A model generated the notes under the pieces. The model was not told where the DNA came from. It worked only from the letters and a program-made list of their open reading frames with translations, and did no database searches. The translations under genes were made by a program, and so were the position numbers. This document shows positions 1 through 40,739 of a stretch of 40,739 bases of DNA, in pieces. Numbering within the stretch: the stretch's first letter is position 1; every line of letters begins with the position of its first letter. The DNA is from Capsulimonadaceae bacterium (GTDB lineage Bacteria > Armatimonadota > Armatimonadia > Armatimonadales > Capsulimonadaceae): assembly GCA_031292625.1 (NCBI GenBank), contig JARLGU010000013.1:1-40739 (forward strand). Reading direction: 5' to 3'.

Positions 1-93
1 ATGGAGAACGTCGCCAGCCAATCTTCGCTACGGGGTTTACGCCACCAGAGCGAAAGCGACTTCAGTGCTCGCTACGCACATAGCCTATCATAA
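1..93 (+). other. possible C-terminal end of an upstream gene
   Basis: The first frame is open from the window edge to a TAA at 91-93 (30 codons, serine-rich, no recognisable motif). It could be the tail of a gene outside the window or simply noncoding sequence. Bases 94-184 carry no feature I can support and are the likely 5' region of the next gene. Confidence 0.15.
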
Positions 94-184
94 TTTCCTT
101 GCTTTTGACGTGGCGCGAAGCGCCTAAGGATTCTTCGCTCGTAAGTTTCTCACTCGATTTCCGCTTTCGAGATTCAGGCAGGAA

Positions 185-1450
185 TTGGTTGACCTGCTGC
201 CTGACTATAGCGTCATGGTCAGACCACTCGTTTCCTCGATGCTCTCCGGCCGCAACGGCGCGATGCACGCTGTTCGCGTCGCTAGCCGCGAGCCCCTCCG
301 TACGACGACCGGCAGCGAAAACGAGCAACTGCTCTACTTCACGTCGACGAGCCTGAGCGACGACGCACGTTCGCTCGTCGTCATTGTAGGCGGTCCGGAC
401 GGCGCATTCAATCTCGCGTCCTACGATCTTCAATCGGGTGCGCGAAGAATGTTAACCAGTCATGCGCCCGGTTACCTCAAGTCATATGTTTACTTCGACG
501 GACAGCCGTATACAGGCTTCGGCCGGGCAAGCGTCAGTTTCGACTCCGCTCGACGCGTCCTCTATTACGTCCACGGTCGTCACCTCATGGCGGCGGAGCT
601 CGATGGCGGACTGCCGCGCATGCTTGCCGAATTGCCAGACGACCAGGTCACGGCATTTACCCATGTAAGCGCGGATGGAGCGCAGCTTTGCGTTCCGACC
701 ACCGATGCCCGCGCTCTCGCGGACGACGTCCTGGCCGGAGATTACGCCACGGGAATTGACGAAACCGTTCAGCGGGAGGGCTTATATTCCTTCCTGAATA
801 TTTTCGACGCCGAAACGGGCGCATCGATCTGCAACGAACCCGTGGAACGCGCCTGGGTAACGCACGTCCAGTTCAGCCCTGCAACAACGGACTACGTCGT
901 GTATAACCACGAGTGGCCGGCCGACTGCGGAATACGCCGCGTATGGTTGTGGGACCGCAGCGTCGAGTTGCAAATTAGAATGCGTCCGGAATCCGCGGAA
1001 CGAAGCCGCGAGGACTGGGCATGCCACGAAACGTGGGAGCGCGACGGATCGCACATTATTTATCATGGCGGCTACCGCAATGACGGTCCGGCATTTATCG
1101 GCCGCGTCTCCCCGGAAACCGGGCGAATCGAGGAGATCGCGTTTCCGGCTAAGTACACGCCGTACGGGCACTTCACGACGGGACGGCCGGGCTGGCTCGT
1201 CACGGATGGATATTATGTCTCCGAGACCGGCAAGATCCCGGGAAATTGGCTGACCCTGCTCCACGTCGATTGGGACAACCACGCCGTTGAGTGGTATCCG
1301 CTTTGCCCGACGGGATCGTCTTGGCGCAGCCAGGACGCGCACCCGCATCCAATCTTCGATGGCGCCGGCACGACCGTCTATTTCACATCGGACGCCGACG
1401 GTAAACTGGCTGTGTACAAGGTGGATGTAAGCGACATTGTCGACGAGTAG
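185..1450 (+). CDS. ogl: oligogalacturonate lyase (PL22 family)
   Basis: Predicted seven-bladed beta-propeller lyase that beta-eliminates short oligogalacturonides, a late intracellular step of pectin breakdown. The 421-residue product has no signal peptide, as expected for a cytoplasmic enzyme, and is slightly longer than the usual ~390 residues. Diagnostic segments are VQFSP (about 228-232), NHEW with His242, CHETW with His281, YHGG (about 293-296) and SQDAHPHP near 382-389. Gln383, His386 and His388 of the last segment match the QxxHxH metal site of characterised PL22 enzymes; His281 would be the further metal ligand and His242 the candidate base. The start is uncertain: TTG at 185 has AGGCAGGA very close upstream, while ATG at 215 has no clear ribosome-binding site. 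No other pectin gene lies next to it. Family call is firm; the exact substrate is inferred. Confidence 0.85.
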   Translation: MVDLLPDYSVMVRPLVSSMLSGRNGAMHAVRVASREPLRTTTGSENEQLLYFTSTSLSDDARSLVVIVGGPDGAFNLASYDLQSGARRMLTSHAPGYLKSYVYFDGQPYTGFGRASVSFDSARRVLYYVHGRHLMAAELDGGLPRMLAELPDDQVTAFTHVSADGAQLCVPTTDARALADDVLAGDYATGIDETVQREGLYSFLNIFDAETGASICNEPVERAWVTHVQFSPATTDYVVYNHEWPADCGIRRVWLWDRSVELQIRMRPESAERSREDWACHETWERDGSHIIYHGGYRNDGPAFIGRVSPETGRIEEIAFPAKYTPYGHFTTGRPGWLVTDGYYVSETGKIPGNWLTLLHVDWDNHAVEWYPLCPTGSSWRSQDAHPHPIFDGAGTTVYFTSDADGKLAVYKVDVSDIVDE

Positions 1451-1809
1451 AGTTCCCTCTTGGACAACGCGGCAAGCTGCTCAATCCCGTTAAGAGCGCC
1501 GATGTCCTCGTCAACATCATGCTTTCCAGCCCATCGGACGATTCCGCCGTGAAGAAACGCGAAGGTTGCGCGCTATTCCAAGTCCATATTCAACATATTT
1601 ATGCAATGCTTCGCAATAAAGCATCCGAAAATCGTTCCATCAATGGGTACATTGTATTTAGCGTTCTTCCTGAGCGGTCAGGCGTCATCGAGTGGACGTA
1701 AGCGCCTATGCGTTTCGATTACTTCCCCCGGATGATCGACGATTCAGATACCCATGCGTCCCAAACGCGGTAGCGCGCCAATTCTCAGTCCCGATTCTTT
1801 GGAGGAGTT
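1451..1809. other. intergenic stretch, no gene supported
   Basis: These 359 bases hold only a 60-codon frame (1519-1701) with no ribosome-binding site, no family resemblance and no codon pattern like its neighbours. The only clear signal is GGAGGAG at about 1800-1806, the ribosome-binding site of the next gene. I see no strong hairpin or promoter here. Confidence 0.5.
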
Positions 1810-2817
1810 ATGGTCACCGCAGTCTTCAGAAACGTCGCAATTGCGCTCGTAGTACTCTCGATTTTTCCGTCCGTGCGCCTGCGAGCGGATTCGCCCGCCG
1901 CCCCCGCGCCGGCGCCGAGCGCGGTTGCGCCGCCGCCGCAACCGGTCGCTCCTCCTGCCGTCGCCCCGCAGCCCGCCGCGCCTATCGATCCGCACGTCGC
2001 CGCACATGATAAGTTCGTCGCCGACGCGCAAAAGGCGCTCGAAGACGGCCTGCGAGGCAAGGCTGTCCGGCTGTTCTCGCAGGCGCTGACGGAGGTTCCC
2101 ACGGACACGGCGACGGCGCTTCAGGCGGCGCAATTGGCGTATGACATTGAAAACTACCTGGTCGCGGCAGACCTTGCGGCGGTTGGACTCGATGGAGCAA
2201 GCGATGCCAACCAGAGGGCTCAAGCACGGGCTCTACTCGATAAGTGGCAGCCAGACTATAAGTCCGCAGCCGGGAAACGCTTTGATAAGGCCATGGAACT
2301 CGTCAGCCAGGGAAAGTTCGTGGAGGCGCTCCCGGATCTAAGAAAGGCAATGGCGCTGTCCAACAAGCCTCAGGAAAAGCAAATTGCACTGTGGCTGGTC
2401 TGCTATTGCGCCGGTCTGCACGATGAATCGCTTGACCACTTGCGAGCGTGGTTTAAACTTCCCAGCGCAAGGTTCAGCGATATCGCCTCACTCAGCGGCG
2501 CGTCTGCATTGCAGGCGTGTTACGAAGAAGTGAGTAAGGATCCAGTTCATTCAAATCTTCTGGATGATGCGTTTGGAGAGAGGGCCCACACATCGCCCTG
2601 GCCCAATCCAGCGCCTACGCCCGCACCCGCGACGCCAACGCCAGCGACGCCCGCACCCGCGACGCCAACGCCAGCGACGCCCGCACCCGCGACGCCTACG
2701 CCAGCGACGCCCGCACCCGCGACGCCAACGCCAGCGACGCCCGCACCCGCGACGCCAACGCCAACGCCAGCTACGCCTGCGCCCGCTACGCCTGCGGCGG
2801 TTCCTTCGCCGCAATAG
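1810..2817 (+). CDS. secreted TPR-like protein with Pro/Ala/Thr-rich C-terminal repeats
   Basis: A 335-residue protein of unknown function. It starts with a signal peptide (hydrophobic residues about 8-22, cleavage near ADS), followed by a short Pro/Ala-rich linker (28-58). A helical middle part (about 62-245) is built of alanine-rich segments that look like degenerate tetratricopeptide repeats, for example FVADAQKALEDG and RFDKAMELVSQGKFVEAL. The C terminus (about 265-335) is a low-complexity run of ATPAPATPTP decapeptides, encoded by a near-perfect 30-bp tandem repeat. The start is well set: GGAGGAG lies just upstream of ATG 1810. The protein is probably exported, with the Pro-rich tail acting as a spacer through the cell wall or periplasm; that role is inference. 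It converges with the minus-strand gene at 2885. Confidence 0.8.
   Translation: MVTAVFRNVAIALVVLSIFPSVRLRADSPAAPAPAPSAVAPPPQPVAPPAVAPQPAAPIDPHVAAHDKFVADAQKALEDGLRGKAVRLFSQALTEVPTDTATALQAAQLAYDIENYLVAADLAAVGLDGASDANQRAQARALLDKWQPDYKSAAGKRFDKAMELVSQGKFVEALPDLRKAMALSNKPQEKQIALWLVCYCAGLHDESLDHLRAWFKLPSARFSDIASLSGASALQACYEEVSKDPVHSNLLDDAFGERAHTSPWPNPAPTPAPATPTPATPAPATPTPATPAPATPTPATPAPATPTPATPAPATPTPTPATPAPATPAAVPSPQ
2608..2760 (+). repeat. 30-bp in-frame minisatellite (about 5 units)
   Basis: Units of the form CCAGCGACGCCCGCACCCGC + GACGCCAACG follow one another, four of them almost identical between 2641 and 2760 (one unit has CCTACG instead of CCAACG). A diverged unit precedes them and shorter, degenerate pieces follow to about 2800. 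The 30-bp period keeps the reading frame and encodes the decapeptide ATPAPATPTP. Near-identity at DNA level suggests recent slippage, so copy number may vary between strains. Confidence 0.9.
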
Positions 2818-2884
2818 GCGATGGATATCGGCGCGAGGGGGGCGTTCGCCTGGCCGCTGTCCGGATCAAGTAGGCTGCCGCGTA

Positions 2885-3295
2885 TCACCGCCGCTTTGCG
2901 CCCATGCGGTGCGCCGCGTAAAGACACAGAGCCGCAATCACGATCTGCGAGGCGGGGCTTTTGACTGAGCGGCCGTGCCCAATAAACCAGCGATGATCCG
3001 TGTGCGTTGGAAACAGCATGCGTTGGACGAATCCAAAGCGATGAAGCATATTCTCGCCGTCGGGAGACAGTCCGCCGAGCGCTCCAAGCATCTCAGGCGA
3101 CGAAATCCCATGACGCCACCAGACATAAGCGATCGTCAGCGCCGCGAGAGGCAACTCGACATGCACGTCATAGTCGCGGTGCGGAATCAGATCGGCCACT
3201 CCGTGCGAGACGACGCCAGCCGAGAACGCATTGCCGGCCTTACCCACGCGCCCGCCAACGAACGCGCCGATGGACGCATGAACCCAGGGCATCAT
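2885..3295 (-). CDS. small integral membrane protein with HGVADLIPHRDYD motif
   Basis: A 136-residue protein with hydrophobic stretches at the N terminus (about 5-35), the middle (about 48-60) and near the C terminus (about 115-128). The segment HGVADLIPHRDYD (about 31-43), rich in His and Asp, and later HTDHRWFIGHG resemble the membrane-bound metal-dependent hydrolase-like proteins that carry conserved His/Asp in membrane-proximal loops. That similarity is loose and I assign no function. Two ATG codons are adjacent (3295 and 3292); AAGGAA lies about 11 bases upstream of the first. It follows the lytic transglycosylase gene by 44 bases on the same strand, so it is probably the last gene of that operon. 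Confidence 0.7.
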   Translation of the reverse strand: MMPWVHASIGAFVGGRVGKAGNAFSAGVVSHGVADLIPHRDYDVHVELPLAALTIAYVWWRHGISSPEMLGALGGLSPDGENMLHRFGFVQRMLFPTHTDHRWFIGHGRSVKSPASQIVIAALCLYAAHRMGAKRR

Positions 3296-3339
3296 CGATT
3301 CAATTTCCTTACTGCCATGAATGAAAATACCGGTTCATG

Positions 3340-4509
3340 TCACAGACCGCAGATTCTCTTGTACAGCGAGGCCACCTTACGGACATATCGCCTGGTCTCG
3401 CGATAGGGCGGGACGCCCTGGTAGCGGTGAACGGCGCCGCTGCCGGCATTGTATGCGGCCATCGTCAGAATCAACGTGTTGATCGGAACCAAACCCTGCG
3501 CCGTCGCGCCTCCATAACTCTTTACGTGCGAGCTCAGGATATGCACGGCCGCGCCGATGTTCTGGACGGGATCGTAGGCGTCGGCAACCCCGAGACCGGC
3601 GGCGGTGCCCGGCATGAGTTGACTAAGGCCCATCGCCCCCGTACGCGATGTCGAGTACGGATCAAAGTTCGATTCCGCGAGGATCATCGCGATCACCAGG
3701 CGAGGGTCCAGCTTCTCGTACTCGCTGTAAAACAGGATGCTCGTCGTGATCGTGTCCACCTGAAGCGGCGTCAAGTGCGAGTTCGATCTCGAAACGAACG
3801 CGCGGTACGGCCCGTAGACGCTCAGCGCCGCCTGTGAAAGCCGCGCGATCGGATGGCCGCCGCCGTAGTCGGCGCGAGCATCGTATCTCGCCGAACGGCT
3901 GGCCGTGCCGCCAGACGCCCTTGCGCGCTGCGCTGCCTTAGCGGCCGCGGCAACGGCGGCCTGCTGAAGCGCCGCCGCTTCATCGCGCTCCGCCTGTTCC
4001 ACCGCGCCTTCCGGAGCGGACGCAATCATCGGGACAATCGACCGAAGGGCGGCGATCGTCGCGGCATCCGGCACGGCGACCAGAGCGCGCAGCGTACTTC
4101 CCGTATCGAGCCACTGCCAGTCGTTGTCGCTGGCTACGGACACATTGATCGATCCGGCGCGCGTCTCGATAATCAGCATGACGCCCGTGTCCAGCGTCGC
4201 CTTACCCGCGACGCGCCCCGCGATCTCCACCGTTTGTCCGGCAAAGTCGTCAAGCACAAACGAAGGGCGCGTGGAATTGACAAGGGACTGGAACGGTCCG
4301 GCGACAGCCTTCCGGATGACGAGGAAGTCGTGTCCAGGATCACGCGCTTCCGAAGACGACGCGGCGACATCGACCAGGGCCGCGCTTCGCCCCGTAACCG
4401 GCGGCGTCTCCGCAAGACCTCGCGGCGACACTCCGATCAGAAGAAGCCCCATTCCGGCGCCCGCCAGGATCGCCCGGCAGACGATAAATCGCAAAAGTCG
4501 CATGCCCAT
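3340..4509 (-). CDS. lytic transglycosylase (SLT domain), secreted
   Basis: Predicted periplasmic murein lytic transglycosylase that cleaves the MurNAc-GlcNAc bond of peptidoglycan. The 389-residue product has an N-terminal signal peptide (MGMRLLRF..., hydrophobic to about residue 28). A middle beta-rich region (about 70-150) looks OB-fold-like, then comes an Ala/Gln-rich helical stretch (about 160-205). The C-terminal SLT domain starts about residue 245: catalytic Glu in ILAESNFDP (Glu279), then TGAMGLSQLMPGTA and MAAYNAGSGAV, the three classic SLT motifs, and YVRKV near the end. The frame is open further upstream to 4590, but that would remove the signal peptide from the N terminus; ATG 4509 or ATG 4503 fits best. 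It lies 37 bases after the phospholipase-D-like gene. Confidence 0.9.
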   Translation of the reverse strand: MGMRLLRFIVCRAILAGAGMGLLLIGVSPRGLAETPPVTGRSAALVDVAASSSEARDPGHDFLVIRKAVAGPFQSLVNSTRPSFVLDDFAGQTVEIAGRVAGKATLDTGVMLIIETRAGSINVSVASDNDWQWLDTGSTLRALVAVPDAATIAALRSIVPMIASAPEGAVEQAERDEAAALQQAAVAAAAKAAQRARASGGTASRSARYDARADYGGGHPIARLSQAALSVYGPYRAFVSRSNSHLTPLQVDTITTSILFYSEYEKLDPRLVIAMILAESNFDPYSTSRTGAMGLSQLMPGTAAGLGVADAYDPVQNIGAAVHILSSHVKSYGGATAQGLVPINTLILTMAAYNAGSGAVHRYQGVPPYRETRRYVRKVASLYKRICGL

Positions 4510-4546
4510 AGAACAAATCCGGGCGTATAGTATCACATTCGGCAGT

Positions 4547-5671
4547 TCAATGCAAATTCCGCACCGGCGTAGCGTGTAAACTGATCTCACGTTCGATCCT
4601 TGCCTTCAGGCGATCGACGTAATCGCTGTACAAATCCGCGACTGGCGCGTTCTCCAGAAGCAGAACGTTTTCGGAATTGCGTTCGGCGCTTCGCGAAAAG
4701 TTAAACGATCCGGTGATCACGAGGTCGTCCACGACGAGCACCTTATTGTGCATGAAATCATGCGGAGCATTGGGCCGATACGGGCGTGACAGCTTCCCCG
4801 TAAGACCGGCCCGCTCCACGATTTCGCGAACGGCGGGAATCTTCCAATGGTTGTGCGGCACATCCTGCCACTGACGCAAAACGCCTTCCATCTGCGTTTT
4901 GTCGTAGACGCCGTCTACGTGAACTTTGCCCCGGTCAAGCAACTCCAGCAACGATTGAAGCAGCGTACCGGAGTTGAGGAGCATCGAGCAAACTCGAACA
5001 CGATATTTAGCCGACGCCACCCGTGCGGCAATCTCGCCGTCAATCTCATGCCCGCACCCTGGAGAAAACATCGCGCGAGCCCGCAAGCGCTGCCCCTTGT
5101 AATAGAGGGAGTCCACGTATGTCGTGACAAACTTCCCCGTTCCGTCCATCTTGCGCTTCTCCCACAGCTCCTCGAAGTCGCGAGAATAGTCCGCCGCGAT
5201 CTCTGGGCTCTGAATGCGCACGATATTATTGTCTTGCAACGTAAACGCGTCGTCCGTAAAGTTGGTCGAGCCCGTCCAAACCGTCGCACAAGAGCTGCCG
5301 GCATCGCGCACCGTATACTTGTTGTGCATCAACTCAAGGCCGCCGATACGCTGAAAGGGGTATCCAAGCGCCTGAACATGCGCGCCGGTGCCTGGCGATG
5401 CGGGGTCGATGCCGACGGCGGTCGCAGGCTGAGCAGGCTTATCGGCATCGTAGACGATCCGGATGCGCACCCCAGCCGCCGCGCGTTCCGCCAGCGCTTC
5501 CGTGATAATGCGCTCGATCGAGGGACTGAGGCGAAAGTCGTAAAAGGCAAGATCGAGAGTCCTTGAAGCGCCCGCGATAAACGCAGCGTACCAGAATGCG
5601 ACATCCTCCGCTGTCTGGGCGCCTTGCAGGAGAAAAGACACATTCAGATCGTCATCGTGCGTGCGCGCCAC
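4547..5671 (-). CDS. phospholipase D-like domain protein (two HKD motifs)
   Basis: A 374-residue member of the phospholipase D superfamily with both catalytic motifs: HNKYTVRD (His116, Lys118, Asp123) followed by TGSTNFTDDA, and HNKVLVVDD (His308, Lys310, Asp315) followed by TGSFNFSRSAERNSEN. Two HKD motifs in one chain form one active site working through a phospho-His intermediate; substrates in this family range from phospholipids to DNA, so the substrate cannot be named. No signal peptide is visible. I chose the GTG at 5671: AAAGGA lies 11 bases upstream, and the GTG begins two bases after the stop of the CbiX gene (TGA 5676-5674). The longer frame to 5947 is only the shadow of CbiX. Translational coupling with CbiX is likely. 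Confidence 0.85.
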   Translation of the reverse strand: MARTHDDDLNVSFLLQGAQTAEDVAFWYAAFIAGASRTLDLAFYDFRLSPSIERIITEALAERAAAGVRIRIVYDADKPAQPATAVGIDPASPGTGAHVQALGYPFQRIGGLELMHNKYTVRDAGSSCATVWTGSTNFTDDAFTLQDNNIVRIQSPEIAADYSRDFEELWEKRKMDGTGKFVTTYVDSLYYKGQRLRARAMFSPGCGHEIDGEIAARVASAKYRVRVCSMLLNSGTLLQSLLELLDRGKVHVDGVYDKTQMEGVLRQWQDVPHNHWKIPAVREIVERAGLTGKLSRPYRPNAPHDFMHNKVLVVDDLVITGSFNFSRSAERNSENVLLLENAPVADLYSDYVDRLKARIEREISLHATPVRNLH

Positions 5672-5673
5672 GG

Positions 5674-6690
5674 TCAGAGCGATCCTTTCGCAACGTTCGC
5701 GGCCTCGTCTTCGAGCGCTTCGCGCGCCCTGTCGAGAATCACGTCCGTAACGAGCGGGGACATTCCCAGATATTGCCCCATGCGGAATTCGACATCGGGA
5801 TGCGTCGCTCGCGCCTCGTCGATTGCGTTCGGCAAGTCCGAGGCCACGTGCGTTCCGACGTGTAGGAAGCATGGAATCGCCGTAATCCGGCGAGCGCCTG
5901 CACGAATACACTCCTTGATGGCGTCTGGGATCGACGGCTGTTCGCATTCGAGGAAGCCCGCTTGAACGATTGGAAAGACATTGCGCCGCTTGACGCCATC
6001 GACGATTTTGAGAGCCACCGTGTTGGCTTCCGCTTTGGGCGATCCGTGAACCAAGACGAGGAGTGCGTCGGTACTCTTCACCTCGCTCTCGCCAAGCAAC
6101 ATGGGCGAGTCATCGCATTCGGCGTCCGGCGAAGATCCGGACTGATCGGCGCTCATGTCGGGCGTCTGCGTCAAAAGCGTGCCAGGACAACCAGAGGTCC
6201 CGCGAACCGGGCAATCGTGGCGGATCAAGCACGTTCGAGGATCGACCCAAAGTCCGTCGCGCCAGCGAGCAGCCGGTCTAGGGGCGAGTGCGTGCGATAT
6301 CAAGGCATCCGCCAGCCGGTCGTCGCTGCCGAGACAAGACGCGACCATGAACTTCATCGCCGGATAATCGCTCCCGACTTCGGCAAGCTTCCTTGGCAAG
6401 CTCGTCGTCACGAAATAGCCGGGCACCAAAAAAAACGGGGCGACAACCACGCGTGAAACTTCCGCGGCCGAAAGCCGTTGAACCGCGCGTTCAAACGTTG
6501 GAGCCGAATAGTTGAGATAACCAACCTCCACGGCGGCGAAACCGCCGACCTGCCGCAAGCGAATTGCGTGCTCGGCAAGAGCCGCCCCAGCGCCGCAAAG
6601 CAACGAGCCGTGGGAAAACAAAATGAGCCCAAAGCGATCCGATCCCGGGGCGTTATATTTCCGAGCGCCAGTGATTGCTGAGCTTATCAT
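5674..6690 (-). CDS. cbiX: sirohydrochlorin chelatase family protein with two CbiX domains
   Basis: The class II chelatase family inserts Co or Fe into sirohydrochlorin for cobalamin or siroheme synthesis. The 338-residue chain has two CbiX repeats: about 20-140 with FSHGSL (His27) and about 208-325 with LVHGSP (His215). The second repeat keeps the metal-site histidines in PCFLHVGTHVASDLP (His277, His281). The matching place in the first repeat reads PFFLVPGYFVTTSLP, without His, so its site seems altered. A linker (about 145-200) contains Cys154, Cys160 and Cys168, which might bind metal or an Fe-S cluster (inference). The ATG overlaps the stop of the truncated haemoglobin gene in an ATGA, so the two are co-translated. 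No other cobalamin or siroheme gene is in the window. Confidence 0.85.
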   Translation of the reverse strand: MISSAITGARKYNAPGSDRFGLILFSHGSLLCGAGAALAEHAIRLRQVGGFAAVEVGYLNYSAPTFERAVQRLSAAEVSRVVVAPFFLVPGYFVTTSLPRKLAEVGSDYPAMKFMVASCLGSDDRLADALISHALAPRPAARWRDGLWVDPRTCLIRHDCPVRGTSGCPGTLLTQTPDMSADQSGSSPDAECDDSPMLLGESEVKSTDALLVLVHGSPKAEANTVALKIVDGVKRRNVFPIVQAGFLECEQPSIPDAIKECIRAGARRITAIPCFLHVGTHVASDLPNAIDEARATHPDVEFRMGQYLGMSPLVTDVILDRAREALEDEAANVAKGSL

Positions 6691-7100
6691 GTATTTGGTA
6701 ACCGCATCCGTCCCGGCGCCGGTTCCTCGTGGTTTATTAAAAATGTCGCGGAATGATCGAAGTACGCCATCATAACGTCCCGATGCTCAGCAAACGCTGC
6801 GATCGCATCAAGCGCCTCTCGCATGCAGACAATCCATGCGTCGCGCAAGGCATGCCCAATCTCGAACGGCGCATGCCGCATCCGCAAGCGCGGAGCGCCG
6901 CGACGCTGCGAAAAGTAGTCAGGACCGCCGAACCGCTGAATGAGAAACCACCCGAGGTGAAGCTTGCCGGGTTCAAGATCAACGGGATACAGGCGGCGCA
7001 GGGAAGAATTGCTTTCCACGCGCCGGTAAAACTCTTCGACAAGATCGAAAAATGGGCCATCGCCACCCACGGCGCCATGTATCGCACTTTCTTCCGCCAT
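6687..7100 (-). CDS. glbO: group II truncated haemoglobin (GlbO type)
   Basis: A 137-residue haem protein of the trHbO group, which binds O2 and NO and is often linked to oxidative or nitrosative stress. The order FFDLVEEFYRRV (helix B, Tyr25 as candidate B10), LHLGWFLIQRFGGPDYF (helix E region), RLRMRHAPF (proximal His76) and RDAWI (Trp89, the G8 Trp of group II) is diagnostic. The ATG at 7100 is chosen because the globin fold starts right after it; the longer frame to 7268 adds unrelated sequence. There is no Shine-Dalgarno sequence, and a TATAAT box ends six bases before the ATG, suggesting a leaderless mRNA. First gene of the minus-strand operon with CbiX, the PLD-like protein, the transglycosylase and the small membrane protein. 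Confidence 0.88.
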   Translation of the reverse strand: MAEESAIHGAVGGDGPFFDLVEEFYRRVESNSSLRRLYPVDLEPGKLHLGWFLIQRFGGPDYFSQRRGAPRLRMRHAPFEIGHALRDAWIVCMREALDAIAAFAEHRDVMMAYFDHSATFLINHEEPAPGRMRLPNT

Positions 7101-7106
7101 AGCTGA

Positions 7107-7112
7107 ATTATA
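7107..7112 (-). promoter_or_regulatory. -10 box TATAAT for leaderless truncated haemoglobin mRNA
   Basis: Read on the minus strand, a perfect TATAAT is followed by six bases and then the ATG at 7100. With normal spacing transcription would begin at or next to the start codon. No TTGACA-like -35 box is seen at 16-18 bases. The region 7101-7318 separates the divergent haemoglobin and glutathione peroxidase genes and probably holds both promoters. Confidence 0.5.
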
Positions 7113-7318
7113 CCGCGCAATCGGCCCGATCTTCCCGATCCAGAAGCTGGACGAGCGCCGCCAATGCCAGGCGTGGAAACGAGCGCTAAACCGCCACGCC
7201 CATGATCGGCGCGGCAAAACGATAGCCAGAGGATACGAAAACAATTCTCTGTAAGAAAGGATTCCCAATTGTTTGCATCGAATAAGAGGTCATAAGCGTT
7301 CGACAGTGGGAGGTTGAC

Positions 7319-7912
7319 ATGCAATCCACATATCTGATTGCGCTGGGTACGCTGTGCGTCGCGGCGGCGTTCCTCGCATCGCGCTCTGCCGCCGCGGCCG
7401 AACCCGCGCAGGCAAGCGTCCTCGGATTCACGGTCAAGGATATCGATGGACAGGACGTACAGCTCTCCAAATTCGCCGGCAAGGTATTGCTAATCGTCAA
7501 TGTTGCCTCGCTTTGCGGCAACACGCCGCAATACAAGCCGCTCGAGGCGCTGTACGAGAAATACAAGGACCGGGGCTTTGAGATCCTCGCGTTTCCCGCG
7601 AACAACTTCCTATTCCAGGAGCCCGGCAGCGACGCGCAAATCCGCGAGTTCTGCACAAGCCACTACAATGTCACGTTCCCTCTGTTCTCTAAGATCTCGG
7701 TCAAAGGAAGCGGGATCCATCCCCTCTATAAATTCTTGACCAGCAAGGCGACGGATCCCGAGTTCGGAGGCGATATCGAATGGAACTTCGCAAAGTTTCT
7801 GATCGGCCGGGATGGCAAAATCGCCGGGCGCGTCAAAGCAGGCCGATCCCCGGACAGCCCCGAAGTGGTCGCGCAGATCGAAGAGTTGCTCAGTGCGCCA
7901 GCGCCGCATTGA
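7319..7912 (+). CDS. glutathione peroxidase family protein, secreted (thioredoxin-type)
   Basis: A 197-residue thiol peroxidase of the glutathione peroxidase superfamily with an N-terminal signal peptide (hydrophobic 6-20, cleavage after the ASRSAAAAE region), so it should act outside the cytoplasm. Catalytic residues are present: Cys66 in NVASLCGNTPQY, Gln100 in NFLFQEPG, and Trp155-Asn156 in IEWNFAKF. Cys112 in REFCTSHYNVTFPLF sits where thioredoxin-dependent members have their resolving cysteine, which suggests an atypical 2-Cys mechanism rather than use of glutathione. The Cys often seen in FPCNQF is Ala here. The start is supported by GGGAGG at 7307-7312. It is divergent from the truncated haemoglobin operon, so the two may share a stress-response promoter region (inference). 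Confidence 0.9.
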   Translation: MQSTYLIALGTLCVAAAFLASRSAAAAEPAQASVLGFTVKDIDGQDVQLSKFAGKVLLIVNVASLCGNTPQYKPLEALYEKYKDRGFEILAFPANNFLFQEPGSDAQIREFCTSHYNVTFPLFSKISVKGSGIHPLYKFLTSKATDPEFGGDIEWNFAKFLIGRDGKIAGRVKAGRSPDSPEVVAQIEELLSAPAPH

Positions 7913-7949
7913 GCGAGGTTGCACGCTAGCGCTGTCGGCCGCAATGCGC

Positions 7950-7955
7950 TATAAT
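7950..7955 (+). promoter_or_regulatory. -10 box TATAAT for leaderless anSME mRNA
   Basis: TATAAT ends eight bases before the ATG at 7964, and no Shine-Dalgarno sequence separates them (CCTGAACG). This layout predicts transcription starting at or next to the A of ATG. A recognisable -35 box at normal distance is missing. Confidence 0.5.
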
Positions 7956-7963
7956 CCTGAACG

Positions 7964-9193
7964 ATGACGACCCCGTACCACATCATGACGAAGCCGGCAG
8001 GTTCGGCATGCAACCTCGACTGCACCTATTGCTTCTATCTCGAAAAGGAGAAGCTTTATGACCGCGGCGCAACCACCCGGATGAGGGACGATGTGCTCGA
8101 ACGCTATGTCCGGCAGTATATCGAGTCGCAGGATGCGCCGGAGGTCACGTTCGCGTGGCAAGGCGGCGAGCCAACGTTAATGGGGCTCGCCTACTACCGC
8201 AAAGCCGTCGAGTTACAGAAGCAATACGCCGGCGGCAGACGCATCAACAACAGCCTGCAAACCAATGGAACGCTGCTCGACGACGAATGGGGGGACTTCC
8301 TTGGTGAGAACGGTTTCCTCGTTGGCGTCAGCATCGATGGCCCCCGCGAGTTGCACGACCACTACCGGGTGGATAAGCGCAGCCGTCCGACCTTTGACAG
8401 CGTCATGCGCGGCATCGAGACGCTGCAACGAAACAAGGTCGAGTTCAACACATTGACAGTGGTCAACCGGCACAATAGCGACCACCCGCTTGAGGTCTAC
8501 CGGTTCCTCAAGGAAATCGGCTCTACATTCCTGCAGTTTATCCCGATCGTCGAACGTCTGCCGGAACGCGCCCCCGCTAAGGATGGCCTGATCCAACTCT
8601 CGCTCGCGTCGCCGCCGCGCGACGGCCAACGCCGGCTCGACGTCACCGAGTGGAGCGTCGGGCCATCGAAGTATGGCGAGTTCCTTGTGGCGATCTTCGA
8701 TGAATGGGTAAAGCGAGATGTCGGCGCCACATTCGTCCAAATCTTCGATGTTTCGCTAGGCGCGTGGATGGGCCTTCCCGCCGGTCTATGCGTCCACGCC
8801 CCCACCTGCGGCCGTGGTCTTGCGATGGAACACAACGGGGATGTTTACGCCTGCGACCATTATGTTTATCCGGAGTTCCACGTCGGCAACGTCATGGACG
8901 CCGAGCTCGCGGCGATCGTCGATGGCGACGCAATGCGCAAATTCGGCGCTGACAAGCTGGACCTTCTGCCGCAAGACTGCATTGAGTGCGACGTTCGCTT
9001 CGCGTGCAATGGAGACTGTCCTAAGCACCGCTTCCGTCGCAGCGCATCCGGCAAACGCGACTTGAGTTACCTCTGCCCCTCGTTCAAGCGCTTCTTCACG
9101 CATATCGATCCCTACATGCGCATCATGGCCGATCTCGTCCGCTCCGGACGCCCGGCAGCTCAAATCATGCGCATGCGACCGCCGGCTGAATAG
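7964..9193 (+). CDS. anaerobic sulfatase-maturating enzyme (radical SAM/SPASM)
   Basis: Radical SAM enzyme that oxidises a Cys or Ser of sulfatases to the catalytic formylglycine. The 409-residue protein has the SAM-cluster motif CNLDCTYC (Cys16, Cys20, Cys23), WQGGEPTLM (about 65-73) and a SPASM domain with Cys276, 282, 297, 339, 342, 348, 352 and 371. The spacing follows characterised anSME proteins almost exactly and would bind two auxiliary [4Fe-4S] clusters. Asp298, just after Cys297 in YACDHYVYP, corresponds to the proposed catalytic base. No sulfatase lies in the window, so its targets must be elsewhere. ATG 7964 is the only sensible start, right before the CxxxCxxC region. Confident at family level. 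Confidence 0.93.
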   Translation: MTTPYHIMTKPAGSACNLDCTYCFYLEKEKLYDRGATTRMRDDVLERYVRQYIESQDAPEVTFAWQGGEPTLMGLAYYRKAVELQKQYAGGRRINNSLQTNGTLLDDEWGDFLGENGFLVGVSIDGPRELHDHYRVDKRSRPTFDSVMRGIETLQRNKVEFNTLTVVNRHNSDHPLEVYRFLKEIGSTFLQFIPIVERLPERAPAKDGLIQLSLASPPRDGQRRLDVTEWSVGPSKYGEFLVAIFDEWVKRDVGATFVQIFDVSLGAWMGLPAGLCVHAPTCGRGLAMEHNGDVYACDHYVYPEFHVGNVMDAELAAIVDGDAMRKFGADKLDLLPQDCIECDVRFACNGDCPKHRFRRSASGKRDLSYLCPSFKRFFTHIDPYMRIMADLVRSGRPAAQIMRMRPPAE

Positions 9194-9326
9194 CGCGACA
9201 CGTCGCCAATCTATATGGAATCTTTACACTAAGCGCGCCGACCTTGTCGCCGCCTTTATGCCGACCACGGTAAATTGAACTTGCAACCCGGAATCCAGAT
9301 CGTCGAACGATGAAGGAGGGGAAGCG

Positions 9327-9512
9327 ATGAGGTTTGCCGCTCTCGTAGAACTGCTCGCGCTCCTAATACTTATGACCTTGCTCGCAAAGTCGGTTGAGGG
9401 TCCCAAAACCCACCTGCGTCCTGTCCCCCCGCCAATCGTGTCGTCGGTATCCGTCACCACGCAAAGCGCGCCGCCCCGCCGCGAACGCTGGCTGCATCGC
9501 CTGCCGCGTTAG
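9327..9512 (+). CDS. small single-pass membrane protein, function unknown
   Basis: A 61-residue peptide: one hydrophobic helix (residues about 4-20, with the run LLALLILMTLLA), then a basic, proline-rich tail (PVPPP, PPRRERW). The start is strongly supported by AAGGAGGGG 5-13 bases before ATG 9327. The tail would probably face the cytoplasm or periplasm depending on orientation. I recognise no family. It lies alone between anSME and the convergent DinB-like gene. Considered real because of the excellent ribosome-binding site; its role is unknown. Confidence 0.55.
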   Translation: MRFAALVELLALLILMTLLAKSVEGPKTHLRPVPPPIVSSVSVTTQSAPPRRERWLHRLPR

Positions 9513-9551
9513 CGCGATCGCGCCCCCCGATCAGCGTACGCGGCGCGTCGA

Positions 9552-10043
9552 CTAGCCCTCGCCGGATCGCCGGATCCACTCCGCTGCTTGCCGCAGATGG
9601 TAGCCGTCGTGCGCGAGCGTTTGGACGACCCATTGATGCAGCGTCCACGTAACGCCGTCCTTGACGCCCGTGCGGAGCCAGGCGTCCTCCGGGAGGCCTT
9701 CGAGTACGCCGATCAGTCTGGCGCGAACAGTCTGGAAGCGGGCGAACGACTTTTCGACATCGGAGTGAGCATAATCGTGGTCGATCGCCGCCTTCTCCTC
9801 GTCGAAGTTTGGCAGCATGGGCGAATCTTCTTTGTGGATTCGCTCGATACGTCCTAGGAACACCGGCTCTATGTCGGCGAGGTGCGCCAGGATCTCTCTC
9901 AATGTGAACCGGTCTTGTTCGACGACTCTGTCCCAAACCGGGCTGTCCTGCTTGAGTCCGTCAAGCAGCCCGAGGAGAATGACCGGAGTCCCGCTAAGCG
10001 CAATGAGTAGGTATTCGCGATTTTTCGCCGGGATCGTTGTCAT
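9552..10043 (-). CDS. DinB family protein
   Basis: A 163-residue four-helix protein of the DinB/YfiT-like superfamily, whose members are metal-binding and often act as thiol-dependent transferases. The first helix has HLADIEPVFLGRI with the first metal-type His, and the last part has LHQWVVQTLAHDGYHLRQAAEWI with the paired histidines typical of the fold. The start at ATG 10043 (MTTIPAKN) is preferred over the longer frame: AAGGA lies seven bases upstream. The specific substrate is unknown. It stands alone between a convergent small gene and a divergent dehydrogenase. Confidence 0.85.
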   Translation of the reverse strand: MTTIPAKNREYLLIALSGTPVILLGLLDGLKQDSPVWDRVVEQDRFTLREILAHLADIEPVFLGRIERIHKEDSPMLPNFDEEKAAIDHDYAHSDVEKSFARFQTVRARLIGVLEGLPEDAWLRTGVKDGVTWTLHQWVVQTLAHDGYHLRQAAEWIRRSGEG

Positions 10044-10165
10044 GACTGTATCCTTATGGAGTATCCTTATTAGAAAGTGCATCGCCCGGATCGGCGCGGC
10101 GGTGTGTGATCGAGAGCATTATACCGTGACGGCGGTCGCTGCGGCTGCCGAACGAAAGGACACAG

Positions 10166-11242
10166 ATGAACGCGAGCAAGTTGATCGTGCTTGAGGGAGA
10201 TCAGACGGGACAAGAGCTTCTGCTTGAGGCGTTGCGGGTGCTTCATCCGAGCGTCATTGGCTTCGACCTGGAGTTTGTAAACTTCGACCTGAGCCTGCAA
10301 AATCGGCGGCGCACCCAAAATGCGGTCGTGCACGAGGCGGCGGCGGCGCTCAAGGAAGCTGGTCTCGGCATTAAGGCGGCCACGATTACGCCTGAAGTCA
10401 AAGGCGACGTGGGCTCTCCCAACGCGATCCTGCGCGAAGCGATCGACGGCAAGGTGATCGTCCGCACCGGACGGCGGCTCCCAGGCGTCCTTCCGGTCGG
10501 CGGCGTGTCCGCGCCGATGTCCGTGGTTCGCATGGCGGTCGATGATGCGTACGGCGCTAAGGAATGGCGCGAAGGCGACGGCTTTAATGAGGTCGCGTAC
10601 CGCACCGAGCATATCAACCGGGGCACATGCCGTGCGGTCGCGGAGTTCACGTTCCGCCAAGCCCGCAAAATGCATGCGCGCGTCTTCGGCGGCTCCAAAT
10701 ATACGGTCTCGCCGGTTTATGAAGGGCTTTTCAAGGAAGAAATGGACGCGGTGGCGAAACTCTATCCGGATGTGCGCTACGAACCGCAACTAATCGACGC
10801 AACGTACGCCCTGCTGCTCAACCGCGCCTCGGAACCGCTCGTGATTCCCGCGCTCAATCGCGACGGCGATTGCCTGAGCGATCTCGTGCTCACCCTCTAC
10901 GGCAGCATCGCGGGCAGCGAGTCGATCTTGCTGGCCTTCGACGATCAATTCGCCCCGGTCACCGTGATGACCGAAGCGCCGCACGGAACCGCGCCGGCGC
11001 TGCAAGGCAAGAACATCGCCAATCCGCTCGCGATGATCCTGGCGGGCGCATCGCTCCTGTCGTTCATACAGACGCCCGAGGCGGCGACGGCATCACGCGC
11101 GATTTACGAGGCCGCGCTGGAGTGCATCCACGACGGCATCCGCACCTCGGATCTTGGCGGGGGAGCGACGACGACGGAATACACCGACGCAGTCATCCAT
11201 CGAGTCGCGACAAAGATCGAGGTATGGAAAAGCTTAGGATAA
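10166..11242 (+). CDS. isocitrate/isopropylmalate dehydrogenase family protein
   Basis: A 358-residue beta-decarboxylating dehydrogenase: EGDQTGQELLLEA at the N terminus matches the GDGIGPE region, GSPNAILREAIDG (about 93-105) matches the isocitrate-binding S-x-N-x-x-L-R motif, NRDGDCLSD (about 231-239) corresponds to N-[LY]-x-G-D-x-x-S-D, and EAPHGTAPALQGKNIANP (about 270-287) is the nucleotide-binding segment. The SPN motif favours isocitrate over 3-isopropylmalate as substrate, but related tartrate- or homoisocitrate-type enzymes cannot be excluded. No leucine biosynthesis gene is nearby, which also argues against LeuB. Start ATG 10166 has GAAAGGA seven bases upstream. The next gene starts 40 bases later on the same strand. 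Confidence 0.82.
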   Translation: MNASKLIVLEGDQTGQELLLEALRVLHPSVIGFDLEFVNFDLSLQNRRRTQNAVVHEAAAALKEAGLGIKAATITPEVKGDVGSPNAILREAIDGKVIVRTGRRLPGVLPVGGVSAPMSVVRMAVDDAYGAKEWREGDGFNEVAYRTEHINRGTCRAVAEFTFRQARKMHARVFGGSKYTVSPVYEGLFKEEMDAVAKLYPDVRYEPQLIDATYALLLNRASEPLVIPALNRDGDCLSDLVLTLYGSIAGSESILLAFDDQFAPVTVMTEAPHGTAPALQGKNIANPLAMILAGASLLSFIQTPEAATASRAIYEAALECIHDGIRTSDLGGGATTTEYTDAVIHRVATKIEVWKSLG

Positions 11243-11282
11243 TGCAGGTCCGTCACCTGCGAGAAATTGAAGCATCACGCAT

Positions 11283-11699
11283 ATGTTCTTTGCATTGGTT
11301 CTGCGATTCCTGCACATTGCAGGCGCATCGGTCGGTTTCGGGGGTCTTGTCGCCGCCTGGGCGATTTTGCCAAGGCTCCCGATCGAGGCGCGGGGGATTA
11401 CGGTTCGCCAGTTTGGCAAATGGATTGGTATCGGACTGACGGTTTGCGTCGTCTCCGGCATAATCAATGCCAGCATCCAGGGTCCCAAACATGGCGATGT
11501 TTACGGAACCTTGATGAATATCAAGGGCGCGGCTGGCTTGGCCCTCTTCGCGCTTAGCGTCCTCGTCTTTCACCCAGCGCCCGCACTCAAGTGGTTCGCG
11601 GAGCGGCGAAGGCTTTGCCTCTCCGCGCTCGTCATCCTTGGCCTGATCGTCATCGCTCTCGGCGCCGCCCTGCACGGGCACTACGCGGCGACTCCGTAG
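11283..11699 (+). CDS. small four-helix integral membrane protein
   Basis: A 138-residue protein with four predicted membrane helices (about 4-28, 46-66, 80-97, 111-131). Conserved-looking features are His11 in the first helix (LRFLHIAGASVGFGG), LMNIKGAAGLALF, and a His pair near the C terminus (LHGHY). The layout resembles small CopD/DUF2269-like or cytochrome-b561-like membrane proteins that may bind haem or copper through histidines, but the match is too weak to name. No clear ribosome-binding site; the 40-base gap to the preceding dehydrogenase gene suggests co-transcription. Confidence 0.65.
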   Translation: MFFALVLRFLHIAGASVGFGGLVAAWAILPRLPIEARGITVRQFGKWIGIGLTVCVVSGIINASIQGPKHGDVYGTLMNIKGAAGLALFALSVLVFHPAPALKWFAERRRLCLSALVILGLIVIALGAALHGHYAATP

Positions 11700-11788
11700 C
11701 GCAAACAGATCCCGCAATGTGCGATCTGTTGCCGCTGTTGGCTAAGAGCCGTCAGTTCACAATAGTTCTAAAAGTGTTCCATATATGA

Positions 11789-11817
11789 TTGACAAATGTT
11801 TCGTTTGTGCCTATAAT
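11789..11817 (+). promoter_or_regulatory. consensus sigma-70 promoter of the GntR-type regulator with overlapping dyad
   Basis: A perfect -35 TTGACA (11789-11794) and a perfect -10 TATAAT (11812-11817) are separated by exactly 17 bases, 31 bases before the ATG at 11849. The spacer contains a dyad, CAAATGTTTCGTTTG (11793-11807), of the form CAAAnGnnnCnTTTG. It overlaps the end of the -35 box, so it is a candidate operator for autorepression by the regulator. The promoter is seen directly; the operator role is inference. Confidence 0.75.
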
Positions 11818-11848
11818 GGTCTAACGAACTTGACGGCCGGTTAAGACG

Positions 11849-12979
11849 ATGGCAACCAGAAGCGAGACACAACGGAAAAAGGCGGAACTTCGCCAATGGC
11901 TGCTGCAAGCCTGCCGCGGCGGGCATCTCTCGGCGGGTCAGGTTATGCCTCCCATCCGCCAGCTCGCCGCTGAGCACGGGCTTTCGTTAACGCTGACCAG
12001 CGAAGTCGTCAAAGAACTGGTAAGCGAGGGCGTTCTGTACACGCAAGCAGGAGCCGGCACATTTGTCGGCCGCCCCACAAGTTCTCAGGCTCCGCTTTTC
12101 CTGATGGTCCTGCCGCATAGCCCCGACGCGGCGACACACCTAATGTCCGCCTTGTCCGGTTTCGAGGAGCGCATCGCCCAGCTTGGCGCAAACAGTATCA
12201 GCCTCGACCGTCCCGCCGCTATCGAATGGCAAGCTCAAGGAAAGATGCCGCCTCTTGCCGGCGTCTTCGAGCTTAGCGAGTATCGCAGCGATCCGCTAAC
12301 GATCCCCCATGGAGTCGCCCGCGTTGTGTTTGGCGACGAAGCGGAGCACGACGGTACGGTGGATCGCGTACTATTTGACGATTTCGACGGCGGATGTCAA
12401 GCAACGCGTCACTTGCTGCGCCAGGGTCATCACAACATCGCGTTTCTCGGTCTGCACAACCTGGACCTGTCGCCGGATACGTTTCGATGGTCGTCTAACC
12501 GGGAGAGAGGATGGCGCGCCATACTCGAAGCGGAAGGCCATCTTACTACGGACCTCGCCTACCACCCTGACTTCCGGATCGACGAGACAAACGGCGGACA
12601 ATCGGCGGCAGCGGCGCTGGCGTCAAGGGAACTCGTACAGCGAACCGATATTACCGCTGTCGTCGCGGCGAACAAGAATGCCGCTCAAGGAATGTTTGAC
12701 GCGCTCAGGAGCTATGAAGTCGAAATCTCCCGCTGGCCGGTAGTCGTGTGCTTCGACAGCATCCGCGCCGATGACCGCTATTCTGAAGTGCAGGTCGTCA
12801 CGGCGCTTCGATTGCCCTGGGATACGATTGGCCGTGAAGCCGCTGACCTTCTTTGGGCGCGCAGCCGGGGAAGCGAAAGAGGACCGGGGCAAAGACGGCT
12901 CGTGCAAATGCGGCTCATCCCGCGACTGAGCTGCCGCCGGAATTGGGCGCTTCATGCGTCTATTGATGCTATGTCCTGA
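11849..12979 (+). CDS. GntR-family transcriptional regulator with LacI-type sensor domain
   Basis: A 376-residue regulator: N-terminal winged helix (about 8-72; [16 protein letters not shown], then the recognition part [17 protein letters not shown] and the wing [10 protein letters not shown]), followed by a periplasmic-binding-protein-like effector domain (about 85-370) with [25 protein letters not shown], the DN-x-x-(G/A)-x-x-x-x-x-H(L) pattern of LacI/GalR proteins. This GntR plus LacI-sensor architecture (AraR-like) usually senses sugars and represses carbohydrate genes. It is followed by a pseudopilin, a GH71 enzyme and a putative glycosidase on the same strand, so those are plausible targets. 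The promoter is a perfect consensus with a dyad in the spacer, consistent with autoregulation. Confidence 0.88.
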
Positions 12980-12991
12980 AAGTTGAAAGAG

Positions 12992-13010
12992 GAAAGCGCC
13001 GTCGCTTTTC
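12992..13010 (+). terminator. short hairpin after the GntR-type gene
   Basis: GAAAGCG and CGCTTTTC can pair around CCGT, directly after the regulator gene. The stem is short and no long T-run follows, so termination would be weak; it may instead sit in the 5' leader of the pseudopilin gene. Confidence 0.25.
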
Positions 13011-13056
13011 GGGTTCGAGGACCATCGATATCAGTTACGAAGGAGGGTATCACGAA

Positions 13057-13968
13057 ATGGATCTTAGTATTACTCAATGCAAGTCGCCCTGCGGTCATCA
13101 GCGCGCCGCGTTTACATTAATCGAGTTGCTCGTAGTGATCGCAATCATTGCAATTCTTGCAGCTATATTGTTCCCGGTCTTTCAAACCGCGCGCGAAAAG
13201 GCGCGCATGACCGCTTGCCTTGCCAACGAAAAGCAGCTTGGGACGGCTCTTTCTCAGTACATCCAGGATTATGACGACACGTTCCCATGCGGCATGGAAA
13301 TCTACTCCAATTCAGTTGGCCACGGATGGGCGGGACAGATGTATCCCTATTTTAAAAGCGTGGGCGTAATGGTGTGCCCCTCGGATCCGAACGGCAGCAC
13401 GAGCACTGGCTGGTCCTACGCCTACAACCAGGTTCTGGCTGGATACACTCTTTCCAACGGACAGGCGTATACGGCAAAGGATGCCTATAACGGCAACACC
13501 TATACTTACTACATCGCGCAGCTTTCGATGATGACGGCCCCCGCAAAAACCGTTGCCATATCGGAGATGGCCGAATCCTACGCGGCCGGTAAAATCGAGA
13601 CGCACCAGCAAAATCCCTTCGACGGCGACTTTCACTCAGCAGGGTCGGATGGCATCAGCCAAGGCAGCTGCATGTTCACCAACTATCAGCAGAATGCTCT
13701 GGGCACCGTGAGGAACGACCTGATTAACGGAAGCGCCGCTCTACCCGGCAGGCACATCGGCGGAGCAAACTTCGTCATGGCCGACGGTCACGCGAAGTGG
13801 TTTCTTCCTAGCCAGGTCAGCGGCGGAGATGGCGCGGGCGGCCAGTACGGTTGTGGGGGAACTCCGGCGACATATTGTCCCAAGAACACGAGTACGACGT
13901 GCGCCCTCGAACTGGCGGGAACCCAATGCGCGGACCAAACGATCGCCGCGACTTACTCGGTTTATTAG
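13057..13968 (+). CDS. DUF1559-type prepilin-like protein
   Basis: A 303-residue type IV pilin/type II secretion pseudopilin-like protein of the DUF1559 group that is amplified in Armatimonadota and Planctomycetota. The prepilin signal is [20 protein letters not shown] (about 22-41), with Glu at +5 after the cleavage point; the residue before Phe is Ala rather than the usual Gly. Next come [12 protein letters not shown] and [20 protein letters not shown], standard for the group. The C-terminal DUF1559 motif is [19 protein letters not shown] (about 231-249). Several Cys residues in the last 40 residues could form disulfides outside the cell. The start is set by GAAGGAGGG about 9 bases upstream of ATG 13057. 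The context with sugar-degrading genes suggests a role in surface binding or secretion, but the function of this group is not established. Confidence 0.92.
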
Positions 13969-14036
13969 ATCGATTTCGGACAATGCTAGGAGTTTCGCTT
14001 TGTAAGAGCGTATGCAAAAAACCGAAAGGTTTTGCA

Positions 14037-14221
14037 GGACGGCTCCCCGGCCGCCGTGGCCGTTTTTGAAAAAGGGCCGTCACAGCGCTTTCGCTGCTTC
14101 ACGATGTGCGCTGGAATGGGACGATGGCGGCAAAAGGCCGTACGCGTGTTGACGAGGCATCGTAAACCACCGCCGTGAACGAGGCGCGAGTGAAAGAATG
14201 CCCCGGCGGCACGAGCCGTCC
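14037..14221 (+). repeat. dispersed inverted-end element, copy 1
   Basis: 185-bp intergenic element bounded by perfect 9-bp inverted ends, GGACGGCTC and GAGCCGTCC. Inside the ends, CCGCCG and CGGCGG extend the pairing. It contains further hairpins: GGCCGTTTTTG / AAAAAGGGCC near the left end, and CAGCGC / GCGCTG in the middle. A small hairpin with a GAAA loop (14014-14035) directly precedes it. Related copies lie at 28245-28429 and 38236-38405. It separates the pseudopilin from the GH71 gene and is followed by a short T-rich tract. Confidence 0.85.
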
Positions 14222-14259
14222 TAACTCTTTACTGCGCGCATCCAAAGCCTAAATACTTT

Positions 14260-15627
14260 ATGCACAAACGATACTTTCCTCTTGCGGCCTGCGCCCTGAT
14301 CCTATCGGCATCGGCGGCGGTAAACGGAGCATCTACCCTGATGACCCCATCGACACAATCGGCGCAGACGCGCCCGGTGCGTCTCGTTTTTGCGCACTAT
14401 ATGGTGTGCCTGCCCACGGCCGGTCCGGCTGCGACGATCGCGGACTACGAGAACGAGATACGCGAGGCTCAGTCTCGCGGGATCGACGGCTTCGCGCTCA
14501 ACTGCGGCGGATGGACGTCGGGCGGAAGCTACTATAAATCGCGGTGCGCAGCCATTTATGAAGCGGCCAAGCGGCTTAGAACGGGCTTTAAGCTTTTCAT
14601 TTCCGCCGACTATTGCTGCGGAAACGGCGAAGCGGAAACGCGCGATATGATCGAAACGTTCCGCAACCACCCTAACCAGCTTACGTGGGACGGAAAGCCT
14701 GTCCTCTCGACATTCGGCGGCGGTCGGCTACCCGAAATCTACGACCTGGTTAAGAAGCGATTGACGGGTAATGACGCGGTCGTCTTTGTGCCGTACTTCT
14801 TTCCAAAGACAAACAGAGAGCATCCCACCTCCTCCGACATCGATCAGGTCTTCAACGACTTTCCGGACCTCGACGGCTTCTTCTATTTCGGCGCGGCGGG
14901 CACGAGCGCGGCGATTGCAACTTCAAACACCGCGCTCGCCCAAAAATGGCTCGGCGCGGGCAAGATCTTCATGGCGGACGTCACCCCATTCTACCGCTCG
15001 ACAGGCCGAGTTTATGAAACCAACGGGTTCGAGGGCATGGCAGAAGAGTGGGAGGGCGTCATCAAGGCAAACCCAACTTGGGTTGAGATCACGACCTGGA
15101 ACGATTTTCAAGAAAAGACTTACGTTTCCCCGTTCGGCCCCCCTGCCCTTCAGGAATTACCCGCCTGGCATAATTGGTCCGCCTATTCGCACGCCGCCTA
15201 TCTCGATGCCAGCCGCTATTACATCGATTGGTATAAAAGTGGCAAGCGTCCGGCAATCAAGTCGGACAAACTGTATTATTTCTATCGCGTCGAGCCAAAA
15301 TCCGCTAGCGGGAGGCAATACATGGACATCGAGAAGCGCGAAAAGATGACGATCGCCGGAGTCGACAAACTCGAGGATAAAATATTCGCGACTTGCTTTC
15401 TGACGAAACCGGCGCAGCTCACGATCACGAGCGGCGTTCTTCGCCAGACGTTCGCTCTCGCAGCCGGTATCCATCACGTCGCCATGCCTTTCGCGCCGGG
15501 AGCGCCGCATTTTACGCTGGCGCGCGGCACGGCCATATTGATCGACAAAACGGGCGAGCAGGTAATCGCCGACCGGAACGGCGCGACATCATACAACTAC
15601 TTCGCCGGATCCGCCGAGGCGCGGTAA
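14260..15627 (+). CDS. GH71-like glycoside hydrolase (alpha-1,3-glucanase type), secreted
   Basis: A 455-residue secreted enzyme. The signal peptide spans about residues 1-24 (hydrophobic AACALILSASAAV). The catalytic barrel starts with VFAHYMVCLP (about 44-53), then DYENEIREAQSRGIDGFALN (about 63-82), FKLFISADYC, LSTFGGG and VEITTWNDFQEKTYV (about 276-290), the series typical of GH71, whose characterised members hydrolyse alpha-1,3-glucan (mutanase). A small C-terminal beta domain follows (about 365-450). The substrate is inferred from the family and may differ in bacteria. No clear ribosome-binding site precedes ATG 14260, which lies 38 bases after the repeat element. The following gene, 70 bases on, is another putative glycosidase. 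Confidence 0.85.
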   Translation: MHKRYFPLAACALILSASAAVNGASTLMTPSTQSAQTRPVRLVFAHYMVCLPTAGPAATIADYENEIREAQSRGIDGFALNCGGWTSGGSYYKSRCAAIYEAAKRLRTGFKLFISADYCCGNGEAETRDMIETFRNHPNQLTWDGKPVLSTFGGGRLPEIYDLVKKRLTGNDAVVFVPYFFPKTNREHPTSSDIDQVFNDFPDLDGFFYFGAAGTSAAIATSNTALAQKWLGAGKIFMADVTPFYRSTGRVYETNGFEGMAEEWEGVIKANPTWVEITTWNDFQEKTYVSPFGPPALQELPAWHNWSAYSHAAYLDASRYYIDWYKSGKRPAIKSDKLYYFYRVEPKSASGRQYMDIEKREKMTIAGVDKLEDKIFATCFLTKPAQLTITSGVLRQTFALAAGIHHVAMPFAPGAPHFTLARGTAILIDKTGEQVIADRNGATSYNYFAGSAEAR

Positions 15628-15699
15628 CATCGCACGCATTATAATCAGTCGTGAGTAAGCTGCTCACGATGACAATCGATGAATAGGAAGAACAACGCA

Positions 15700-17634
15700 A
15701 TGCCGATAGCCAGTCGCCAACGAATCGCTCCGAATGACAGCCATTTAGAATGCGCGGCAGATGGATGGGCCAAACCTCTGGCTGTTTCCGATGTCGCCCT
15801 CTGCCAACTCTACAATTGCCTCGAAGCGCGGACGGAATGGTCGCGGGTAATCGTCGAGTGGGAGCGCGCCGCTTACGCGGAAGGAGGATGGAGCATTCCG
15901 TGCCGGGTCGACATCCCTTTCGTCAAAACGGTCATTTCATTTCTGCTTCGGGGCTTTTATCGCCCGGAAATCTCGGCAGTGGACATCTCCATACCCGAAG
16001 ACTCGATTGTCGAGCATGACGCTTCTTTCGCCCGATTGATGCGTATCGACCTGCTTCCAGGCTTCGGCGGCGCTGCCTACGGAGAGGCGGGCTATCTCTT
16101 GTTGCCGTGCCTGGCAGGAGTATTGCATCGCTTTGACCATGCAGTGAGCCGCTCCGAACGCATCGCGATCTACGCCCGTCAAGACCAATGGGCGATGCGG
16201 AGCAATTTCAACTGTATCGGAATGCAGCGCAACGACCTCGCCTGGTGCGCAATCGTGACCGAGGGCGACTGCGACGCGGAAGCCGTTGTGCAATCGCACT
16301 ACGATGAGGAAGCCAAATTCAGCGTCCACATCGGTCTCGTCTACCGCTGGGAACACGGCGACGCCAGAACACCGGGAAATCGCACGGTGCGCTATTACCT
16401 TCTCAATCCCGCCCAAAGCGGCTGGGCCGCATTCGCCCGATGTTACCGCCGTTTCTTGCGCGACGAGCGCGGAATGCGGACGTGGCGAGAAAAATATCCG
16501 AGCCACCCCAAAATGTCTGCTTTTGCGCGCGGCTTTTTGATGAAGATTTTTCAGGGTTGCAAGCGCCCCGATCTGCACGGACGCGGCGAATACCAATCGG
16601 CGACATCCTTTGCGGAAGCGCAGGAGATCCTGGAACTCATGCAGGCAGAGGGGATCGAACGCATTACGGTCGAATTAGTCGGCTGGAATCACGAAGGTCA
16701 CGACGGACGTTATCCGACGCGCTTCCCAATCAATCCCGTTGAGGGAGGCGAAGAGGGTCTCCGCGCGCTGATCGGATGGGGAGAGCGGCACGGCGTGATC
16801 GTTTCCGTGCATGACAACGCGCTGGACAGCTACGAAATAGCGGACGATTTCAGTCATGCGGACGGCATCGTTCTACGAGACGGTTCCCACTGGCGAAACG
16901 TGCCGTGGTGCGGCGGATTCAACTGGCGAATGTGTCCGACGCAAAGCATCAGGCATGTCCAACGCGACTACCCTCGCATGAAGGAACTCGGCGTCGACGG
17001 CCACTACTATATCGACGCGCTCGCGGCCTTCAACACCTGTCATTCGGCGGAGCATCCAGCGAACCGTAGCCAGTACATCGACGCCGTTCGGGAGATCCTC
17101 AAGTTCACGAAGAATCTCTTTGGCGCCCTATCTCTGGAAGTGCCGTTCGGTCCGTATTTCGATCTTATGGATGGGGTTTACATCGACGAGGCAGCAGAAG
17201 GGATGTGCGCGTTTACCGATTTCGGTCGAAACTTCGTCGACGAGGTCGTCCCGTTTCTGCCGGTCGCCCTCCATAACTCCGTCCGCTATCATCGCGGCAG
17301 CGATGCTTCCGCCGGCAAAGCAGGCGCTTTGCGTTCGCTCGCGTGGGGGGCGATGCCGTTCATCGAAGTCGCCGCGCGGAAGATCAGCGAGTCGCACCCA
17401 ATGCCGACCTATGGCAACTTCGCGGAGTATGCGCGAGAAGGCTACCGGCTTTGTTGCGTTGAATACGCGGATCTGGTCGGGGTCGATCTCGACGACGTCA
17501 CCGGCATCGCTCCAGATCTCTTTGTGACCAGCTACTCCAACGGCGCCAACCTGCTTATCAACGCAAGCGCGACTCCGGCGACCATCGACGGAAAGTTGGT
17601 TCCTCGCCAAAGCGTTGTTCGCGCGGAGGCTTAA
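15700..17634 (+). CDS. putative TIM-barrel glycoside hydrolase (DUF5696-like)
   Basis: A 644-residue protein without a signal peptide. The N-terminal half (about 50-260) is beta-rich and looks like a galactose-mutarotase-like sandwich; the C-terminal half looks like a TIM barrel, with ERITVELVGWNHEGHDGRYP, GVIVSVHDNALDSY, LGVDGHYYIDALAAFNTCH and ALSLEVPFGPYFDLMDGVY. Acidic residues at strand ends (Asp in YIDAL, Glu in LSLEVPFG) are candidate catalytic residues. The arrangement recalls DUF5696/GH101-like proteins; this is a fold-level resemblance, so I give no substrate. I prefer ATG 15700, which has AGGAAG 11 bases upstream, over ATG 15679. A near-palindrome, GTGAGTAAGCTGCTCAC (15651-15667), lies in the leader and might be an operator. 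Probably co-expressed with GH71. Confidence 0.6.
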   Translation: MPIASRQRIAPNDSHLECAADGWAKPLAVSDVALCQLYNCLEARTEWSRVIVEWERAAYAEGGWSIPCRVDIPFVKTVISFLLRGFYRPEISAVDISIPEDSIVEHDASFARLMRIDLLPGFGGAAYGEAGYLLLPCLAGVLHRFDHAVSRSERIAIYARQDQWAMRSNFNCIGMQRNDLAWCAIVTEGDCDAEAVVQSHYDEEAKFSVHIGLVYRWEHGDARTPGNRTVRYYLLNPAQSGWAAFARCYRRFLRDERGMRTWREKYPSHPKMSAFARGFLMKIFQGCKRPDLHGRGEYQSATSFAEAQEILELMQAEGIERITVELVGWNHEGHDGRYPTRFPINPVEGGEEGLRALIGWGERHGVIVSVHDNALDSYEIADDFSHADGIVLRDGSHWRNVPWCGGFNWRMCPTQSIRHVQRDYPRMKELGVDGHYYIDALAAFNTCHSAEHPANRSQYIDAVREILKFTKNLFGALSLEVPFGPYFDLMDGVYIDEAAEGMCAFTDFGRNFVDEVVPFLPVALHNSVRYHRGSDASAGKAGALRSLAWGAMPFIEVAARKISESHPMPTYGNFAEYAREGYRLCCVEYADLVGVDLDDVTGIAPDLFVTSYSNGANLLINASATPATIDGKLVPRQSVVRAEA

Positions 17635-17686
17635 AAGGCCCAATGGGGCGATATCGAATATGGGCCCGATCCCGCGCGGTCACAGG

Positions 17687-17989
17687 CTAGCGGCCGCGCT
17701 CGACATAGTCTGTTGCGCGCCGCATCGCCATCTCGACGTAGTCGATGAACATAGCGTTCTTGTCGCCCTCGTAGAACATCTTGATGCGCTCGTCGAGGGT
17801 CTCCTCAGGCCCGCCGATCGCAAATGTCGCGATTTCACGGGGCAGTTTTACCGGCTGCCCGGTTGCCTTGTCCGTAAAGCGGAACTGGATCGGGAATACC
17901 GTCTCGGTGAGCTTAATGTCCGTGCTCCACGTAACTACCATCTCATAGCTGCGGCCATCCCGCGTGTTATAGACGCTCTTTTTTTCCAT
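17687..17989 (-). CDS. conserved-looking small protein, function unknown
   Basis: A 100-residue soluble protein. Visible features are alternating beta-rich N-terminal segments (SYEMVVTWSTDI, FPIQFRFTDKATGQPVKLP) and an acidic, helical C terminus (ETLDERIKMFYEG, YVEMAMRRATDYVERG). I do not recognise a family. The start at ATG 17989 is set by AGGGAG five bases upstream; the longer frame to 18022 runs into the preceding gene. It follows the CoA-binding protein gene by seven bases and is surely co-transcribed with it. Confidence 0.7.
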   Translation of the reverse strand: MEKKSVYNTRDGRSYEMVVTWSTDIKLTETVFPIQFRFTDKATGQPVKLPREIATFAIGGPEETLDERIKMFYEGDKNAMFIDYVEMAMRRATDYVERGR

Positions 17990-17996
17990 AGTCTCC

Positions 17997-18443
17997 CTAT
18001 GCGCGCTCCTCATCAGAGGCAAGCCCCCGCGCGGCGAAAGGTCTTGTCTTCAGCGCAACCATAATACACGGCCCGCCAAACACCGCCTCGAGCCCCAGAC
18101 GATCCGCCAGCTCGCCGATTCCATCCGGCTCCGCCCCAGGCTGCACCCAGACGTTCCGAATGCCCAGCTTGGCGCACTCAGTCATCCCTGCCTCCGTTGC
18201 CGACGGAGGAACGACGAACACCGCAGCGTCCGGCGCCACGGGCAGGCTCGTGAGCGACGGGTAACATGGGTCGCCGTCCACGTCCGCCGCGCTTGGGTTG
18301 ACCGCCAGCACCCGCTTGCCTGCTGCTTTGAGCGCAGCATACGCAATTGAGCCGTACTTCTCAGGGTTTCGCGATGCTCCGACCACCGCGACAACGCGCG
18401 CCTGCAAAATACTGTCAATCGTTGAGTCGAGCAGTCCCGCCAT
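17997..18443 (-). CDS. CoA-binding domain protein (YccU-like)
   Basis: A 148-residue single-domain protein of the CoA_binding_2 family: Rossmann-type fold with VVAVVGASRNPEKYGS (about 16-31), KRVLAVNPSA, DAAVFVVPPSAT and IRNVWVQPGAE. Members bind CoA or a nucleotide; their cellular role is poorly known. The start ATG 18443 has AGGAG at suitable distance (CTCAGGAGTGTACG). It is the first gene of a two-gene operon with the 100-residue protein. Confidence 0.88.
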   Translation of the reverse strand: MAGLLDSTIDSILQARVVAVVGASRNPEKYGSIAYAALKAAGKRVLAVNPSAADVDGDPCYPSLTSLPVAPDAAVFVVPPSATEAGMTECAKLGIRNVWVQPGAEPDGIGELADRLGLEAVFGGPCIMVALKTRPFAARGLASDEERA

Positions 18444-18825
18444 CGTACACTCCTGAGAAGAACTCCGCCGGAATAGTCTATCCTCCACGGAGAACCATTG
18501 TCAAGGGCAAAAGCGCCAGGACAATCGCATCTTGGATGCGATCTTTGCGATCCAGACGGATCAGGCCGAAGATCGTGGGTTCATCTGGACCTTCCACGCC
18601 GGATCGCTCATGCAGCATCTGTTTGGCGAGCATGCGTTGCGCAAACCATTCAAAGTTGCCTACTTGCTGAGTCGATTTTCGGAGCCCGCTGACAGGCCGA
18701 CGATGGCGACACGCCCCCACCCCGCGCCCCTCTTCATCCCGCCTCGGGAGCGGCCCTTTGGCCCGGGATACCACTGCCAGCAATCCGCATCTCGGGCGCG
18801 CGCGACGCTGTGGTAAACTAGCTTC
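18444..18825. other. divergent intergenic region upstream of manC
   Basis: 382 bases between the divergent CoA-binding and manC genes. A 94-codon plus-strand frame (18532-18816) lacks a ribosome-binding site and any family resemblance, and I treat it as noncoding or decayed. The right end carries the probable leaderless -10 box of manC. No repeat or strong hairpin was seen. Confidence 0.4.
18814..18819 (+). promoter_or_regulatory. -10 box TAAACT for leaderless manC mRNA
   Basis: TGGTAAACT (extended -10 form TGnTAnnnT) ends six bases before ATG 18826, and there is no Shine-Dalgarno sequence. The geometry repeats that of the truncated haemoglobin and anSME genes. One step from consensus, so less certain. 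Confidence 0.35.
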
Positions 18826-19917
18826 ATGCCCCAAAAGATTGCGGTCGTAATCCCTGCCGGAGGCGGCGGGACGCGTCTTTGGCCGCGTAGCCGCCAGAAG
18901 ACACCCAAACAGTTTCTCGATATCGTCACTCCCGGCGTCTCGATGCTTCAGGAGACGGCGGCGCGGGTTTGCCCGAACCTTGTCGCAAGCGATCACCTCT
19001 ATGTCATCACAAACAAGCGCCATATTCCTCTCGTGCGCGAACAGCTTGCGTCCACGCCATCGGTCAACTTCGTCGGCGAACCGATGGGCCGCGATTCGGC
19101 TCCCGCGATCGGTCTCATGGCCGCCCTGCTTGAGCGGCGTCACGGCGCCGAAACCGTAATGGTCGCCCTTCCGGCGGATCATGTTATCCTGGATCCGGCA
19201 GCGTTCCGCGATACTCTCCGCGTCGCAATCGACGCCGCGGTCAACGGCAGTCTGGTGACCCTGGGCATCCCGCCGGCCGGGCCTGACACTGGTTTCGGCT
19301 ATATCCGGCGCGGCAGCGCACTCGCCGACGGCGACATTCCCGTCTACAATGTGGCGCAGTTTCGCGAGAAGCCGGACCGCGCGACCGCCGAGGCATACGT
19401 CGCGTCGAATGAATATTTTTGGAATGCGGGAATGTTTATTGCGACAGTTGGCCATTTTCGCAGTCTATATAAGCAGCACCTTCCCGAAATGGAGCCCGCG
19501 ATCGCCCAGTTGGTCGATGCCGCTGGAACCGATTCGGAGGAGGAAGTGTTCGCGAAAGTCTTTCCGACGCTGCCGAAAGTCTCCATCGACTACGCCATCA
19601 TTGAGAAGGCTGACCGAGTTGCCGTTGTCCCGGCGCACATCGGATGGAACGATGTGGGTTCATGGACGCGGTTAGCGGAGATCCAGGCGAATCAGGCAAA
19701 CGCCGACGCCAATATTGTCACCGGCGAACTTAGGGCAATCGATGCCCGCGCCTCTCTCGTTCACGCGCCAGGTAAACTCGTGGCGCTGATCGGGTTGGAC
19801 AACTTGATCGTAATCGATACGGAAGACGCCCTTTTGATAGCGGATCGCAGCCGATCCGACGAAGTTAAGAAGATCGTGGAGCAGCTTCAGACGGAAGGCA
19901 GATCGGATCTCCTTTAA
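18826..19917 (+). CDS. manC: mannose-1-phosphate guanylyltransferase
   Basis: Makes GDP-mannose from mannose-1-phosphate and GTP, for capsule, exopolysaccharide or glycan synthesis. The 363-residue chain starts with the nucleotidyltransferase signature GGGGTRLWPRSRQKTPKQFL (about 12-31), followed by FVGEPMGRDSAPAIG (about 82-96), ALPADHVI (about 119-126), FREKPDR and FWNAGMFI (about 193-200), and SIDYAIIEKAD and WNDVGSWTRL (about 279-288). It lacks the C-terminal phosphomannose isomerase domain of bifunctional ManC/AlgA proteins and so should be monofunctional. The start has no ribosome-binding site but a -10 box six bases upstream. Followed at 47 bases by a sugar aminotransferase gene, so both probably feed a surface glycan. 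Confidence 0.93.
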   Translation: MPQKIAVVIPAGGGGTRLWPRSRQKTPKQFLDIVTPGVSMLQETAARVCPNLVASDHLYVITNKRHIPLVREQLASTPSVNFVGEPMGRDSAPAIGLMAALLERRHGAETVMVALPADHVILDPAAFRDTLRVAIDAAVNGSLVTLGIPPAGPDTGFGYIRRGSALADGDIPVYNVAQFREKPDRATAEAYVASNEYFWNAGMFIATVGHFRSLYKQHLPEMEPAIAQLVDAAGTDSEEEVFAKVFPTLPKVSIDYAIIEKADRVAVVPAHIGWNDVGSWTRLAEIQANQANADANIVTGELRAIDARASLVHAPGKLVALIGLDNLIVIDTEDALLIADRSRSDEVKKIVEQLQTEGRSDLL

Positions 19918-19964
19918 AGGAGGCCGTCTGGCCGCCGCGTGGCGCTTGGTAGAGAGGAATTTTC

Positions 19965-21077
19965 ATGAAGGTTGAATTGGCCGATATCAAGGCACAGCAT
20001 AAGGCGATCGAGCCCGAGATTTTGGCAACGCTCGCCGATGTATTTACGGATTGCCGGTTTATCCTGGGACCCAACGTCACGGCGCTGGAGCAGGAAATTG
20101 CGGCGCTCAGCGGCGTACGGTTTGCCGCCGGAGTGAATTCCGGCACCGACGCGCTCCTGATCGCCCTCGCCGCGCTGGACATCAAGCCGGGCGATGAAGT
20201 GATCACGACCCCGTTTACGTTCGTCGCGACCGTGGAGACCGTCTGCCAGCTTGGCGCGACGCCCGTCTTTGCGGACATCGATCTGGACACGTTCAATATC
20301 GACCCTGCCGAGATCGAGAAGAAGATCACGCCGAAAACCCGCGCAATTATGCCCGTTCACCTCTTCGGTCAACTTGCCGATGTCGAGACCATTAACGCCA
20401 TCGGTCAGAAGCACGGTATTCCGGTGATCGGCGACGGCGCGCAGGCTATCGGCGCGTCACGCAACGGAGTCCCGATCGGCCAGACTGCCGCTTTGACGAC
20501 ACTATCGTTTTATCCGACCAAAAACCTCGGCGGTTGCGGCGATGGCGGCATGGTTTTGACCGACGACGAAAAGCTATACGAGCAAATCAAACTCCTTCGC
20601 TTCCATGGCTCCGGCGGCGGCTACATCTACAAGCGGATCGGCTATTGCTCCCGTCTCGATGAGATACAGGCGGCAGTGCTGCGGATCAAGCTCAAGCGGC
20701 TCGCGGCTTGGAACAACGCGCGAAAAGCAAACGCCGCGCGCTACATTAGCAAGCTATCCGGCGTCCAATCCGTTATCCTGCCCAAGACCGATCCCGGGAA
20801 CGACCATATCTACCACCAGTTCACCGTCCGCGTCGCCGGCGGCGCGGAGCGGCGGGATGCGCTCAAGGCGCACCTTGCCAGCCATGAGATCGGCTCGGCG
20901 GTCTTCTATCCGCGCAGCCTGCACCTCATGGGACCGTACACCGAATACGGCGCGAAGCCCGGCGATCTTCCCAACAGCGAGCGTGCGACGTCGGAAGTTC
21001 TTTCGCTGCCCGTGCACCCGGACCTGACAGCGGCACAGGTTGATTTCGTTGCGGACACGATCGCAAGCTTTAAGTAG
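19965..21077 (+). CDS. DegT/DnrJ/EryC1/StrS-family sugar aminotransferase
   Basis: PLP-dependent enzyme that transfers an amino group to a nucleotide-linked keto-sugar (370 residues). The N terminus MKVELADIKAQ and GVNSGTDALLIAL (about 57-69), TPFTFVATVE, DIDLDTFNI, PVHLFGQLADV (about 128-138) and IGDGAQAIGA (about 150-159) follow the family order. The PLP Lys is in SFYPTKNLGGCGDGG (Lys187). HQFTVRV and FYPRSLHL near the C terminus are also typical. Related enzymes make UDP-2,3-diamino-uronates, bacillosamine or dTDP-amino sugars; the product here cannot be told. Start ATG 19965 has GAGAGGAA upstream. Probably in one transcript with manC. Confidence 0.92.
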   Translation: MKVELADIKAQHKAIEPEILATLADVFTDCRFILGPNVTALEQEIAALSGVRFAAGVNSGTDALLIALAALDIKPGDEVITTPFTFVATVETVCQLGATPVFADIDLDTFNIDPAEIEKKITPKTRAIMPVHLFGQLADVETINAIGQKHGIPVIGDGAQAIGASRNGVPIGQTAALTTLSFYPTKNLGGCGDGGMVLTDDEKLYEQIKLLRFHGSGGGYIYKRIGYCSRLDEIQAAVLRIKLKRLAAWNNARKANAARYISKLSGVQSVILPKTDPGNDHIYHQFTVRVAGGAERRDALKAHLASHEIGSAVFYPRSLHLMGPYTEYGAKPGDLPNSERATSEVLSLPVHPDLTAAQVDFVADTIASFK

Positions 21078-21188
21078 ACTACGTTAAGGCGCAAATCGCC
21101 GTGGTTCCCATGTTTCGCGACGCAGGAATCACGGCCCATTTCTCTAATCTGATTCACGTAGACAGTTCCATTCAAAGGAGAAGCTACG

Positions 21189-21698
21189 ATGAAAATCGCC
21201 TTCCAACTCAAGCTGATACTTCTCTGCCTCGCCGCCGGCGCGCTCGTAATGAGCGTCGCACTTGCCGGTGCGCCCGCTTCGACGAAACTCACCGGCAAAG
21301 TTATCGGAACGCCCGGCTCCTACCAGAACGGCGGCTCCACGATAGACAAGGTCTTCGACGGCAGCCTTGACACCTTCTTCGATGCCCCTGAGAGCACCAA
21401 CGGCAACGGCTGCTGGGTCGGCCTCGACCTCGGCAAAGCCGTTCAGATCACAAAGATTCGCTTCGTCCCGCGCTCCGACTTTCCCGATCGCATGATAGGC
21501 GGCAAGTTCCAGGGCAGCGCGACCGCCGATTTTGCCAAACCGGTCGACCTCGCCGTGGTCAAGACGAGTCCCGACGTTGGCAAGTGGACCGACATTACGA
21601 CGCTCCTTTCCAGCGCAGCCTTCCAATATGTTCGCTACCTTTCGCCCGATGACGGTTGGGGCAACATTGCGGAACTTGAGTTCTACTGCGCTCCGTAA
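21189..21698 (+). CDS. secreted discoidin (F5/8 type C)-like domain protein
   Basis: A 169-residue secreted protein with a signal peptide (hydrophobic about 8-26, cleavage near ALAGA). The rest is a single galactose-binding-like beta-sandwich: YQNGGSTIDKVFDGSLDTFFDAPE (about 45-68, the 'A-x-D-G-d-x-x-T' pattern), CWVGLDLGKAVQITKIRFVPRSDF (about 75-98), FQGSATADF and FQYVRYLSPDDGWGNIAELEFY (about 145-166). Such domains bind glycans or membranes, often attached to an enzyme, but here the domain stands alone. Start ATG 21189 has AAAGGAG well placed. Followed by a strong hairpin terminator. Confidence 0.85.
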   Translation: MKIAFQLKLILLCLAAGALVMSVALAGAPASTKLTGKVIGTPGSYQNGGSTIDKVFDGSLDTFFDAPESTNGNGCWVGLDLGKAVQITKIRFVPRSDFPDRMIGGKFQGSATADFAKPVDLAVVKTSPDVGKWTDITTLLSSAAFQYVRYLSPDDGWGNIAELEFYCAP

Positions 21699-21771
21699 CC
21701 ACGCGGCGGCGCAATGCGCCGTTTGGCATGGCTATCGACCGACGGCGCAGTATTATACGAAGCCTCAATTT

Positions 21772-21808
21772 GAAAAGGCGTTCCTGTTTCTTTCAGGAGC
21801 GCCTTTTC
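21772..21808 (+). terminator. intrinsic terminator-like hairpin
   Basis: A 15-bp stem (GAAAAGGCGTTCCTG paired with CAGGAGCGCCTTTTC, one T-G wobble) with a seven-base loop TTTCTTT. The A-rich left foot and the T-rich right foot allow use on both strands. It separates the discoidin-like gene from the histidine kinase gene. Confidence 0.75.
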
Positions 21809-21875
21809 AGTCGCACGGAGGACGCGGGCTTAGGCGATTACACACGCTCATACATGGAGTATGGAAGTATATCTC

Positions 21876-21905
21876 TTGTCATCTTGTTCATTTGCAGGAT
21901 ATTAA
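21876..21905 (+). promoter_or_regulatory. candidate promoter of the hybrid kinase
   Basis: TTGTCA (21876-21881) and TATTAA (21900-21905) are separated by 18 bases, about 70 bases before ATG 21976 and after the terminator hairpin. Both boxes deviate from consensus, so the assignment is tentative. The rest of 21809-21975 is AT-richer than the surroundings and contains no gene. Confidence 0.35.
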
Positions 21906-21975
21906 AGGCAACAATGATAATACGGTGAGTATTGATCTCGGAAATGTCTTTCCTGTCCAAAGAACGACCTAAACT

Positions 21976-24285
21976 ATGGAACCTATGCCGCAAGACGACT
22001 ATCGCCTCCTATTCGAGGCTACGCCCGGACCGTATCTCATTTTACTGCCCGACTTGCGAATTGTTGCCGTTAACGAAGCCTATCTCGCCGCGACGATGAC
22101 CCAGCGAAGCGAGATCGTTGGGCGCGGCATCTTCGATGTATTTCCCGACAACCCGACCGACGCGGTCGCCGACGGGGTAGGAAATCTCCGCTCCTCCCTC
22201 AATCGCGTCCTGCAGAACAAAGTTGCCGACAGCATGCCAGTTCAAAAATATGACGTGCGACGTCCCGTGTCGGAAGGCGGCGGCTTCGTCGTCAAATACT
22301 GGAGCCCGGTTAACACGCCCGTCCTCAAAGACGGGCAGGTCGCCTATATCATCCACCACGTAACGGACGTTACGGACTATATGGTATTGATGCAAGAGCG
22401 GGCGGACCAGGAACGACAAGCAGAGTCTTTGGCGGCGCGCGCCACCGAAATGGAGGCTGAAGTCTATACCCAGGCGCGCAAGGTACAGAATGTCAACAAG
22501 AAGCTCAGGCAAGCGAACGACGAACTCGAAGTGCTGTACGAGAAAACGAAGGAGCTTGACCGGCTCAAAACGGAGTTTTTCGCCAATGTCAGCCACGAAC
22601 TCCGAACGCCGCTCACACTGATCCTCGGCCCCGTGCAGAAACTGCTTGAGACCAGCAAGGATGATTCGCCGGAGCGGCAGTCACTGCAGATCGTCCAACG
22701 CAACGCCCGCATGCTGCTAAGGCACGTCAATAACCTGCTCGATATGGCGAAGGTCGATGTTGGCGGGCTGAGCGTCCAGTATGCGCGCGTCGATGTTTCG
22801 GAACTGATCCGGTTCGTTGTGTCTCATTTCGTGGGCATCAGCGAGGCGCAGAATGTTTCGCTGATTAGCGACGTTCCAGACAGCCTTTTTGCGGAGATTG
22901 ATGCGGTGATGTTGCAACGGGTGCTCGTGAACCTTCTTTCAAATGCGTTAAAGTTCACGCCGGCAGACGGAATGGTCAGGATCCTTGCAGAGCAAAACGG
23001 TGACCGGATCGTTCTAGCGGTAGAAGATTCCGGACCTGGCGTACCGCCCGAATACCGCGAAATCATTTTCGACAGGTTCCGGCAGTTGTCGCAATCCGAG
23101 AGGCAAATTGCGAGCGGAACCGGGTTGGGTCTTTCGATCGTCAGGGAGTTCGTTTCGCTCCATGGCGGCACGGTCGAGGTCAACGACGCCCCGGATGGCG
23201 GAGCCCGCTTTATAGTCGTTCTGCCCGCACAAGCGCCGGCGGGGATTCTCGTAGGCTCAATCGCAACCGCGACGCCATCCGCGGACCTGCTGACGATCGA
23301 CGCGTCCGTTAGCCAGCTTAGGCTGCCAGACGTGGATAAGATGTCGCGATCCGGATACTCGCGCGTGCTCATCGTCGACGACAACAGCGACATGAGGTCG
23401 TATCTTTATGAGGGCCTTCGCGGCATATACCGTGTCGACACAGCCACCAATGGCGTCGAGGCTCTGAGCATGATCGACAAGAGCATTCCCGACCTGATCA
23501 TTACCGATTTGATGATGCCCGTAATGAATGGCGAGGAACTCGTCCACGCAATCCGTGCACGCCAGGAATTGGACAACGTCCCGATTATGATTCTCTCGGC
23601 AAGAGCTGAGAACGCAACTCGGGTCAGGCTTCTCAGGGAAGGCGTCCAAGACTACCTCGACAAGCCGTTCGTGATTGACGAACTTCTTGCACGGTCAAGC
23701 GGGCTGATAGCCGAGCGGCGCAAGGGACAAATGTTCCTTTTGCAGGTTGAAGCCTGGCGCAACTCCTTCCTCCGGGATGTACTCTTTGGCGTCACCGAGG
23801 GAAAGCTCATTTTCTGCGCCAGCCAGGACGATCTTCCGCCGCAGCTCGGGGAAACCCCTGATTGGGTTCAAATCACGGCCGAGGCCATATGCGATATTCG
23901 CCATCGCACCATGGTCGCAGGAGAGACCCTGCATTTCGCTTCCTCAAGAATCGACGACATGGCGACGGCCGCCAGCGAGGCGGTCATGAATGCTGTCGTA
24001 CATGCTGGCGGCGGGACGGCGGCGATCTGCGGAGGCGACGACACTCTGCAGGTGTGGGTGCAAGATTCTGGCGGGGGCATCGATATCGATCATCTTCCAA
24101 AGTCGACCCTTGAGAAGGGATACACAACCGCCGGAAGCCTCGGTCACGGCTTTTTTCTCATCTTGCGAACCGTCGATCGCATCTATCTTCTGACCGGGCC
24201 GACGGGAACCACCGTCGTGCTCGAAAAGGACCGTCACGAGCCCGAGCCGCCCTGGCTGAACATACAAGCGACCATCGAGGAGTGA
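21976..24285 (+). CDS. hybrid histidine kinase with C-terminal RsbW-like ATPase domain
   Basis: A 769-residue cytoplasmic signalling protein. Order of domains: PAS (about 8-135), coiled coil (about 138-198), HisKA with phospho-acceptor His207 in FFANVSHELRTPLT, HATPase_c (N box LSNALKFTP, Asn323; G1 DSGPGV, Asp351; GTGLGLSI, 381-388), receiver domain (about 462-580; VLIVDDNSD and phospho-acceptor Asp511 in ITDLMMP; Lys563 in DKPF), then a second GHKL ATPase of the anti-sigma/RsbW type (about 605-755; SEAVMNAVVHAGGG with Asn672, DSGGGIDI with Asp697, LGHGFFLI). No membrane helix is seen, so the input is probably a cytosolic ligand through PAS. The last domain suggests a link to a partner-switching (anti-anti-sigma) pathway, but no STAS protein, PP2C phosphatase or sigma factor is next to it. 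Confidence 0.9.
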   Translation: MEPMPQDDYRLLFEATPGPYLILLPDLRIVAVNEAYLAATMTQRSEIVGRGIFDVFPDNPTDAVADGVGNLRSSLNRVLQNKVADSMPVQKYDVRRPVSEGGGFVVKYWSPVNTPVLKDGQVAYIIHHVTDVTDYMVLMQERADQERQAESLAARATEMEAEVYTQARKVQNVNKKLRQANDELEVLYEKTKELDRLKTEFFANVSHELRTPLTLILGPVQKLLETSKDDSPERQSLQIVQRNARMLLRHVNNLLDMAKVDVGGLSVQYARVDVSELIRFVVSHFVGISEAQNVSLISDVPDSLFAEIDAVMLQRVLVNLLSNALKFTPADGMVRILAEQNGDRIVLAVEDSGPGVPPEYREIIFDRFRQLSQSERQIASGTGLGLSIVREFVSLHGGTVEVNDAPDGGARFIVVLPAQAPAGILVGSIATATPSADLLTIDASVSQLRLPDVDKMSRSGYSRVLIVDDNSDMRSYLYEGLRGIYRVDTATNGVEALSMIDKSIPDLIITDLMMPVMNGEELVHAIRARQELDNVPIMILSARAENATRVRLLREGVQDYLDKPFVIDELLARSSGLIAERRKGQMFLLQVEAWRNSFLRDVLFGVTEGKLIFCASQDDLPPQLGETPDWVQITAEAICDIRHRTMVAGETLHFASSRIDDMATAASEAVMNAVVHAGGGTAAICGGDDTLQVWVQDSGGGIDIDHLPKSTLEKGYTTAGSLGHGFFLILRTVDRIYLLTGPTGTTVVLEKDRHEPEPPWLNIQATIEE

Positions 24286-24374
24286 CGGCAGTCTACCCTC
24301 ATACGGGGCGTTCACAGCCTCTTGGTTGAATGAAGTTGACCATAAGAACCCTCGCCCACGTCGAGTGAGTGCGA

Positions 24375-25622
24375 TTATCCGAACAGCCCTTGCCCGACGA
24401 ACTCCCCCATAACGACGCCGCCGGGACAGGCAAAGATGCCGCTTCCGACGTGAGTCACGAACTGATTCATCTGGTCGAGCTTGGACATCTTGTCGAATAT
24501 TTTGATAAACCCGGTCCTCGGATCGGACTGGTACGCCATGAAAAGCAGCCCCGCGTCGTACTCCATGCCTTGCCGCCACGGCGGCCAGCGTTCTGCCGTA
24601 AAGCTGACGCCATCATTGTAGGAATACGCCCGGCGCAGAATTCGCGCGCCGTCATTGCTCGCAGCAATCGAAAGGCGAACATGAGAGTTCTCGGCAATGA
24701 GCGCGTTGCCGTCCTTATCGGTTGCGTCCAGATTCACGGGTTCAAACTCCGCCTTGCCTCCAATCGGCGCGCCTGAATACTTGTGCCTGCCGATCGTCTG
24801 CTCCTGAAACCCGAGCGTCATCCGGTCCCAGTGTTCGAGAGCAATCCGAATGCGCCGAACGACCAGATAGCTGCCGCCGCGCATCCAGGCGGGTCCATCA
24901 CCGCCCACCCAGACGAACTTGTCCATCTCGCGCGGCTTGCTTGGCGACGGATTGCTGGTCCCGTCCTTAAAGCCCATTAGGTTTCGCGGCGTTTCGCGCG
25001 GCGAATGATTCGAGACAAATCCCGTCTGCGCCCATCGTACCTCGACGGCTCCGTACGCGATGCGAACCAGTTCACGAACCGCGTGAAACGCGACCTGAGG
25101 ATCGTCGGCGCACGCCTGAACCGAGAGATCGCCGCCCGTATGAGCCTCGACAAGTTGATCGCCGCTAAATCGAGGCAAGTCGACCAACGCCTCCGGACGG
25201 CGCGACTTCAGTCCATAACGATCCTCGCCGTTGTGCTCGAAGAGGCCGGGACCGAAGCCGAACGTAATCGTGAGGCGCCCGGGGCTAAGCCCCAGTGCGC
25301 CGCCGCCGTCTGCCGGAGGCTCATCGAAGCTTTGCCCGAGCGGTCTGGCAAGCTGGCCTTGCGTAAGTCTCGCCGCCGCTGCCGTCCAGTCGCGCAGCAA
25401 CGTCACCACTTCGTCGCGCTTTTCCGCACTCAGATCGAATGCGGCAAAGTATGTATGTTTTTGTTGCGGCGTTGCGATTCCGCCCTGGTGTGCTCCCCAG
25501 AAGGGCTCGGTATCGGGCGGCGCTGGGGACGCAGGCGACGACTTGCCAATCGCGAGCGATGCTCCGCCTGCCGCAAGTCCGGCCAATAGCTGACGGCGCG
25601 TCAGCGACTTCTTATCGTTCAT
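24375..25622 (-). CDS. efeB: Dyp-type peroxidase, Tat-exported (EfeB-like)
   Basis: Haem peroxidase of the dye-decolourising type (415 residues). The Tat signal LTRRQLLAGLAAGGASLA (about 7-24) means it is exported folded with its haem. The family motif GFKDGTSNP (about 217-225) holds the catalytic Asp; other typical segments are GLSPGRLTITFGFGPGLF, GGSYLVVRRIRIALEHWD and LLFMAYQSDPRTGFI near the C terminus. EfeB proteins are linked to iron release from haem or to peroxide removal; no EfeU/EfeO partner is present here, so that role is uncertain. Its ATG overlaps the stop of the beta-propeller gene (ATGA, 25619-25622), so the two are co-translated. Last gene of the porin operon. Confidence 0.92.
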   Translation of the reverse strand: MNDKKSLTRRQLLAGLAAGGASLAIGKSSPASPAPPDTEPFWGAHQGGIATPQQKHTYFAAFDLSAEKRDEVVTLLRDWTAAAARLTQGQLARPLGQSFDEPPADGGGALGLSPGRLTITFGFGPGLFEHNGEDRYGLKSRRPEALVDLPRFSGDQLVEAHTGGDLSVQACADDPQVAFHAVRELVRIAYGAVEVRWAQTGFVSNHSPRETPRNLMGFKDGTSNPSPSKPREMDKFVWVGGDGPAWMRGGSYLVVRRIRIALEHWDRMTLGFQEQTIGRHKYSGAPIGGKAEFEPVNLDATDKDGNALIAENSHVRLSIAASNDGARILRRAYSYNDGVSFTAERWPPWRQGMEYDAGLLFMAYQSDPRTGFIKIFDKMSKLDQMNQFVTHVGSGIFACPGGVVMGEFVGQGLFG

Positions 25623-26770
25623 CGTCGTGCCTCCATGAGAGTGTTCATATCGTCCTCGACGTAAAAGAGCGACGTGCCGTCCGCCGAAAGAGCGATTCCG
25701 AAGAGATCACCGTTGCCTGGGGGCGATTGCGCTTGATCGGTGTCGATCCACTGCGCGTACAACTGCTTGCCGGTCGCGGGATCGACTTCGACAATCTGCC
25801 CATTTTGTGCGTTGGTCGTGAGGAGATGGCCGTTCGGCAGCGCGATCAGCGCGAGCGGGCGCCGCAACAGCCCCCCGCTTGTAACGGTCGTGCCCGTTCC
25901 GGCGCTGGTCGTCCGCGTGGCAGCATCGGGGATCGATACGATCTGGTTCCTGAGGGCATCCGAAACATACAGCGTGCCATTGGTTCCGAGCGCAAGGCCA
26001 GTCGGGCCAATCAGGAAGACGTCCTTGTCGGCCCGCTCGCCAAATCCATCGGCGACGACCGTCTGGTTTACGATACGAGGCGGCTTTGCGCCGTCGATGG
26101 CCAGATCCAGCCGCAGGACCGTCGCCTTATTCACAACCACCGGATACCCCGTGCCTGGATCGCGCACCTGAGGTCCAGGAACATCGAACCCGGCCATGCT
26201 GACGAACAATGAGGCCGTCGCCCCATTGTCGATAAGCGCGACGTTCCCCCACGGTCCGTTGATATTGGGACCGGCCCACGTATCGGAAACTTCGCCGTTT
26301 GAATCGAGAACAATCAGAGCGCCCGCGCCTTTGGTGCGTGTGGTGCCGTCCGTGCTCGGCGTACTGCCGACAATCACCCACCCTGTCTTGAGCATCGCCA
26401 TGGCCGTTCCGAGGCCGACGCCGCCGGGACAGTTCTTCAGATCTCGGGGCAGGCGCGCGAACAGTGTCGTCTTCTTCGTAGCCGGGTTGTAGTCGACGAT
26501 CGTCGTCCCGGTCCCTTGCAGATTGGACAGGTTGTTGAAGTTGTCCACAAGGATGTCGCCGGCCTGGATCTTGCCCGCCGAGACCGGCGCCACGATGACG
26601 GCGTACGGATTCGTGTCGCCCGCGTCCGGAATGGTGGACGTAAGCGTGACATGCTTGTGAATGGTTTGAAGAAAACCTTTCGGCTCCGCGGCGCATGCCG
26701 CATAGGGAACCGTCCCGGTAAACGCTATATAAATGGCAAATGCGAGGATATTTGTGTGTGGTGGTTGCAA
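25619..26770 (-). CDS. secreted NHL/beta-propeller-like protein
   Basis: A 383-residue exported protein: signal peptide about 1-27 (hydrophobic, CAAEP at the cleavage region), then repeated propeller blades such as GTTIVDYNPATKKTTLFARLP, GALIVLDSNGEV, IGPTGLALGTNGTLYVSDA, RPLALIALPNGHLLTTNAQN and LFGIALSADGTSLFYVEDD. The pattern of G-(L/I)-A-x-x-x-x-G-x-L-(Y/F)-V is like NHL or SMP-30-type propellers. No enzymatic residues can be named. The start is a TTG at 26770 with GGAGAG seven bases upstream. It begins 14 bases after the porin stop and overlaps the Dyp peroxidase gene by four bases, so it belongs to a three-gene operon and may cooperate with the peroxidase in the periplasm (inference). 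Confidence 0.85.
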   Translation of the reverse strand: MQPPHTNILAFAIYIAFTGTVPYAACAAEPKGFLQTIHKHVTLTSTIPDAGDTNPYAVIVAPVSAGKIQAGDILVDNFNNLSNLQGTGTTIVDYNPATKKTTLFARLPRDLKNCPGGVGLGTAMAMLKTGWVIVGSTPSTDGTTRTKGAGALIVLDSNGEVSDTWAGPNINGPWGNVALIDNGATASLFVSMAGFDVPGPQVRDPGTGYPVVVNKATVLRLDLAIDGAKPPRIVNQTVVADGFGERADKDVFLIGPTGLALGTNGTLYVSDALRNQIVSIPDAATRTTSAGTGTTVTSGGLLRRPLALIALPNGHLLTTNAQNGQIVEVDPATGKQLYAQWIDTDQAQSPPGNGDLFGIALSADGTSLFYVEDDMNTLMEARR

Positions 26771-26784
26771 TGTAGTCTCTCCGA

Positions 26785-28302
26785 CTAGAACAGGATGTTC
26801 ATTCTCATGCCGACGACGGTTTCATCGTGAACACGCTCGCCCGAGCCGTTCGGATTGAGGATGCCGCCGCCCGGATTGAAGACATACTGAATATCCGGCT
26901 GGATTTGGCACCATGGCGTGTACTGGTACTGGTATGTCATCTCGACAAACGTTTCGCTGCTTCGTTCAGGAAGCCCGCTATCGCGGTCCAGCGCGGCAGC
27001 GCCGCTGCTGACATAAGCGAACCCCATTCCGATGCCGAAGGTATCGTCATCGCGCTGAATATGGGGAAACGGATCGTGGAGGACGAACCCTGCGTTCATG
27101 CTATAGTCGATCAGGTTTCGGTCGCTCTGCGGCTGGGACATCGCCCTGGCGAAAAAGCTCCAAGACCGGTCAGGATCCTCCTCCGACAGCCAGATCATCT
27201 GATCGACAACTCCGTACAAACCGTAGTTGCCCCTGTGTTGGCGAGCGGCATCCTGCTCATCGGCAAAGCTTTCCGTGTCGTAATAGGCGCCTAGCTTATA
27301 GGTATGCGACAGCAGGCCGCTCGATCCGTCGTAAACCATTCCGCCAAGCGCAGGATAGAGCGTTTGCACCTCCGCGATCGCAAGCGTCCCGCCATTGAGC
27401 GGAAACTTGAGCCCGTTGCCATCCTCAAGCTGCGGGTCGCCGCTGTACCTGGAAACCGGACTGCCGTTGAAAACGCCTGCCAGAACGGTCGTCGAGCCAG
27501 CCGGGCGAATTCGTGCGCGGACGCCCAATGCGGACAGCGGATAAGCCGGTCCGCCTCCCGGAAGATCGGCAGACGGCGCCATAGCCCAGCCGAACATTGT
27601 GTTGACGAATACGCCGGCATTCTGGCTAACCATAAACTCTTGGTCGAGGCTCTGCTGGCCGATCTTGATATCGAGCCGATCCTCCGGGAGATACTTTTGC
27701 TGGTACCAGAGTTCCCACAGACGCGTCGACCTATCCGCTTCGATGCCGCTTGCGGTTTGCAGCGTACCCAGGTTGAGCGCGCTGAGGTTGTTGCCGTGGA
27801 TCTGCAGCGCGCTCACGTTAAGTGTGCCGCCGTAATGGCGCAACGCCCGCTGCGTATCGAGCTGTAAGTCGACCTGCGTCAAGCCGTCGTACTCGAATCC
27901 CTTCTGGACGCCGCCCGTGAGATTGCCCAAGAGCTCGCTCGTCTCGACGATGTCCAGCGTCATTCCGTGCTTGCTGAGTTCCTTGCGCAGGCCCCATATG
28001 TCTCCGAGAAAATAGCTCCGCCTCGACAATCCCTCGAAAAATCCAGGAGACTTCGATGGTTGCGCAGCCGCGGGCTGTCCGGTCTCTGATGTCGAAGTGT
28101 CCGTTGGCGGGGCGCTTATCGGCGGCGGCGTCGCAAGAGCCTGGTTGCCAATCATTGCGCTGAATATTGCAATGATCGCAACCAGCCGAATACAATTTGC
28201 CCTTTGTATTCTTAGAGCATGTATAATACTCGAGATGCCTTGTAAGACGGCTCCGTGGCCGTCGTGGCCGCATTTTGTAAAGGGCCGGCGCGTCGATTTC
28301 AT
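26785..28302 (-). CDS. OprB-type carbohydrate-selective porin
   Basis: Outer-membrane beta-barrel porin of the OprB family, which passes sugars or other small solutes. Mature part: SRRSYFLGDIWGLRKELSKHGMTL, GGVQKGFEYDGLTQVDLQLD, LWELWYQQKYLPEDRLDIKIGQ, ending in the typical C-terminal aromatic MRMNILF. The signal peptide RLVAIIAIFSAMIGNQALA is clear and begins at 28191, yet no ATG, GTG or TTG stands directly before it. The nearest in-frame ATG (28302, used here) and the next with a possible ribosome-binding site (28488) lie inside and beyond the inserted-looking repeat copy 2. An ATT at 28191 preceded by AAAGGG is a further possibility. The 5' end is therefore uncertain, the body is not. First gene of the porin, propeller and peroxidase operon. 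Confidence 0.85.
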   Translation of the reverse strand: MKSTRRPFTKCGHDGHGAVLQGISSIIHALRIQRANCIRLVAIIAIFSAMIGNQALATPPPISAPPTDTSTSETGQPAAAQPSKSPGFFEGLSRRSYFLGDIWGLRKELSKHGMTLDIVETSELLGNLTGGVQKGFEYDGLTQVDLQLDTQRALRHYGGTLNVSALQIHGNNLSALNLGTLQTASGIEADRSTRLWELWYQQKYLPEDRLDIKIGQQSLDQEFMVSQNAGVFVNTMFGWAMAPSADLPGGGPAYPLSALGVRARIRPAGSTTVLAGVFNGSPVSRYSGDPQLEDGNGLKFPLNGGTLAIAEVQTLYPALGGMVYDGSSGLLSHTYKLGAYYDTESFADEQDAARQHRGNYGLYGVVDQMIWLSEEDPDRSWSFFARAMSQPQSDRNLIDYSMNAGFVLHDPFPHIQRDDDTFGIGMGFAYVSSGAAALDRDSGLPERSSETFVEMTYQYQYTPWCQIQPDIQYVFNPGGGILNPNGSGERVHDETVVGMRMNILF

Positions 28303-28429
28303 GGGTGCCCGATACGCGCTGCAATCGACCGTTGACTGCAAAACGCCGTACGCGTGTAGGCGAAGCCTTGTCGATTGCCGCAGTGAACGAGGCGCGAGCG
28401 AAAAAATGCCCCGGCGGCATGAGCCGACT
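28245..28429 (+). repeat. dispersed inverted-end element, copy 2
   Basis: 185-bp copy of the same element as at 14037 and 38236, more diverged. The ends are AGACGGCTC and GAGCCGACT (8 of 9 bases complementary). Shared blocks include GCCGTACGCG, GTGAACGAGGCGCGAG and GCCCCGGCGGCA. The left end lies about 54 bases before the start of the porin signal-peptide coding region. Confidence 0.75.
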
Positions 28430-28762
28430 GGAAACATTCTTTCGGCGCCCCCATCAATTCTACACGCCATTAGATATTGCTTATTCATGCAGTCAATTCC
28501 ACCACCTCTCTTGACCTGGAGGCTTAGATTCTCTTTCAGACCTACGCCTACGGCCCTATTGCCGACAATTTAAATCGGAGACCAATTTTGTCGGCAATAG
28601 GATAGCATCATAGGGCATTCAGTGTCAAGGGAATTCTCGTAAGGGCGCACAAAATGTGTGACGGCGACGCAAATAGGTTCACGAGACGCGAAATGAGGCG
28701 ATGATCGATGTGCGGTGACAGCGTGGAAACGGTGTCACGAAGCGCAGCAGCGGCAACCGGAT
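28430..28762. other. intergenic region between rhamnosidase and porin genes
   Basis: 333 bases with no gene of their own. They contain an in-frame ATG for the porin frame (28488, preceded on the minus strand by GAGGTGGTGG) and a long inverted repeat at 28554-28600. Nothing else recognisable. Confidence 0.4.
28554..28600. promoter_or_regulatory. operator-like inverted repeat with 14-bp arms
   Basis: Perfect 14-bp arms, CCTATTGCCGACAA (28554-28567) and TTGTCGGCAATAGG (28587-28600), around a 19-base spacer. Each arm contains ATTGnnnnCAAT-like half symmetry (ATTGCCGACAAT on the left). No T-run follows on either strand, which argues against an intrinsic terminator and for a regulator-binding site. 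It could control the porin operon downstream on the minus strand. Confidence 0.55.
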
Positions 28763-30895
28763 TCAGGAAGGCGACGCAATTCGCCGCTCCAGCGCGTGCT
28801 TTCCGGAGCCTATGCCGTAGGCCACGACGTAGCGACCATCTCGAACGCCTTGAACGACGGCTCCGTCGACGACCAGCCGGGCATGACTAGCCCCGCCGGC
28901 AGGCAGCCAGATCTCCGCCGTCATGTTTGCAGGCAGTTCGACTGTGAGCGTAACATGATCCGTCGACGCCACAAACTCAGCCCGAATCGCGCCGCGTATC
29001 GTCGGCGTCTTGATGCTCGCGGAAGTCAGCCCGGTTACGCGCGGACGAATGCGGACTGATCGGTATCCAGGCTCGACCGGTTCGATTCCCATGACGAATC
29101 GCGGAATGATGTTCGCCGGAGCCGCCCCCCACGCGTGGTTCCAATCCTGGTTCGGCTTGACGTTGCCGCTCCACGCCTCGGTGGTCATTGTCGCCCCAAG
29201 GCCGTCGATCATGTTCATCCAGCTTCGCTCATCCCTTGCGGTCAGCAGGTCAAGGGCATAGCCGTCCATATTTGCCGCATAGCATGCTTCGAGCAGGTAT
29301 TGGGCGCCGTAGACGCTGCAAGCCATCCCTTTGCCGCGAATAAACGCGGCAACGCTCTGCATCCGGGCATCCGGGACGAGCTCAAACGCAGCCGCGCACA
29401 TGTTGGCGTGCAACGAGCTATGGCAAGCGCCTTCCCCGTCGACATACAGACCGGTTCCCGGATCAAACAGCGCTGCGTTAAACGCATCGAACACGCGTGC
29501 AGCTTGTTCGCGAAAGTTCATGGCATCTTCGCCGTTCCCTAAAGCATCGGCGATCTTCGCCATGAGGAGGAGCGCCCGGTAGTAAAATGCGTTGACGACC
29601 GTGTTAACGGGGCGGAAGTCGTATCCGTCACGCTCAACGATCGGCCAGTCGACGATATCCTCGATCCGATCGCGGTAGATCGCCTTTAGGTTCTCGGGGG
29701 TTGCCGCAGATGACGCGATCAGCCCGTCGGGCCGAGCCAGTGCAATAAGCGACTTAGCCTTCAGGTCGTCGTAGAAACATGCGATGCTTTTTGAGTCGCC
29801 CGTATATAAGTAATCGGTCCACGCAATCAAAACCGAGTGCAGAATCCATTCAGTCGGCCACGTCGGATGCTGGATCAAATACTCGTGGCTGTAGCGCGAG
29901 AGGGTGAATTCGCGGTCACAGTAGTAGTAGCCGAGCTGATTGATATACGCATCAGCTTCGTATGGCAGCCGTTCCCGGTCGCCGTCCACGAATACACCGC
30001 CAAAACTGGTCGCCTTCATGGTATAGCGGCAAAGCTCCCAAACGGCATTTAGCTCCGCGTTGGAAGACGAGAACTCAGCGGCCCGGTCGTCGAATGGATA
30101 GTGTGCAACTAGCTGAACGCTCGAAACAAACGCGCTCTCTGACGGCAAGTTCTCGATCTCGACATACCTGAACGGCATTACCGGGCCGATACCGTCTGAC
30201 ATGAGACGGCCGTCGTTGGGCGTTAGCGGAACGCGAACAGTCTGCTTGCCTGCGCCAAAGGACACATCCGCAGCTTGACAGCGAATGGAGCCGCCAGGCT
30301 TGCGATCGATGCACCCGCTGGCGGTCAACGCCTCGCCCAAGTGAATGCTGATCGTGCTTGGAACCGGAAGGTCGAGAGTGATGTCGAGGCCAGCAAACGC
30401 ATCGCGCCCGAAGTCAAGTAATACGTGCCCCGCTCCAAGCCACACGACATGAACGGGTGTAACGGCGGTCTGTACCACCGGATAGCGGGCGGTCGTGTAG
30501 CGATCGGCTCCCGCGACGCGCTCGCCGCCCGTCGTGAAGCCTTGCGCCGGGGACCAAGCGCTCATGAGCCCTCGCGCGTTCCACGTGCGTACCCGCCACG
30601 AATAGCCGGTGCGGCGAGAAAGCGGCGGCCCGGCGTAGGCCACGGCGACGCTTTGATCCGATGTCACTTTGCTGCTGTTCCAGATCACGAGACCAGAAGC
30701 TTTATCGGCAACCTCAAGCTCATAGGCCCGCTGTAGATCGCCATTTTCATTCGAGTTGACAATCCAGCTAAACGATGGCGATACGTCGACGATCGCGGTT
30801 CGTTCCGGCATGGCGAGCAAACTGCACATCAAACCGGACGGCGCCGGGAGTTCACGGGGGTCAGGTGGACGGGAGTTCGTAATTGCTAACGTCAT
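28763..30895 (-). CDS. alpha-L-rhamnosidase (GH78)
   Basis: A 710-residue GH78 enzyme releasing terminal L-rhamnose from glycans, glycosides or rhamnogalacturonan-type pectin. N-terminal Fn3-like region with RAYELEV and GYSWRVRTWNARG (about 50-95), then a beta-sandwich with HLGEALTASG and FRYVEIENL. The (alpha/alpha)6 catalytic domain holds FVDGDRERLPYEADAY (Asp, Arg and Glu of the GH78 motif), WPTEWILHSVLIAW, TTEAW and the ending WNHAWGAAPANIIPRFVMGI; then a C-terminal beta domain. No signal peptide, so cytoplasmic. Start at ATG 30895 (MTLAITNSRPP) is chosen because the longer frame to 31066 adds Arg-rich non-homologous sequence; the ribosome-binding site is weak. 30896-31105 holds nothing else I can name. 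Confidence 0.9.
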   Translation of the reverse strand: MTLAITNSRPPDPRELPAPSGLMCSLLAMPERTAIVDVSPSFSWIVNSNENGDLQRAYELEVADKASGLVIWNSSKVTSDQSVAVAYAGPPLSRRTGYSWRVRTWNARGLMSAWSPAQGFTTGGERVAGADRYTTARYPVVQTAVTPVHVVWLGAGHVLLDFGRDAFAGLDITLDLPVPSTISIHLGEALTASGCIDRKPGGSIRCQAADVSFGAGKQTVRVPLTPNDGRLMSDGIGPVMPFRYVEIENLPSESAFVSSVQLVAHYPFDDRAAEFSSSNAELNAVWELCRYTMKATSFGGVFVDGDRERLPYEADAYINQLGYYYCDREFTLSRYSHEYLIQHPTWPTEWILHSVLIAWTDYLYTGDSKSIACFYDDLKAKSLIALARPDGLIASSAATPENLKAIYRDRIEDIVDWPIVERDGYDFRPVNTVVNAFYYRALLLMAKIADALGNGEDAMNFREQAARVFDAFNAALFDPGTGLYVDGEGACHSSLHANMCAAAFELVPDARMQSVAAFIRGKGMACSVYGAQYLLEACYAANMDGYALDLLTARDERSWMNMIDGLGATMTTEAWSGNVKPNQDWNHAWGAAPANIIPRFVMGIEPVEPGYRSVRIRPRVTGLTSASIKTPTIRGAIRAEFVASTDHVTLTVELPANMTAEIWLPAGGASHARLVVDGAVVQGVRDGRYVVAYGIGSGKHALERRIASPS

Positions 30896-31105
30896 TCTTG
30901 TCGCAGTCTTGATTCTTCCAGATAAATTACCGCGAATCGCATCTTCGCGGCGTCGCCTAACACGCTTACGCTCTGGCATGGCGAAATCCGGCAGCATACG
31001 CCCCGCGAGCCAGTTCAGATCCCCCACCCGCTTCACGGCAAGCCGGCGCAAGGGAGCGCTAGGCAATCCAATCGATACGGAGCAGCCGTCAGGTCCAGAA
31101 ACCGC

Positions 31106-32071
31106 CTACCAATAGCTCTCGAACAATTCGCTCACCGATTCGCTGTGATTGATTCGATGAATGGCATCGGCGAGCAGCGGCGCGACGGAGATGACGCGCA
31201 GCTTTGACGTCTGAGCCTTGCGCTCTTCGCTGACCGGAATCGTGTCGGTCGCGACGACTTCCTCGATTGGCGAGTTGTCGATCTTCGCAAGTGCATCGTT
31301 CGAAAAGAGGCCGTGCGTGCAGCAGGCAAAAATCCGTCGCGCGCCGCGCTCCTTGAGCGCGATCGCGCCGTGGACAATGCTGCCGCCGGTGTCGATCATG
31401 TCGTCCACCATGACACACGTTTTCCCGCTCACGTCGCCGATGATCTCCATGATCTCGACCTTATTGGGCTCGGGACGGCGTTTCGCAATAATCGCAAGGC
31501 TAGCCCCAAGCATTTCGGCCATCGCACGCGCGCGGGCCACGCCGCCGACATCCGGCGACACGACCACGGTATCGCCATCGTAGAAGCTGTGCTCGCGGAA
31601 GTAGCAGGCGAGTAACGGTCCGGCGTAAAGGTGATCGAGCGGCATCTGGAAGAAGCCCTGGATCTGGCCGGCATGCAGGTCGACGGCAAGTCCGCGGTTT
31701 GCTCCCGCCGTCGTGATGAGGTCGGCGACCAGACGCGCGCTGACAGGCTCGCGAGGCTTGATCTTCTTGTCCTGGCGGCAGTAGCCATAATACGGCACAA
31801 CGACCGTAATGCGTCTGGCGGAAGCTCGACGGAACGCATCGATCATGATCAGAAGTTCCATCACGTTATCGTTGACCGGCCAGCAGGTCGGCTGAACGAG
31901 AAAGACGTCCATTCCGCGAGCGCTCTCTTCGATCGTCACCCGAATCTCGCCATCGGCAAAGTGAGTGATTTGCATACGTCCAAGCGGCAGATCGAGCTCG
32001 CGGCAAATATTCTTTGCGAGTTCAGGGTTCGCATTTCCCGAAAAGATCCGTAAATCGTTCAGTTCACACAT
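31106..32071 (-). CDS. prs: ribose-phosphate pyrophosphokinase (PRPP synthetase)
   Basis: Makes PRPP from ribose-5-phosphate and ATP for nucleotide, His and Trp synthesis. The 321-residue length is normal. Recognisable segments: LRIFSGNANPELAKNI at the N terminus, FADGEIRVTIEES (about 38-50), DVFLVQPTCWPVNDNVMELLIMIDA, PYYGYCRQDKKIKPREPVSARLVA, DLHAGQIQGFF, VVVSPDVGG, KRRPEPN of the flexible loop, and the PRPP-binding VMVDDMIDTGGSI (about 216-228). Start ATG 32071 has GGGAGGA upstream. It follows glmU by about 50 bases, the same glmU-prs pairing found in many bacteria. Confidence 0.96.
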   Translation of the reverse strand: MCELNDLRIFSGNANPELAKNICRELDLPLGRMQITHFADGEIRVTIEESARGMDVFLVQPTCWPVNDNVMELLIMIDAFRRASARRITVVVPYYGYCRQDKKIKPREPVSARLVADLITTAGANRGLAVDLHAGQIQGFFQMPLDHLYAGPLLACYFREHSFYDGDTVVVSPDVGGVARARAMAEMLGASLAIIAKRRPEPNKVEIMEIIGDVSGKTCVMVDDMIDTGGSIVHGAIALKERGARRIFACCTHGLFSNDALAKIDNSPIEEVVATDTIPVSEERKAQTSKLRVISVAPLLADAIHRINHSESVSELFESYW

Positions 32072-32120
32072 CGAAATCCTCCCAGCACTTCCCGCGAGAC
32101 TTTGAGGCTCGCGCATTGGG

Positions 32121-33515
32121 CTACTTGGCCGCCTGCCTATTGCGCCGTTCGCTTGCCCATCCGGGCTTGGTGGTTTGACGAGCACGGCCGAGCGCCAGCG
32201 CGTCCTCCGGCACGTCTTCGACTATGGTCGAGCCCGCGGCGATGAAAGCTCCGCTTCCAATTGCAACGGGCGCAACCAGCGTGCTGTTCGATCCGATGAA
32301 CGAATCGGGGCCGATAGTGGTCTTGTGCTTGTTCTTTCCGTCGTAGTTGCAGGTGATCGTTCCCGCGCCGATATTCGTGCGCGCGCCGACAAGCGCGTTC
32401 CCAAGATACGCAAAGTGACCGGCGGAGACGCCGTCTTCGAGCACGGTCTGCTTGAGCTCGACGAAGTCGCCAATCTTGACTTTCTTGCCCGTGACCGAAC
32501 CGGGACGCAAATTCGCAAACGGACCAATCGTCGTGCCGTCGCCGACTTCACTGGAAACGACATGCGAGTCTCGAATGCGAACCGCATTTCCGACAACGCT
32601 GTTCTCCACGCGAGCTCCTGGGCCAATATTGCAGTCTTCGCCGATATCGGTTGCGCCGGTGATGATCGTGAAAGGATGAACGGTTGTGTCCGCACCGATG
32701 CGCACATCGGCATCGATGAACGTTGACGACGGATCCACAATGGTGACGCCGTCGAGCATCAGCTTCCGCAAAATGCGGCTACGCAGGATCTCCGACGCCT
32801 GGGCCAACTCGACCCGATTATTGATGCCCCGCCCGACATCCGGATCGCTCCATGTGAGCGCTCCCACAGCGTGTCCCTGCTCGTTGGCGATCGCGATGAC
32901 ATCCGTCAGGTAGTATTCGCCCTGCTTATTATTGGGTGTTACTTTGCTAAGCGATTCAAAGAGGAACGGAGCGGCGAAGGCATAGATCGAAACATTCACC
33001 TCGTCGATGCGGCGCTGCTCTTCAGTCGCATCCTTTTCCTCGACGATCGCGGTGACAAGCCCCTGCGCATCACGGATGACGCGGCCGTATCCGTGCGGTC
33101 GATCGAGGCGCACGGTCAACACCGTCGCCGCCCGGTCCGCGTGGCCTTCCAGCAGACTGGTGATGGCCTCGCTCGTAATCAGCGGCGCGTCGCCCGGAAC
33201 GATCAGGACTGGCCCAGCCCAGTCGCCAAGGAGAGGCGCGGCCATCTGGACGGCATGCCCAGTTCCTCGTTGCTCCGCTTGCAGAACGAATTCGGACTTG
33301 TCGCCGATGGCGCTCTGCAACAATTCGGCCTGGTAGCCGACGACTGTGACGATTCGGGACGCGCCCGCATCGGCAAGGGCCTTGATAACGTGCTCGATAA
33401 GGGGCTTTCCCGCGATGGAGTGAAGCGGCTTGGGTAACTTCGACTTCATGCGGGTGCTCTTGCCGGCGGCAAGAACGATTGCTGCAAACTCTGGCGTGCG
33501 GTGGGTGGATGGCAT
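32121..33515 (-). CDS. glmU: bifunctional GlcN-1-P acetyltransferase / GlcNAc-1-P uridyltransferase
   Basis: Makes UDP-GlcNAc for peptidoglycan and surface glycans. The 464-residue chain has the normal two-domain structure: uridyltransferase (about 1-235; LAAGKSTRMKSKLPK, QRGTGHAVQMA, GDAPLI, EEKDATEEQ, GEYYLTDVI) and a left-handed beta-helix acetyltransferase (about 255-455; hexapeptide repeats, RPGSVTGKKVKIGDFVELK, HFAYLGNALVGARTNIGAG, NYDGKNKHKTTIG). Start ATG 33515 has AAGGAAG upstream. Co-transcribed with prs. Upstream on the same strand is tRNA-Gln, with a short possible ORF between. Confidence 0.96.
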   Translation of the reverse strand: MPSTHRTPEFAAIVLAAGKSTRMKSKLPKPLHSIAGKPLIEHVIKALADAGASRIVTVVGYQAELLQSAIGDKSEFVLQAEQRGTGHAVQMAAPLLGDWAGPVLIVPGDAPLITSEAITSLLEGHADRAATVLTVRLDRPHGYGRVIRDAQGLVTAIVEEKDATEEQRRIDEVNVSIYAFAAPFLFESLSKVTPNNKQGEYYLTDVIAIANEQGHAVGALTWSDPDVGRGINNRVELAQASEILRSRILRKLMLDGVTIVDPSSTFIDADVRIGADTTVHPFTIITGATDIGEDCNIGPGARVENSVVGNAVRIRDSHVVSSEVGDGTTIGPFANLRPGSVTGKKVKIGDFVELKQTVLEDGVSAGHFAYLGNALVGARTNIGAGTITCNYDGKNKHKTTIGPDSFIGSNSTLVAPVAIGSGAFIAAGSTIVEDVPEDALALGRARQTTKPGWASERRNRQAAK

Positions 33516-33539
33516 CGTCGCTCGGTCTTCCTTGGTGGA

Positions 33540-33650
33540 CTAGCGGATCGCATCGACAGGGTCCGGATCGCTAGGGTTTATCAGGTCGTGCAACGCCGCC
33601 AATTCAACTGCAGCGCGACTGACAATCGTCGCCATTTCTGGCTTACGCAT
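33540..33650 (-). CDS. possible 36-residue leader or small protein
   Basis: Between tRNA-Gln and glmU a short frame reads MRKPEMATIVSRAAVEL..., continuing as an amphipathic helix and an acidic, proline-containing end (INPSDPDPVDAIR). TATAAC lies immediately before the ATG, so a leaderless start at the second ATG (33635) is also possible. No Shine-Dalgarno sequence is present. It ends 24 bases before glmU starts. No family is recognised; it may be a chance frame. Confidence 0.25.
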   Translation of the reverse strand: MRKPEMATIVSRAAVELAALHDLINPSDPDPVDAIR

Positions 33651-33701
33651 GTTATACCCGCGACGAAGATTCTGTACCGATTTCGTCCGTTAATGGGGTT
33701 C

Positions 33702-33775
33702 TGGCTCAGGGGCAGGGATTCGAACCCCGATAATCAGAACCAAAATCTGATGTCCTGCCATTGAACGACCCCTGA
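33702..33775 (-). tRNA. tRNA-Gln (anticodon UUG)
   Basis: A complete 74-base cloverleaf: acceptor TCAGGGG with CCCCTGA, D arm GTTCAATGGCAGGAC, anticodon stem TCAGA/TCTGA with loop TTTTGGT giving anticodon UUG at 34-36, short variable loop, T arm CGGGG-TTCGAAT-CCCTG, discriminator G and an encoded CCA (33702-33704). Reads CAA (and CAG by wobble) codons. Confidence 0.95.
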
Positions 33776-33785
33776 ACGCGAGGGA

Positions 33786-33815
33786 ATTATACTCGCAGGC
33801 CCGCCCGCGCGTCAA
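33786..33815 (-). promoter_or_regulatory. promoter of tRNA-Gln
   Basis: On the minus strand TTGACG (33815-33810) and TATAAT (33791-33786) are separated by 18 bases. The -10 box ends 10 bases before the mature tRNA 5' end at 33775, a normal arrangement for a stable RNA gene. Confidence 0.75.
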
Positions 33816-33904
33816 GGCGAAAACGCAGTTGCAAGCAGCGACGTTGGGATAAAGCGGAACATACCGGTGAGTACGAGAGTGCGCGAAGCAGGATAGACCC
33901 GCTT

Positions 33905-34604
33905 CACGCACGTGTCAGAACGCGGAATAAATGCATCCCGCGCGCGCCACGCACTGAAGTACGTGTCTGTGAAAAACGAGAAGCCCGCTGAACCGGACTC
34001 AGGACAGCCCGCTTCAGCGGGTTTGGCGCAGTCTCAAGACACGGGTTTAAACCCGTGAACGACGGCGGCGAACGGTACACGCACGTGTCAGAACGCGGAA
34101 TAAATGCATCCCGCGCGCGCCACGCACTGAAGTACGTGCCTGTGAAAAACGAGAAGCCCGCTGAACCGGACTCAGGACAGCCCGCTTTAGCGGGTTTGGC
34201 GCAGTCTCAAGACACGGGTTTAAACCCGTGAACGACAGCGTGGAATTGTTGCACGCACGTGTCAGAGCGCGCGGAATAAATGCATCCCGCGCGCGCGCCA
34301 CGCACTGAAGTACGTGTCTGTGAAAAACCAGAAGTCCGCTGAACCGGACTCAGGACAGCCCGCTTCAGCGGGTTTGACGCAGCCTCCAGACACGGGTTTA
34401 AACCCGTGAACGACAGCGGCGAACGGTACACGCACGTGTCAGAACGCGGAATAAATGCATCCAGCGCTCGCGCCACGCACTGAAGTACGTGTCTGTGAAA
34501 AACGAGAAGCCCGCTGAACCGGGCTCAGGACAGCCCGCTTTAGCGGGTTTGGCGCAGTCTCAAGACACGGGTTTAAACCCGTGAACGACAGCGGCGAACG
34601 GTAC
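33905..34604 (+). repeat. four tandem copies of a ~175-bp palindrome-rich repeat
   Basis: Units at 33905-34077 (173 bp), 34078-34251 (174), 34252-34428 (177) and 34429-34604 (176). Each starts CACGCACGTGTCAG and contains GCGGAATAAATGCATCC, the stem CCCGCTGAA...TTCAGCGGG (or the TTTAGCGGG variant), a shorter hairpin CCCGCTTCAGCGGG, and a perfect 18-bp palindrome CACGGGTTTAAACCCGTG followed by AACGACAGCGGCGAACGG. Units differ by scattered substitutions and 1-4 base indels. The array lies between tRNA-Gln and a TPR gene. Flanks 33816-33904 and 34605-34785 hold no feature I can support. Confidence 0.92.
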
Positions 34605-34785
34605 ATTGGTGAACCACAAGATTCTCACGCCCCAAGTTCTCTTGTGCGCGTCCTTTGATGCACGCTCGATCCAAGACATAAGGAACACCGGGAACAGCTC
34701 CGGCACGTCACCTAATGTGCCAAAATGACCGTCAGGAGCACGCGGCCGCTGAACGGAGCGAGGCCCTCTCGTACCCTGGATTCCA

Positions 34786-35580
34786 ATGATCTGCATCTTT
34801 AAGAAATTTCGTCTATCGTCCTGCGCATTTTGCGCGCTGCTGATGCTGCTGCTCGCGTTCGGGTCGTCCGGGATTGCGCTTGCTCAAAAGCCTACCACCT
34901 CATTGAGTTGGACGACGGAGGCGTGGACGGACGACAACCGGCCTTACGCGGAAACGAGGATGCGCGTAAGAGACGAGCTTGCAAGCTCGCGCGACCCGGC
35001 GAGGATCGTCGCAAGCTATCGGCAATCGGCCCGGCGCCAGCCTCGCAACGCTCTGGCAGTGTATTGCTGGGCGGCCGCCGCCTGGGAGGCATCGGTTAAC
35101 CCCGGAAGCGAACAGTTTTACCGTCAGGTTACGACGGGCGTCCGGGAGGCCCTTGCTGTACCGCTTTCACCGCACACCTATGACTACGCGCGGATGCGGT
35201 ACCTTTTCGAGGCAGATGCCAACCGGCGAATGCGGGAGATGAAGGAGTTAGGCGATCGGCTCTTAGCGGTCGATCAGAGAGATCCGCCTGTTCTCTATCA
35301 AACCGCGCTGGCGTATACGGACGACGTCCCCAAAGCGGCCGCATTGCTCGACGAGGCAATCGCGCTGGCCCCGACGAGCGCCGCAAATCACGGCACGCTC
35401 GGCTACATTTACGTTATGGCTTTTCTCTATCGCAATGGACCGGAAGATTACGCACGCAAAGGAATCACGGAGCTGAGAATATACCTCTCTCTCTCGCCAA
35501 AGAACGAGGATTCATGCAACTGGGCACGCATCGGCATCGATGCGGCCAACCGGAAACTCTCGCATCGCGCTCGCCGGTAA
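34786..35580 (+). CDS. secreted TPR-repeat protein, function unknown
   Basis: A 264-residue protein with a signal peptide (hydrophobic about 12-30, GIALAQ cleavage region). The rest is mostly alpha-helical with TPR-like pairs, for example RIVASYRQSARRQPRNALAVYCWAAAAWE (about 75-103), LGDRLLAVDQRDPPVLYQTALAY and AALLDEAIALAPTSAANHGTLGYIYVMAF (about 183-211). TPR domains mediate protein contacts; the partner is unknown. The start ATG 34786 lacks a clear ribosome-binding site. It stands alone after the tandem repeat array. Confidence 0.7.
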   Translation: MICIFKKFRLSSCAFCALLMLLLAFGSSGIALAQKPTTSLSWTTEAWTDDNRPYAETRMRVRDELASSRDPARIVASYRQSARRQPRNALAVYCWAAAAWEASVNPGSEQFYRQVTTGVREALAVPLSPHTYDYARMRYLFEADANRRMREMKELGDRLLAVDQRDPPVLYQTALAYTDDVPKAAALLDEAIALAPTSAANHGTLGYIYVMAFLYRNGPEDYARKGITELRIYLSLSPKNEDSCNWARIGIDAANRKLSHRARR

Positions 35581-36018
35581 TCGTCCTTTTACCGACGGCA
35601 ATCTACAGATCGGACAGGAGAAACGTAAGCGAAGAGACGGCTTGCCATAGGAGCGCATTGATACGCGGGTGTAAGAATTCTCGCGTCGACAGAGTGTTTG
35701 CCTCGCATGCGCTGACGGCTTCGATCGAACGCGTTCGGCCAACGCCGGGTATGTCGCTCGCAAATCGCCCAGACCATCAGATCCCGATCGATAGATATGC
35801 CGCCGCCACAAGCCTGCGACGGCTGCGCACCAGCAACCAAACATCCGCCGGTCGCATAGGCCTATATTCGTTTTATTTACGGCGGGTAGAGTTAGCAATG
35901 AGCACGACGAAGGCTCCCAGCGAATCCGCGTCCACGTTTGTGGATTCCAATCCCGGCCATCATCCAATGCACGCGGATTCGGTCATGTCCGGCCCGATGG
36001 CATCCTCGAATTGCAGGC
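35581..36018. other. intergenic stretch between convergent genes
   Basis: 438 bases with no convincing gene. Long frames on both strands (for example 35514-36224 plus and 35512-35967 minus) lack ribosome-binding sites, family resemblance and sensible composition. No repeat of the dispersed family or of the tandem array is present here. Confidence 0.4.
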
Positions 36019-37431
36019 CTATTCTTCCGCCATATCTCCCGCGATCAACACTGGCCCGGGCAGGGGCCGGGCGATTTCGTCGACCCGATAGCCGAATCCT
36101 GCGCCGCCTAGCGTCGCAAGATCGAGACAGCCGTTCCTCCGGCGATACGCGTCCGGATGGATCGCTGCTTCGTAAGACGAGGCGTCAGGGTAGAACTGCA
36201 TCGCGTTCGATTCCAGCCCCATAATGGTGCCAACATTTGCCGCCAGGTGCAGATGCGGAATCTGTGCGAGCATCGGGTTAGTCAGATCCTGAACCATCAG
36301 CCCCATCCCGTGCTCCTTCGCCCAACATGCGGACAAAATCGCGCCTGTTTGGGTCTTGCAGGTCTTTAAAGCCACGCCAGTCCAGCCAAGATTGCGCCCA
36401 AGCCGTATCAGACGCCAGTCGTGCGCGCTTTCGTCCATAAAGAGCGGCTTGCGCGCGGCGACGCTGTGAACGTCGATCCGGTGTTCCTCCAACTCATACG
36501 CAAATGGCTGCTCGACATAAAGCAGCATTCCGTATAAGCGCGGATGCTCATCGCGCAACTGGTCAAGCATGCTGTTGACATACCCAGGCTCTTCCACCGT
36601 GCAGTTGAAATCTGTGGTCAGCCACTCCACGCCTCCCTTGACGCCAATCTCGCCGCACCGGACAATCCGCCGGTAATCAGTCTCGTAGTCAGTGCCGCGA
36701 AGCTTGATCTTCAGGCACTTGAGACCATCCCGCGCGATCCAGTCGGCCAGCAAAACCGGGTAACAATCGTGAGGTTCATCGCCCGCAAGATCGTCTTCCG
36801 TCAGCGGATCGCCGACACCGACGCTGTGCCAAACGCGAATGCGGCGCGGCGGATTCGCGGCCAGATAGTCGCACGGGTAGCGGCCGGCGAAACCGCCCTC
36901 GTGTCCTTTAGCCGGCTCAAGGAAGGCGCTCAGATCGCGGTTCATAAATCGGCCGTTATACGTCGCGTAGACGGGCAATTCGTGAAGAGATCCATAAGCG
37001 TCATGGACCGCAATATCGAAGGCCGAGCAGCAGACTAACGCGGCGAGCCATGGCATCCGCTCCGTATGCCCCGCGTTTGCCTGCTCCCAATGACGCCGTA
37101 GCGGGCCTTCCTGGAAGTCGCTGCCGATCTCGATTGGGTGACCAGGTCCTGTCTCGCCGCACCAAGCAGAAGCAAGCAAACGCGTAAACGATAAGAGGCG
37201 CTCGATGCGTTCCTGGTGCGAGAGGCGCGATGGCCACACCCAACCGACGCTCAGCGGAGTTTCTCCCCATCCGATCGCCGACCGGCCTTGGGCATCGACG
37301 ACCTTAACCTGGCATCGCGCGCAGGTAACGTGGCTGAGCGTTTCGCTGCCAAATCGATAAGGCATGCGTGTCTGAACGGGAAGAAAATAGAGCCGCGTTC
37401 CGCACACTCGAACATCCATTGCGCTATTCAT
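36019..37431 (-). CDS. enolase-superfamily (mandelate racemase/muconate lactonizing type) protein
   Basis: A 470-residue enolase-superfamily member, longer than the usual 350-400. The superfamily abstracts a proton alpha to a carboxylate, often on sugar acids. The capping part includes IGWGETPLSVGW (about 53-64). Barrel motifs: CLKIKLRGTDYETDYRRI (about 235-252, KxK-type lysines), LTTDFNC (Asp ligand), LLYVEQPFAYEL (Glu ligand), LFMDESAHDW (Glu/Asp ligand), and LKTCKTQTGAI with a C-terminal Lys candidate base. Three acidic metal ligands are thus visible. The substrate cannot be told; an acid sugar is likely in this context. Start ATG 37431 has AAGGAA upstream. Confidence 0.82.
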   Translation of the reverse strand: MNSAMDVRVCGTRLYFLPVQTRMPYRFGSETLSHVTCARCQVKVVDAQGRSAIGWGETPLSVGWVWPSRLSHQERIERLLSFTRLLASAWCGETGPGHPIEIGSDFQEGPLRRHWEQANAGHTERMPWLAALVCCSAFDIAVHDAYGSLHELPVYATYNGRFMNRDLSAFLEPAKGHEGGFAGRYPCDYLAANPPRRIRVWHSVGVGDPLTEDDLAGDEPHDCYPVLLADWIARDGLKCLKIKLRGTDYETDYRRIVRCGEIGVKGGVEWLTTDFNCTVEEPGYVNSMLDQLRDEHPRLYGMLLYVEQPFAYELEEHRIDVHSVAARKPLFMDESAHDWRLIRLGRNLGWTGVALKTCKTQTGAILSACWAKEHGMGLMVQDLTNPMLAQIPHLHLAANVGTIMGLESNAMQFYPDASSYEAAIHPDAYRRRNGCLDLATLGGAGFGYRVDEIARPLPGPVLIAGDMAEE

Positions 37432-37563
37432 TCAAATTTCCTTGCCTCCACATCCAGCGCTCGAACCGGCGCGCGGCCTGCAACCGTCATAAGCCGGCCA
37501 TTGCTCGGCATGAGTTGAGGGCGCTCCGGGTATCTTGCTCCGGGCGAACTCGCGCGACGCTGG

Positions 37564-38154
37564 CTAAACGCGTTGAGTTGCAATGGGTTCCTCCGGAATC
37601 GATTTGATCTCCGGCGACACACATTTCCGATTCGCGCCGAACGGGCCGGCAGCGCCGCGACCGTCCATGAGAATTCGGCGGATCGTGATCAAGTTCGTCG
37701 TTCCTGTTGTGACCTCAAGCATAATGCCCCCTATCGAATGGCAAAGAATATTGTTCGTCAACCAAAGGAACGTGCAGCAAAGCAGGCAAAGCCGAAGCGC
37801 AATCCCATCGTATCGATACATCCCAACAATCGCAACAACAGATGCGGCAATTGCGAATAATCCGAGCGGGCTCCTTACGGTGGCGATAGCCAAAGCGAGC
37901 GTAAGGGCGAGTAATGCCGCGACAGCATAGGGCGAACGCTTGCGCAGAAACGCAAGGTTCCGAAAAATGTTGACGAAATTCCCCGCCGCCGCAGGCATAC
38001 TGCCCAGAAGAACGAAATGAGCGCAGTAGACCGCCGCTTGAACGGCGTTTAGTATCTTTAGGCGTCCATCGTTTTTCTGCGCGAACGCAACCACTCCAAG
38101 GACGAACGCCGCATAGCCGACGAGCTGCGGAAGCGAAAACGCTGTCTCGGTCAT
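37564..38154 (-). CDS. YgjV-family inner membrane protein
   Basis: A 196-residue protein with about five membrane helices (about 8-25, 35-60, 75-95, 98-112, 120-150). LVGYAAFVLGVVAFAQKNDGRLKILNAVQA, HFVLLGSMPAAAGNFVNIFRN and LWLTNNILCHSIGGIMLEVTT follow the YgjV (Imp-YgjV) pattern, a family of unknown function. The polar C terminus (about 160-196) is longer than in typical members. The start at ATG 38154 has no clear ribosome-binding site. 37432-37563 separates it from the enolase-type gene. Confidence 0.8.
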   Translation of the reverse strand: MTETAFSLPQLVGYAAFVLGVVAFAQKNDGRLKILNAVQAAVYCAHFVLLGSMPAAAGNFVNIFRNLAFLRKRSPYAVAALLALTLALAIATVRSPLGLFAIAASVVAIVGMYRYDGIALRLCLLCCTFLWLTNNILCHSIGGIMLEVTTGTTNLITIRRILMDGRGAAGPFGANRKCVSPEIKSIPEEPIATQRV

Positions 38155-38235
38155 AGATCATAACTTTCAGGTCGGCCATATTTTCTGACAATATCGGTCA
38201 TCAATCAATCCCGCGTACGGCTGCAAACGCGGCAA

Positions 38236-38405
38236 GGACGGCTCCCCGGCCGCCGTGGCCGATTTTGAAAAAGGGCCGTCACAGCGCATTCACTGCTTCA
38301 CGATGTGCGCTGGGCAAAGGGCCGTACGCGAGTTGACGAGGCATCGTAAATTACCGCAGTGAACGAGGCGCGGGCAAAAAATTGCCCCGGCGGCACGAGC
38401 CGTCC
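38236..38405 (+). repeat. dispersed inverted-end element, copy 3
   Basis: 170-bp copy very similar to the one at 14037-14221, with the same perfect 9-bp inverted ends (GGACGGCTC, GAGCCGTCC) and a 15-base internal deletion relative to it. TTTTTT stands seven bases after the right end (CTTTTTTGC). It lies between the YgjV-family and nitrilase-family genes. Confidence 0.85.
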
Positions 38406-38463
38406 TGAATCTTTTTTGCAACACGCCAGTTCATTACACGCACTCTTAGCCCAAGTCAACACT

Positions 38464-39438
38464 TTACTTCGACCACATCGCCCGATTGCCGTGCGGCGCG
38501 TTTTGCCGGATCGGCTTTTCGCCGCGGGCGTAGCTCGCGTAGGCTTCCATATGGCGTTCGTGATACTGATCGGCAGTCTCAAACGCGTATTTCTCTTGAA
38601 GAGTCGCGATGGTAACCGACGGATCGACGGGCTCGACGAAAAAGTTTACGGAGTCTGGGTCAGAGCGGATTTCGACGCGGCCGGGATAGTCCGCCAGAAT
38701 TTTATCGGGGATGCCATTGTTGTAATCGTAATGACAGACGGCGAAGTCGAGATTGATATCGCGCACGACTACGTTTACAATGTTATCCGTCTGAGCCAGA
38801 GTCGTTCCGCAAGGATCGATGATGCGCGAATGAGCGGTTCGCACGGAGGTGACAACGTAATACCTGTTCAGAAGGGCGTAGGCGTTAAATCGAGGTCCGC
38901 CATGGTATGCGGACGGCCAGAATACCAGCCGAGCGCCCTTGCTGGCAAGCAGCGCCCAATCGTCCGGAAAGCCGACATCGAAGCAGATCCGAATTCCGAT
39001 CCGGCCGAAATCGAGGTCGAAAATGCCGTCGCCGAGACCGGGTTCGCAGCCTCTATCGAGGATTGTGTATTCATGGCCCGTTGCAACGGGACGCCGCTTA
39101 TCGTAGATGCCGGCAATCTGCCCCTTGCGATCGATCATGATCGCCGAATTGAAGATATGTCCGTCGCGACGCGTAATAATCGGGCAAATCACGTAGCTGC
39201 CGTGGCGCTTGGCAAGCGCGCAGACGCGATCCGTGGTCGGTCCGGGAACGTTTTCCGCCCGCGCGGAGGCATCGCCTGGATGCGTTACCGTTGTGAAGCT
39301 TTCCGGTAGACAGACTAGGTCGGGCTTCTGAAGCAATGCGAGTTCGAGCGTCCCAAGAACGAAGTCGCGATTTTGCTCCACCGTAGGAAAAAAGCGCTCA
39401 GCCTGGCAGACTGTTGCGATACGAGCACGAGTATTCAT
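38464..39438 (-). CDS. nitrilase/carbon-nitrogen hydrolase family protein
   Basis: A 324-residue amidase-type enzyme hydrolysing a C-N bond of an amide or nitrile. Catalytic triad: Glu in DLVCLPESFT (about 40-49), Lys in IYDKRRPVATGHE (about 111-123) and Cys in IGIRICFDVGFPDDW (about 146-160). The C-terminal 70 residues (DQYHERHMEAYASYARG) are an extension typical of some branches. The start ATG 39438 is chosen because AAAGGA lies 8 bases upstream; ATG 39444 is too close to it. It follows the hydroxyacid dehydrogenase gene by 19 bases and is co-transcribed. Substrate unknown. Confidence 0.88.
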   Translation of the reverse strand: MNTRARIATVCQAERFFPTVEQNRDFVLGTLELALLQKPDLVCLPESFTTVTHPGDASARAENVPGPTTDRVCALAKRHGSYVICPIITRRDGHIFNSAIMIDRKGQIAGIYDKRRPVATGHEYTILDRGCEPGLGDGIFDLDFGRIGIRICFDVGFPDDWALLASKGARLVFWPSAYHGGPRFNAYALLNRYYVVTSVRTAHSRIIDPCGTTLAQTDNIVNVVVRDINLDFAVCHYDYNNGIPDKILADYPGRVEIRSDPDSVNFFVEPVDPSVTIATLQEKYAFETADQYHERHMEAYASYARGEKPIRQNAPHGNRAMWSK

Positions 39439-39457
39439 GGTCATTGTCCTTTTGGCG

Positions 39458-40477
39458 TTAAGCGATGGACTCCCATCGTTGGAGCGGGACTGCGCCGGGA
39501 ACCAGATCCCCAGAGAGCGCAAGGTTGAGAGCCTCGAATGCATCGTCTCCGATTTGAAACAACCCCGCGTGGCCCAGTCCGGCGACATGCGGCAGGACAT
39601 AGACGTTGGGCAAACCGAGCAGCGGCGAGCCGGCGGGCAGCGGCTCTGGATCGGTCACATCAAGCGCGACGCTGATGCGGCCGGTCCGGCATTCGTCGTA
39701 GAGCGCATCGTGATCGAGCAGCATGCCGCGGGCCGTATTGACCAGTGTCGCGCCGTCCCGCAGAAGGCGAAGCTGCGTCGCGCCGATCATATGACGGGTG
39801 GCCGGAAGCGCTGGAGCATGCAGACTAACCGCGTCGCATCGACGAAACAGCTCGTCGAGTTCGATTAGCTGGACCCCGAGGCGGCTTGCATCCTGCGCGG
39901 ATACAAACGGGTCGTAGGCAAGGATGCGGCAATCGAACGCTTTCAGGAGCGGGATTATCTTGCGTGCAACGGTGGAAAGGCCCACGAGGCCTATCGTTGC
40001 GCCTCGCAAAAACCTGCCGTTGCGCGGGATGCAGTCGCCATCGTCCACCAGGCCGATACGCGGATCGCCCGGAAATGCGTTCGATAGCTCGGGCCACCGC
40101 CGCATCGCCAAGATGAGCAGGCCAACCGCGGCCTCCGCGACATTTGCGGCCATGCCCTCGACCCCGGAGAAAACAATGATTTCACGGCGCAGCAGCAGTT
40201 CCCGGGCGTCGTGATCCGGAAAGAACGGCTTCACGCTCCCAGCGGTGTGAGCGATAATCCGTAAGTTCTTCGCGCTCCGCAGTCTGGCAGGCGTGAACAC
40301 GAAGCTCGTCCCCCAGCCGGTAAGCACGGCGCTGGCATCCGCAAGAGCGCTTTCCGCGGCTTGATCGCTGGATGCGCATGTGACGGTGTACATCGCGTTG
40401 ATTTGCTCCCATACCTCGTCTCGAAAAACAGTTTTCCGATGACGATCGGTTAGAAGCGATAGTATTGTTGGTTTCAT
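39458..40477 (-). CDS. D-isomer-specific 2-hydroxyacid dehydrogenase family protein
   Basis: A 339-residue NAD(P)-dependent dehydrogenase of the D-2-hydroxyacid type. Catalytic residues: Arg in LVNTARGMLLD (about 252-262), the acidic residue in LDVTDPEPLP, and His in NVYVLPHVAGLG (about 302-313). The dinucleotide-binding loop reads GATIGLVGLSTVARKI (about 158-173), with GxSxxA where most members have GxGxxG. The N-terminal part has LTGWGTSF and FSGVEGMAANVAEAAVGLLI. The start ATG 40477 has GAAGGAA upstream. Downstream of a probable glycosidase and upstream of a nitrilase-type gene, so probably part of a sugar-acid or glycan-breakdown operon (inference). Confidence 0.88.
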   Translation of the reverse strand: MKPTILSLLTDRHRKTVFRDEVWEQINAMYTVTCASSDQAAESALADASAVLTGWGTSFVFTPARLRSAKNLRIIAHTAGSVKPFFPDHDARELLLRREIIVFSGVEGMAANVAEAAVGLLILAMRRWPELSNAFPGDPRIGLVDDGDCIPRNGRFLRGATIGLVGLSTVARKIIPLLKAFDCRILAYDPFVSAQDASRLGVQLIELDELFRRCDAVSLHAPALPATRHMIGATQLRLLRDGATLVNTARGMLLDHDALYDECRTGRISVALDVTDPEPLPAGSPLLGLPNVYVLPHVAGLGHAGLFQIGDDAFEALNLALSGDLVPGAVPLQRWESIA

Positions 40478-40504
40478 GATATTCAGTTCCTTCGTAATCG
40501 TTTG

Positions 40505-40739
40505 TTACCGCCGCTTGAGCGTGACGAACACGACCGAGTGCGGCGGAATGTCGCACTTCAGGTCTGAACCGGAGACGCTCACCGGGAAATCGTGGATTGC
40601 ATCGTCCTTCGACTCGAGCAGCGGCGGCGCGTTCTCGTCGTCCTGAGACAGGACGACGCCCTCCGCCTTGCCGGCCGCGAAGCTTTTCAGATGCACGGCG
40701 CAGGGAACGGCCTTATCCCACGAGCCATTTGCGATAACC
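40505..40739 (-). CDS. C-terminal part of a probable glycoside hydrolase (cut by window edge)
   Basis: The frame is open from the window edge to TAA at 40507-40505: 77 residues starting in ...NGSWDKAVPCAVHLKSF and ending in CDIPPHSVVFVTLKRR. A terminal beta-sandwich with an 'IPPHSVVFVTL' end is typical of the C-terminal domain of clan-A glycosidases such as GH39, GH51 or GH79. The GTG at 40696 is internal and not the start. The stop is 27 bases before the hydroxyacid dehydrogenase gene, so this is the upstream gene of the same operon. Confidence 0.6.
   Translation of the reverse strand, partial: VIANGSWDKAVPCAVHLKSFAAGKAEGVVLSQDDENAPPLLESKDDAIHDFPVSVSGSDLKCDIPPHSVVFVTLKRR

Follow-up and report, generated by a model that had tools for sequence, protein, structure and literature searches.

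The tandem array beside tRNA-Gln in the window (the whole stretch of DNA analysed, 40,739 nucleotides from a Capsulimonadaceae bacterium) is made up of four copies of a unit that is probably a non-autonomous REPIN/BIME-like element of an IS200-like Y1 hairpin system, amplified locally. Each unit would represent a pair of inverted ends, that is, two REP-like double hairpins with an outer and an inner hairpin each, without a transposase gene. A non-autonomous element was among the roles listed in the original prediction, which was made from the DNA alone, and this proposal is supported by the evidence below.

Tandem Repeats Finder delimits the repeat in the window at 33905-34605, with a period of 173, 4.0 copies and a score of 1224. 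The four units, whose borders are our own cut, measure 173-178 b, are arranged head-to-tail and share 88.8-95.5% pairwise identity, which agrees with the earlier description of four units of about 175 bp next to tRNA-Gln. The features of the array and its surroundings are as follows; R1 and R2 are covariance models built from copies of the unit and from hairpins flanking Y1 genes in other genomes, respectively.

33905..34605, plus strand: tandem array of four REPIN-like units (repeat finding; R1 matches every unit)
33905..34079, plus strand: unit 1, 175 b
34080..34252, plus strand: unit 2, 173 b, with a 3ʹ end like that of the dispersed copies
34253..34430, plus strand: unit 3, 178 b
34431..34605, plus strand: unit 4, 175 b
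33947..33999, plus strand: left double hairpin, unit 1 (E 0.042 with the held-out model R2); counterparts at 34120-34172, 34298-34350 and 34473-34525 (R2, E 0.0083, 1.4e-4 and 3.3e-4)
34006..34058, minus strand: inverted right double hairpin, unit 1 (E 1e-5 with the held-out model R2); counterparts at 34179-34231, 34357-34409 and 34532-34584 (R2, E 3.4e-5, 6.1e-6 and 3.4e-5)
33948..33965, plus strand: left outer hairpin CACGCACTGAAGTACGTG of unit 1; others at 34121, 34299 and 34474
34040..34057, no strand: right outer palindrome CACGGGTTTAAACCCGTG of unit 1; others at 34213, 34391 and 34566
33982..34022, no strand: inner hairpins of unit 1, with an alternative mutual pairing as one long stem
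33702..33775, minus strand: tRNA-Gln(TTG), 129 b from the array and outside the element
33786..33815, minus strand: promoter-like site TTGACG-18-TATAAT, 11/12 consensus matches, between tRNA-Gln and the array

On the plus strand, each unit runs from the outer hairpin CACGCACTGAAGTACGTG through a spacer to the inner part CCCGCTGAACCGG and the inner hairpin, and through a further spacer to the palindrome CACGGGTTTAAACCCGTG. The inner hairpin is CCCGCTTCAGCGGG, or CCCGCTTTAGCGGG in units 2 and 4. The loops are TGAA on the left and TTCA or TTTAAA on the right, so that each unit pairs two double hairpins in inverted orientation. The 18-bp palindrome reported earlier is perfect in all four units, and its 12-bp core, with at most one mismatch, occurs four times in the window compared with 0.04 expected. 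The second outer hairpin, CACGCACTGAAGTACGTG, had been overlooked, although every unit carries it. The stem CCCGCTGAA/TTCAGCGGG ascribed to each unit is exact in unit 1 but not in the others, where units 2 and 4 have TTTAGCGGG and unit 3 has TCCGCTGAA; the deviating sequence attributed to the last unit, CCGGGCTCAGG, is present in unit 4. None of the 36 columns in the outer hairpins varies among the four units, compared with 25 of 142 elsewhere (p 0.003, gapped columns at the left edge excluded). Folded as RNA, unit 1 is more stable than shuffles on its minus strand (z -4.43, 0 of 200 shuffles as good) and less markedly so on its plus strand (z -2.18, 4 of 200). By eye, no GTAG adjoins the hairpins of the unit. 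On the side away from the tRNA, the array's neighbor is an ORF starting at 34786 on the plus strand, which has no match in Pfam or NCBIfam. Elsewhere in the window, a 30-b tandem repeat with 4.9 copies and 98% matches lies within plus-strand ORFs at 2617-2763.

The original prediction had named confinement of the unit to this site as telling against it; the unit does occur elsewhere. BLAST finds four diverged copies in the genome, on contigs C7, C41, C60 and C27, and R1 was built from these and the four array units. At E ≤ 0.01, R1 gives 27 matches in the genome, which correspond to the four units and 14 other, diverged places (C41, C7, C27, C34, C37, three on C60, C18, two on C38, C21, C20 and C24), four of which had themselves gone into the model. 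Two of these places score weakly, the latter of the two on C38 (24.2 bits) and the one on C24 (25.7 bits). At many places the matches fall on both strands, as expected of an inverted pair. Most copies have one inner hairpin, while the array and the copies on C41, C7 and C34 have two, in an alignment of the array units with 13 of the 14 dispersed places (all but C24). Inversely related sequence continues beyond the outer hairpins in the genome's own copies (by eye); units 1, 3 and 4 are without the common 3ʹ end of the copies and retain the hairpins. The count of 14 may miss decayed copies. Hairpins with a four-base centre were counted in 440,739 b (the window and a sample of 400,000 b); only nine had the loops of interest together with stems of at least 6, four of them in the array, so that the genome is not REP-rich. 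Of the 14 places, 8 overlap no ORF of at least 100 aa. Two observations count against a REPIN-like reading: the other 6 places do overlap such an ORF, and covariation among the copies within the genome is slight (3 of 25 pairs). A BLAST match on C46 (locus L009, E 0.0016) was dropped as a copy, as by eye it looks coding.

R1 also matches in 13 of 60 relatives, all from other genera, which are reached by this structure model only; BLAST of unit 1 found no match in the same 60, and BLAST of the array found none among plasmids and phages. In Ca. Theseobacter exili (L056), a similar chain of hairpins scores 26.2 bits with R1 at a locus chosen via one such hairpin. The pattern CCACGCACTGAAGTRCGTG occurs in 29 stretches of GTDB genomes, many from few MAGs. 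In the relative G022 (L151-L154 and L165-L184), a four-hairpin element is present, by eye, in 24 copies. It comes in two mirror-image forms, distinguished by which inner stem lies on which side, and the left and right inner stems are regularly unlike. In an Actinomycetota MAG (L063, 3224-3734), an IS200-like transposase ORF (3279-3707) lies between two direct copies of CCACGCACTGAAGTGCGTG, which is the left outer hairpin of the array except for one base. In two Pacearchaeota MAGs (L048, L052, L057, L065, L069 and L073), the same hairpin sits, by eye, inside longer nested hairpins with repeated flanks, in a dispersed structured repeat.

A search for a transposase gene, one of the checks initially proposed, led outside the window. 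The genome has a single Y1 (HUH) transposase gene, on contig C45, found as the one Y1_Tnp match (PF01797) and by searches with its own protein and a relative's protein. The HUH histidines, the W and the Y of its product are in place and invariant in 28 aligned proteins. In NCBIfam, the protein scores 82.8 bits against IS200 (cut-off 55) and 35.0 bits against REP_Tyr (cut-off 80), and it reads YVINQ, without the Y---NP of class-2 RAYTs. The predicted structure, with a pLDDT of 85.7 when 27 relatives were used compared with 37.7 from the protein alone, resembles the ISDra2 and IS608 transposases (best 2xm3, E 6e-10), and E. coli TnpA-REP (4er8) ranks 30th in the comparison. The gene is flanked in inverted orientation by a palindrome around CCCTTAAGGACC plus a hairpin, CCCCGTGAACGGGG or CCCCGTTGACGGGG. 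This layout is that of the array unit, but the stems differ, which counts against a cognate link between the two. The inverted repeat scores 22.5, above the 99th percentile of controls and below the highest control. The gene on the 5ʹ side is one that we take to be comM/yifB-like. By eye, the last ~60 codons of this gene are repeated directly after the Y1 gene (L014, G000:C45:2407-5751, 1140-2700), and a third, decayed copy of its 3ʹ end follows a small HicA/HicB-like pair; this 3ʹ end appears to have been targeted repeatedly by insertions that brought duplication.

The kinship of the array's hairpins to those beside Y1 genes is evident from model R2, which was built from 16 double hairpins flanking Y1 genes elsewhere and contains nothing from this genome. 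The 16 were chosen by eye for their hairpins, so that pair counts lean towards structure; with this lean, the stems of the seed, though altered, still pair, with 95.1% of cells paired and both partners exchanged in 12 of 13 pairs, a result matched by none of 500 shuffles. In the 440,739 b, R2 matches all eight array half-units, two inverted ones per unit, at E 6e-6 to 0.042; of the other matches below 0.05, the C41 copy accounts for two, and a single one (0.045) lies elsewhere. Across the whole genome, with 150 of 3036 candidates scored, the nine top matches all lie at the array or dispersed copies: one each at C60, C27 and C41, two at C37 (one per strand) and four in the array. A point against the link is that the array units appear in this search by their minus-strand half only.

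Whether an element and a gene flank share their actual stems depends on the genome, with agreement in one (G020) and none in two others, this one included. R1 matches adjoin Y1 genes in two relatives, G020 and G025. The dispersed elements of G020 have hairpin words that recur beside two of its five Y1 genes (words from 4 of 4 elements at L109, from 3 of 4 at L145) and are absent beside the other three, and the same words were not found at eight loci of other genomes. Of the five Y1 loci of G022, four lack all four word patterns of its common dispersed element, and the sequence at the remaining one, L120, differs from that element. Shared stems of element and Y1 flank are seen in G020 only, plus beside the gene in G025.

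Inverted bracketing of the gene is common among the relatives. The original prediction was right that no RAYT lies near the array, insofar as the window is concerned, yet the C45 gene and most Y1 genes of the relatives carry similar inverted hairpins. Y1 genes occur at 63 places in 27 of 61 genomes, and all 63 were read. Inverted flanks were scored for the 58 genes (the genome's own included) with at least 200 b on each side, five having been dropped for short sequence, with a threshold of 20.5 set at the 99th percentile of 348 cross-genome control pairs, the highest of which scored 26. Flanks of 44 of the 58 exceed the threshold and 38 exceed the highest control, whereas none of 2000 random places of the genome reaches 20.5. 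A hairpin of at least 5 pairs is present in 39 of these 44 inverted repeats and two or more in 24, compared with 25% and 3.6% of shuffled blocks. Moreover, around 30 Y1 genes, hairpins of at least 6 pairs number 119 in the 18,643 b within 350 b of the gene versus 52 in the 51,025 b beyond 500 b. The 14 genes that fail the test include L146 and L117, both with tandem hairpin units beside the gene; L145, which also has such units, passes. Within one genome, the Y1 proteins have a median identity of 42% in 69 pairs (highest 83%), a divergence indicating that these are not fresh IS copies. A related gene occurs at three places in Bacteroidota plasmid records; in the two records examined, the inverted flanks score 33 and 23, only the first above the highest control. 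At L117 (G023:C10), hairpin units with a tandem period of 128 b flank the Y1 gene on either side, and head-to-tail repeats of 12-13 b adjoin Y1 genes in the downstream flank at L110 (G001:C51) and the upstream flank at L108 (G005:C210).

By their motifs and a nearer match to IS200 than to TnpA-REP, these proteins appear to be IS200-like and subclass-1.2-like. Three of the 63 proteins were unreadable and left out; among the 60 others, DH[VI]H is found in 55, WQ in 46, Y---Q--HH in 49 and all three in 36. The C45 protein has DHIH, WQ and Y---Q, and of the HH only the second H. In the part of the 2018 classification drawn on here, these three motifs are the signature of TnpA-Y1 subclass 1.2, which is found mainly in Cyanobacteria and Bacteroidetes, is entered as "no" for REPs and does not share IS properties (PMC6006769). 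As described in that part, subclass 1.2 resembles the present genes in the three signatures, a length of about 150 aa and several divergent copies per genome (PMC6006769); the genes here differ in belonging to another phylum and in that most have inverted hairpin flanks (44 of 58; 39 with hairpins). An open-access literature search turned up no paper that we recognised as describing REPs of this subclass.

Other known systems share parts of this arrangement. In the portions of the literature consulted, REPs, BIMEs and REPINs are likewise short, dispersed palindromes in inverted pairs, at times reiterated in tandem with flanking DNA, and their class-2 RAYTs (TnpA-REP) are low-copy Y1 genes within inverted copies, with own ends per gene (PMC2817692, PMC3733652, PMC6006769); tandem clusters of known REPs that include flanking DNA are described (PMC3733652). 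By the same portions, the unit differs in having two hairpins per end rather than the one of a REP and 14 dispersed places rather than usually over 100, and the proteins in having Y---Q rather than Y---NP (PMC2817692, PMC3733652, PMC6006769). Additionally, the GTAG/GTGG tag at the hairpin foot is not found at the array unit, though it is present in G020 (GTAGCCGGCTTCAGCCGG). The initial assignment to REP/BIME-type elements thus holds for a composite grown into an array but not for a canonical GTAG REP of a class-2 RAYT, since no GTAG was seen by eye and the transposase is IS200-like. The IS200/IS605 elements IS608 and ISDra2 have hairpins at their ends and provide the nearest solved protein relatives by sequence and predicted fold; they differ from the present genes, whose flanks are inverted rather than in direct orientation and whose copies are divergent within a genome. 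TIRtrons, as far as the source excerpt describes them, also have Y1 genes (TIRYT) between inverted repeats that are partly self-complementary and partly dispersed as dimers or groups (PMC3733652), but 20 of 26 TIRYTs in the classification's consulted part fall in subclass 2.1, outside the IS200-like class (PMC6006769).

Three other readings were weighed. The array could be a selected one, offering gyrase or nucleoid-protein sites or a transcription barrier between divergent neighbors, as the invariance of the outer hairpins among units and four terminator-like sites on the minus strand might suggest. This is unlikely, as four such sites compare with 2.1 +/- 1.5 in shuffles, and the promoter-like site between the array and tRNA-Gln would place the array outside the tRNA transcript; the 14 other places, as far as they were read, are not such arrays, and a function could equally be a later use of the element. 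The array's tie to tRNA-Gln is mere neighborhood, nothing more. Slightly less likely still is a MITE of a DDE transposase, with the outer ends (GCGTGTG.. / ..CACACGC) as terminal inverted repeats and the hairpins as passengers. By eye, inversely related sequence does extend beyond the outer hairpins in the genome's own copies and in several G022 copies, but what is common to other genomes and Y1 flanks is the hairpins and not the outer ends, and it is the hairpins that units 1, 3 and 4 kept when they lost the common 3ʹ end.

A structured RNA, either a cis-regulator or a small RNA in tandem, would account for the stable fold of the minus strand and for the element being sense to the next ORF at the array, C7, C41 and C27. 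However, at C60 (260783-260873) the element is antisense, the next genes of the copies are unrelated, the stems, spacers and number of inner hairpins vary freely among copies, and no Rfam family fits, the tRNA being the only match in the Rfam search; this reading is highly improbable.

On the REPIN/BIME-like reading, double hairpins of this kind would terminate, in inverted orientation, small REPtron-like units built around IS200-like Y1 genes, mostly with the subclass 1.2 signature. By analogy with IS608, ISDra2 and TnpA-REP, a Y1 transposase, presumably including the element's cognate enzyme, would bind the hairpins on single-stranded DNA, such as the lagging-strand template, and would cut and rejoin beside them, by which copies would spread. 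Slippage or unequal exchange may later have duplicated one copy beside tRNA-Gln in tandem, along with short flanks, and the array may have no further role. The element in the array is small and hairpin-rich and was probably once mobile.

Taken alone, the array is an unremarkable case of such an element multiplying locally, and the wider meaning lies with the transposases. We lean towards the view that subclass 1.2 constitutes a REPtron family of its own, in which the gene lies between inverted double hairpins that keep their loops and layout but have different stems at different genes, and from which gene-less REPIN-like ends have spread, sometimes into arrays. If subclass 1.2 genes own hairpin ends, the published border between REP-bearing and REP-less Y1 transposases needs redrawing. 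Such a family, if real, would mean that REPs have arisen independently by a second route, starting from IS200-like members of the family, and would offer many natural pairs of a protein and its cognate hairpin for studying HUH hairpin recognition and the origin of REPs.
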